DNA from: Candidatus Omnitrophota bacterium
GTDB taxonomy: Bacteria; Omnitrophota; Gorgyraeia; Pluralincolimonadales; Pluralincolimonadaceae
Direction of reading: 5' to 3'
Length of the DNA stretch: 37,674 nt
Assembly: GCA_030695925.1 (NCBI GenBank)
Contig: JAUYOH010000047.1
Location: 1 to 37,674, forward strand
Shown here: positions 1 to 37,674 of the stretch, in pieces
Numbering within the stretch: position 1 is the stretch's first letter
Layout: each line of letters begins with the position of its first letter
Position numbers and translations under genes: made by a program
The notes under the pieces: generated by a model
What the model was told of the DNA's origin: nothing
What the model saw: the letters and a program-made list of their open reading frames with translations, nothing else
Database searches by the model: none

Positions 1-1
1 T

Positions 2-448
2 CTGGGTTTTATTTTTAGGAACACCAATAACGAGGTCAAAAAAACAGAACTGGTCATATTCCTGACGCCGACGATAATCAGCGGAGATTTCATTGAGCCC
101 ATCCCCGGAATGAAGAGCAGCTCCACTTATCTTGAATATTATGACGGCGCCAGAGACAATGTTTTAAATAATGCGCTATATTATCAGGATGTAAGAGGAA
201 AGATATTGACCGCGGCGATGAAATATGCCTCCGAGTCGCAGAGCAAGATAACCGGCGAGGCGATAGTCTCGTTTTCTCTCGCCTCGGACGGTTCGCTTAC
301 CGGCGACCCGTCGCTGGTAAATGAGGTCCAGCCGGAATTGGCAGAAGTGGCGCTGCGAAGCGTGAAGGGCTCGGCGCCTTTTCCGCCCTTCCCGAAACTT
401 TTGCGCAGAGATACGGAGAATTTTAAGATCAGGATATCTTTTGAATAA
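2..448 (+). CDS. Secretin C-terminal end fused to a TonB C-terminal-like domain (5' partial)
   Basis: The reading frame is open from the first bases, so the start lies outside the window. The first 25 or so residues (LGFIFRNTNNEVKKTELVIF, then LTPTIISGD) match the end of the secretin domain, where a charged stretch leads into a hydrophobic strand and a TP motif. Secretins form the gated outer-membrane pore of type II secretion, type IV pili and related machines. After a linker, the last 75 or so residues look like a TonB C-terminal domain: a GEAIVSFSLASDGSL strand, a helix with ALRSV, then PFPPFP and a closing FKIRISF strand. TonB-C normally sits in the periplasm and contacts outer-membrane or pilotin-type partners. 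Secretins usually end soon after the TP motif or with a short S-domain, so this tail is unusual. The secretin call is fairly sure, the TonB-C call good, and the system it belongs to unknown. Confidence 0.75.
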   Translation: MGFIFRNTNNEVKKTELVIFLTPTIISGDFIEPIPGMKSSSTYLEYYDGARDNVLNNALYYQDVRGKILTAAMKYASESQSKITGEAIVSFSLASDGSLTGDPSLVNEVQPELAEVALRSVKGSAPFPPFPKLLRRDTENFKIRISFE

Positions 449-454
449 ATTCTA

Positions 455-483
455 TTGACAAATCAGTCAATATATGTTATTTT
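455..483 (+). promoter_or_regulatory. Promoter upstream of smc
   Basis: A consensus -35 TTGACA (455-460) is followed after 17 bp by TATTTT (478-483). The -35 is also the left arm of a short inverted repeat, TTGAC-N6-GTCAA (455-470). Transcription would start near 490 and leave a leader of about 78 nt before smc. Confidence 0.55.
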
Positions 484-489
484 CTAGGT

Positions 490-564
490 AAGATTTAAAT
501 TAAATCTTGGCACTCCCCGGCCGAGAATTAACCTTAACGGGTTATTATCGAAAGGGAGGGTGCC
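490..564 (+). promoter_or_regulatory. Structured smc leader that can hide the ribosome binding site
   Basis: Two hairpins can be drawn. The first pairs 490-497 with 501-508 (AAGATTTA/TAAATCTT, 8 bp, 3-nt loop). The second pairs GGCACTC (509-515) with GGGTGCC (558-564), 7 bp with one G-U, closing a loop of about 42 nt. Its right arm overlaps the smc Shine-Dalgarno GGGAGG (554-559), so the fold could limit translation. I do not recognise a known riboswitch in it. Confidence 0.4.
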
Positions 565-567
565 AAT

Positions 568-3500
568 TTGCATTTTAAGAGCCTTGAGCTTTTCGGATTT
601 AAGTCGTTCGCCAACAAGACCGAGTTAAATTTCGAACCCGGTGTCACCGCTATAGTCGGGCCCAACGGCTGCGGCAAATCCAATATCTCCGACGCGATAA
701 AATGGGTCCTCGGAGAGACCTCGGCCAGAGAAATCCGCGGCCTGCGGATGGAAGACGTCATATTCAGCGGCACCGACGGCAAAGAAGCGCTCGGCTTCGC
801 AGAAGTATCCCTCACGATAGTAAACCAGCCAAAGATCCTGCCCACGGAATACGATGAAGTCACGATCACCAGAAGGGTCTTCCGTTCCAGCGAGAGTGAA
901 TATTTCATAAACAAAGTCCCTGTCCGCTTAAAGGACATCGCCGAACTTTTAATGGGCACAGGTATCGGCACCTCCACTTATTCTTTGATGGAACAGGGAA
1001 GGATAGACCAGTTATTGGATTCCCGTCCCGAGGAAAGGCGTTTTGTCTTTGAAGAGGCAGCCGGTATCACCAGATATAAATCCAAGAAAAAAGAGGCCCT
1101 AAGGAAATTAGAGCAGACAGAGGCCAACCTCTTGAGGGTCAATGACGTTATCACCGAAGTCAAGCGCCAGATAAACTCCATAGAGCGGCAGGCAAACAAG
1201 GCGAGAAGATACAAAGAGGACTTTGACAAATTGAAGGAATTCGAGGTCCTTTCCGCCGCGCACGAATTTAGGAAGATCGGACAGGAAGAAGGCAGTGTCT
1301 CATCGGACAAAGATTCTCTCGCGGCAAAAGAGAGCGAGCTGTTTTCTATGATCAACGACCTCGATTCAAAGATGGCCTCTTTACGCGAAGATCTGGCAGG
1401 AGTCGATCAGCGGTTATCCGACGCGAAGGCGAACGTCGTCGATATCGACGGCCAGATAGAAAGGAACAAGGACAAGGCATCATATAATTATGAAAGAGTA
1501 TCCGAACTTAACGCCCGGATAGCCAATTTAGAGAAAGATATAAACGCCAATAGGGCGCGGCTTTCTAATTTAGAAAACGAGGTGTCGCGTCTGAATTCCG
1601 AAGCCAACTCATTTACGGCCAACGAAGAGAATAAAAAAATAGAAATAGAAGAGAAGAGCGTATATCTCGATGCTATAGCCGAAGCCGTCAAGACTTGCCA
1701 ATCGAATATCGAAAAAGCGAAAGCATATGTGGTCGATGTAGCGCAGGGGCAGACACGGACTCATAACGAACTTACGAAGTTGGTCGCAAATACTCAGCAT
1801 TTAAGCGCGCGCCAGAGAAGGATAGAGGTAGAGAAGCGCAAGGTCGAAGAGGAAAGAGCCGCTTCCGGGCAAAAACTGCAGGAATTATCCGCCTTCGTGG
1901 AGAATATATCCAAGGATATCGAAGGATTGAATTGGAAGAAGGCGCAGGCGGAAGGTGATTTAAACACTCTTGGCGAAGAGCTGTCTAATTCGGAGACGCG
2001 GCTGCAGACTTTAAACAGCGAATTGACCGCGGAACAATCGAGGCTTGTATTCCTGGAGGACTTAAAGTCGAGATACGAGGGGTTTTCCTTAGGAGTCAAA
2101 TCCATCCTGAAGGAAGTAGAGAAAGGTTCTCCCGTCTCCGAGGGAATAATAGGGGTGTTGGCCGATCTTATAGAGCCGTTTCAGGGCTATGACAGCGCCG
2201 TTGAGGCCGCTTTAGGCGATTCGGCGCAGGCGATCATCGTGAAGGATAAGGAGACCTCTAAGAAGTTGATAAGATTCCTTGATGAACATTCTTTGGGGCG
2301 CGCGACATTTGTTCCGCTGGAAGGGCTGGGAGGGATAGAGGTAAAGACCGACCTCTTGAATTATATTAAGGCCGGTGAAAATATAAGGCCCGCGCTGTCA
2401 TACCTATTAAACGATGTTTATCTGGCGGAAGACCTGGAATCGGCATTTAACGGCATATCGGGAAAAGCCGCGGGAGTAAGACTGGTCACGAAGAACGGCG
2501 AGGTCGTCGAGAAGAGCCTATTCACCGGAGGTAGGATACCGCGGGATGAGGGCTTCGGACTTATCGGAAGGGACGCGAAGATAAAAGAACTGAAGGTAGA
2601 TACGGAAAGCCTTGAGGCAAAGATCGAAGTCCTTGATAAAGAGATTCACGAAAAGAAGCAACATAGGGACAGCCTGCAGGCTGCCACCAAAACGATAGCG
2701 GAGGATATACACAGGATACAGATCGAGCATGCCAATAAGATAAGTGAAAAGTCGGGCATCGAGGAAGCCGTCGGTAAATTGAACGAGGAGGAGTCACTTC
2801 TTAATCTGGAATTCGACGAGGTAAAGTCCGAGATAGGCATACTTGTAGTGAAGGAAGAGGAATTAAAAAAGGAACTCTCCCAATTAAATTACGAAGACGC
2901 GAAGGTTCAGGAGACCATAAAAGGCAATCAGGATACCATCTCCCTTAAGTTAAAAGAGAGGGAGGATACCCTTGTCCTGATAACGCAGCTGAAGACAAGT
3001 CTCGACTTACTCAAGGATAAAGAGACCTCGGTCCTGAATGCCTTAAATATGATGGCGCGTTCGCTGGACGATGAGAAGACCAGTCTCGGCTCCAAGGAAA
3101 GCGAGATAGAGCAGTCAAAGGCCAAGATATCGGAGCTCCGGATCGAATCCGAGCAACTTACCAAGAACAATGAGACGCTGCTCGCCGGCAGGTCGACAGC
3201 GCAGGAAGATTCCCTTAAAATTTTAGAGGAAAGAAAGGTATCGGCGGATTCGATAACGAAACAGGAATTCGAAGTCAGGGATGTTCAAAAGCGGCTTGAG
3301 GAGATAAGGGGTCAGGTACATACTCTTAACGTGAAGACGACGGAATTTAATTATAAGAAGAGCGGTTTACGCGACAGGTTAGTGCAAGTTTATAAGATAG
3401 AATTAGATTTGGAGCAGGTTACGATACCTGAGGATACGAATTGGGAGGAGACAAACGGTAAGATAGGAGTTTTGAGGTCGAAACTTGACCAGATGGGTCC

Positions 3501-4122
3501 TGTCAATCTCGTCGCCATAGAGGAACATCAGGAATTGCAGGAGAGGTATACTTTCCTTACGACACAGCAGCAGGACCTGTTGCTTGCCAAGGATGATCTA
3601 CATAAGGCGATCAACAAGATCAATAGGACCACAAGAGAACTCTTCCTCGAGACCTTCGAGAAGATACAGGTCGAGTTCAGGAATATGTTCAGGATGCTCT
3701 TCGGCGGCGGCGACGCGGAACTGATGCTTATCGACCAATCGGACATATTAGAGAGCGGCATAGAGATAATTGCGAGGCCTCCGGGCAAGAAGCCACAGTC
3801 TATCTCGCTTTTATCCGGCGGCGAGCGTTCGATGACGGCGATATCGCTCCTCTTCGCTATATTCAAGGTAAAGCCGAGCCCGTTCTGCGTCTTAGATGAG
3901 ATGGACGCGGCATTAGACGAGTCAAATATCGACAGATTCTGCAAGGTCTTAAGAGATTTCGTTAAGACATCACAGTTTATTATGATCACCCATAACAAGA
4001 AGACGATTTCGGTTGCGGACGTCATGTACGGGATCACTATGGAGGAGTCCGGTGTATCGAAGATCGTTTCGGTTAAATTTTCAGATGAGGTGGAGGCGAA
4101 GACCGTAAATGCGACACATTAA
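568..4122 (+). CDS. smc: Chromosome segregation protein SMC
   Basis: The 1184-residue length is typical of bacterial SMC, the ATPase that forms a ring with ScpA/ScpB and organises and separates chromosomes in the nucleoid. The N-terminal head has Walker A GPNGCGKSN at about residues 31-39. Two long charged coiled coils (about 170-500 and 680-1000) flank a hinge at about 520-650 (GIIGVLADLIEP to FTGGRIPR). The C-terminal head has the signature LLSGGERSM near 1081 and Walker B CVLDEMDAAL near 1107. The start is TTG at 568, chosen because GGGAGG lies 8 nt upstream and the protein then begins MHFKSLELFGFKSF, the normal SMC N-terminus. It has its own promoter and a leader that may mask the ribosome binding site. 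scpA and scpB are not nearby. Confidence 0.97.
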   Translation: MHFKSLELFGFKSFANKTELNFEPGVTAIVGPNGCGKSNISDAIKWVLGETSAREIRGLRMEDVIFSGTDGKEALGFAEVSLTIVNQPKILPTEYDEVTITRRVFRSSESEYFINKVPVRLKDIAELLMGTGIGTSTYSLMEQGRIDQLLDSRPEERRFVFEEAAGITRYKSKKKEALRKLEQTEANLLRVNDVITEVKRQINSIERQANKARRYKEDFDKLKEFEVLSAAHEFRKIGQEEGSVSSDKDSLAAKESELFSMINDLDSKMASLREDLAGVDQRLSDAKANVVDIDGQIERNKDKASYNYERVSELNARIANLEKDINANRARLSNLENEVSRLNSEANSFTANEENKKIEIEEKSVYLDAIAEAVKTCQSNIEKAKAYVVDVAQGQTRTHNELTKLVANTQHLSARQRRIEVEKRKVEEERAASGQKLQELSAFVENISKDIEGLNWKKAQAEGDLNTLGEELSNSETRLQTLNSELTAEQSRLVFLEDLKSRYEGFSLGVKSILKEVEKGSPVSEGIIGVLADLIEPFQGYDSAVEAALGDSAQAIIVKDKETSKKLIRFLDEHSLGRATFVPLEGLGGIEVKTDLLNYIKAGENIRPALSYLLNDVYLAEDLESAFNGISGKAAGVRLVTKNGEVVEKSLFTGGRIPRDEGFGLIGRDAKIKELKVDTESLEAKIEVLDKEIHEKKQHRDSLQAATKTIAEDIHRIQIEHANKISEKSGIEEAVGKLNEEESLLNLEFDEVKSEIGILVVKEEELKKELSQLNYEDAKVQETIKGNQDTISLKLKEREDTLVLITQLKTSLDLLKDKETSVLNALNMMARSLDDEKTSLGSKESEIEQSKAKISELRIESEQLTKNNETLLAGRSTAQEDSLKILEERKVSADSITKQEFEVRDVQKRLEEIRGQVHTLNVKTTEFNYKKSGLRDRLVQVYKIELDLEQVTIPEDTNWEETNGKIGVLRSKLDQMGPVNLVAIEEHQELQERYTFLTTQQQDLLLAKDDLHKAINKINRTTRELFLETFEKIQVEFRNMFRMLFGGGDAELMLIDQSDILESGIEIIARPPGKKPQSISLLSGGERSMTAISLLFAIFKVKPSPFCVLDEMDAALDESNIDRFCKVLRDFVKTSQFIMITHNKKTISVADVMYGITMEESGVSKIVSVKFSDEVEAKTVNATH

Positions 4123-4150
4123 ATGCGCCGCATTTAGATCATCTTGATCT
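4121..4150. repeat. Inverted repeats at the smc / GGDEF convergent junction
   Basis: AAATGCG-c-CGCATTT (4121-4135) is followed directly by AGATCA-tct-TGATCT (4136-4150). These overlap the last bases of both convergent genes. There is no T-tract on either side, so a role as a two-way terminator is only possible, not shown. Confidence 0.35.
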
Positions 4151-5308
4151 ATAGGCGCAGACCCGGTTTTTGCCGGTTCTTTTGGCCTCGTACAGCGCCA
4201 TGTCAGCCAGATAGATCAATTTTTCCTTATCGAGCGCGTCTTCCGGGTAGGTAGCCAGGCCGGCGCTTATCGTCAGGTTCTTGGTCGGCTGGACATCCTG
4301 GCCTTTAAACTGGTATGCCTCGATGGCTTTCCTTAGATTTTCGGTTATCTCAAACGCCTTGCCGTTCGCGACATTAGGCAGTATCACCGCGAATTCCTCG
4401 CCGCCGTAACGCGCGACTTCCCCCTGGCCATCGCAGGTGGTCTTTAATATTCTCGCGATCTCGCGCAATAGCTGGTCTCCCATCTGATGGCCTAAGGCGT
4501 CATTATAATTTTTGAAGTTATCGATATCGAACATGATAAGGGAAACAGGCGCCTTGTTTTCGTATGCCTTTTTCAGTTCCTCGGTCAAAAGATATTGAAA
4601 ATAACCATGGTTCCACAGCCGTGTGAGGGAATCTGTATTAGCTTCATAGACCATCTGTTCATAAAGGCGCGAGTTCTCGATAGCGAGCCCACCGTGGTTG
4701 GCGAACATCGTCAGAGTCCTTATATCGTCTTTTGTTATGGGTTTTTTGGTAAAGATGTTATCGGCAAGGATCACGGCCACGACCTTGTCTTTCGCTTTTA
4801 ACGGCACCGTGACGAAATACTCGGTCTTAAGGGTCTGGAGGACGGGATCATGCGCGAGTTTCTGGCGCGCCTCCTCGGTAGTGACCTCAAAGGTCATCCC
4901 CTCCAGCACGCTTAACGCTAGGACACCCGCGTCTTCACGCAACGGTATCTTGATGCCGCGGACGATCTTATCCAATTCCGAGCCGCCTTTCTTATAGTGA
5001 CGGTATCGGGCTATGAGGTCTTCCAGCGTCATCTTTTCGGTCTCGATCTTTGTCCAGATACGCCCGGCGTCTTCTCCCGAATGCGGGCCTATTCCCATCT
5101 TGCCCTCAAGGGTGTTGTCTTCCTCGTTTACGAGAAAGAGCATAGCCCTGTTGAAGCCGAGCCCTTCATGCGCGGTCACGCCGGTCAATATTATAAAGAG
5201 GATCTCCTCAAGTTTTAACGTCGAGCGCATAGCGTTGCCGATCTCATAGAATATACTCAGTTCCGCCCGTATCCTGTCCAGCATTTCCTGCAGATTTTTC
5301 TTTTCCAT
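4139..5308 (-). CDS. GAF-GGDEF protein, probable diguanylate cyclase
   Basis: The product is about 389 residues. A short N-terminal helix leads into a GAF-like sensory region (about 25-195, SIFYEIGNAMRSTLKLEEIL onward), then a GGDEF domain (about 215-385) with NTDSLTRLWNHGYF, FDIDNFKNYND and the active-site motif RYGGEEFAVILP. GGDEF domains join two GTP into c-di-GMP. The GGEEF form is catalytically competent, and I saw no RxxD inhibitory site just upstream. No membrane segment is visible, so it is likely cytosolic. I start it at ATG 5308 (MEKKNLQEML) rather than TTG 5347, because TTG 5347 is itself the first base of a -35 element and the matching -10 lies between the two candidates. The gene converges on smc. 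Confidence 0.88.
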   Translation of the reverse strand: MEKKNLQEMLDRIRAELSIFYEIGNAMRSTLKLEEILFIILTGVTAHEGLGFNRAMLFLVNEEDNTLEGKMGIGPHSGEDAGRIWTKIETEKMTLEDLIARYRHYKKGGSELDKIVRGIKIPLREDAGVLALSVLEGMTFEVTTEEARQKLAHDPVLQTLKTEYFVTVPLKAKDKVVAVILADNIFTKKPITKDDIRTLTMFANHGGLAIENSRLYEQMVYEANTDSLTRLWNHGYFQYLLTEELKKAYENKAPVSLIMFDIDNFKNYNDALGHQMGDQLLREIARILKTTCDGQGEVARYGGEEFAVILPNVANGKAFEITENLRKAIEAYQFKGQDVQPTKNLTISAGLATYPEDALDKEKLIYLADMALYEAKRTGKNRVCAYRSR

Positions 5309-5318
5309 AATAGCGCTT

Positions 5319-5347
5319 ATGATACCCCATAAGGGCCGGCTTGTCAA
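5319..5347 (-). promoter_or_regulatory. Promoter of the GGDEF gene
   Basis: On the minus strand TTGACA (5347-5342) is followed after exactly 17 bp by TATCAT (5324-5319). Only 10 nt separate the -10 from ATG 5308, so the transcript would be leaderless or have a leader of a few bases. No good Shine-Dalgarno precedes the ATG, which fits. Confidence 0.65.
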
Positions 5348-5363
5348 GTTTCGACGGGAAAAG

Positions 5364-5378
5364 GATTAAAAGCCTTGA
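5364..5378 (+). repeat. 15-bp direct repeat, left edge of the accessory island
   Basis: GATTAAAAGCCTTGA here is identical to 13786-13800. The two copies sit at the two edges of the AT-richer island, and both lie at the -35 of a plus-strand promoter-like sequence. Confidence 0.5.
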
Positions 5379-5403
5379 AGGTGCGGTATTATAGGGATAT
5401 AAT
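5375..5403 (+). promoter_or_regulatory. Promoter-like sequence at the left island edge
   Basis: TTGAAG (5375-5380), a 17-bp spacer, then a perfect TATAAT (5398-5403). Downstream come AAGGAG (5414-5419) and an ATG at 5431 that opens only 15 codons (stop at 5478). It may be the start of a gene lost at the insertion, or it may drive the toxin-antitoxin pair. Confidence 0.45.
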
Positions 5404-5474
5404 AACATATCGTAAGGAGAGAGTCTTGGGATGCTTAATGTGCCTTACTCTGTATGGCAAATATTTAGATTTAT

Positions 5475-5491
5475 ATAGAAATTATTTCTAT
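5475..5491. promoter_or_regulatory. 17-bp palindrome, candidate operator of the toxin-antitoxin pair
   Basis: ATAGAAATTATTTCTAT is a perfect odd palindrome (8-bp arms around one T), placed 35 bp before the ATG of a gene whose product carries an HTH-like N-terminus. This is the expected place for an autoregulatory site. Confidence 0.45.
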
Positions 5492-5526
5492 TTAACTATG
5501 GATGGATCTAAGGTAAAATAATTCAT

Positions 5527-6669
5527 ATGAGTCGAGTAACTATAAAATCTGAGATGTTGAGCTGGGCTTGTGAGAGGTCTGGCCAGAGCGCGGAGAACAT
5601 GCGCAAGAGATTTCCAAAGTTTGATCTTTGGAATCTTGGAGAGGCGAGTCCTACACTTAAACAACTGGAACGCTTTGCTAAGGCTACATATACACCTATC
5701 GGATTTTTATTCCTTCAAAAGCCACCCATTGAGACTGTCCCGATTCCGGATTTTCGTAATGTTGGTGGCGGGCATGTCGGGCATCCAAGTCCGGATTTGC
5801 TTGATACCATTTACATTTGCCAGCAGCGACAAGAATGGTATCGCGAGTTTGTACGATCCACTGGCGAAAAACCTCTTCCATTTGTAGGTTCCGTTAGCCA
5901 AACAAATAGTATTGAGAAAATTGCAGAAAGTATTCGACATGCACTTGGATTTGACATCGAAGAACGTCGTCAAACGCCAACGTGGACTGACGCATTGCGC
6001 CGCTTCATTGAACAGGCGGATGTGCTTGGGATTTTAATCATGGTGAGTGGCGTTGTCGGAAACAATAATCGGCGTAAACTCGATCCGCAAGAGTTTCGGG
6101 GTTTTGCTTTGGTGGATAACCTCGCACCGCTTGTGTTTATTAATGGTTCTGATACTAAAGCAGCTCAGATGTTTACCCTTGCTCATGAGTTGACTCATAT
6201 TTGGATTGGGCAATCTGCTGTTTCTGATGCACAGGCAGTGCAGATACCTGAAAATCAAATTGAGCGTTGGTGCAATTTGGTTGCTGCAGAACTTCTCGTG
6301 CCTCTTTCCGCATTACGCAGCGAATATAAGAAAAATAATAAATTGACTGATGAAATTAACCGTCTCGCCCGGTGTTTTAAGGTTAGTACGCTAGTAGTCT
6401 TACGCCGAATTCACGATGCGGGTGGACTTACAAAAGAACAATTCTGGAAAGCTTATCATGAAGAACTGGAAAGGTTAGGAAATCTTCCTTCGGGAAGCGG
6501 CGGCAATTTCTATCTAACGCAGGCAGCACGTGTCAGCAAACGTTTTGCCCGGGCGCTTGTTGCCAGTACGCTTGAGGGGCAGACTCTGCATCGCGATGCA
6601 TTTCGTATGCTTGGATTTTCAAAGCTTGAGACCTTCAAAGATCTTGGACGAAGTTTGGGGATAGCCTGA
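5527..6669 (+). CDS. ImmA/IrrE-family metallopeptidase with N-terminal HTH-like region (antitoxin-like partner)
   Basis: This 380-residue protein belongs to the long ImmA/IrrE class (COG2856 type). The N-terminus (about 1-65) resembles an XRE-like helical region (WACERSGQSAENMRKRFPKF, then PTLKQLERFAKATYTPIGFL). The zinc-peptidase core carries HELTH at residues 220-224 (AHELTHIWIG) and a downstream Glu near 255 in CNLVAAELLVP, the usual ligand set. Known relatives cleave repressors or act as the regulatory half of toxin-antitoxin-like pairs. The TGA stop overlaps the ATG of the PIN gene by one base, so the two are translationally coupled. A 17-bp palindrome lies upstream. The sequence is AT-richer than the flanking core genes, which fits acquisition by transfer. 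Confidence 0.85.
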   Translation: MSRVTIKSEMLSWACERSGQSAENMRKRFPKFDLWNLGEASPTLKQLERFAKATYTPIGFLFLQKPPIETVPIPDFRNVGGGHVGHPSPDLLDTIYICQQRQEWYREFVRSTGEKPLPFVGSVSQTNSIEKIAESIRHALGFDIEERRQTPTWTDALRRFIEQADVLGILIMVSGVVGNNNRRKLDPQEFRGFALVDNLAPLVFINGSDTKAAQMFTLAHELTHIWIGQSAVSDAQAVQIPENQIERWCNLVAAELLVPLSALRSEYKKNNKLTDEINRLARCFKVSTLVVLRRIHDAGGLTKEQFWKAYHEELERLGNLPSGSGGNFYLTQAARVSKRFARALVASTLEGQTLHRDAFRMLGFSKLETFKDLGRSLGIA

Positions 6670-7163
6670 TGGCATATTTACTCGATGCTAATGTTTTCAT
6701 ACAGGCGAAAAACCTTCACTATGGTCTTGATTTTTGTCCGGCGTTCTGGGAGTGGCTAATAGCGAATAATACGGCTAAACTAGTCTTTAGTATCGAAAAG
6801 GTTGGCGATGAAATTAATGCTGGTGCGGATGAACTTGCTGTTTGGGCGACACAGCGCGGAGCAGATTTTTTTCTTAAGCCGGATGTTACGATATTACCTG
6901 CACTTAGCTCAGTTAGCACTTGGGCAGCGAGTCAAAGTTACGAACCCGTTGCTGTAAATACATTCCTCCAGGTTGCTGATTACTACTTGGTAGCTCATGC
7001 TCTTGCCCATGGACATACAGTTGTAACACATGAAAAAATGTATAGTTCAATGAAGAAGATAGGTATTCCTAACGCGTGTATCAGCCTCAAAATTAAGTTT
7101 ATGACGCCGTATGAAATGCTTCGCCATGAGCGGGCACGTTTTGTCCTTGGTTCCCGAGGTTAG
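6669..7163 (+). CDS. PIN-domain ribonuclease-like protein (DUF4411 type), putative toxin
   Basis: This is a 164-residue protein with a PIN-like fold: an N-terminal strand with the first acidic residue at Asp6 (AYLLDANVFIQA), acidic residues around 43-48 (EKVGDE), and ADYYLVAHALAHGHTVVTHE at about 103-122 giving Asp104 as a further metal ligand. PIN domains are Mg-dependent RNases and the commonest toxin class. The DUF4411 subgroup is repeatedly found directly after ImmA/IrrE genes, as here. The gene starts inside the stop of its partner. The toxin assignment comes from family and context; the RNA target is unknown. Confidence 0.8.
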   Translation: MAYLLDANVFIQAKNLHYGLDFCPAFWEWLIANNTAKLVFSIEKVGDEINAGADELAVWATQRGADFFLKPDVTILPALSSVSTWAASQSYEPVAVNTFLQVADYYLVAHALAHGHTVVTHEKMYSSMKKIGIPNACISLKIKFMTPYEMLRHERARFVLGSRG

Positions 7164-7285
7164 TTTGCTAGGGAGGTCATTAAACAGGTTATAATCTCGT
7201 TCAGCCAGCGACCCTAAGATATAATTTTTGCACCGTGCAGTTGGTTTATTCCGACACTTTATTATTGAAAAAGTAGGAGAAGGGT

Positions 7286-7678
7286 ATGAAAAAAATCATA
7301 GCTTTTGTTGTAACCGGAATATTTTTATTACAAGGATGCGCTACTACCGAAGGCATAAAGAAGCTTGAAGAACAAGGGTCAAAACAAGTTTTTGCTGCAA
7401 ATTTCGAGAAGGTATGGGAGGCTGCTCGTTTCGCCTGTAGCAATAGTGAATTGACCATTAATGAAGCTAACAAAGATCAAGGCTATATTAGTGCAAGTGC
7501 ACCCCTTAGGCCACAATCGTGGGGAGAACTTGTTGGGATTTGGGTAAGTAAGAAGACGGATAATTCCACTGAGGTTAAGGTGGTTAGTCGAAGAGTAGGG
7601 CCGGCATTGCTTTTTTGGTATAATTGGGAAAAACCAGTGCTTGAGGCTATAGATGCTTATATAAAGTCACATCCATGA
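7286..7678 (+). CDS. Small predicted lipoprotein
   Basis: The 130-residue product has a lipoprotein signal: MKK, a hydrophobic core IIAFVVTGIFL, then lipobox LLQGC with Cys18 as the lipid site. The mature part (about 110 residues) has FEKVWEAARFA, ISASAPLRP and a closing KVVSRRVGPALLFWYNWEK stretch, resembling small alpha/beta lipoproteins of the DUF3568 or BamC-like kind, but I do not assign a named family. AGGAGAAGG lies just before the ATG. It stands alone in the island, 120 bp after the PIN gene, with a TATAAT-like sequence near 7219. Confidence 0.75.
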   Translation: MKKIIAFVVTGIFLLQGCATTEGIKKLEEQGSKQVFAANFEKVWEAARFACSNSELTINEANKDQGYISASAPLRPQSWGELVGIWVSKKTDNSTEVKVVSRRVGPALLFWYNWEKPVLEAIDAYIKSHP

Positions 7679-7988
7679 TTTTATCAATTTTTTGTAATGA
7701 TTTGAATATGCCAATCAAACCTATTAGTGTCAAGATTGTTATAAAATCCATTCTTTTAGCCGTTCCTTACGTGCGGTCTAAAAAAGGTCTGAAGGCATAC
7801 ACTCTGGTATAACCCCTGTCTTACTACCCTTGCCATAGAGCTTTTTGCCCTTCGCCGCCCACATTAATCTTAATTGACAGGGGGTTATAAAAGCTATACA
7901 ATTTATCTACATACTAGCCACAAAGGCGTGGCAAATGAAAGTGTTTAAATAGATTCTTATCCGAACAACAACCTCAAAGGAATTATTT
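7679..7988. other. 310-bp intergenic stretch with a promoter and a spaced inverted repeat
   Basis: No convincing gene. It holds an inverted repeat, TATAACCCCTGTC (7808-7820) against GACAGGGGGTTATA (7876-7889), arms matching apart from one extra G/C, loop 55 nt. The right arm overlaps the promoter of the next gene, so it could be a binding site, or the ends of a small decayed element. Confidence 0.45.
7874..7902 (+). promoter_or_regulatory. Promoter of the DUF2085 operon
   Basis: TTGACA (7874-7879), a 17-bp spacer and TACAAT (7897-7902). Transcription would start near 7909, about 80 nt before the TTG start. The right arm of the spaced inverted repeat lies across the -35 and spacer. Confidence 0.55.
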
Positions 7989-8462
7989 TTGGTGCAACTT
8001 AGAAAAACCATAAAATCACTCCTTCTTAGTATCCCATATCTGTTATTGTCCTTCATTCTTGTTATATCGATTATTGCGCCCATCCTAGAGTATCAGAGGC
8101 TAGAAGTATCGCGGAATCTTTATGAAATAACACATAAGATATGCAATCAGCTGCCAACGAGATGCTTATTTATTTTTACTTCTCCGATGGCACTATGTGC
8201 ACGGTGTTTCTTTATCTATTTAGCAATGCTTGTTGTTGGTATTTTAATGATCGTGTTTAAGAAAGTGTTTTTTAGTTGGAAAGTTGGGTTACTGCTAATG
8301 ATTCCGTGCATTATAGATGGATCTACCCAATATCTTGGACAAAGACTGAGTAATAATGCATTAAGATCGGTTACCGGAGCGTTGGCCGGTGTTGGAGCGG
8401 GGGTGATTATTTTTCCGCTTTATTTTAAATTCGTTGATTTTATTACCAGAAAGAGAGGATGA
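7989..8462 (+). CDS. DUF2085-family integral membrane protein
   Basis: The 157-residue product has about four hydrophobic segments (near 11-30, 66-88, 94-112 and 125-148). It carries the cysteine pattern of DUF2085: HKICNQLPTRCLF around residues 49-61 and CARCFFIYLAML around 70-81, matching the family's CHQ...R and CARC..IY motifs. The function of DUF2085 is not established; the paired cysteines suggest metal binding or redox chemistry at the membrane. The start is TTG at 7989 with AAAGGA 7-12 nt upstream; GTG at 7992 is an alternative. It overlaps the next gene by 4 bp (ATGA) and leads a three-gene operon. Confidence 0.75.
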   Translation: MVQLRKTIKSLLLSIPYLLLSFILVISIIAPILEYQRLEVSRNLYEITHKICNQLPTRCLFIFTSPMALCARCFFIYLAMLVVGILMIVFKKVFFSWKVGLLLMIPCIIDGSTQYLGQRLSNNALRSVTGALAGVGAGVIIFPLYFKFVDFITRKRG

Positions 8463-8974
8463 TGAAGGTGGCAAAGTTTTTATGGCGTGGAGTATTTATA
8501 GCCTTATTTTTGTGTTCCATTTGTTCTGTTGGTTCCGCTGAAGAAAAGGTTATTTTGAAAGACGGAACACCCGTAATGCTGCGATTAACGGAAGAAGTGA
8601 GTACAAAAACAAAAAATTTGAATGACTCAATTCATTTCGAAGTCGCAAAAGATGTCAAGGTAAACGGAAAGGTGGTGATTAAGGCGGGTACGCCCGCGGA
8701 TGGGACCGTCAGCGTATGTCAGAAACCGGATATCCTGGGCCAGGAAGGAACAATTGCCTTCACCGTTAATTCCACCGTGACCGTTGACGGACAATGGTTA
8801 TCTCTTCGCGCAAATGTAACAAGAACCGGAGAGAATAAAATGCTGATATCAGCAGGCGCGGCATATGCGTGCTGCCCAGTATTCGGCCTTATAAGGGGTA
8901 GTGGCGCATCTTTCCCTGTTGGATCAGAGACAAAGGCTTATACGGAGAACGACGTAACGGTGAAGGTAGATTAA
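8459..8974 (+). CDS. Secreted protein, first of two tandem paralogs
   Basis: This 171-residue protein has a Sec signal peptide (MMKVAKFLWRGVFIALFLCS, cleavage likely after VGSA near residue 27). The mature protein is beta-rich with short repeats of the pattern DGTPVMLRLTEEVSTKTKN, VAKDVKVNGKVVIKAGTP and TVTVDGQWLSLRANV. It lines up along its whole length with the next gene product: both have the block ending LGxEG, the VDGQ strand, a CC pair and a closing KAY..xD.TVxV. I do not recognise a named family; similar GTP-V-LRL-type beta domains occur in predicted periplasmic proteins. Translation is coupled to the DUF2085 gene by an ATGA overlap; ATG 8462 is an alternative start. Confidence 0.7.
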   Translation: MMKVAKFLWRGVFIALFLCSICSVGSAEEKVILKDGTPVMLRLTEEVSTKTKNLNDSIHFEVAKDVKVNGKVVIKAGTPADGTVSVCQKPDILGQEGTIAFTVNSTVTVDGQWLSLRANVTRTGENKMLISAGAAYACCPVFGLIRGSGASFPVGSETKAYTENDVTVKVD

Positions 8975-8992
8975 AACAAAAAGGAGGGGATT

Positions 8993-9511
8993 ATGGACAA
9001 CATTAAAAAGGTTATCGCAGTTGTTTTGATACCGGCATTTATTATGGCAGCTATGCAATCGTATTGCTTTGCCACACCGGACTCTATGAAGGTCAAAAAT
9101 GGAACACCTGTTATACTACGACTTACCGAAGATGTAAGTAGTAAGACTAAAAATATGAATGAAAGCGTTGCTATGCAAGTTGCAAAGGATGTTATTATTG
9201 ATGGCAAAACAGTTGTTAAGGCCGGCACTCCTGCTATGGGCACAGTTAGTTGGGCGGAGAAGGCCGGGATGTTAGGCAAGGAAGGAAAAATACAAATTAC
9301 AGCAGACTCGACAAAATCGGTTGATGGTCAGAGAATCCCGCTAAGAGCTTCTGTTACGAGCATGGGGAAAAGCGAGACAGTTATGTCGGTTATTATGTCG
9401 ATTCTATGCTGCATTTTGTTTTTGCTTGTTCCCGGGAAAGAAGCAAGCTTACCGATAGGGACCGAGATTAAGGCTTATATAGATCAAGATCTTACGGTAG
9501 AAGTTCAGTAA
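8993..9511 (+). CDS. Secreted protein, second of two tandem paralogs
   Basis: This 172-residue homologue of the preceding gene follows after 18 bp and has its own AAGGAGG. The N-terminus is a signal peptide (KKVIAVVLIPAFIMAAMQSYCFA, cleavage near 25). Shared blocks include NGTPVILRLTEDVSSKTKN, VAKDV, GKTVVKAGTPAMGTVS, LGKEGKIQIT and VDGQRIPLRA. Near the C-terminus it has a hydrophobic stretch (SVIMSILCCILFLLVPG) where the first paralog has a weaker one, so this copy may be membrane-tethered. The pair looks like a local duplication that has since diverged. Its stop codon abuts the stop of the convergent gene with no gap. Confidence 0.7.
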   Translation: MDNIKKVIAVVLIPAFIMAAMQSYCFATPDSMKVKNGTPVILRLTEDVSSKTKNMNESVAMQVAKDVIIDGKTVVKAGTPAMGTVSWAEKAGMLGKEGKIQITADSTKSVDGQRIPLRASVTSMGKSETVMSVIMSILCCILFLLVPGKEASLPIGTEIKAYIDQDLTVEVQ

Positions 9512-10549
9512 CTATTTCGCGTTAATATCGTATCTTTCAGAATGGCTTGATTGAGTTACTACAAGATCTTCATATTCGGCTTGCTGATTATTAGCGAGAA
9601 AAGATAGAGTAAAATCTTCTAATAGATTAACTCTTACTTTCTTAACAAAAGATGGGACTGGGGGGTATCCTCCAGTCTCTTTTTTGTAAAGATAAAACTT
9701 AATATCTATATCCGCATGTTTATTGAAAAACTTTGATATAGCTCCTTCAATAGAATGCGGTTTCTTCGGAACATCTATTATAAAAATATCAGGATATCCA
9801 TCGTTGTTGATATCCGTAAGGTTGTTTTTCTCGTAAAACATGCCAGTCGATACGATGCGCATACCGGGCTTGTTTTTGTATTCGTTTTTTTCATTGTCCA
9901 AAAAGTAAATATTTATAATACATTTTGTATTCGATAATAAAGCGCCGTAATGTTTATAGCTAATTTCCATTTTTTCGGGGATACCATCATTATTAATATC
10001 GTAATATATACCGCTTATCCAAGATGAGGCCCCTTCCTTTATAACCCTGTCAGGCGTATCTGAAAATGAGCCGTTTTTATTTTGATAGTATATTGAATGT
10101 GTGTAAAATTCACTGTTATAATCCGAAGGCTCTTCAATGTTTGTAAAATCAGGCAATCCGTCATTATTCAGATCCGAAATAATAAATTTATTTTTCGAAA
10201 ACGTGCTATCTATAACGCTATATCTTATACGGCTAGAATCATCATTAATACTGAAAACGCTACTGATATCTTGTCCAGATATGCTTTCAAGACGACCATC
10301 GAGCATATCCCGTTGATTAAATCTAGATACACTCAGTGTTTTGTATCCGAATTCATGTAATAAAGCAAAACGCTCATCCTTATCGCCTGCATATAATTTT
10401 ATGCTGCCTGGCTCAATCGATACTCTATTTATGCACCCGCTATTTAACCTAATATCGATTTGATTTTCATCGCCAAGTCCGTTTTGTGCGAATATTAAGA
10501 AAGTAATTACGATACATATAATTGTCAGCGATATTGTTATTGTTTTCAT
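9512..10549 (-). CDS. Secreted FG-GAP/VCBS-repeat protein, last gene of the ABC operon
   Basis: The 345-residue product has a clear signal peptide (MKTITISLTIICIVITFLIF, cleavage near GLG-DE, residue 26). Three calcium-binding-like FG-GAP repeats are visible: DLNNDGLPDF (Asp126), DINNDGIPEK (Asp184) and DINNDGYPDI (Asp246). Each follows a hydrophobic strand, as in beta-propeller or integrin-like folds. No lipobox, transmembrane helix or sorting signal is seen. The start codon overlaps the stop of the upstream FG-GAP gene by 4 bp, so the two are coupled and probably act together outside the cytoplasm. Substrate or ligand is unknown. AT content is high compared with core genes. Confidence 0.75.
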   Translation of the reverse strand: MKTITISLTIICIVITFLIFAQNGLGDENQIDIRLNSGCINRVSIEPGSIKLYAGDKDERFALLHEFGYKTLSVSRFNQRDMLDGRLESISGQDISSVFSINDDSSRIRYSVIDSTFSKNKFIISDLNNDGLPDFTNIEEPSDYNSEFYTHSIYYQNKNGSFSDTPDRVIKEGASSWISGIYYDINNDGIPEKMEISYKHYGALLSNTKCIINIYFLDNEKNEYKNKPGMRIVSTGMFYEKNNLTDINNDGYPDIFIIDVPKKPHSIEGAISKFFNKHADIDIKFYLYKKETGGYPPVPSFVKKVRVNLLEDFTLSFLANNQQAEYEDLVVTQSSHSERYDINAK

Positions 10550-12057
10550 AAAAAGTTTACCGAGATAATATACAAATTATTACCGAGACAGTCTAAAACC
10601 AAGAATTCCTTTTTACCGTCAGCATTAATATCAATTGATTTAATCTCAGATACACTGCAAGGTAGTTTTACATCTACGCTATTATCTATCAATATCAAAT
10701 TATTCCTCTTTTTCAAAATATTAATCTCAACAAGAGAGTTCTTTTTAAGCAAAAGCATATCCATTATTCCGTCATTGTTCATATCGTTAAATCTAACAAA
10801 TCTCCTAGCACTATCTACTTCACCCGGCGAAGGCAAGACAAACGAGAAGCTTTTATTGAACTCAATACTTTTCTCGTAACCATTCTTTCCAATAATAGAA
10901 TATGTTAAACTGAAGCTAATTTCCTTATTTGTGGCTATTTTAATAAGAGATTCTTTTGTCCCGAGCTTAAGAGTAGCTGTTGATGTTACGGCCTCATATT
11001 GTCCATCGCTATCTAGATCTATAATGTTATCTAGGCCAGGAAGAAATACGGTTTTAAATATGTATTTAGGAGACGAATCAAATTGGAGTGGCGCATGCGC
11101 AAGGTATATTTTAGTACTTATTATCGGCAACAAGGAATTATTACCTCGCAATGGGTATTCTATTTTTGATCCAACAATATCTAAAAAGCCATCTTTATTC
11201 ATATCCATAAAACGCATTTCATCAAAATCTCTTTGAACAAAAGAAATGTTTTGTTTTTCAAACCCTCCGCCATGTTTTTGTAGATACATTGTCATCGCAT
11301 TTTCGGCGCCATCCGCCAAATGTATTATATCTAAAAAGCCATCTCCGTCTAAATCTTGAATCCAATAATTGCGCTGCTTGCTAATGGTCGGAAAGAACGA
11401 CAGGCCTCTAATAGTATTTTTTAAATTGTCGCCAACCCGTGGCCAAGAACTAATGTTTAAGTCGGGGCTGATAGAAGTCTCTGCGAATTGTACAAAAGTT
11501 AGTTTAAAAACGGCGGGGCTTTCTTGCCATAGAATAGAAATTCCATTTTCTGAAGGAATTATAATATCATCAAGCCCATCGCTATTCATATCTACAACAA
11601 ATGAATAGTTTTTTATACTTTTTTGTTTTTGAATAAACGCTGGATGGTTTTCTGGAATATTTAGATAATATGGCCCTCCGATTGCACCATCATTGCTTAA
11701 TGAGAAATAAAAAATCCTAGTTTCGCCAAGACATAGCACACTTTCCCTAGAGGTTTTATCAAGCCTAACCGGATTTACCGCCATAATTTTGTCTTTTAGT
11801 TTTATTGTATATGGTTCAAAAACGAGATCACGGCTTTGTCTAAAAATAGTTAATTCGTAGTCATCGGCCACTATTACATCCTTCAGCCCATTGCCCGCGA
11901 AATCACAACTTGTTACATAAATTGGTTTGTGTTTAACGTCCAAAGAAACGATTTTTATGTTATTAGAGTTAGATACCGCTGGAGCTGCAACCGAGATAGG
12001 ACTAAAAATTGATATAAAAAATAGGCCCAAAAAAGGGAGGCGGTGCCATCTTATCAT
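10546..12057 (-). CDS. Secreted FG-GAP/VCBS-repeat protein, third gene of the ABC operon
   Basis: This 503-residue protein has a signal peptide (MIRWHRLPFLGLFFISIFSP, cleavage after SVAA near 25). At least six D-x-N/D-x-D-G repeats are spread along it: DMNSDG (156), DLDGDG (235), DMNKDG (285), DLDSDG (347), DMNNDG (425) and DINADG (476), with a degenerate DFAGNG near 52. About seven blades fit a seven-bladed propeller covering the whole chain. Such proteins are usually exported and bind calcium and ligands or surfaces. It starts 1 nt after the permease stop, with no separate ribosome site seen, so it is translated with the transporter genes. Confidence 0.78.
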   Translation of the reverse strand: MIRWHRLPFLGLFFISIFSPISVAAPAVSNSNNIKIVSLDVKHKPIYVTSCDFAGNGLKDVIVADDYELTIFRQSRDLVFEPYTIKLKDKIMAVNPVRLDKTSRESVLCLGETRIFYFSLSNDGAIGGPYYLNIPENHPAFIQKQKSIKNYSFVVDMNSDGLDDIIIPSENGISILWQESPAVFKLTFVQFAETSISPDLNISSWPRVGDNLKNTIRGLSFFPTISKQRNYWIQDLDGDGFLDIIHLADGAENAMTMYLQKHGGGFEKQNISFVQRDFDEMRFMDMNKDGFLDIVGSKIEYPLRGNNSLLPIISTKIYLAHAPLQFDSSPKYIFKTVFLPGLDNIIDLDSDGQYEAVTSTATLKLGTKESLIKIATNKEISFSLTYSIIGKNGYEKSIEFNKSFSFVLPSPGEVDSARRFVRFNDMNNDGIMDMLLLKKNSLVEINILKKRNNLILIDNSVDVKLPCSVSEIKSIDINADGKKEFLVLDCLGNNLYIISVNFL

Positions 12058-12058
12058 T

Positions 12059-12856
12059 CTATTTAAATTCCGAGTTCTTCATTGCAATAAGTGATATAAC
12101 CGAGGTAATAAATATCCACAAAACAGAAATAATAAAACAATAATAGACTTTAGGGGCCCAAGTTATAGGGAATCCTTCAACCATATCACTTATTCTATCC
12201 AGCGGAAATTCTATATATGAGGAATAAATAAAATTTTCTATATGCAATTTTGTTTTAATACCCTCAAGCATTATGTAAGAACCGATTGCGATTGCAATAG
12301 CGCTAATGGTAGTTTGAGTAATCGTCGATATCATTATACCGAACGAGATGCCTGCGAATAAAACAATAGCAAGAGTAACGTAAGAGATTAAAAACAACGA
12401 CCAGAATTGGTGTTGAGTTACGATTACCAGGCCATCTTCGCTTAAAGCGCCAAATCCAAAAAGCATAGAGCCTATTATAATCGCAGCAATCGCTGCTATG
12501 ATCATTAAAAGCAGCAGAAACACGAAGCTTGAAATAAGCTTTGATAAAATGAACTGATTTTTTGAGCATCCGGACACTAATATGTTTCGTATGGTTCCGG
12601 AAGCTTTTTCTGAAGATATGGTGTTAGTAGCAAACATTAACAATATAAACGGCAATATAGTCGTTGAAAGGGTTTGTAGGGAAAACACAATAAAAGAGTA
12701 ACCATTATTGGCGTTGTTAGTTCCTTCAATAAATTTTATTCCAAAGGATGATGCGATTACCGCTGCTAACACAAATACTATATAGACATAAGTAGTCTTG
12801 TGCTTTATCATCTTAAAAATCTCGTTCAATGTTGCCTGTTTTAAATGGTTAATCAT
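12059..12856 (-). CDS. ABC-2 type transporter permease
   Basis: This 265-residue membrane protein has six hydrophobic segments: about 20-40, 53-75, 100-130, 140-175, 180-200 and 235-258. It shows the ABC-2 permease layout, with the NTISSEKASGTIRNIL coupling segment after the second helix. It pairs with the ATPase gene, whose stop overlaps its start by 4 bp (ATGA). Permeases of this kind work in export of drugs, peptides, lipids or polysaccharides, or in immunity and gliding systems. Here the direct downstream genes encode two secreted FG-GAP proteins, so a link to surface function is inferred. Confidence 0.85.
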   Translation of the reverse strand: MINHLKQATLNEIFKMIKHKTTYVYIVFVLAAVIASSFGIKFIEGTNNANNGYSFIVFSLQTLSTTILPFILLMFATNTISSEKASGTIRNILVSGCSKNQFILSKLISSFVFLLLLMIIAAIAAIIIGSMLFGFGALSEDGLVIVTQHQFWSLFLISYVTLAIVLFAGISFGIMISTITQTTISAIAIAIGSYIMLEGIKTKLHIENFIYSSYIEFPLDRISDMVEGFPITWAPKVYYCFIISVLWIFITSVISLIAMKNSEFK

Positions 12857-13665
12857 TGTCGGTTTCTTTGTATCGTTTCAATGTAGAATTCTTTTAAATT
12901 CTTTTTGCGAGGAATAAATTTAAAATCCTTAACCCAAGGTTTATCCATAAGAAACTTTTTGCATTCATCCGGTCTAGTTGTTGTCACAATGCAAGATTGC
13001 GCGTCTTCTTTTAGTAGCTCGTGAAGCTTACCGTCACATAGAATAGATCCATTATTAATGATGGCGATTTTGTTACAAATAGACTCCACATCAAACACCT
13101 GATGACTTGATATTATAATTGTTTTTTGTTTATTTATAGAAAGATCTTGTAATAAGGCTAATATGATATGAATGCCTTCAGGATCAAGGCCATTTGTTGG
13201 TTCGTCCAATATAAGAATAGCCGGATCAGAAATAAGGGCAGAGGCAAGGGCTAATCTTTGTTTCATTCCCAGTGAATATCTTTTTACCAAATCATTTGCC
13301 CTATCTAAAAGAGAGACCATGTCTAGTAACCTGTCAATCTCGCTGTTTTTATGAACTCCCTTCAACCTCGCCATCAATGCCATGTTTTCTCTGCCGGTAA
13401 GATAATCGTAAAAGCTTGGGTTTTCGAACAGAATGCCCATAGAATTTAGAATTTCTTTTCTATCTACGCATAAGTTCTTTTCGTCGATTGTTATGTAGCC
13501 TCGGCTTGGTTCTATCAAACCGGTAATCATGCTAAGTATAGTGCTCTTTCCGGCACCATTTGGCCCTAGCAGAGCAAATAGATCCCCGCGGCTTATGAGC
13601 AAATCAACGTCTTTTACGGCACACTTCGCCCCAAAACATTTAGTGACTTTCTTCAATTCAATCAT
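12853..13665 (-). CDS. ABC transporter ATP-binding protein (NatA/BcrA type)
   Basis: A complete 270-residue ABC ATPase: Walker A GPNGAGKST (34-42), FENPSFYDYLTGRENM (80-95, typical of the BcrA/NatA exporter group), signature YSLGMKQR (130-137), Walker B LILDEPTNGLDPEG (about 151-164) and the switch His in IISSHQV. The C-terminal 50 residues form the small extra domain common in this group. It energises the overlapping permease. It is the first gene of the leftward operon. The start is ATG 13665, with TATAAT only 8 nt upstream and no Shine-Dalgarno, so it probably makes a leaderless transcript. Confidence 0.9.
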   Translation of the reverse strand: MIELKKVTKCFGAKCAVKDVDLLISRGDLFALLGPNGAGKSTILSMITGLIEPSRGYITIDEKNLCVDRKEILNSMGILFENPSFYDYLTGRENMALMARLKGVHKNSEIDRLLDMVSLLDRANDLVKRYSLGMKQRLALASALISDPAILILDEPTNGLDPEGIHIILALLQDLSINKQKTIIISSHQVFDVESICNKIAIINNGSILCDGKLHELLKEDAQSCIVTTTRPDECKKFLMDKPWVKDFKFIPRKKNLKEFYIETIQRNRQ

Positions 13666-13673
13666 ATATTTGA

Positions 13674-13679
13674 ATTATA
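13674..13679 (-). promoter_or_regulatory. -10 element of the ABC/FG-GAP operon
   Basis: On the minus strand a perfect TATAAT lies at 13679-13674, 8 nt before the ATG. The -35 region (TACTAA at 13702-13697) is weak. This spacing puts the transcript start at or within 2 nt of the start codon. Confidence 0.45.
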
Positions 13680-13785
13680 TCATACACTCTCGCATATTAG
13701 TAGAAGATACTCGCCAGTAAGGAGATGTGGATGTGTTAAAGAGGAGAATGGTGCCGAAGGGTGCTCTAAAATAGTATGTCATCTC

Positions 13786-13800
13786 GATTAAAAGCCTTGA
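13786..13800 (+). repeat. 15-bp direct repeat, right edge of the accessory island
   Basis: GATTAAAAGCCTTGA, identical to 5364-5378. Its last four bases are the start of the rib operon -35 element. Confidence 0.5.
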
Positions 13801-13825
13801 CAAGGGCTGCTCGATAGTATAAAAT
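13797..13825 (+). promoter_or_regulatory. Promoter of the riboflavin operon
   Basis: TTGACA (13797-13802), a 17-bp spacer, TAAAAT (13820-13825). Transcription would start near 13832, right at the 5' end of the FMN aptamer. Confidence 0.75.
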
Positions 13826-13832
13826 TATCTTA

Positions 13833-13968
13833 CTCTTCGGGAGGGGTGAAATTCCCCACTGGCGGTAAAGCCCGCGAGCCTTAGGCGTATTGATTTACGA
13901 AGTAAATCAGCCGGGGGCAGATCTGGAGAAATCCCAGAGCCAATAGTAAAGTCTAGATGGGAGAAGAG
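13833..13968 (+). ncRNA. FMN riboswitch (RFN element)
   Basis: The conserved RFN cores are readable in order: AGGGGTGAAATTCCCC (13842-13857), ACTGGCGGTAAAGCCCGCGA, GGCAGATCTGGAGAAATCC, CCAATAGTAAAGTCTAGATG and GGGAGAAGAG. The P1 stem is CTCTTC (13833-13838) with GAAGAG (13963-13968). The variable arm holds an 8-bp hairpin, TGATTTAC-gaa-GTAAATCA (13891-13909). It sits between the rib promoter and ribBA and is followed by a terminator at 14011-14043. FMN binding should reduce expression of the rib operon. Confidence 0.95.
13891..13909 (+). repeat. Small hairpin repeat, copy 1 (inside the FMN riboswitch)
   Basis: TGATTTAC-gaa-GTAAATCA, flanked by GCGTAT on the left and GCCGGGGG on the right. 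It matches the hairpin at 15281-15299 in sequence and flanks, with stem base pairs exchanged in a compensatory way. Confidence 0.6.
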
Positions 13969-14010
13969 AGAAGCAATTTTATCCACTTTCGCCGTAGAAG
14001 GCGAAATTAC

Positions 14011-14043
14011 ATCCCGAAGAGAGATCTTCGGGATTTTTGTTTT
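14011..14043 (+). terminator. Riboswitch-controlled intrinsic terminator
   Basis: A perfect 10-bp stem, ATCCCGAAGA (14011-14020), loop GAGA, TCTTCGGGAT (14025-14034), runs into TTTTTGTTTT (14034-14043). The left arm (14012-14021) is also fully complementary over 10 bp to the first strand of the aptamer, CTCTTCGGGA (13833-13842), giving an antiterminator. A second hairpin (TTTCGCC/GGCGAAA, 13987-14005) lies between aptamer and terminator. Confidence 0.85.
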
Positions 14044-14055
14044 AAGGAGAAAAGT

Positions 14056-15267
14056 ATGTTCAACACCATAAAAGAAGCCATATATGATATCCGCAAGGGC
14101 AGGATGATAATAGTCGTCGATGATGAGGACCGCGAGAATGAGGGCGACCTCCTCATGGCGGCAGAGTTCGCGACACCCGAGGCGATAAATTTTATGGCCA
14201 AATACGCCCGCGGCCTGATATGCGTACCGATGGAAGAAGCGAGATTAAAGGAACTCGGTATCCATGTCCTCTCGGAACAGGGAGGCGGACATTTCGGGAC
14301 CGGATGGGCGATGACGATAGACTTGAAGGAGGGCACTACTACCGGCATCTCGGCGCACGACAGGGCGAAGACGATAAAGGCGCTGGTGGACTCCAAGACG
14401 AAGCCCGATGACCTGACGCGCCCCGGCCATGTATTTCCTTTGAGGGCTAAAGAAGGAGGCGTTTTGGTAAGGGCCGGTCATACCGAGGCGGCGGTAGATC
14501 TGGCGCGGCTCTCCCGACAACACGTCGGGATTCCTCCTGTGGGCGTCATCTGCGAGATAATGAATGATGACGGGACGATGGCGAGGACGCCGCAGTTAAT
14601 AGAGTTCGCCAGGCAGCATAAGTTAAAGATCTGCACTATCGCGGACCTTATTAAATACCGGATGGAGTCGGAGAAACTCGTCATACGCATAGAGGAGACG
14701 GTCCTTCCGACCGATTACGGCGAATTCAGGTTGATCTTGTACGAATCAAGGATAGACAAACAGGTCAATGTAGCGCTGGTTATGGGTGAGATATCCGATA
14801 AACCGGCTTTAGTGAGGGTCCATTCAGAATGTTTGACAGGAGACGTATTCTCTTCGTTGCGCTGCGATTGCGGAAGCCAGTTACATCGGGCCCTGGCTAT
14901 GATCAGGAAAGAAGGCGGGGGCGTTCTTCTTTATATGCGTCAGGAAGGCCGTGGCATCGGTCTGAAGAATAAGATAAAAGCATACGCGCTTCAGGATAAA
15001 GGGATGGATACGGTCGAGGCCAACGAAGCGCTGGGCTTCGGGCCTGACCTTAGGGATTACGGCATAGGCGCTCAGATACTTGCCGACTTGGGCCTAAATA
15101 GGATACGCCTTATGACGAACAATCCCAAAAAGATAGTCGGGCTTGAGGGTTATGGGTTAAAGGTCATTGAGCGGGTAGCCATAGAGATCGCGCCTAACCC
15201 GATGAATAAGAAATATCTCAAGGCGAAGAAAGAGAAGCTGGGACACGTTTTGAAGGGGATAAGTTAA
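14056..15267 (+). CDS. ribBA: Bifunctional 3,4-dihydroxy-2-butanone-4-phosphate synthase / GTP cyclohydrolase II
   Basis: This 403-residue enzyme feeds both branches of riboflavin synthesis. The RibB half (about 1-200) has [21 protein letters not shown] near the N-terminus and [14 protein letters not shown], which makes DHBP from ribulose 5-phosphate. The RibA half (about 205-403) has the zinc site [20 protein letters not shown] and [18 protein letters not shown], which opens GTP. ATG 14056 is preceded by AAGGAGA. The frame is open further up to ATG 13957, but that lies inside the aptamer and would run through the terminator, so it is not the start. The loop [19 protein letters not shown] is about four residues longer than the usual ARLxGLxPxGVICEI, and the extra part coincides with a perfect palindrome at 14512-14530. 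Confidence 0.96.
14512..14530 (+). repeat. Palindromic element inserted in the ribBA coding sequence
   Basis: TCCCGAC-aacac-GTCGGGA forms a 7-bp perfect hairpin and codes for most of SRQHVGI. The same arms with another 5-nt loop occur at 15316-15334 after ribBA. The protein has about four extra residues here compared with family members. Confidence 0.6.
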
Positions 15268-15309
15268 ACCCCCAGCGCATTGATTCGCGAAGCGAATCAG
15301 CAGGGGGTT
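15267..15309 (+). repeat. Small hairpin repeat, copy 2 (ribBA-ribH gap)
   Basis: The inner hairpin TGATTCGC-gaa-GCGAATCA (15281-15299) lies inside an outer stem AACCCCC (15267-15273) / GGGGGTT (15303-15309). Sequence and flanks (GCGCAT left, GCAGGGGG right) match the hairpin inside the riboswitch. It follows the ribBA stop directly and could stabilise or punctuate the message. Confidence 0.6.
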
Positions 15310-15314
15310 AATTC

Positions 15315-15335
15315 GTCCCGACGTATCGTCGGGAC
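15315..15335 (+). repeat. Palindromic element in the ribBA-ribH gap
   Basis: GTCCCGACG-tat-CGTCGGGAC, a perfect 9-bp stem with a 3-nt loop. No T-tract follows, so it is not a normal terminator. It shares the TCCCGAC/GTCGGGA arms with the element inside ribBA. Confidence 0.6.
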
Positions 15336-15352
15336 TCATTAAGGAGGAAAAA

Positions 15353-15817
15353 ATGGTAAAGACGGTTGAAGGACAATTAATTGCCAAGGGCAAGAGGTTC
15401 GGGATAGTCGTTTCAAGATTTAACGATTTTATCTCGAAACGGTTGGTGGAAGGTGCGATAGACACTCTGTTAAGGCATGGCGCGAAAGACAATGAGATCG
15501 AGATGGTGTGGGTCCCCGGCTCATTCGAGATCCCGGTGGTGGCGAATAAACTCGCTAAATCGAAGAAATTTGACGCCGTGATCTGCCTCGGGGCGGTCAT
15601 AAAAGGTTCGACGCCTCACTTTGAATATGTGGCGAGCGAAGCGGCAAAGGGTGTGGCGAAGGTATCGCTCGATACGGGGCTACCCGTCATATTCGGAGTG
15701 ATCACCGCAGAGAACCTCGAACAGGCGATAGAGCGCGCCGGCACCAAGGACGGAAACAAAGGCCGCGACGCCGCTTTATCAGCGATCGAGATGGCCAACT
15801 TGTTAGAAAATATTTAA
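15353..15817 (+). CDS. ribH: 6,7-dimethyl-8-ribityllumazine synthase
   Basis: This 154-residue protein is the normal length for RibH, which condenses the RibD-pathway pyrimidine with DHBP to lumazine and assembles into pentamers or 60-mer shells. Family motifs: [20 protein letters not shown] near residues 16-35, [12 protein letters not shown] near 53-64, [16 protein letters not shown] near 79-94, and [20 protein letters not shown] near 111-130 with [15 protein letters not shown] (15341-15347) precedes the ATG. It follows ribBA after an 85-bp gap holding two hairpins and is 1 nt from nusB. Confidence 0.97.
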
Positions 15818-15818
15818 G

Positions 15819-16238
15819 ATGAGAAAACGGACAAGGGCGCGCGAATACGCCTTACAAATCCTCTATCAGATTGACATCAGGAAGGACCCGCCCGAGGAGC
15901 TGATCGCCGAATTCTGGGAGACGGAAGAGGCGGAATCCGAGGTGAAAGATTTCGCCGAGGCGCTTGTCAAAGGCACTGTCACGAACACCAAGAAGATAGA
16001 TGAGGTCATCTCGAAATACGCCAGCAACTGGAAATTAAACCGGATGGCGGTAATAGACCGCAATGTACTGCGCATGGCCACCTACGAACTTCTCTTTTGC
16101 GAAGATATCCCGCCCAAGGTATCGATAAACGAAGCGGTGGACCTCGCGAAGAAGTTCGGCGATATGGAATCCGGCAAGTTTGTTAACGGCATCCTTGATA
16201 AAATAAACAAAGTGGCCATTAATGGAAAAACTGGCTGA
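15819..16238 (+). CDS. nusB: Transcription antitermination factor NusB
   Basis: A 139-residue all-helical protein of the NusB family, which with S10/NusE helps rRNA antitermination. Markers are RTRAREYALQILYQID at the start, NWKLNRMAVIDRNVLRMATY at about residues 69-88 and PPKVSINEAVDLAKKFGD near 100-117, then FVNGILDKI. It starts 1 nt after the ribH stop. The ribH-nusB pairing is common in bacteria. Its last 17 bp overlap the next gene. Confidence 0.95.
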   Translation: MRKRTRAREYALQILYQIDIRKDPPEELIAEFWETEEAESEVKDFAEALVKGTVTNTKKIDEVISKYASNWKLNRMAVIDRNVLRMATYELLFCEDIPPKVSINEAVDLAKKFGDMESGKFVNGILDKINKVAINGKTG

Positions 16239-17055
16239 TCTTCATGTCCATACGCATCTCTCGGACGGCACCTTCTCACCGAAAGAGGCCGTTGAATACG
16301 CCAAGAAGATAGGGCTTTCCTGTATCGCTATCACCGACCACGATTGCGTGGACGGTATAGAGCCCGCCAGAACGATAGCCGGGAAATTGGGATTAGAGAT
16401 AATCCCCGGTGTGGAGATGACCGCGCAGGAGAAAGGCGCCGAAGTCCATCTTCTCGGGTTTTACCCGGACCTTAAAGACAGGAGATTCCTTAAAAAACTG
16501 GAATTTATCCGCAAGTCAAGGGTGGACAGGATCTACAAGATGGCCGAGAAACTTAAAAAATATAATGTCAGGATCGACCCCGAAAAGGTACTTAGGTTAA
16601 GCGGGGAGGGTTCGGTCGGAAGGCTTCACGTCGCCAGTGTCCTTGAAGACGAAGGCTATGTGTCTTCGATAAAGGAGGCCTTCAGGCGGTATATAGGCGA
16701 TAAAGGGCCATGTTACGTAAGTCATTTTGAGATGACCGCAAAAGACGCGATAGATGAGCTTAAGAGAGTAGGCGCGGTAGTCGTCTTCGCGCACCCGCAC
16801 CTTATGGGCGGGGACGCGCTGATCCGCAGATTCGTAAAATACGGGCTGGACGGCATCGAGGCATATCACTCAGAACAATCACGATCGGTCTCAGAGCGAT
16901 ACGCCGCTCTCGCCGAGGAACTCGGGCTTTTGGTCACCGGCGGTTCAGATTGCCACGGGTTAAATAAAGACGAGGTCTTGATGGGCAAGGTAAAAGTCCC
17001 TTATAGTGTGGTCGAGGAACTTAAGAGATGCGCGCGCAGGACGAGAAATACATAA
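16222..17055 (+). CDS. PHP-domain metal-dependent phosphoesterase
   Basis: This 277-residue protein of the PHP family (COG0613, TrpH/YciV-like) has the four family motifs: ADLHVHTHLSDGTFSP (about 5-20), AITDHDCVDGI (about 36-46), PGVEMTAQEKGAEVHLLGFY (about 60-79), and VVFAHPHLMGG with GGSDCHG toward the end. Characterised relatives act as 5'-to-3' oligonucleotide or 3',5'-bisnucleotide phosphatases; which applies here cannot be told. It overlaps nusB by 17 bp at the start and ribD by 28 bp at the end, so it is translated as part of the rib operon although no riboflavin role is established. It might serve as the missing pyrimidine phosphatase of the pathway, but that is speculation. Confidence 0.88.
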   Translation: MEKLADLHVHTHLSDGTFSPKEAVEYAKKIGLSCIAITDHDCVDGIEPARTIAGKLGLEIIPGVEMTAQEKGAEVHLLGFYPDLKDRRFLKKLEFIRKSRVDRIYKMAEKLKKYNVRIDPEKVLRLSGEGSVGRLHVASVLEDEGYVSSIKEAFRRYIGDKGPCYVSHFEMTAKDAIDELKRVGAVVVFAHPHLMGGDALIRRFVKYGLDGIEAYHSEQSRSVSERYAALAEELGLLVTGGSDCHGLNKDEVLMGKVKVPYSVVEELKRCARRTRNT

Positions 17056-18062
17056 GACTTGCCCTTGCATTAGCGGAGAAGGCAAAAGGCCTTACGAGCC
17101 CGAATCCCTGTGTGGGCGCGGTCGTCGTCAAAAACAACAGGATAATCGGCAGAGGTTATCACAGGCACGCGGGCGGGCCGCACGCCGAGATTTACGCGTT
17201 AAGGCAGGCGGGTGGAAAGGCAAAGGGCGCCACATTATATGTTTCGCTGGAACCCTGCCGCCATTATGGCAGGACTCCGCCGTGCGTGGATGCCATAGTC
17301 TCAGCGGGCATAAAGCGGGTGGTCGCCGCTATGAAAGACCCCAATCCCCTAAATTACGGAAAAGGAATAGCGGCATTGAAGAGGCGCGGCATTAAGACTG
17401 ATGTCGGGATTTTAGAGAAGAGGGCCGGGCAGTTAAATGAGGCATTTATAAAATATATCACTAAGAAGATGCCGTTTGTCACGGTGAAAGTCGCCCAGAG
17501 CCTGGACGGAAAGATCGCGAGCCGGACCGGCGATTCCAAATGGATAAGCGGCCCGAAAGCCAGAGAGTTCGTCCATCGCCTGCGCAGCAGGGTCGATGCA
17601 ATAATCGTAGGCTCGCGCACGGTATTAAAAGACGACCCGTTATTGACCGCGAGGATAAAAGGCAGGAACGTAAAGCAGCCTTTAAGAGTGATTTTATGCG
17701 GCGGCTCGAAGATACCGTCCTCGGCGCGGCTGCTGAGCAGCAGAGGAGGCGAGGTTATATTAGCGAAAGCGCGAAAGGCCGGCAGGGTAGATATAAGATC
17801 ATTGCTTAAAGATTTGGCAAAAAGAGGCGTGACTAACGTTCTTATAGAAGGCGGCGGAGAAGTCATCGCTTCCGCTTTCGAGGCCAAAGTGGTGGATAAG
17901 GTCTGTTTTTTTATATCTCCGAAGATAATCGGAGGCCGGCAGGCGGTCACTTCGGTCGAAGGTATCGGCGTCGACAAAGTCAGCAAGGCGATAGAGATAA
18001 AGGATGCGGCCGTGCGTAAATTAGGCGGAGATTTTATGATAGAAGGATATGTAAGGAATTAG
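17028..18062 (+). CDS. ribD: Bifunctional riboflavin deaminase/reductase
   Basis: The 344-residue RibD carries two steps after GTP ring opening. The deaminase half has the zinc site HAE (His52, Glu54 in GGPHAEIYAL) and PCRHYGRTPPC (Cys78, Cys86), plus SPNPCVGAVV. The reductase half (about 145-344) has FVTVKVAQSLDGKIA, GDSKWISGPKAREFVHRLRS, DAIIVGSRTVLKDDP and VLIEGGGEV. It starts inside the PHP gene and ends 2 nt before ribE. The length is slightly under the usual 360-370, with no motif missing. Confidence 0.96.
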   Translation: MRAQDEKYIRLALALAEKAKGLTSPNPCVGAVVVKNNRIIGRGYHRHAGGPHAEIYALRQAGGKAKGATLYVSLEPCRHYGRTPPCVDAIVSAGIKRVVAAMKDPNPLNYGKGIAALKRRGIKTDVGILEKRAGQLNEAFIKYITKKMPFVTVKVAQSLDGKIASRTGDSKWISGPKAREFVHRLRSRVDAIIVGSRTVLKDDPLLTARIKGRNVKQPLRVILCGGSKIPSSARLLSSRGGEVILAKARKAGRVDIRSLLKDLAKRGVTNVLIEGGGEVIASAFEAKVVDKVCFFISPKIIGGRQAVTSVEGIGVDKVSKAIEIKDAAVRKLGGDFMIEGYVRN

Positions 18063-18064
18063 AT

Positions 18065-18703
18065 ATGTTTACGGGAATAATCGAGGAATTGGGCGTAGTC
18101 GATAAGACGGAAGAATCAAGAGACCCGCGACTTTTTACTATCAAGGCCAAGAAGATAACGGCGGACTTAAAAAAAGGGGATTCCGTCTCCGTTAACGGCG
18201 CCTGCCTTACGGTTGTAGATGTGATAAAAGACAGGTTCGCGGTCGAGGTCATAGAGGAGACCTTAAAGAGGACCAACCTCGGAGATTTAAGGCCTGCCGA
18301 TAAAGTGAATCTAGAGGCTGCCCTCAAGGCCGGCGCAAAGATAAGCGGGCATTTTATGACCGGCCACGTCGATGGTATCGGTACAATACTCGGTAAAAAA
18401 GAAGAGAAGGGCGCGATATTAATTGAGGTTGCGGCCGAGAAAGATTTGCTGGATGGCATAGTCCAGAAAGGTTCGATAGCTGTTGACGGCATAAGCTTGA
18501 CCATCGCGGAGATCAAGCAATCCTCGTTCTCGGTATATATAATCCCTCATACCTCGCAGGTTACAACCCTTGGATTTAAGAAGACAGGCGACAAAGTCAA
18601 CCTTGAGATTGATATGCTCGGCAAGTTCGTCCGGAAATTTTTAGGCCGTGGCAAACCCTCCAATATCACCGAAGAATTCCTCCGCGACAAAGGTTTTATC
18701 TAA
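18065..18703 (+). CDS. ribE: Riboflavin synthase alpha chain
   Basis: A 212-residue protein of two similar lumazine-binding halves. The first begins MFTGIIEELGVV with SVSVNGACLTVVDV; the second has GHFMTGHVDGIGTIL and GSIAVDGISLTIAEI with YIIPHTSQVTTLG. Two lumazine molecules are dismutated to riboflavin. It is the last gene of the rib operon. The stop at 18703 is followed 6 nt later by the promoter of the nuclease gene; no terminator is seen between. Confidence 0.96.
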   Translation: MFTGIIEELGVVDKTEESRDPRLFTIKAKKITADLKKGDSVSVNGACLTVVDVIKDRFAVEVIEETLKRTNLGDLRPADKVNLEAALKAGAKISGHFMTGHVDGIGTILGKKEEKGAILIEVAAEKDLLDGIVQKGSIAVDGISLTIAEIKQSSFSVYIIPHTSQVTTLGFKKTGDKVNLEIDMLGKFVRKFLGRGKPSNITEEFLRDKGFI

Positions 18704-18709
18704 TCTTAA

Positions 18710-18738
18710 TTGACTATATTTGCCTCCCGTGCTAAAAT
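18710..18738 (+). promoter_or_regulatory. Promoter of the thermonuclease gene
   Basis: TTGACT (18710-18715), a 17-bp spacer, TAAAAT (18733-18738). Only 8 nt separate the -10 from ATG 18747, so the message should be leaderless or nearly so. Confidence 0.6.
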
Positions 18739-18746
18739 CTAAAGTT

Positions 18747-19271
18747 ATGTTAAGTAGGAAATCCCTGTTTTTCACTCTCTTTATTTTCGCATCGTCAATT
18801 CTTCCAAACGGTTTCGCCGGTATAACGGAGGAATTTCGGGTCACGAGGGTCGTCGACGGCGATACCGTTGTCCTGGAAGACGGGCGGCATGTAAGGTATA
18901 TCGGTATGGATACCCCAGAGAAAGGGCGTCCTTATTATGCCGAAGCCAAGGGAGAAAATGAGAGATTAGTTAAAGGCAAAAAGGTCAGGCTCGAATACGA
19001 CGTCGAAAAGACCGATAGATACGGCAGGACACTCGCCTATGTTTATGCGGACGATATCTTCGTGAACGCCGAGTTAGTCAAGAACGGTTACGCGATGATA
19101 TATACCTTCCCTCCAAACGTAAAATACGCCAAGACGTTTTTGGCCCTTCAGGAAAAAGCTAGAAATCAGAAGCGCGGATTGTGGGGGTTAAACCGGCAGG
19201 ATATCAACCAAAGCGGGAAAAAATCCTTTTGGGATTATATGGCTTATAAATTAGGGCATATTTTTAGATAA
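18747..19271 (+). CDS. Secreted thermonuclease (staphylococcal nuclease family)
   Basis: The product is about 174 residues: a signal peptide (MLSRKSLFFTLFIFASSILP, cleavage near NGFA-GI) and an SNase OB-fold domain. Motifs are RVVDGDTVVLEDG, VRYIGMDTPEKG, the catalytic KTDRYGRTLAYVY and NAELVKNGYA, with KARNQKRGLWG at the end. It should cut DNA and RNA in the periplasm or outside the cell with calcium. The frame is also open to TTG 18720, but that codon lies between the -35 and -10, so ATG 18747 is the start. The last 20 residues (KKSFWDYMAYKLGHIFR) are a short amphipathic tail. Confidence 0.92.
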   Translation: MLSRKSLFFTLFIFASSILPNGFAGITEEFRVTRVVDGDTVVLEDGRHVRYIGMDTPEKGRPYYAEAKGENERLVKGKKVRLEYDVEKTDRYGRTLAYVYADDIFVNAELVKNGYAMIYTFPPNVKYAKTFLALQEKARNQKRGLWGLNRQDINQSGKKSFWDYMAYKLGHIFR

Positions 19272-19282
19272 AATAACAGTTT

Positions 19283-19352
19283 AGGCAAAGAATCGAGAGG
19301 GGCGTGCCCCGAACGAATTTTTGCCTTAGAGATAACAGAATTCGTTCGGGGC
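19283..19352 (+). repeat. Nested inverted repeats leading into tRNA-Pro
   Basis: Two mutually exclusive folds are possible. In one, AGGCAAA (19283-19289) pairs with TTTGCCT (19320-19326) around an inner GGGG-CGTG-CCCC (19299-19310). In the other, GCCCCGAACGAATT (19306-19319) pairs perfectly over 14 bp with AATTCGTTCGGGGC (19339-19352), which includes the first six bases of the tRNA. Confidence 0.55.
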
Positions 19353-19423
19353 GTGGCTCAGTTTGGTAGAGCGCTTGGTTCGGGACCAAGAGGTCGACAG
19401 TTCAAGTCTGTCCGCCCCGACCA
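19347..19423 (+). tRNA. tRNA-Pro (anticodon CGG)
   Basis: A 77-nt cloverleaf: acceptor CGGGGCG / CGCCCCG, discriminator A and an encoded CCA (19421-19423). The anticodon stem is CTTGG/CCAAG with loop TTCGGGA, giving anticodon CGG, which reads CCG. The T-arm is GACAG-TTCAAGT-CTGTC. Its acceptor strand is complementary to a segment 27 nt upstream. Confidence 0.96.
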
Positions 19424-19433
19424 TTATAAAGAT

Positions 19434-19715
19434 ATGGCGCAGAAACGGGTTCACGCATTTTATTCAGGCAGGGTGCAAGGGGTGGGTTTCAGGTACACTG
19501 CCGAAGCAGTAGCCCAGAACTTGGGCATAACAGGTTGGGTGAGTAATCTGCGCGACGGAAAAGTAGAACTCTTGGCCGAAGGCGATGAGGCGGACCTGAA
19601 TGACCTTTTAAAGAGACTCTCAGAAGAGATGGCCGGATATGTAAAGGACGCCGACATCTCGTGGGAGGAGCCGACCGGAGAATTCAGCGATTTCGGTATC
19701 AGGTTTCCTCGATAG
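19434..19715 (+). CDS. acyP: Acylphosphatase
   Basis: A 93-residue protein of the acylphosphatase family, which hydrolyses acyl phosphates such as carbamoyl phosphate. The active-site pair is present: Arg20 in SGRVQGVGFRYTAE and Asn38 in TGWVSNLRDGKVEL. The frame is open back into the tRNA, but ATG 19434 gives the standard length. No Shine-Dalgarno is visible, and the ATG lies 10 nt after the CCA of tRNA-Pro, so cutting at the tRNA 3' end would leave a very short leader. It heads a run of tightly spaced genes through xerD. Confidence 0.93.
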   Translation: MAQKRVHAFYSGRVQGVGFRYTAEAVAQNLGITGWVSNLRDGKVELLAEGDEADLNDLLKRLSEEMAGYVKDADISWEEPTGEFSDFGIRFPR

Positions 19716-19725
19716 GGCAACCGAT

Positions 19726-22419
<2,694 letters not shown>

Positions 22420-22420
<1 letters not shown>

Positions 22421-22989
22421 TGAGATATTTCAAGAGGCTCGGTTTGCTATTGATCCTTGCCGTCCTTGTTTTAAACCTCTCCGGCTGCGAGACATTAAAG
22501 AAGAAATTCACCCGCAAACCGAAGGCAGGCAAAAAGGTATCTCCGGTCCTCGTCCCTCAGGACTATAAGGGAATTTATCCGAATTCCGTACTTTACGATA
22601 ATCATTTTATATATTGGCGGACATGGACTGAGGACTTAATGGATTGCTTGGCGAACGAGTCAAGCAATAAGCGCCAGGTCCTGGCCGCAAGCAGGGCGGT
22701 CGAGGACTTAGAGAGGATGCAGGACCTCCTGAAGAGCCCGAAGAAAGAGGCGCTCGAGCCGCATATTAAAGTCTACGAGCGCGTATTGGATAAGGTCCGT
22801 TTAGGCCGGCCGAACGAGGTCCTCGCCAACAGCCTTTGGCATGACCTTGAGATCCGGAGGCGGCTAATAATAAGAGAATTTGAGCCGAAAGAAGTAAAGA
22901 CGTTCATCTTGAAGGAGGAGGAACCTATAAAGCCGCTACAGACGATCGAGCAGACGCTACCGGCTAAAAAGGCGCAAGAGAGTAAATGA
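22420..22989 (+). CDS. Predicted lipoprotein of unknown function
   Basis: This 189-residue protein has a lipoprotein signal (MRYFKRLGLLLILAVLVLNL, then lipobox LSGC with Cys23). The mature part is helical and strongly charged: a Lys-rich linker after the anchor, then YPNSVLYDNHFIYWRTWTEDLMDCLANESSNKRQVLAASRAVEDLERM-like helices and a Pro/Lys-rich tail. I do not recognise the family. It is coupled to ligA upstream (1-bp overlap) and to the MBL gene downstream (4-bp overlap). Confidence 0.7.
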
Positions 22990-23597
22990 GGTATATCTTA
23001 GAGACGGTCGCCGTCGGCCCGGTGGAGGTGAACTGTTATATCTTAGGTTGCGCCAAGACCCTTGAAGCCGTGATAATCGACCCCGGCGCCGAGGACGGCA
23101 AGATTAAGGGACGGTTAAGCAGAAATAGGCTTTCGGCGAAATACATAATAAATACCCACGGCCACGCCGACCATATAGGCGCCAACGGGAGATTCGGGTT
23201 GCCGATCATGATCCACAGGTCAGATGTCCCGTTTTTAAGCAATCCGGAGAAGAATCTTTCCGCGATGCTGGGAATGGCGATCTCCTCGCCTCCCGCGAGC
23301 AGGGTCCTGGAGGATGGGGATAAGCTCTGTGTGGGCGACCTGCTTTTGGAGGTCATCCATACACCCGGACATACACCGGGATCGATATCGGTCAAATGTG
23401 AGGATCTGGTCTTTACAGGCGACGCGTTATTTAACGAGGGGATAGGCAGGACGGATTTTCCGTATAGTTCGGAAGAGGATCTATTAAGGTCCATACGTGA
23501 GAAATTATTAGTCCTGCCGGACTCGACGAAGGTCTATCCCGGACACGGCGCAGCCACAACTATAGGTTACGAGAAAGAGCACAACCCCTTTATATGA
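22986..23597 (+). CDS. MBL-fold metallo-hydrolase (glyoxalase II-like)
   Basis: A 203-residue metallo-beta-lactamase-fold protein. The metal site THGHADH is at residues 57-63 (His58, His60, Asp62, His63). Further ligands follow in HTPGHTPGSI, FTGDALFNEGIGRTDFP and the closing YPGHG. The layout matches the short glyoxalase II-like/YcbL group, without the C-terminal glyoxalase II domain. The substrate is probably a thioester but is not proven. It overlaps both neighbours by 4 bp. Confidence 0.9.
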   Translation: MRYILETVAVGPVEVNCYILGCAKTLEAVIIDPGAEDGKIKGRLSRNRLSAKYIINTHGHADHIGANGRFGLPIMIHRSDVPFLSNPEKNLSAMLGMAISSPPASRVLEDGDKLCVGDLLLEVIHTPGHTPGSISVKCEDLVFTGDALFNEGIGRTDFPYSSEEDLLRSIREKLLVLPDSTKVYPGHGAATTIGYEKEHNPFI

Positions 23598-24481
23598 AAG
23601 AGCAGATAAAAGAATTTTTGGATTACCTTTCGATCGAGCGCGGCTTAAGCAAGAACACGCTGGAGTCATACGGCCGCGATCTTGGGAAATACGCCGCTTA
23701 TTTTAAGAAGCATGGGATACAGAACCCGGACGGCATAAAACGGCAGGATATACAGAACTTTTTGATGACATTGAAAGATAGTAAGCTTAACGCCAGTTCT
23801 ATCGCGCGCAATCTCGTCGCCATAAAGGTCTTTCACAGGTATCTTACGACGCAGCGCTATGTCAAGGAAGACGTCACTTCTGTGCTCGAGACTCCCAAAT
23901 TATGGAAGACATTACCGGATGTCCTTGATTTAAGCGAGGTCGAGGCCATACTCGAAAAGCCGAATACGCTGAAGAAGCAAGGGTTGCGCGATAGGGCGGC
24001 ACTCGAACTTATGTACGCGACGGGTATGAGGGTCTCGGAACTAGTGAATCTGAAAGTAAACGACGTGCACTTGGATGTCGGGTTTGCGAGATGTATCGGC
24101 AAGGGGCAGAAGGAACGAATAATCCCGGTCGGGCGGAAAGCGATAGAGGCGCTGCAGAAGTATCTTACTAAGGCGCGCCCGAAATTCCTGAAGAAAGGCG
24201 AGTCGAATGCGTTATTTCTAACACGGCTTGGGAAGCCGATGTCGCGGCAGTCGTTCTGGATGGTCATTAAACGCTATGTCCGTGAGGCGCGCATAAAGAA
24301 AAGAGTCACCCCGCATACATTTAGGCATTCTTTTGCGACGCATCTATTACAGAGGGGGGCGGATTTAAGGGTGGTTCAGGAATTGCTCGGGCATACGAAT
24401 ATCTCGACGACCCAGATATATACACATATAGACAAGGAGCGGCTGAAACAGATCCACCGGAAATTTCATCCGCGTCCGTAG
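23594..24481 (+). CDS. xerD: XerC/XerD-type tyrosine recombinase
   Basis: The 295-residue recombinase has an N-terminal SAM-like core-binding domain (1-105, YLSIERGLSKNTLESYGRDL) and the catalytic domain with all six active residues: Arg146 (ATGMRVSEL), Lys170 (GKGQKERIIP), His241 and Arg244 (HTFRHSFATHLL), His267 (LLGHTNI) and Tyr276 (TQIYTHI). XerC/D resolve chromosome dimers at dif with help from FtsK, which is encoded further on in this window. It starts by a 4-bp overlap within a housekeeping run and is not part of a phage. XerD is the better match by length and motif style, but XerC is not excluded. Confidence 0.9.
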   Translation: MKEQIKEFLDYLSIERGLSKNTLESYGRDLGKYAAYFKKHGIQNPDGIKRQDIQNFLMTLKDSKLNASSIARNLVAIKVFHRYLTTQRYVKEDVTSVLETPKLWKTLPDVLDLSEVEAILEKPNTLKKQGLRDRAALELMYATGMRVSELVNLKVNDVHLDVGFARCIGKGQKERIIPVGRKAIEALQKYLTKARPKFLKKGESNALFLTRLGKPMSRQSFWMVIKRYVREARIKKRVTPHTFRHSFATHLLQRGADLRVVQELLGHTNISTTQIYTHIDKERLKQIHRKFHPRP

Positions 24482-24492
24482 CGCGGGACGAC

Positions 24493-24569
<77 letters not shown>

Positions 24570-24589
24570 AAAAATGGTAAGGAGAAAAT

Positions 24590-25216
24590 ATGTCTAAAAT
24601 AAAGGAAAGGAGGAGGCAGATGGCAAGAGTTATTTTGGGATGTGTGATTGTTTTAGTATTATCAGTGGGAATTACAAGTCTTGTAAACGCGGAACCAGCG
24701 GATACGATTAACAGTGACGCCACCTTAAAGGAGGTCGGCCTTTATTCCGGTTGGGGGACCGCGGAGGTGGGAGATGATGGCGCCTCAAAGAACTATGATA
24801 CCATTTACATCGGCGGACGGTTCGGATTCAACCTGAAGAAATTGCTTAAACTGAATATGCCCGGCATGTTATTATCTATGGTCGAGCCGTTTGTGAACCC
24901 TGTTACAGAGCCCAGTTCAAATTATGAAGCGGGTTGCGGTTTTCTCTTGAAATACGCCTTTCCGGTGACGAAGAAATTTTACCCTTACATAGAGGGCGGC
25001 ACAGGATTTATCTATATCTCGGAGAAGACCAGAAAGCAGGGCTCGCATATGAATTTTGTCGACCAGGCCGGGGCGGGAATTTATTATTTCATAGACGACA
25101 GTTGGGCGCTTAATGCGGGTTACCGTTTCAGGCACATCTCCAACCTCGGGATCAAAAAACCGAACGGCGGTATAGACAGCCATTTTGCCATATTGGGCGC
25201 ATCCAGATTCTTTTAA
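24590..25216 (+). CDS. Lipid A 3-O-deacylase-like outer-membrane protein (PagL family)
   Basis: This 208-residue secreted beta-barrel candidate has a signal peptide ending near VNA-EP (residue 35). The barrel strands alternate, and the PagL signature is visible: EPFVNPV, YPYIEGGTGFIY, then GYRFRHISNLGI with the catalytic His182-x-Ser184 pair and SHFAILG, with the chain ending in a C-terminal Phe as outer-membrane proteins often do. PagL removes the 3-O acyl chain of lipid A. Two starts are possible: ATG 24590 (AAGGAG 5 nt upstream) and ATG 24620 (AAAGGAGGAGG upstream, a cleaner signal peptide). The stop overlaps the next start by 1 bp. Confidence 0.75.
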   Translation: MSKIKERRRQMARVILGCVIVLVLSVGITSLVNAEPADTINSDATLKEVGLYSGWGTAEVGDDGASKNYDTIYIGGRFGFNLKKLLKLNMPGMLLSMVEPFVNPVTEPSSNYEAGCGFLLKYAFPVTKKFYPYIEGGTGFIYISEKTRKQGSHMNFVDQAGAGIYYFIDDSWALNAGYRFRHISNLGIKKPNGGIDSHFAILGASRFF

Positions 25217-27834
25217 TGGAACTGATCACCACCCACGCGAACGCCGATTTTGACGCGCTCGCCTCGATGATCGCGGCGCGCAAGCTCTATCCGGGCGCCA
25301 AGCTCGTTCTCCCCGGTTCGCAGGAAAGGGCAGTCAGGGAATTTATGTCTTTAAGTGAGGACCTCGTAAAGATAGAATATGAGAGGGACGTCTCGCTTGA
25401 GAACGTAACCCGGCTGATTATCGTAGAGACGCGGCTGGCGAACAGGATAGGGCGAATGGCGCAACTGGTCGGGAAGAAGGGTGTCGAGGTCCATATCTAT
25501 GATCACCATCCCCGCACTTCGGAAGACGTCAAGGCGGAAAAAGATGTCTATAAGAAGACCGGTGCCACGACGACGATTCTGGCGGAGCTTATCAAGAGGC
25601 AAGGTATGAAGATAACTCCCCTTGAGGCGACTATCATGGCCTTGGGTATCTATGAAGATACGGGCTCCCTTACCTTTCCTACGACGACGATGTTGGATAT
25701 AGATATGGCAAGTTTTCTCGTATCCAACGGCGCGGACTTAAATCTTGTCTCCTCCTATTTAAAGCGCGAGTTAAGCGATAAAGAATTGAAACTTCTCGCG
25801 CAGCTTATCCAGTCGACCGAGATCCATGTCATAAACAGCGTGCATGTCGCGATCGCCGCTACGACAAGTGAGGATTATGTGGAAGACTTAAGCCTGCTCG
25901 CCCATAAACTGGAGGAAGCGGAGAATTATAACGTCAGTTTCATCATGGTCCAGACCAAGGACAAGGTGCAGTTTATCGCCAGAAGCAACTTGCCGTTTGT
26001 AGACGTCGCGAGGATCGCCGGCGTATTCGGCGGGGGCGGACACCATTCGGCGGCAGGCGCGGTCATACGGGACATGAATGTAAGCGAGGCCAGGAAGAGA
26101 CTGATAGAATATCTGCGTAGCCATATACGGCCTGATATAAAAGCGAAAGAACTTATCTCCTCCAAATTGCCCGAGGCAACTCCTGATGAGCCTGTCCGCC
26201 GCGTCAGGGATAAGATAGCCGGCTCGAATACCGAGTACGCGGTCATCCGCGACGGCAATCAGATAGCCGGCATCGCGGCGCTTAAAGACCTCGACAAAGC
26301 GATATCGCGGGGATTCGGGCATTCGCGTATCAAGGGCTATATGTCGGGCAAGATATTTCCGGTAAAAGCCGATACATCGGCCTACACGATCCAGGATATC
26401 ATTTATGAGAAAGGGGTAGGCTGCGTGCCTGTCTTCGACGGCGCCAAACTGCTCGGTATCGTCACGCGCTCCGACTTATTGCGGGCCTTTCACGCCAGGT
26501 TATTTGAGAAACCCCGCGGCAAGCCCTCAGGCCGCCTTTATACTTTAAATCTGACCTCTAAGATAAAGAGGTCTTTCCCGAAGAAGATGGCGGAACTTCT
26601 TAAGCTCATAGGCAGGACAGCCGACGATATGGAGTTCTCGGCCTTCGCGGTCGGCGGGTTCGTGAGGGACCTGTTATTGGGAGTAGAGAATCTCGATATC
26701 GACATAGTCATAGAAGGAAACGCCATCGAATTCACAAAACGCCTCGCGAAGGAATTTTGCGGATCGTATGTCTATCATAAGAGGTTCGGCACCGCGACCG
26801 TATTTTTTCCCGGAGGAAAATTCAAGATCGACGTGGCGATGACGAGGACCGAGATATATGAGCGGCCGGCCGCGCTTCCTACCGTGAAGTTCGGCCCTAT
26901 AGAGAATGACCTCTTCCGCCGCGACTTCACGATAAACGCGATGGCCTTTAAATTAAGCGGGCGCGGGTTCGGGGAATTGCTCGACCCCTTTAAGGGGAGG
27001 AGCGACCTCAAGGAAGGCAGGATAAGGGCTCTGCACGACCTTAGTTTCGTCGACGATCCCACTCGTATCTTCAGAGCCGGAAGGTTCGAGCAGAGGTTTG
27101 ATTTCAGGATAGAGCCGCATACCGAGGACCTGATAAAAAAGGCGGTGGGCCTTAAGATGGTCGACCGCACACAGAAGCAGAGAATAAGGGAAGAGATAAT
27201 AGCGATATTAAGCGAGGAGAAGCCGCTGAAGGCGGTCAGGCGCCTCGCGGAATTAAACGAATTGAGGTTTATCGCCCCGGGCCTTAAATTGACAAAGTCG
27301 ACCGTTAATTTATTCAGTTCCGTCGATGAGGCGCTGGCGTGGTATGACGCGGCGCGACTCAAAAGAAGGCACGGCGTAAACCGCTGGTTGATATATCTGG
27401 GGGCGTTGCTCGACGAATTGAGTTTAGCCGAGGCCCAGAAGATATGCGATGAATTCGTATTTATGAAGGCCGATTGCGCCAAACTCATCTCTTGCAAAAA
27501 AACGGCGGAGAAGACGTTGTCGTTTTTGAGCAAAAAGGAGAAATTAAAGCCGAGCCAGATCTATGATTGCCTCGAAGGCCTGTCTACGGAGGCACTGTTG
27601 CTTATGATGGCGAAATCGGCCTTCCAGACGGCAAGGCGCAGGATAATGGATTACCTGACAAAATATGTTAATATAAAATTAAGCGTGCGCGGAGATGACT
27701 TTACGAAAAAAGGGATACGGCCCGGCCCGCATTTCAGACAGGTGCTGAAAAGGACGTTGCATGCCAAGCTCGATTCGAAGATAAAGACAAAGGCCGAAGA
27801 ACTTGATTTTGCGATGAGGCACTTCAAAGGTTGA
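25216..27834 (+). CDS. DHH phosphoesterase - CBS pair - tRNA nucleotidyltransferase fusion
   Basis: A long 872-residue multi-domain protein. The N-terminus is a DHH/DHHA1 phosphoesterase (about 1-310: THANADFDALAS, IYDHHPR with Asp96-His97-His98, and FGGGGHHSAAGA). Two CBS domains follow (about 315-430, nucleotide-binding regulatory modules). Then comes a class II CCA-adding/poly(A) polymerase head (about 470-610: FAVGGFVRDLLLGVENLDID with the catalytic DxD, and RRDFTINAMAF) and its RNA-binding body. This architecture is known in several phyla; such proteins can be A-adding or full CCA-adding enzymes. Both tRNAs in this window already encode CCA, so the role here would be repair. It starts in the stop of the PagL-like gene and ends 1 nt before ylxP. 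Confidence 0.92.
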   Translation: MELITTHANADFDALASMIAARKLYPGAKLVLPGSQERAVREFMSLSEDLVKIEYERDVSLENVTRLIIVETRLANRIGRMAQLVGKKGVEVHIYDHHPRTSEDVKAEKDVYKKTGATTTILAELIKRQGMKITPLEATIMALGIYEDTGSLTFPTTTMLDIDMASFLVSNGADLNLVSSYLKRELSDKELKLLAQLIQSTEIHVINSVHVAIAATTSEDYVEDLSLLAHKLEEAENYNVSFIMVQTKDKVQFIARSNLPFVDVARIAGVFGGGGHHSAAGAVIRDMNVSEARKRLIEYLRSHIRPDIKAKELISSKLPEATPDEPVRRVRDKIAGSNTEYAVIRDGNQIAGIAALKDLDKAISRGFGHSRIKGYMSGKIFPVKADTSAYTIQDIIYEKGVGCVPVFDGAKLLGIVTRSDLLRAFHARLFEKPRGKPSGRLYTLNLTSKIKRSFPKKMAELLKLIGRTADDMEFSAFAVGGFVRDLLLGVENLDIDIVIEGNAIEFTKRLAKEFCGSYVYHKRFGTATVFFPGGKFKIDVAMTRTEIYERPAALPTVKFGPIENDLFRRDFTINAMAFKLSGRGFGELLDPFKGRSDLKEGRIRALHDLSFVDDPTRIFRAGRFEQRFDFRIEPHTEDLIKKAVGLKMVDRTQKQRIREEIIAILSEEKPLKAVRRLAELNELRFIAPGLKLTKSTVNLFSSVDEALAWYDAARLKRRHGVNRWLIYLGALLDELSLAEAQKICDEFVFMKADCAKLISCKKTAEKTLSFLSKKEKLKPSQIYDCLEGLSTEALLLMMAKSAFQTARRRIMDYLTKYVNIKLSVRGDDFTKKGIRPGPHFRQVLKRTLHAKLDSKIKTKAEELDFAMRHFKG

Positions 27835-27835
27835 T

Positions 27836-28117
27836 ATGATAGTCGGTATATTGACCGTAGAATTAAGGATACCTGAGAGCCTGTCCCTGAAGGATAAGCG
27901 GATGGTATTGAAGAGCATCAAGGATAAGATAAGGAACAGATTCAACGTATCGGTCGCCGAGATAGACGGACAGGACAAATGGCAGGCATCGGTGCTCGGG
28001 ATGGCGTATGTAGGGACACAAAAGGTTCATGTCGATCAGGCGCTGTCGAAGATAGTCGATTTCATCAAGGAATCCAGGCAGGCTGACCTGATAACTTACA
28101 ACACGGAGCTACTATAA
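27836..28117 (+). CDS. ylxP: DUF503 protein (YlxP-like)
   Basis: This 93-residue protein of the DUF503/YlxP family opens with MIVGILTVELRIPESLSLKD and has SIKDKIRNRFNVSVAEID, the family's conserved block. YlxP-like proteins lie next to rbfA in many genomes and have been linked to ribosome maturation; the biochemical role is unsettled. The usual upstream neighbours infB and nusA are absent here. The stop overlaps the rbfA start by 1 bp (TAATG). Confidence 0.88.
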   Translation: MIVGILTVELRIPESLSLKDKRMVLKSIKDKIRNRFNVSVAEIDGQDKWQASVLGMAYVGTQKVHVDQALSKIVDFIKESRQADLITYNTELL

Positions 28118-28473
28118 TGGGAGTAAGGCCGGAGAGAGTCGCAAGCGAGATGAGAGAACATATCTCAAGAATAATAAGTGAAGAGATTAAGGATCCGCGG
28201 ATAGGTTTTATCACGGTCACCAAAGTTGAAGTCACGCCTGATTTAAGGAACGCCAAGGTCCTTTTCAGTTTATTAGGGGGCAACGAGGAGAAGGAAGGGG
28301 CCCTCGAGGGGCTTAACTCGGCGTCGGGGTACATAAGAAAACTCTTGGGCGAGAGGATGAGGTTTAAATTCATCCCCGAGTTGTTATTCAGGCTGGACGA
28401 GTCCGCAGAGTATGTCATCCACCTCAACAAGATATTCGACAAGATCCATAAAGAGAAAGAGAATAAGGAATGA
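28117..28473 (+). CDS. rbfA: Ribosome-binding factor A
   Basis: A 118-residue RbfA, which binds the 30S subunit during 16S 5' end maturation and in cold adaptation. Conserved blocks: RPERVASEMREHISRIISEEIKDPR, FITVTKVEVTPDLRNAKV and SGYIRKLLGERMRFKFIPEL with FRLDESAEY. It overlaps ylxP by 1 bp and nrnA by 4 bp (ATGA), so all three are coupled. Confidence 0.96.
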   Translation: MGVRPERVASEMREHISRIISEEIKDPRIGFITVTKVEVTPDLRNAKVLFSLLGGNEEKEGALEGLNSASGYIRKLLGERMRFKFIPELLFRLDESAEYVIHLNKIFDKIHKEKENKE

Positions 28474-29444
28474 GCCTATCTAAAGTCGTAGACGCGATAC
28501 GCCGGCATAAGAGGTTTTTGATATCCGCGCATATAGACCCTGAAGGTGATGCCGTCGGTTCCCAATTGGCGATAGCGAGTTTGCTCAGGCGGATGGGGAA
28601 GAAGGTTGTGATGATAGATGAAGACCCGCCGCCGGCTTCATGCATGTTCCTGCCGCAGGTAAAGTCAATAACCCTGTACAAAGATTTGAAGGGCAAGGGA
28701 GCCGGGAAATTCGATTGCGCCGTTATAGTAGATTGCCCCACGCTCGAACGCATAGGCAGGGTAAAGGAGCTAATCACCGAGGATAAGACGGTCATAAATA
28801 TCGACCATCATGTAAGCAATGATATGTTCGGAGACGTAAACTGGGTCGACCCCAAAGCCGCCGCCGTAGGCGAGATGATATTTGAACTCTCCAAAAAGTT
28901 AAAGTTAGAGTTGGCCAGAGACGAAGCGGAAACGATATATTCGGCGATATTGATCGATACCGGCTCATTCAGGTATTCGAATACTACAGCAAAGACACAT
29001 ATGATAGCGGCTGAACTCATCAGGAAAAGACTGGACATGAACGCTATTTATGAGCATCTCTTTGAGTTGAGGTCTTTTCAGTCGACTTACCTGCTGGGTC
29101 TTGTTCTATCCGGCATAAAGAAGAGCAAGGACGGAAAGATTGTCTGGGTGTGGCTTACGAGACGGATGCTTAAAAAGTCCGGCGCCAGCTTTGACGAGGC
29201 CGAGAACTTTATAGGGTTACCGAGGTCGGTAAGAGGATGTAAAGCGGCGTTATTCTTTAAGGAGACGGAGAAGAGAGGGATTTTTAAGGTGAGTTTACGC
29301 GGCAAAAAAGATGTAGATGTCAATAAGATCGCCTCCAAGTTCGGCGGAGGCGGACATGCCCGCGCCGCCGGCTGCACCATTAAAGCGGCCAGCCCAAACC
29401 AAGCCGAGAAGATGATATTAAGGGAGGTCTCTAAAGCCGTTTGA
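28470..29444 (+). CDS. nrnA: DHH/DHHA1 phosphoesterase, NrnA-like oligoribonuclease
   Basis: The 324-residue protein has the DHH motifs: SAHIDPEGDAVGSQLA (about 19-34), DCAVIVDCPTLERIG, NIDHHVSND (about 110-118) and DTGSFRYSNT, and the DHHA1 motif FGGGGHARAAGC near the end. NrnA degrades short RNA oligomers and dephosphorylates pAp. The position between rbfA and truB is the standard one. It is a separate gene from the DHH domain fused to the nucleotidyltransferase two genes upstream. Confidence 0.93.
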   Translation: MSLSKVVDAIRRHKRFLISAHIDPEGDAVGSQLAIASLLRRMGKKVVMIDEDPPPASCMFLPQVKSITLYKDLKGKGAGKFDCAVIVDCPTLERIGRVKELITEDKTVINIDHHVSNDMFGDVNWVDPKAAAVGEMIFELSKKLKLELARDEAETIYSAILIDTGSFRYSNTTAKTHMIAAELIRKRLDMNAIYEHLFELRSFQSTYLLGLVLSGIKKSKDGKIVWVWLTRRMLKKSGASFDEAENFIGLPRSVRGCKAALFFKETEKRGIFKVSLRGKKDVDVNKIASKFGGGGHARAAGCTIKAASPNQAEKMILREVSKAV

Positions 29445-29445
29445 G

Positions 29446-30123
29446 ATGGACGGGATATTGATCGTTGATAAGCCGAGAGGCATGACTTCCCACGACGTGG
29501 TGGACTTTATCCGTAAGCATTTTAAGATAAAGAAGGCGGGCCACGCGGGGACTTTAGACCCGGCTGTCACCGGAGTCCTTGTCATACTGATAGGCAAGGC
29601 GACAAAGCGCTCTTTCGAACTGACAAGCGGCGACAAGGAATACGAGGCGACTATTACGTTGGGCAGGAAGACCGATAGCGGGGACGCCGAAGGAAAAGTC
29701 CTCTCCGAGTCAGACGCATCCAAGATAACCGAGGAAGACGTAAGGCATGTCTTTAAATCCTTTGAGGGCGAGATAGAGCAGGTGCCGCCGATGGTATCGG
29801 CCCTGCGGTATAAAGGGAAGAGGTTATACGAACTCGCCAGAAAGGGCAAAGAAGTCCCACGCGAGCCGCGGAAGATACATATTAAGGAGTTGAGAATAAA
29901 GAAGGTCGAGATCCCGAATATTGATTTTTCCGTGGTATGTTCAAAAGGGACTTATATCAGGAAATTATGCGACGATATAGGCGATAAATTGGGTTGCAAC
30001 GGATACATGTCTTACCTGCGGCGCGTGCGCGCCGGCGAATTTACATTGGATAAATCCGTAGATATGGATAAACTGAAGTCGTTTTCGAGAGACGAACTGG
30101 AAGGGTATATTTTGAAGGAATGA
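29446..30123 (+). CDS. truB: tRNA pseudouridine-55 synthase
   Basis: The 225-residue protein has the TruB catalytic block GHAGTLDPAVTGVLVI (catalytic Asp near residue 38), plus DGILIVDKPRGMTSHDVV at the start, YEATITLGRKTDSGDAEG and VVCSKGTYIRKLCDDIG. It makes pseudouridine 55 in the T-loop of tRNAs. The length is shorter than the E. coli enzyme (over 300), because the C-terminal PUA-like domain is missing or reduced to a short tail (SVDMDKLKSFSRDELEGYIL). It overlaps ribF by 4 bp. Confidence 0.95.
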   Translation: MDGILIVDKPRGMTSHDVVDFIRKHFKIKKAGHAGTLDPAVTGVLVILIGKATKRSFELTSGDKEYEATITLGRKTDSGDAEGKVLSESDASKITEEDVRHVFKSFEGEIEQVPPMVSALRYKGKRLYELARKGKEVPREPRKIHIKELRIKKVEIPNIDFSVVCSKGTYIRKLCDDIGDKLGCNGYMSYLRRVRAGEFTLDKSVDMDKLKSFSRDELEGYILKE

Positions 30124-31028
30124 GGAAGACTGTCGCGGCGATAGGGATATTTGACGGCGTACATTTGGGCCACAGGAAGATAATCAGGGCCGCCGTCATC
30201 GCGCGCCGCGCGATGAGCACGGCGAAGAGGATCGGAGGAAGAAGTGTTGTTATAACGTTTGACCCTCATCCCCTAAAAGTCCTTCGGCCCCATAAGCCGA
30301 TCCCCTCGATAATGTCCACGGCCCACAGGGTAAGACTTATACGTGAACTTGGAGCCGATGCCTGTTCGGTCATCAAGTTCACCAAAAAGTTCTCTAACCT
30401 CAAGCCGCGGGATTTTGTAAAGAAGATACTTGTCGACAGGTTCATGGTCTTGGAACTTTTTGTAGGGACTAATTTTGTTTTCGGGAAGGGTAACGCCGGA
30501 GATACCGCGCTACTGAAAAGGTTCGGTCGCGAATACGGATTTAAAGTCACCGTTGTCCCTTTGGTAAAGGTTGGCGGGAAGATTATTTCATCGACCACAA
30601 TCCGCGATCTGATCATCAGAGGAAGGTTGGCCGAGGCCTCGCGTATGCTGGGGCGTCCTGTCACAGTATTCGGCACAGTCGTAAGCGGGGCCAGCAGAGG
30701 AAGACTGCTGGGATATCCGACAGCGAACATAGACCCTCACCATGAAGCAATACCGCCGAGCGGTGTCTACGCCGTCCGGGTAAGACTCGGGAATAAAAAA
30801 TTCGGAGGCGCCCTCTTTATAGGCCACCGTCCGACCTTCGGCGAGAGAGAGCCGGTGATAGAGGCCCATATATTCGATTTCCGCTCGATGATATACGGGG
30901 AGGATATCGAGGTCACATTCGTAAAGAGGTTACGCGGCGTCAGGAAATTCGCCGGTCATGAGAAACTCGTCGAACAAATAAGAAAAGACGACGCATATGC
31001 ACGGAGGATTTTAAGCGGCAAGAGGTAA
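30120..31028 (+). CDS. ribF: Bifunctional riboflavin kinase / FMN adenylyltransferase
   Basis: The 302-residue RibF turns riboflavin into FMN and then FAD. The N-terminal nucleotidyltransferase has GIFDGVHLGHRKII (HxGH motif) and VVITFDPHPLKVL, and SSTTIRDLIIRGRLAEASRMLGRP leads into the C-terminal kinase domain with GRLLGYPTANIDP. It makes the ligand sensed by the riboswitch of the rib operon but lies outside that operon, in the rbfA-truB cluster as is usual. The start overlaps the truB stop. Confidence 0.96.
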   Translation: MRKTVAAIGIFDGVHLGHRKIIRAAVIARRAMSTAKRIGGRSVVITFDPHPLKVLRPHKPIPSIMSTAHRVRLIRELGADACSVIKFTKKFSNLKPRDFVKKILVDRFMVLELFVGTNFVFGKGNAGDTALLKRFGREYGFKVTVVPLVKVGGKIISSTTIRDLIIRGRLAEASRMLGRPVTVFGTVVSGASRGRLLGYPTANIDPHHEAIPPSGVYAVRVRLGNKKFGGALFIGHRPTFGEREPVIEAHIFDFRSMIYGEDIEVTFVKRLRGVRKFAGHEKLVEQIRKDDAYARRILSGKR

Positions 31029-31034
31029 TAATTC

Positions 31035-31068
31035 TTTACATTTAGAATTAATTATGATAATGTATAAC
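31035..31068 (+). promoter_or_regulatory. Possible rpsO promoter
   Basis: TTTACA (31035-31040) is followed by TAATGT at the 17-bp position and by a better TATAAC at 31063-31068 (22-bp spacing). The stretch is clearly AT-rich between two denser genes. A promoter before rpsO is common, but the elements are not ideal here. Confidence 0.35.
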
Positions 31069-31087
31069 ACAATAGGAGGTGAAATTA

Positions 31088-31357
31088 ATGACAATTGTGC
31101 AGGAAAAAAAGAAGAGCCTGATAGACAGCTTCAAGCAGAGTGAGAAAGACACAGGCTCGGCTCCGGTCCAGATAGCGCTTCTTACGGAAAGGATAAACCT
31201 TCTGACCGAGCACTTCAAAATCCACAAGAAAGACCGCCATTCTCGCCACGGGCTTCTAAAGCTTGTAAGCCAGAGGCGCAAGCTCTTGGATTTTCTTAAA
31301 CGAGAAAGTTCCGGGCAATATCAGGAAATCCTGGATAAATTAGAGTTGAGGAAGTAG
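31088..31357 (+). CDS. rpsO: 30S ribosomal protein S15
   Basis: 89 residues, the exact usual length of S15, which binds the 16S central domain early in assembly. Conserved blocks: DTGSAPVQIALLTERINLLT, HFKIHKKDRHSRHGLLKLV and QRRKLLDFLK. ATG 31088 is preceded by AGGAGGTGA (31074-31082), a near-perfect ribosome binding site; the earlier in-frame GTG at 31079 lies within it and is not the start. pnp follows, the classical rpsO-pnp pair. Confidence 0.97.
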   Translation: MTIVQEKKKSLIDSFKQSEKDTGSAPVQIALLTERINLLTEHFKIHKKDRHSRHGLLKLVSQRRKLLDFLKRESSGQYQEILDKLELRK

Positions 31358-31420
31358 GCCTTTCATCTTTCTGCTGTGTTATCCGGTATAAAGATGAAGG
31401 CAGGCGGGGTTTTTTGCCTT
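31358..31420 (+). terminator. rpsO-pnp intergenic hairpin, attenuator or processing site
   Basis: GCCTTTCATCTTT (31358-31370) pairs with AAAGATGAAGGC (31390-31401) over 12 bp with one bulged T. GCGGGG and a run of six T (31410-31415) follow. The T-run begins 8 nt after the stem, which is loose for an intrinsic terminator. In other bacteria the rpsO-pnp gap carries the hairpin cut by RNase III for PNPase autoregulation; this may be the equivalent. Confidence 0.5.
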
Positions 31421-31450
31421 AATTGTCATTAATAAAAAATAAGAAAGAAA

Positions 31451-33598
31451 ATGATGAAAAAATTTGAGACCAAATTAGGAAGAAACGATCTGATACTTGA
31501 GACCGGCAGGATGGCCAAGCAGGCCGGCGGAGCGGTTACCGTCCAGTACGGCGGGACCGTCGTCTTAGTGACCGCGGTTATGTCCAAGGAGCCTTCCAAA
31601 AACGCGGATATTTCCTTTGTGCCCCTGACCGTTGAGTATCAGGAGAAGACATACGCCGCCGGAAAGATACCCGGAGGCTTTTTCAAGCGTGAAGGCAGGC
31701 CCTCTGAAAAAGAGGTGTTGACCGCCCGCCTTATAGACAGGCCGATAAGGCCGCTGTTTCCCGAAGGCATCGGCCACGAGATCCAGATAATGGCTTTGGT
31801 CTTATCCCATGACGGAGAGAACGATCCGGATATCCTCGCGATAAATGCCGCTTCCTGCGCGCTCGGAATTTCCGACATCCCCTTTAATTATACGATCGGC
31901 GCTGTCCGTGTGGGGATGCTCGACGGCGAATTTGTGCTTAATCCGACGTTCGCGGAGCTGGAAAAGAGCCCTATGGACCTTGTCGTCGTCGGCACCAAGG
32001 ATAATATCATAATGATAGAATCCGGAATGAATGAGGTGCCGGAAGACGTCGTTTTGAAGGCGATAGAATTCGGCCACAAGAATCTGATCTCCTCGGTAGA
32101 GCTGCAGGAAAAGATGAAGCGGGAATGCGGCAGACCGAAAGCGAAGGACATTATCTTTAACTCCGTTGACAAAGGCCTCTACGATAAGGTAAAAGAACTT
32201 TCGCTTAATAAGATCAAGGAAGTGGAACTGGCCAGCAGTAAGGAAGAGCGCGAAGAATTAATGGCTTTAATAGCGAAGAATATGGTTGAGGCGTTGGTGG
32301 TTGAGGGTTCGCCTTATACCGAAGGCAATGTAAAGGCGGCGCTGGTAAAGATAGAGAAGGAAGATGTGCGTCGCATAGTCATAGATAAGAAGAAGAGGAT
32401 AGACGGCCGCGGCTTTAAGGATATCCGCGAGATAACCTGCGAAGTCGGTGTCCTGCCGAGGACGCACGGTTCGGCATTATTTACCCGCGGGCAGACGCAG
32501 AGCCTTTCTGTGACTACGTTAGGTACCTCAGCTGATGAGCAGACGATAGACGCGCTTGAAGGCGAGACATCGAAGCCTTTTATGCTGCATTACAATTTTC
32601 CGCCGTTCTCGGTCGGAGAGGTAAGGCCCGTAAGAGGCCCGGGAAGGCGCGAGATAGGCCACGGCGCCTTGGCGGAGAGGGGCTTAAAGCCCGTTATGCC
32701 GTCAAAAGAGGATTTCCCGTATACCGTCAGGGTCGTCTCCGAGGTATTGGAGTCAAACGGCTCCTCGTCTATGGCAACGGTATGCGCCGGAACGCTCTCG
32801 CTTATGGACGCTGGTGTGCCGATAAAGGCGCCTGTGGGCGGTATCGCGATGGGACTGGTAAAGGAAAACGAGAAGGCAGTCATATTAACCGATATCTCCG
32901 GCCTTGAAGACCATTTTGGAGATATGGATTTCAAGGTGACCGGCACGGAGAAGGGAACGACTGCCGTCCAGTTGGACCTGAAGATAGACGGCATATCGAT
33001 AGATATATTGAAGGCGGCGCTCGAGCAGGCGAAAGAAGCGAGGATGTTTGTCCTCGAGAAGATAAAGGCCACTATCGCAGCGCCAAGGCAGCAATTGTCG
33101 CAATTCGCCCCGCGCATAGTCTCATTCAAGATAAACCCTGATAAAATCAGGGATGTCATAGGCCCGGGAGGTAAGGTCATACGCAAGATAATAGAAGATA
33201 CCGGTGTGACTATCGATATTGAGGACGACGGCACGGTAAATGTCGCTTCAAGCGACGGCGAAGCCCTTCAGAAGGCTTTGGACATCATAAATAAACTGAC
33301 CGAATCCGCGGAGGTCGGAAAGATCTATACGGGCAAGGTAAAGAGGATAATGCCCTTCGGCGCGTTCGTCGAGATTCTGCCCGGACAGGAAGGCCTTGTC
33401 CACGTCTCGGAGTTGTCCGATAAATACGTAAAGAACGTCGAGGAAATCGTGAAACTCGGCGATGAATTCCCCGTAAAACTCGTCGAGATAGATGAGCAGG
33501 GCCGCCTGAATTTAAGCAGAAAACAGGCGATGCCCGGCGCTGCCAGCAGCGAAGGCGGTAAAGAAGACCGCGGCAGGGACGAAAGGAGACGCAGGTAA
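31451..33598 (+). CDS. pnp: Polynucleotide phosphorylase
   Basis: The 715-residue PNPase degrades RNA 3' to 5' with phosphate and also adds tails. Two RNase PH domains (about 10-230 and 310-540; RPIRPLFPEG in the first, TVCAGTLSLMDAGVPIKAPVGGIAMGL in the second), a linking helical part, a KH domain (PDKIRDVIGPGGKVIRKII) and an S1 domain (GKIYTGKVKRIMPFGAFVEI). The C-terminus is a short charged tail. ATG 31451 is followed by a second ATG at 31454; the ribosome site is weak (AAGAAAG). Confidence 0.97.
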   Translation: MMKKFETKLGRNDLILETGRMAKQAGGAVTVQYGGTVVLVTAVMSKEPSKNADISFVPLTVEYQEKTYAAGKIPGGFFKREGRPSEKEVLTARLIDRPIRPLFPEGIGHEIQIMALVLSHDGENDPDILAINAASCALGISDIPFNYTIGAVRVGMLDGEFVLNPTFAELEKSPMDLVVVGTKDNIIMIESGMNEVPEDVVLKAIEFGHKNLISSVELQEKMKRECGRPKAKDIIFNSVDKGLYDKVKELSLNKIKEVELASSKEEREELMALIAKNMVEALVVEGSPYTEGNVKAALVKIEKEDVRRIVIDKKKRIDGRGFKDIREITCEVGVLPRTHGSALFTRGQTQSLSVTTLGTSADEQTIDALEGETSKPFMLHYNFPPFSVGEVRPVRGPGRREIGHGALAERGLKPVMPSKEDFPYTVRVVSEVLESNGSSSMATVCAGTLSLMDAGVPIKAPVGGIAMGLVKENEKAVILTDISGLEDHFGDMDFKVTGTEKGTTAVQLDLKIDGISIDILKAALEQAKEARMFVLEKIKATIAAPRQQLSQFAPRIVSFKINPDKIRDVIGPGGKVIRKIIEDTGVTIDIEDDGTVNVASSDGEALQKALDIINKLTESAEVGKIYTGKVKRIMPFGAFVEILPGQEGLVHVSELSDKYVKNVEEIVKLGDEFPVKLVEIDEQGRLNLSRKQAMPGAASSEGGKEDRGRDERRRR

Positions 33599-33602
33599 AG
33601 AA

Positions 33603-35810
33603 GTGAAGCAGGAGAGGATAAACGAGATTTGGGGCGTTCTTCTCTTCGCTATAACTATCCTGATTTTTGTAAGTCTTATCTCCTACGACCAGAACGACCT
33701 GCCTTGGTTTACATCCCAACCTAACGTATATACCAAGAATTACGCCGGGATAGTCGGTGCCATGGTTGCCGCCGGCTTATTCTCCCTTATAGGTTTCAGC
33801 GCTTACGTCATCCCGGTCCTGACCGCGACGTGGTCGATCGGGAAATTCTTAGGCAAGGTGCCGCAGAAATTTTATTTTAAATTACTCGGCGCCTCTTTTT
33901 TATTTATCGCGTTAAGCGCTTTCCTTAGCATGCTCGGTTCGCCGGCGGACGTGATGAAGGTCCACCGCGGCGGGCTCTTGGGCCTTTTCTTTTCAGACTT
34001 TTTCGTAAGATACTTAGGGCCGATCGGCGCTTATATTATGGTGATAGTCTTGGGGCTTCTCTCGATATTGCTCGCCACCGAGTTTCTGATATTTCCGATA
34101 TTCATGTCCCTCGTCAACAGTATAATAGGGCTCTTTTCCGGTGTCCTTAAGAAAAAACCCGCCTTATTACAGGAAAGAGAACTCAAGCGTCCCGAAAGGG
34201 AATCCCCGTTAAAACGCGGATTTGAAGCGGTGAAAGCCGAAGTCGCCAAGGCGCAGGAGCAACCGCGCCAGGCTCCCGTAATAGATATCAAAAAAGTGAT
34301 AAAGAAAGAAGATGGTAAGCCCGCGCCTATAAAAATCGTGAAGCACGCGGTCGGGGATTACAAACTGCCGGACTTAAGTCTGCTGGATTCGCCGCCGCCT
34401 CTTGAGGAGAGAAAGATAACCGAGGACTTAAACGCCAACGCAAGGATCCTTGAGGAGACATTAAGGGATTTCGGAATAGATGTAAAGGTGACAGCCGTCG
34501 AACGCGGCCCGGTGATCACAAGATATGAGTTAGAGCCCGCGCCCGGCGTCAAGGTGACGAGAATAACGAGCCTTTCCGACGATATCGCCCTCACCATGAA
34601 GGCGCAGAGCGTGAGGATAGAGGCGCCGATACCGGGTAAGGCAAGGGTGGGTGTGGAGGTGCCGAATTCCTCGAGCGCGTTGGTATACCTAAAAGAGATA
34701 CTGCAGACCTCGGAATTCCAGAATTCGGAATCGAAACTCACTTTGGCCCTCGGCAAGGATATCGGCGGCACTCCGGTCATCGCGGATTTAGGCGAGATGC
34801 CGCATATCTTGATCGCGGGAACTACCGGTTCAGGAAAGACCGTATGTGTCAATTCGATAATAAGCTCTATGCTGTTCAATGCCACGCCCGACGAGGTAAG
34901 GTTTCTGATGGTAGACCCGAAGATGGTGGAACTTGCGATGTTCAACGGGCTGCCGCATCTGTTATGCCCGGTCGTGACAGACCACAAGAAAGTGGCGGGC
35001 GCATTGAACTGGGTCGTAAACGAGATGGAGTCGCGGTATAAATTGTTCGCGCGCCTCGCCGTAAGGAACATAGAATTCTTCCACGAAAAGAAGGCGAAGG
35101 GCGATTTTAACGGGCAGGACGACGTGCCTGAGGTCCTTCCTTATATAGTAGTCATAATCGATGAACTCGCGGACCTTATGCTTATCGCCGCGCAGGAAGT
35201 GGAGAACGCCATAACACGGCTCTCGCAGCTCTCCCGCGCGGTCGGGATACATATAATACTGGCCACACAGAGGCCGTCGGTAGATGTTGTCACAGGCGTC
35301 ATCAAGGCGAATTTCCCGGCGAGGATATCGTTCAAGGTCGCCTCCAAAGTCGACTCGAGGACCGTCTTGGACATGAACGGCGCGGATAAATTGCTGGGCA
35401 AAGGCGATATGCTCTTCTTAAGGCCGGGCGACGCCAAACCGACACGCGCGCAGGCCTGCTTAGTTAAGGACAGCGAGATAGAGAGAGTGATAAATTTCAT
35501 CAAAGGCCAGCGCGAAACGGATTACGACGAGGAGATACTTAAGGAGCAGGACAAAAAAATACACGGCAAGACTTTCGAGAAAGATGAGATGTATGAGGAG
35601 GCGGTAAGGATGGTCCTCGAGACGAAACAGGCCTCTGTCTCGATGCTCCAGAGAAGATTGGGGCTCGGTTATACGAGGGCCGCACGGCTTGTAGACACTA
35701 TGGAGGCCGACGGGATAGTAGGCCCGTATAACGGCTCAAAGCCGAGAAGTATCCTTATAGATAATATGGAGGCCGTGAAGGCCAAATGGAATCAATCGGG
35801 ACGAGATTAA
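33603..35810 (+). CDS. ftsK: DNA translocase FtsK
   Basis: A 735-residue FtsK/SpoIIIE. Four hydrophobic segments in the first 180 residues anchor it at the division septum, followed by a short linker. The motor has Walker A AGTTGSGKTVCVNS near residue 405 and Walker B YIVVIIDELADL near 515, with RAVGIHIILATQRPSVDVVTG. The C-terminal gamma winged helix (ASVSMLQRRLGLGYTRAARL) reads polar DNA motifs and activates XerD, whose gene is in this window. The linker is short compared with E. coli FtsK, as in most bacteria. The start is GTG 33603, 5 nt after pnp. The end overlaps the next gene by 25 bp. Confidence 0.95.
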   Translation: MKQERINEIWGVLLFAITILIFVSLISYDQNDLPWFTSQPNVYTKNYAGIVGAMVAAGLFSLIGFSAYVIPVLTATWSIGKFLGKVPQKFYFKLLGASFLFIALSAFLSMLGSPADVMKVHRGGLLGLFFSDFFVRYLGPIGAYIMVIVLGLLSILLATEFLIFPIFMSLVNSIIGLFSGVLKKKPALLQERELKRPERESPLKRGFEAVKAEVAKAQEQPRQAPVIDIKKVIKKEDGKPAPIKIVKHAVGDYKLPDLSLLDSPPPLEERKITEDLNANARILEETLRDFGIDVKVTAVERGPVITRYELEPAPGVKVTRITSLSDDIALTMKAQSVRIEAPIPGKARVGVEVPNSSSALVYLKEILQTSEFQNSESKLTLALGKDIGGTPVIADLGEMPHILIAGTTGSGKTVCVNSIISSMLFNATPDEVRFLMVDPKMVELAMFNGLPHLLCPVVTDHKKVAGALNWVVNEMESRYKLFARLAVRNIEFFHEKKAKGDFNGQDDVPEVLPYIVVIIDELADLMLIAAQEVENAITRLSQLSRAVGIHIILATQRPSVDVVTGVIKANFPARISFKVASKVDSRTVLDMNGADKLLGKGDMLFLRPGDAKPTRAQACLVKDSEIERVINFIKGQRETDYDEEILKEQDKKIHGKTFEKDEMYEEAVRMVLETKQASVSMLQRRLGLGYTRAARLVDTMEADGIVGPYNGSKPRSILIDNMEAVKAKWNQSGRD

Positions 35811-36502
35811 AGCAGGCCCGCGAAGACAAAGGCATCTCGCTTGAGCAGGCGCAGAAAGACACGCGCATCCATAACAAGATATTGGCCGCGCTTGAGGATG
35901 ACAGGCCCGCGGAGGCCATATCGGGCACGGTCTACATAAAGAGTTTCATCAGGAAATACGCGGATTATCTCGGGCTTGACGGCACCTCGCTTGCGGAAGA
36001 ATACCATGGTGAACGCCCCCGTACCCGTGAACAGATATTAATAGCGGCGGAGAGGAGTTCGTCTTTTAAATTCCCCCTTAAAAAGGCGGTTACCGCCGTA
36101 ATCGTAATAGCGGTTCTCCTCGCCGGTATTAAACTTGCGATATTTGCCGGCTCAAAGATAAAAGAAGGCCTTAAATCAAAGCCCAAGGCCGTAAAGAAGG
36201 CCGAAGTTCCCAAGCCCAAGCTTCAACCTGCGCAAATCCCTAAAGGCGAGAATATTTCCCTCAAGATAAAAGCCAAGAGCGATGTCTATCTTAAGATAAA
36301 GGCTGACGGCAGCGTCATATATGATGGCATTCTTAAAAAAGGCGCCGCCGAGACTTGGGAAGCGAAAGATTCCCTTGATGTCTCGACAAGCCGCGCCGAG
36401 GCGATAGCCGCCGAATTAAACAGTACGGCTCTTGGCGTTCTGGGAAAAGGCGTCACCAAGGGCATCCTCATCACCAGAGACGGCGTTAAACTACCAAAAT
36501 AG
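35786..36502 (+). CDS. rodZ: RodZ-like HTH membrane protein
   Basis: This 238-residue protein has an N-terminal HTH_25-type domain (1-70: GTRLKQAREDKGISLEQAQK, ALEDDRPAEAISGTVYIKSF with RKYADYLGLD), one transmembrane helix at about 97-113 (KAVTAVIVIAVLLAGIKLAI), a Lys/Pro linker and a C-terminal DUF4115-like domain (about 155-238; ISLKIKAKSDVYLKIKADG). This is the RodZ plan, a partner of MreB in rod shape. The gene overlaps ftsK by 25 bp, so translation is coupled. Confidence 0.85.
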   Translation: MESIGTRLKQAREDKGISLEQAQKDTRIHNKILAALEDDRPAEAISGTVYIKSFIRKYADYLGLDGTSLAEEYHGERPRTREQILIAAERSSSFKFPLKKAVTAVIVIAVLLAGIKLAIFAGSKIKEGLKSKPKAVKKAEVPKPKLQPAQIPKGENISLKIKAKSDVYLKIKADGSVIYDGILKKGAAETWEAKDSLDVSTSRAEAIAAELNSTALGVLGKGVTKGILITRDGVKLPK

Positions 36503-36518
36503 CCACACCATCCAGAAC

Positions 36519-37674
36519 ATGTCTATTAAAGCATCGATCCTCTCATTAGGCTGCGCGAGAAATCTTGTCGATTCCGAAGTCATGCTCGGCATCTTAAAAA
36601 AATCCGGCTGTGATATCGTAGATATAACCGACGGCGCGGATATCGCCATCATAAACACCTGCTCTTTTATTGAGGACGCCAAGAAAGAATCCATAGATAT
36701 CATCCTCGACGTGATAGACCTGAAGAGAGAGAATAAATTAAAGAAGATACTTATCGCCGGATGCCTTCCGCAGAGATACGGAAAGATACTTAAGGACGAA
36801 TTCAAAGAGATAGACGGGTTCATAGGGGCGGACGGTTTCAGGAATCTGCCGCGGATAATAAGTGCCCTTACAAAGAACCGGAGAGTCTTCAATATCCCGC
36901 CCGCACCCAAGTTTTTGTATGACGACAGGTCTCCCCGTATACGCCTTACCCCGAAACATTACGCTTATCTGAAGATTTCTGAGGGATGCTCGCATAAATG
37001 TTCTTTTTGCGTGATTCCCTGCGTGCGCGGAAGGCACAGAAGCCGGAAGATGGATTCGGTATTAAGGGAGGCGGCCGCGCTTATTAAAAGCGGGGTAAAG
37101 GAGATAAATCTTATCGGGCAGGATACGACTCTTTACGGGATGGATTTATACAAACGCCTTGCCCTCGCGGAATTATTGAAGAAACTTGCCAGGGTCAAGG
37201 GGGTAAACTGGATACGCCTTTTATATACCCATCCAGCGCATTTTACCGACGAACTTATTAAAGTAATAAGAGATGAAACCGCTGTCTGCAAATATATCGA
37301 TTTACCCATTCAGCATATAAGCGACAAGATATTAAAGAAGATGAACAGGGGAACGACCAGAAAATCTATCCTGGACCTGCTTCATAAAATAAGAAAGAGT
37401 ATTCCGGGTGTGGTAATCCGCACATCCATAATCGTGGGATTTCCCGGAGAAACAGATAAAGAGTTTTCGGAACTCGTCGGCTTTATCAAGAAAGAAAAAT
37501 TTGAACGCTTGGGCGCCTTTACTTATTCAAGGGAAGAGGGGACAGCCGCGTATAAGTTCGCGGACCAGATACCGGAAAAAGAGAAGAAGGCGCGGTGGGA
37601 TGAAATTATGAGAGTCCAGCAGGATGTCTCGCGGCAGAATAATCGCAAATTGATGGGGAAGGTATTAGATGTTA
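36519..37674 (+). CDS. rimO: Ribosomal protein S12 methylthiotransferase RimO (3' truncated by window end)
   Basis: The frame is open from ATG 36519 to the window end (385 codons). It starts MSIKASILSLGCARNLVDSE, the MTTase N-terminal domain, with Cys in LGCARN, NTCSFIEDA and AGCLPQRYG for one iron-sulfur cluster. The radical SAM domain has the CxxxCxxC site GCSHKCSFCVIPCVRGRHRS, then LIGQDTTLYG, YIDLPIQHISDKILKKMNRG and RTSIIVGFPGET. The TRAM domain begins at the very end. RimO, rather than MiaB, is supported by SLGCARNLVDSE, GADGF and the QDTTLYG style. It methylthiolates Asp of S12. No ribosome binding site is visible before the ATG; it follows the rodZ-like gene after 16 bp. Confidence 0.93.
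   Translation, partial: MSIKASILSLGCARNLVDSEVMLGILKKSGCDIVDITDGADIAIINTCSFIEDAKKESIDIILDVIDLKRENKLKKILIAGCLPQRYGKILKDEFKEIDGFIGADGFRNLPRIISALTKNRRVFNIPPAPKFLYDDRSPRIRLTPKHYAYLKISEGCSHKCSFCVIPCVRGRHRSRKMDSVLREAAALIKSGVKEINLIGQDTTLYGMDLYKRLALAELLKKLARVKGVNWIRLLYTHPAHFTDELIKVIRDETAVCKYIDLPIQHISDKILKKMNRGTTRKSILDLLHKIRKSIPGVVIRTSIIVGFPGETDKEFSELVGFIKKEKFERLGAFTYSREEGTAAYKFADQIPEKEKKARWDEIMRVQQDVSRQNNRKLMGKVLDV

Follow-up and report, generated by a model that had tools for sequence, protein, structure and literature searches.

The first positions of the window (2-448), by which we mean the whole 37,674-nucleotide stretch of Omnitrophota DNA under study, hold the 3' end of a GspD-like secretin gene, which continues in the same frame into a TonB C-terminal domain (TonB-C). 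The tail is almost certainly a C-terminal domain of the TonB/TolA type, carried on the end of an Omnitrophota T2SS secretin. This fusion is not a single oddity but is widespread in the phylum.

The gene part is one open frame of 148 residues, which enters from the contig edge and is closed by a stop codon at positions 446-448. The motifs that an earlier note had named as a secretin end and a TonB-C pattern were all located in this frame: the secretin end motif TELVIFLTPTIISG occupied residues 15-28 and was followed by SFSLASDGSL (90-99), ALRSV (117-121), PFPPFP (126-131) and FKIRISF (141-147). As the same note had pointed out, the window contains only the tail of the gene, the 5' part being off the contig (Table 1).

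Table 1. Features of the tailed secretin gene and its downstream neighbour in the window
Feature	Position	Strand	Basis
Secretin domain, last 26 residues	2..79	+	PF00263 profile positions 143-168 of 169
Short linker, residues 27-40	80..121	+	low pLDDT, about 53-57
Long helix into the TonB-C domain, residues 41-78	122..235	+	AlphaFold model
TonB C-terminal domain, residues 80-148	239..445	+	PF03544 match, TonB/TolA-C fold
SMC protein gene directly downstream	568..4122	+	Pfam

When the window protein was compared with profile models, Pfam TonB_C (PF03544) matched the C-terminal domain of Table 1 with an E value of 8.4e-6 and 26.6 bits, which passed the cut-off of 24.6. The NCBIfam TonB family model TIGR01352 gave 21.7 bits on the tail, under its cut-off of 27.1, so that one of the two TonB models was passed. 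The Pfam Secretin model (PF00263) gave 23.5 bits over residues 1-26, under its cut-off of 27.5, just the last 26 positions of the domain being there. The tail is preceded by a secretin domain, and it is without the N-terminal membrane anchor of its own and the long proline-rich spacer that TonB has.

Prediction of the structure, which the earlier note had proposed as a check, gave a TonB/TolA-C fold for the tail with AlphaFold, Foldseek and VIA-align. The AlphaFold model, built from the window protein with 45 relatives, had a pLDDT of about 97 from residue 61 onwards (82.6 overall) and, after the long helix, showed a strand (85-94), a second helix (111-124) and a second strand (138-147). The top Foldseek match of this model was the H. 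pylori TonB-CTD (6sly, E 3.3e-4). With VIA-align, the highest Z was obtained for TolA domain III (1lr0, Z 10.5, rmsd 3.6, 110 aligned), followed by 6sly (Z 9.6, rmsd 2.2, 84 aligned); the TolA rows ranged from 6.1 to 10.5, the E. coli TonB entries were lower, at about 6, and the best row outside the TonB/TolA family reached 4.7. In contrast to this likeness in structure, the window protein had no match among TolA families (Pfam at E up to 1, NCBIfam up to 0.01). The predicted fold lends no support to the tail as an S-domain or a beta-lip element.

Furthermore, a profile of 45 fusions searched against solved chains matched GspD over, for example, positions 121-487 and H. pylori TonB over 527-602; among the 32 matches listed, the best stretch of each chain lay within one half or the other. 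A full-length model of the relative L045 contained secretin elements, then a long helix, then TonB-C elements, and its Foldseek matches were secretins. Since the pTM of this model was 0.45, the position of the tail relative to the barrel was left out as evidence. Confusion with STN (PF07660, 'Secretin and TonB N terminus'), present in 37 of the 45 tailed secretins, was also considered and rejected, as STN is N-terminal and separate from the tail.

Within its assembly, which has 168 contigs and a size of 1.70 Mb, the window is contig C21. Contig C168 of the same assembly holds a near-copy of the gene, with 92% identity over 448 nt and the first 93 nt identical to the window. The near-copy lies at L003:1-580, against window 1-448. 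It carries an in-frame TAG at codon 43, between secretin and tail, where the window has TAT. Downstream of the gene, C168 is unrelated to the window, a 52-codon frame standing in place of the SMC gene. With the TAG codon omitted, dN/dS between the tails of the two copies was 0.13-0.15, a ratio by which the tail shows the signature of purifying selection.

The earlier note had recommended an extension upstream. The upstream part has its counterpart on C168, where the full secretin, also found upstream of the tail in relatives, stands at the end of a cluster in the order two pseudopilin-like genes, gspK, gspL, gspM, a MerR-like gene, an ExeA-like ATPase gene, gspC and gspD. For the window gene itself, we infer from synteny that it continues into this T2SS cluster. 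In the near-copy the secretin domain (PF00263) scored 168.2 bits against a cut-off of 27.5, and Pfam gave N0, secretin N-type and secretin domains, with some of the N0 and STN matches below cut-off. The near-copy gave 263.4 of the 351.35 bits required by the NCBIfam GspD equivalog TIGR02517, and 273.5 of 284.35 bits with the NCBIfam PilQ model; as the GspD cut-off was missed, 'GspD-like' is the safe name. Pfam also recognised T2SSC, T2SSK, PilM/PilN, PilO-type and N_methyl genes on C168, the gspJ-like gene by N_methyl only and the gspI-like gene lying outside the Pfam scan. The AAA-type ATPase gene, for which we assume the name ExeA, encodes a protein of 271 aa with ATPase-type (AAA) Pfam families only.

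The other end of C168 overlaps the edge of contig C8 at 97%, where Pfam recognised gspE, gspF and gspG and the genes after them are H- and I-like by position. C8 probably comes first, followed by the cluster and then C21, and C168 would be the version from a second, close strain, in keeping with the stated contamination of 7.42%. The locus resembles GspD-type systems in its domains and in its cluster (GspC, K, L and M on C168; E, F and G on the adjoining contig), and differs from them in the TonB-C domain that stands where they have a short S-domain and in the missed GspD cut-off. In two relatives of the same family, L045 and L046, gspD is followed by an SMC gene, like the window gene; none was seen downstream of gspD on the fetched stretches of L047 and L048, of the same family.

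Five genomes of the window's own family have an unbroken frame of 602-612 aa comprising secretin and tail. The window protein matched in 47 of 59 related genomes, many of these matches being stand-alone TonBs or secretin ends only. A scan of the genome_contigs collection gave 258 stretches with the pattern; these yielded 114 relatives, and the analysis covered the best 80. In this set, searched for other secretins with a TonB-C tail as the earlier note had suggested, the tail profile found a tail at 46 of the 80 secretin loci and none at 34, some of the 34 loci being incomplete and most tailed rows having built the profile, so that they match by construction. Independently, Pfam TonB_C was found at E 0.01 or better in 33 of 45 tailed proteins (12 were without such a match) and in 0 of 29 tail-less ones; the 45 leave out L059, which contains an N run, and the 29 leave out five incomplete proteins.

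The tailed loci are titled Omnitrophota or Omnitrophica except for L051 (Planctomycetales), L064 (bacterium), L093 (uncultured bacterium) and L068 (Candidatus Saelkia), the last of which the tree tool assigned to Omnitrophota. Of 237 phylum genomes sampled evenly, 186 had a tail-like match, and among the 150 matches listed at least 45 genomes had one in an open frame of 450-810 aa, these being scored by frame length only and not by secretin domain. One of these long-frame matches (G182) contains an internal stop. Tail-like TonB-C matches were also seen in open frames of 1055 and 2681 aa, on contigs C62 and C5 of genome G024.

An assembly artefact or a frameshift joining a secretin gene to a TonB gene has a negligible probability. 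It could be suspected from a contig that begins inside the gene and from the near-copy with its stop between the two parts, but intact fusions occur in many independent genomes, with both parts in one unbroken frame, and this candidate was ruled out. The frameshift that the earlier note had named as a possible refutation was therefore not found, and its central claim, a secretin C-terminus with a TonB-C fold, is supported by the predicted fold together with the unbroken frames in relatives.

The tailed secretins usually lie within a T2SS-like gene cluster. Among the 46 tailed loci, a GspC relative was present in 41, ExeA-like in 33, MerR-like in 30, GspM in 25, GspL in 22 and GspK in 13, as counted on the fetched stretches only, which vary in reach. 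The gene 3' of the secretin varies by lineage: the largest downstream family occurs in 15 of 42 tailed loci (as first gene in 13, as second in 2), and no downstream partner gene is shared across most of the 42. Members of this largest family (e.g. L063, L078, L089 and L090) have a hydrophobic N-terminus, and by eye their C-terminal part resembles PDZ/GspC.

Secretin rings have about 13-15 subunits and lie mostly within the periplasm. Strand addition is the way in which TonB pairs with TonB boxes and TolA with TolB. In terms of this analogy, and in line with the earlier note's idea of a docked partner, the reading that we tentatively favour, and to which we give a little less than an even chance, is that the tail would act as a passive strand-addition dock at the pilotin end of the secretin. 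The TonB-C domains would form a ring at the secretin end where pilotins bind elsewhere, and a partner in the outer membrane or the periplasm could lend a short extended peptide to the sheet as an extra strand. Such docking may serve the targeting of the secretin to the outer membrane, its assembly or its retention there. The dock would be passive: coupling to ExbB-ExbD calls for a membrane anchor, and the tail lacks one of its own.

In the literature, T2SS secretins are described with a C-terminal S-domain bound by pilotins, and a pilotin-dependent secretin is defined by an S-domain helix with an Ala-Phe motif and by a partner lipoprotein (PMC6532946, in passages). Sections of PMC6532946 and PMC10499894 place the pilotin site at the C-terminal end in T2SS and Tad secretins and report ring sizes of 15, 13 and 14; in the latter source, pilotins differ between systems in architecture and binding mode. 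TolA-III and TonB are stated in part of PMC7391070 to take extended peptides by strand addition.

In favour of the dock stand the TonB_C match and predicted fold of the tail, its frequency at T2SS-like loci, the purifying selection on it and a TonB_C tail on a second, Tad-type secretin family. Several observations speak against the dock. No partner was found; no downstream family is common to most of the 42 tailed loci; 34 of the 80 loci analysed (best 80 of 114; some incomplete) have no tail match; and in the C168 copy a stop codon precedes the tail, as G182 has an internal one. In addition, the ExeA-like ATPase gene in the cluster makes a pilotin-free assembly by a GspA/B-like route possible. 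In Aeromonas, as related in passages of PMC6532946, ExeD relies on an inner-membrane complex instead of a pilotin, and its assembly is reduced when the S-domain is replaced or removed, though no pilotin is known.

This last result would also fit a structural clamp without any outside partner, in which the tail would replace the S-domain, pack on the neighbouring subunit and stabilise the ring. The tail does stand in the place of the S-domain of other GspD proteins, and the window linker is short (36 residues from the LTP motif to the conserved Tyr, 14% P/K/E). However, we consider the clamp unlikely: the same distance spans 35-164 residues across 46 aligned tails, so that linkers of other lineages are loose for a fixed clamp, the tail-less secretins of the phylum mostly end 8-51 residues past the TP motif, so that no clamp of such size is needed in them, and a TonB-C domain on two secretin types would be an odd choice for a plain clamp.

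Anchoring of the secretin to the cell wall, through binding of peptidoglycan by the tail, appears very unlikely, since the literature consulted shows no peptidoglycan binding by this fold and relatives of the fold are described in part of PMC7391070 as peptide binders. It would be in keeping with the binding of peptidoglycan reported for other T2SS parts such as GspB and ExeA (PMC9239104) and with the ExeA-like protein found here, in which ATPase-type Pfam families were the only ones.

Besides the tailed secretins, the phylum contains stand-alone TonBs that are about 200-280 aa long and have the same PFPPFP-type core. The window genome has one stand-alone TonB next to a TonB-dependent receptor (Pfam) and to BtuC/D/F-like genes (by eye). 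The tails share with these TonBs the conserved Tyr, Gly, Phe and Pro positions, and with the TonB C-terminal domain in general the PF03544 match and the same predicted fold; they differ in not being on a membrane-anchored protein of their own. A tree of 76 domains, built on 92 columns and weak at many inner forks, separated 46 of 48 T2SS tails from 25 TonBs and 3 Tad-type tails with support 97/83, the two exceptions, L074 and L114, both being long rows. Pro103 is present in 47 of the 48 tails and in none of the 25 TonBs. Just ahead of the second helix, 46 of the 48 tails lack two residues that are present in the TonBs. From the tree split, Pro103 and the two-residue gap, most tails appear to be old and specialised relatives of the TonB of the phylum and not recent copies of it.

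These fixed differences suggest a different ligand, and for this reason it is quite unlikely that the tail holds uptake receptors next to the secretion pore by binding the TonB boxes of TonB-dependent receptors. That possibility draws on the stand-alone TonBs, which carry the most similar domain found and of which 17 of 25 have a receptor match nearby, within fetched stretches several of which were short or cut, and on a Myxococcus receptor described in part of PMC6434023 as needed for protein secretion. In genome G102 (L155:6436-9712), a tailed secretin, a corrinoid adenosyltransferase and a stand-alone TonB adjoin.

On a tree of the secretins themselves (78 rows, three short ones omitted), eight gains or losses of the tail were needed, four of them forced by supported branches, and the tail-less rows L085 and L088 were nested within tailed groups. 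Losses or repeated gains of the tail have therefore taken place, and it is dispensable at least in some lineages, which also speaks against the dock.

A second fusion was observed in the phylum. The loci L039, L041, L043 and L190 encode Tad/pilus-type secretins (PF13629 and PF00263) that end in TonB_C, with E values of 1e-14 to 1e-16. A junction-plus-tail profile made from three Tad fusions matched in 74 of 228 phylum genomes (E 1e-25), the window genome not being among them. In 59 of the 74 the match began at position 1-4, so that the secretin end was included, and 73 of the 74 frames were 522-774 aa long; the four loci named are those in which Pfam verified the Tad-type secretin domain. These proteins share with the T2SS fusion a TonB_C at the secretin C-terminus, and differ from it in the secretin type (PF13629 at the N-terminus) and in a stronger TonB_C match; the Tad tail is the more canonical of the two. 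On the domain tree the three Tad tails fell on the TonB side, apart from the T2SS tails. As they do not group with the latter, the Tad tail is likely a separate gain, the support of the fork being limited.

A canonical TonB_C at the same end of Tad secretins suggests that the domain's role has to do with the C-terminal end of the secretin. It is conceivable, though doubtful, that Omnitrophota have twice wired Ton docking into secretins (T2SS and Tad), a TonB-C ring at the pore either replacing pilotins as a built-in part or directly linking protein secretion or pili to TonB-box proteins of the outer membrane. The targeting or holding of secretins at the outer membrane is solved differently between systems, and two TonB-C-tailed secretin types suggest another solution, as well as a possible physical link of secretion pores with TonB-box proteins. 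The tail, predicted to be a short, well-folded domain in uncultured bacteria, is open to testing. According to part of PMC10066038, most Omnitrophota are ultra-small, and some show traits of predators or parasites.

Outside the phylum, limited samples of three groups were searched at the thresholds used here. With the T2SS junction-plus-tail profile, no fusion was seen in the group of an Elusimicrobia record (198 genomes), where five genomes matched at E 1e-12 over the first 36-76 of 178 positions only, that is, over the secretin end, with the tail domain absent. The sample reached via the 'Elusimicrobia' record L102 repeats Omnitrophota rows and hence is no outside comparison. In nine genomes of the group reached via a Nitrospirota record there was no fusion, three tail-profile matches lying in frames of 191-215 aa, and in the group of a Desulfuromonadales record (297 genomes), searched with the Tad profile only, 16 genomes matched, with no fusion among the matches listed, all of which lie in frames of 210-320 aa. 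No relatives were found among viral contigs, and plasmids gave weak tail matches only, in five rhizobial records, one of them annotated TonB.

Among the open-licence papers found on secretins with TonB, or on Omnitrophota secretins or type II secretion, none describes such a fusion. The Wzi-like protein mentioned in part of PMC12419801 is similar in having a TonB-C on a secreted outer-membrane protein, but it is not a secretin.

Elsewhere in the window, adjoining genes at 5527-7163 encode an IrrE-type peptidase domain (PF06114) and DUF4411 (PF14367, weakly PIN). Taken as a pair, which we infer, they look toxin-antitoxin-like.

Follow-up and report, generated by a model that had tools for sequence, protein, structure and literature searches.

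A horizontally acquired ABC-2 transporter operon with two secreted FG-GAP proteins in an Omnitrophota genome

What could an ABC transporter have in common with two secreted FG-GAP proteins that are encoded in the same operon? This question is posed by a locus of Candidatus Omnitrophota bacterium (assembly GCA_030695925.1), which lies in a window of 37,674 nucleotides that comprises a whole contig (JAUYOH010000047.1, C21 in our numbering) of a 1.7 Mb genome, 94.6% complete with 7.4% contamination. The four-gene operon, read on the minus strand from 13665 to 9512, is confirmed as genuine, and all its open reading frames and junctions are as described in a previous sequence-only reading of this DNA, namely, a chain of genes linked by ATGA overlaps or a 1-nt gap:

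13665-12853, minus strand: ABC ATPase (P0004), 270 aa, LanF/BcrA-like
12856-12059, minus strand: ABC-2 permease (P0003), 265 aa, six helices
12057-10546, minus strand: secreted FG-GAP protein (P0002), 503 aa, seven DxDxDG-type loops
10549-9512, minus strand: secreted FG-GAP protein (P0001), 345 aa, three loops
13666-13680, minus strand: TATAAT hexamer stretch, as read in the sequence, immediately 5' of the ATPase ATG and without a Shine-Dalgarno sequence

The overlaps, of 4 nt each, are at the junctions of the ATPase gene with the permease gene and of the 503-aa with the 345-aa FG-GAP gene, and the 1-nt gap separates the permease gene from that of the 503-aa protein. The genes had thus been placed correctly, whereas the outer coordinate of 13679 that had been assigned to the operon lies 14 nt upstream of the ATPase ATG. 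The TATAAT stretch raises the possibility that the ATPase gene has a leaderless start, and the energy of the Shine-Dalgarno duplex before its ATG is +0.6 kcal/mol; the promoter scan scored no promoter just upstream of this ATG. The lack of a Shine-Dalgarno sequence was also considered as a sign of a foreign donor but this idea was dropped because several resident genes lack one as well.

What kind of transporter is encoded in this operon? The motifs of the ATPase are complete (Walker A GPNGAGKS, signature YSLGMKQ, Walker B ILILDEP and an H-loop), and the protein matches PF00005 with E=4e-32. The permease contains six hydrophobic helices, as judged by hydropathy, and matches both PF12679 (E=1.5e-13, 51 bits vs the cut-off of 27) and PF12730 (E=1.4e-12, 48 bits vs 27). 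This combination of full ATPase motifs with a six-helix permease that scores above the ABC2_membrane family cut-off is that of an ABC-2 transporter. The assignment to a narrower family is less straightforward: the top NCBIfam scores of the ATPase, all of them below the respective cut-offs, include DrrA (203 bits) and the lantibiotic-protection ATPases (198 bits), the permease shows a weak match to the lantibiotic-immunity permease MutG, and both proteins remain under the NCBIfam cut-off for every exporter family shown. The best plasmid relatives of the ATPase (40-46% identity) are sited in ATPase-permease-permease operons of the LanFEG type, one of which, on the Staphylococcus epidermidis plasmid pIVK45, is part of a lanthipeptide cluster. 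Taken together, the family scores of the ATPase and the operons of its plasmid relatives suggest that the pump is a self-protection exporter.

Both secreted proteins match the Pfam family FG-GAP_3 (PF13517), the 503-aa protein with E=1e-22 (81 bits vs the cut-off of 27) and the 345-aa protein with E=1.1e-12 (49 bits vs 27). The former carries seven calcium-loop motifs, at residues 52, 156, 235, 285, 347, 425 and 476, and the latter three, at residues 126, 184 and 246, with an unassigned region N-terminal to them, compared to 0.08 and 0.06 motifs, respectively, in shuffled sequences (maximum 2). The seven and three repeats proposed earlier are thus confirmed, with one small amendment: the gap of 104 residues between the first two loops of the 503-aa protein could accommodate a degenerate blade, so that this protein may have either 7 or 8 blades. 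The single-sequence structure models of both proteins have a pLDDT of 33, too low to be informative about a closed, calcium-loaded beta-propeller fold. Each protein contains a lone N-terminal hydrophobic segment and none further in, a pattern that is compatible with a Sec signal, and can fairly be taken to leave the cytoplasm through Sec and not through the ABC transporter, as had already been proposed. Neither a lipobox nor a sorting domain was seen in either protein and, therefore, a periplasmic site is as likely as the surface.

Where did the operon come from? It makes up one half of an island that is inserted into the short piece of intergenic DNA between a GAF-GGDEF (diguanylate-cyclase) gene and the FMN-riboswitch/ribBA operon. 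The edges, the flanks and the remaining cargo are as follows:

5364..5378, plus strand: left copy of the 15-bp direct repeat GATTAAAAGCCTTGA, perfect, left island edge
13786..13800, plus strand: right copy of the 15-bp direct repeat GATTAAAAGCCTTGA, overlapping the -35 of the ribBA promoter, right island edge
5379..13800, no strand: inserted island, 8.42 kb, one unit plus one repeat copy
568-4122: SMC, resident flank gene
4139-5347: GAF-GGDEF protein, resident flank gene
13829..13972, plus strand: FMN riboswitch of the ribBA operon (RF00050, 104.5 bits), neighbour of the island and outside it
5527..7163, plus strand: M78 (IrrE-like) protein (PF06114, E=3e-16) and DUF4411 PIN-like protein (PF14367, E=3e-51)
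7286..9511, plus strand: putative lipoprotein, DUF2085 membrane protein and two tandem secreted paralogues, island cargo

The repeat occurs only twice in the 1.7 Mb genome, both times at the island edges. The site is empty in five genomes from the same family, where the GGDEF gene directly adjoins the FMN-riboswitch/ribBA operon and SMC is located beyond. When one repeat copy and everything between the copies are excised in silico, the resulting site aligns with these empty sites. The only congener (G001) is homologous to the window up to about 5358 and again from about 13788. What lies in between differs: one end holds a TPR-like gene, and the opposite end has an RHS-repeat gene together with a gene for a CPBP-type membrane protein and TPR-like remnants (the TPR-like label is our own reading). 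With other cargo at this position in the congener, the site is an accessory-gene insertion hotspot in the genus. The composition tells the same story: the GC3 of the island is 0.31-0.44 vs 0.58-0.66 in the flanking genes, and the codon-usage distance between island and resident genes is 0.18-0.20, compared to 0.04-0.06 among the residents, all in agreement with a foreign origin. The four operon genes are nearly identical in composition (GC3 of 0.31-0.36), and the codon usage of the plus-strand and minus-strand halves differs somewhat (0.107), so the island might be a mosaic. An assembly chimera was ruled out given that both flanks match the relatives and the joints are on a repeat of only 15 bp. 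Thus, a foreign insertion with known edges is well supported, and the proposal that the operon belongs to an AT-rich accessory island is borne out by the empty site in relatives, the edge repeat, the other cargo in the congener and the low GC3. The 15-bp repeat may be either a target-site duplication or an attachment core; among the genes found in the island, there were no above-cut-off matches to integrase or transposase families, and the search for terminal inverted repeats at the edges yielded only 8-nt chance matches.

The rest of the cargo is mixed. The M78 and DUF4411 PIN-like genes, which overlap by 1 nt, are likely to be a toxin-antitoxin pair. The tandem secreted paralogues (8459-9511) are 49% identical to each other, belong to no family, and have no relatives among the 99 genomes searched. 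The stop codon of the second of these genes (8993-9511, plus strand) abuts that of the convergent 345-aa FG-GAP gene (9512), and a strong terminator-like hairpin on the plus strand (9654-9679) falls within the latter gene. On the right-hand side, the resident genes include, among others, ribBA and those for lumazine synthase and NusB; the start that is listed for ribBA, at 13957, falls inside the FMN riboswitch, and the relatives point to a true start near 14056.

Is this gene arrangement shared with any other organisms? The sequence-only reading had envisaged an undescribed conserved surface system, and the searches argue against such conservation, their outcome in the sets covered being the one that this reading itself had named as refuting. 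No full-length relative of either FG-GAP protein or of the permease turned up among the 246-285 genomes of the class and phylum, and a search of class and phylum genomes with the ATPase gave no relative at E<=1e-55. The individual domains are common, with FG-GAP_3 detected in 77 of the 246 genomes and ABC2_membrane_2 permeases in 136, and yet, by our reading of the matches listed, the window is the only place where the two occur on one contig, the contigs of the searched class genomes being short. At 30 FG-GAP loci inspected with 1.5 kb on either side, there was no neighbouring ATPase gene, and a similar ABC ATPase or permease was likewise lacking from 12 larger FG-GAP regions of other class genomes, so that the FG-GAP genes inspected there stand without such ABC genes. 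Beyond the phylum, a single degenerate-pattern scan of genome contigs, with the 503-aa protein as the query, returned only motif matches, and the same was the outcome of the searches of plasmid and viral contigs for relatives of the FG-GAP proteins and the permease. Two candidates were discarded, namely, a viral match (L118) that turned out to be spurious, being a phage-type protein with a stretch of 25 residues in common, and a 2291-aa multi-repeat secreted protein (L008), which was rejected as a homologue. The four-gene order is accordingly known from one genome only, a combination of ordinary parts that is unseen elsewhere in the sets searched, and as such is not yet a conserved system; with no homologous operon found, coupling cannot be argued from co-conservation.

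So what might the four proteins do? The answer that we favour, if only tentatively, is that this is a horizontally acquired self-protection ABC-2 exporter of the LanF/BcrA class, with the FG-GAP pair as its outside partners. Under this hypothesis, the ATPase and a permease homodimer would be placed in the inner membrane, whereas both FG-GAP proteins would cross it through Sec and, once folded around calcium in the periplasm, would either bind a harmful ligand (an amphipathic peptide or another envelope-active compound being most likely) or dock on the permease, with ATP hydrolysis clearing the ligand from the membrane. The gene order, the domains, the secretion signals and the foreign insertion are directly established; calcium binding, the physical coupling of the four products, the direction of transport and the ligand are inferred, the coupling of the FG-GAP proteins to the pump being deduced from the operon structure alone. 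The setting, a hotspot whose cargo is toxin-antitoxin-like in this genome and includes an RHS gene in the congener, suits a protective trait, and PedA1A2BC (PMC6839425) and NosDFY are precedents showing that ABC-2 transporters do take secreted partners. The single permease gene, the absence of lanthipeptide genes and of a regulator, and the family scores below the cut-offs count against this reading, as does the fact that many FG-GAP proteins are adhesins or lectins that stand alone. A stronger version, in which the calcium-propeller pair of FG-GAP proteins joins the permease in an ATP-driven complex and so makes a new type of ABC-2 exporter, appears rather doubtful.

Several other scenarios have to be weighed. 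The FG-GAP proteins are weakly similar to the XAC2610 family (E=1e-4 and 4e-4, under the cut-off), to PliI (E=0.05) and to the Psathyrella lectin PVL (E=0.012), and might be independent periplasmic or surface inhibitors or lectins that are simply co-transcribed with the exporter in a protective cassette, for example, blocking the cell-wall hydrolase of a rival, as the XAC2610/PliI propellers do, or binding glycans. A precedent is XAC2610, whose fold resembles a beta-propeller and which confers protection from a peptidoglycan hydrolase (PMC10933484), and the occurrence of FG-GAP genes without ABC genes elsewhere in the class is compatible with such autonomy. The weak matches span mostly the common calcium-loop motif, however, and no hydrolase toxin gene is adjacent; this role is a serious second option, although somewhat unlikely. 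The pump could also be something other than an exporter of the drug type, namely, a mechanical transmitter or an importer in a machine akin to NosDFY or PedA1A2BC, where the propellers would be fixed periplasmic subunits that pass a metal ion or a cofactor to or from the ABC-2 core. The same part list is found in PedA1A2BC (PMC6839425), the ATPase scores 155 bits on the model of the PQQ-system ABC ATPase, and the marginal similarity of the permease to the NosY subunit in the solved NosDFY structure (E=0.07), along with the single DxDxDG loop in each of the class NosD proteins that adjoin ABC-2 genes, is suggestive as well. Nevertheless, the ATPase falls far under the cut-off of that model (155 of 302 bits), PedA2 is a YVTN repeat protein and NosD a beta-helix, neither of them FG-GAP, and no gene for a PQQ dehydrogenase, NosL or N2O reductase was detected among the scanned island proteins and neighbours; we consider a machine of this type unlikely. 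That an exporter and an adhesin-like gene pair, functionally unlinked, came together in the island by chance would be in keeping with the single occurrence of the gene order, the mixed cargo and the foreign codon usage, but strikes us as quite improbable in view of the start/stop overlaps at two of the three junctions, the 1-nt gap at the third, the single strand and the nearly identical composition of the four genes.

If the four products do form one machine, calcium-loop (integrin-like) propellers would join the short list of secreted proteins known to partner with ABC-2 transporters, and would offer a testable way for an exporter to sense its ligand on the outer side of the membrane. Should they form no such machine, a clean insertion with known edges in a hotspot shared with a congener is useful for tracking gene gain in an uncultured lineage.

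How does the locus compare with the systems already described? The nearest relatives of the ATPase are of the LanFEG/BcrAB type, which also includes short ABC-2 permeases, but the LanFEG cut-offs are missed by both proteins (198 vs 310 bits for the ATPase and 26 vs 117 bits for the permease), LanFEG has two distinct permeases vs the single permease gene here, FG-GAP partners are absent from LanFEG and BcrAB, and the present locus contains neither lanthipeptide genes nor a sensor. The secreted FG-GAP_3 (VCBS-like) proteins belong to the same repeat family as both operon proteins, but in the regions examined elsewhere in the class are either alone or large and multi-repeat, without such ABC genes. 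NosDFY, the copper-site maturation transporter that is present in the same class, shares the layout of an ABC-2 permease, an ATPase and a secreted partner and differs in that this partner, NosD, is a beta-helix rather than an FG-GAP protein; NosL, N2O reductase and a NosD beta-helix were not found among the island proteins and neighbours scanned. The NosD-NosF-NosY-NosL operons of other class genomes (L071-L076) encode a NosD with a conserved loop of the WSDYRGxDADxDGxGD type. PedA1A2BC is a lanthanide importer that is encoded beside PQQ dehydrogenases and has a homologue in Methylobacterium. In Pseudomonas putida, it consists of a permease, an ATPase, a YVTN beta-propeller and a second periplasmic protein, and is required for efficient growth at nanomolar lanthanide (PMC6839425). 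Both are four-gene ABC operons that combine a permease and an ATPase with a secreted propeller-type protein and a second secreted protein; the propeller of PedA2 is, however, of the YVTN type vs FG-GAP here, the ATPase of the present operon scores 155.4 bits vs the cut-off of 302.25 on TIGR03864 (PQQ-system ABC ATPase), and among the island proteins and large neighbours scanned, there is no PQQ dehydrogenase gene. The literature searched contained no ABC-2 exporter paired with FG-GAP propellers. The previous statement that no named system has this order has to be qualified given that PedA1A2BC (PMC6839425) and NosDFY hold the same kind of parts, and with these two systems known, the concept of an ABC-2 transporter with a secreted propeller or helix partner is not new. 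Since the locus lacks defining features of each of PedA1A2BC, NosDFY and LanFEG, we file it under none of these families and describe it for what it is, an ABC-2 transporter operon with FG-GAP proteins.
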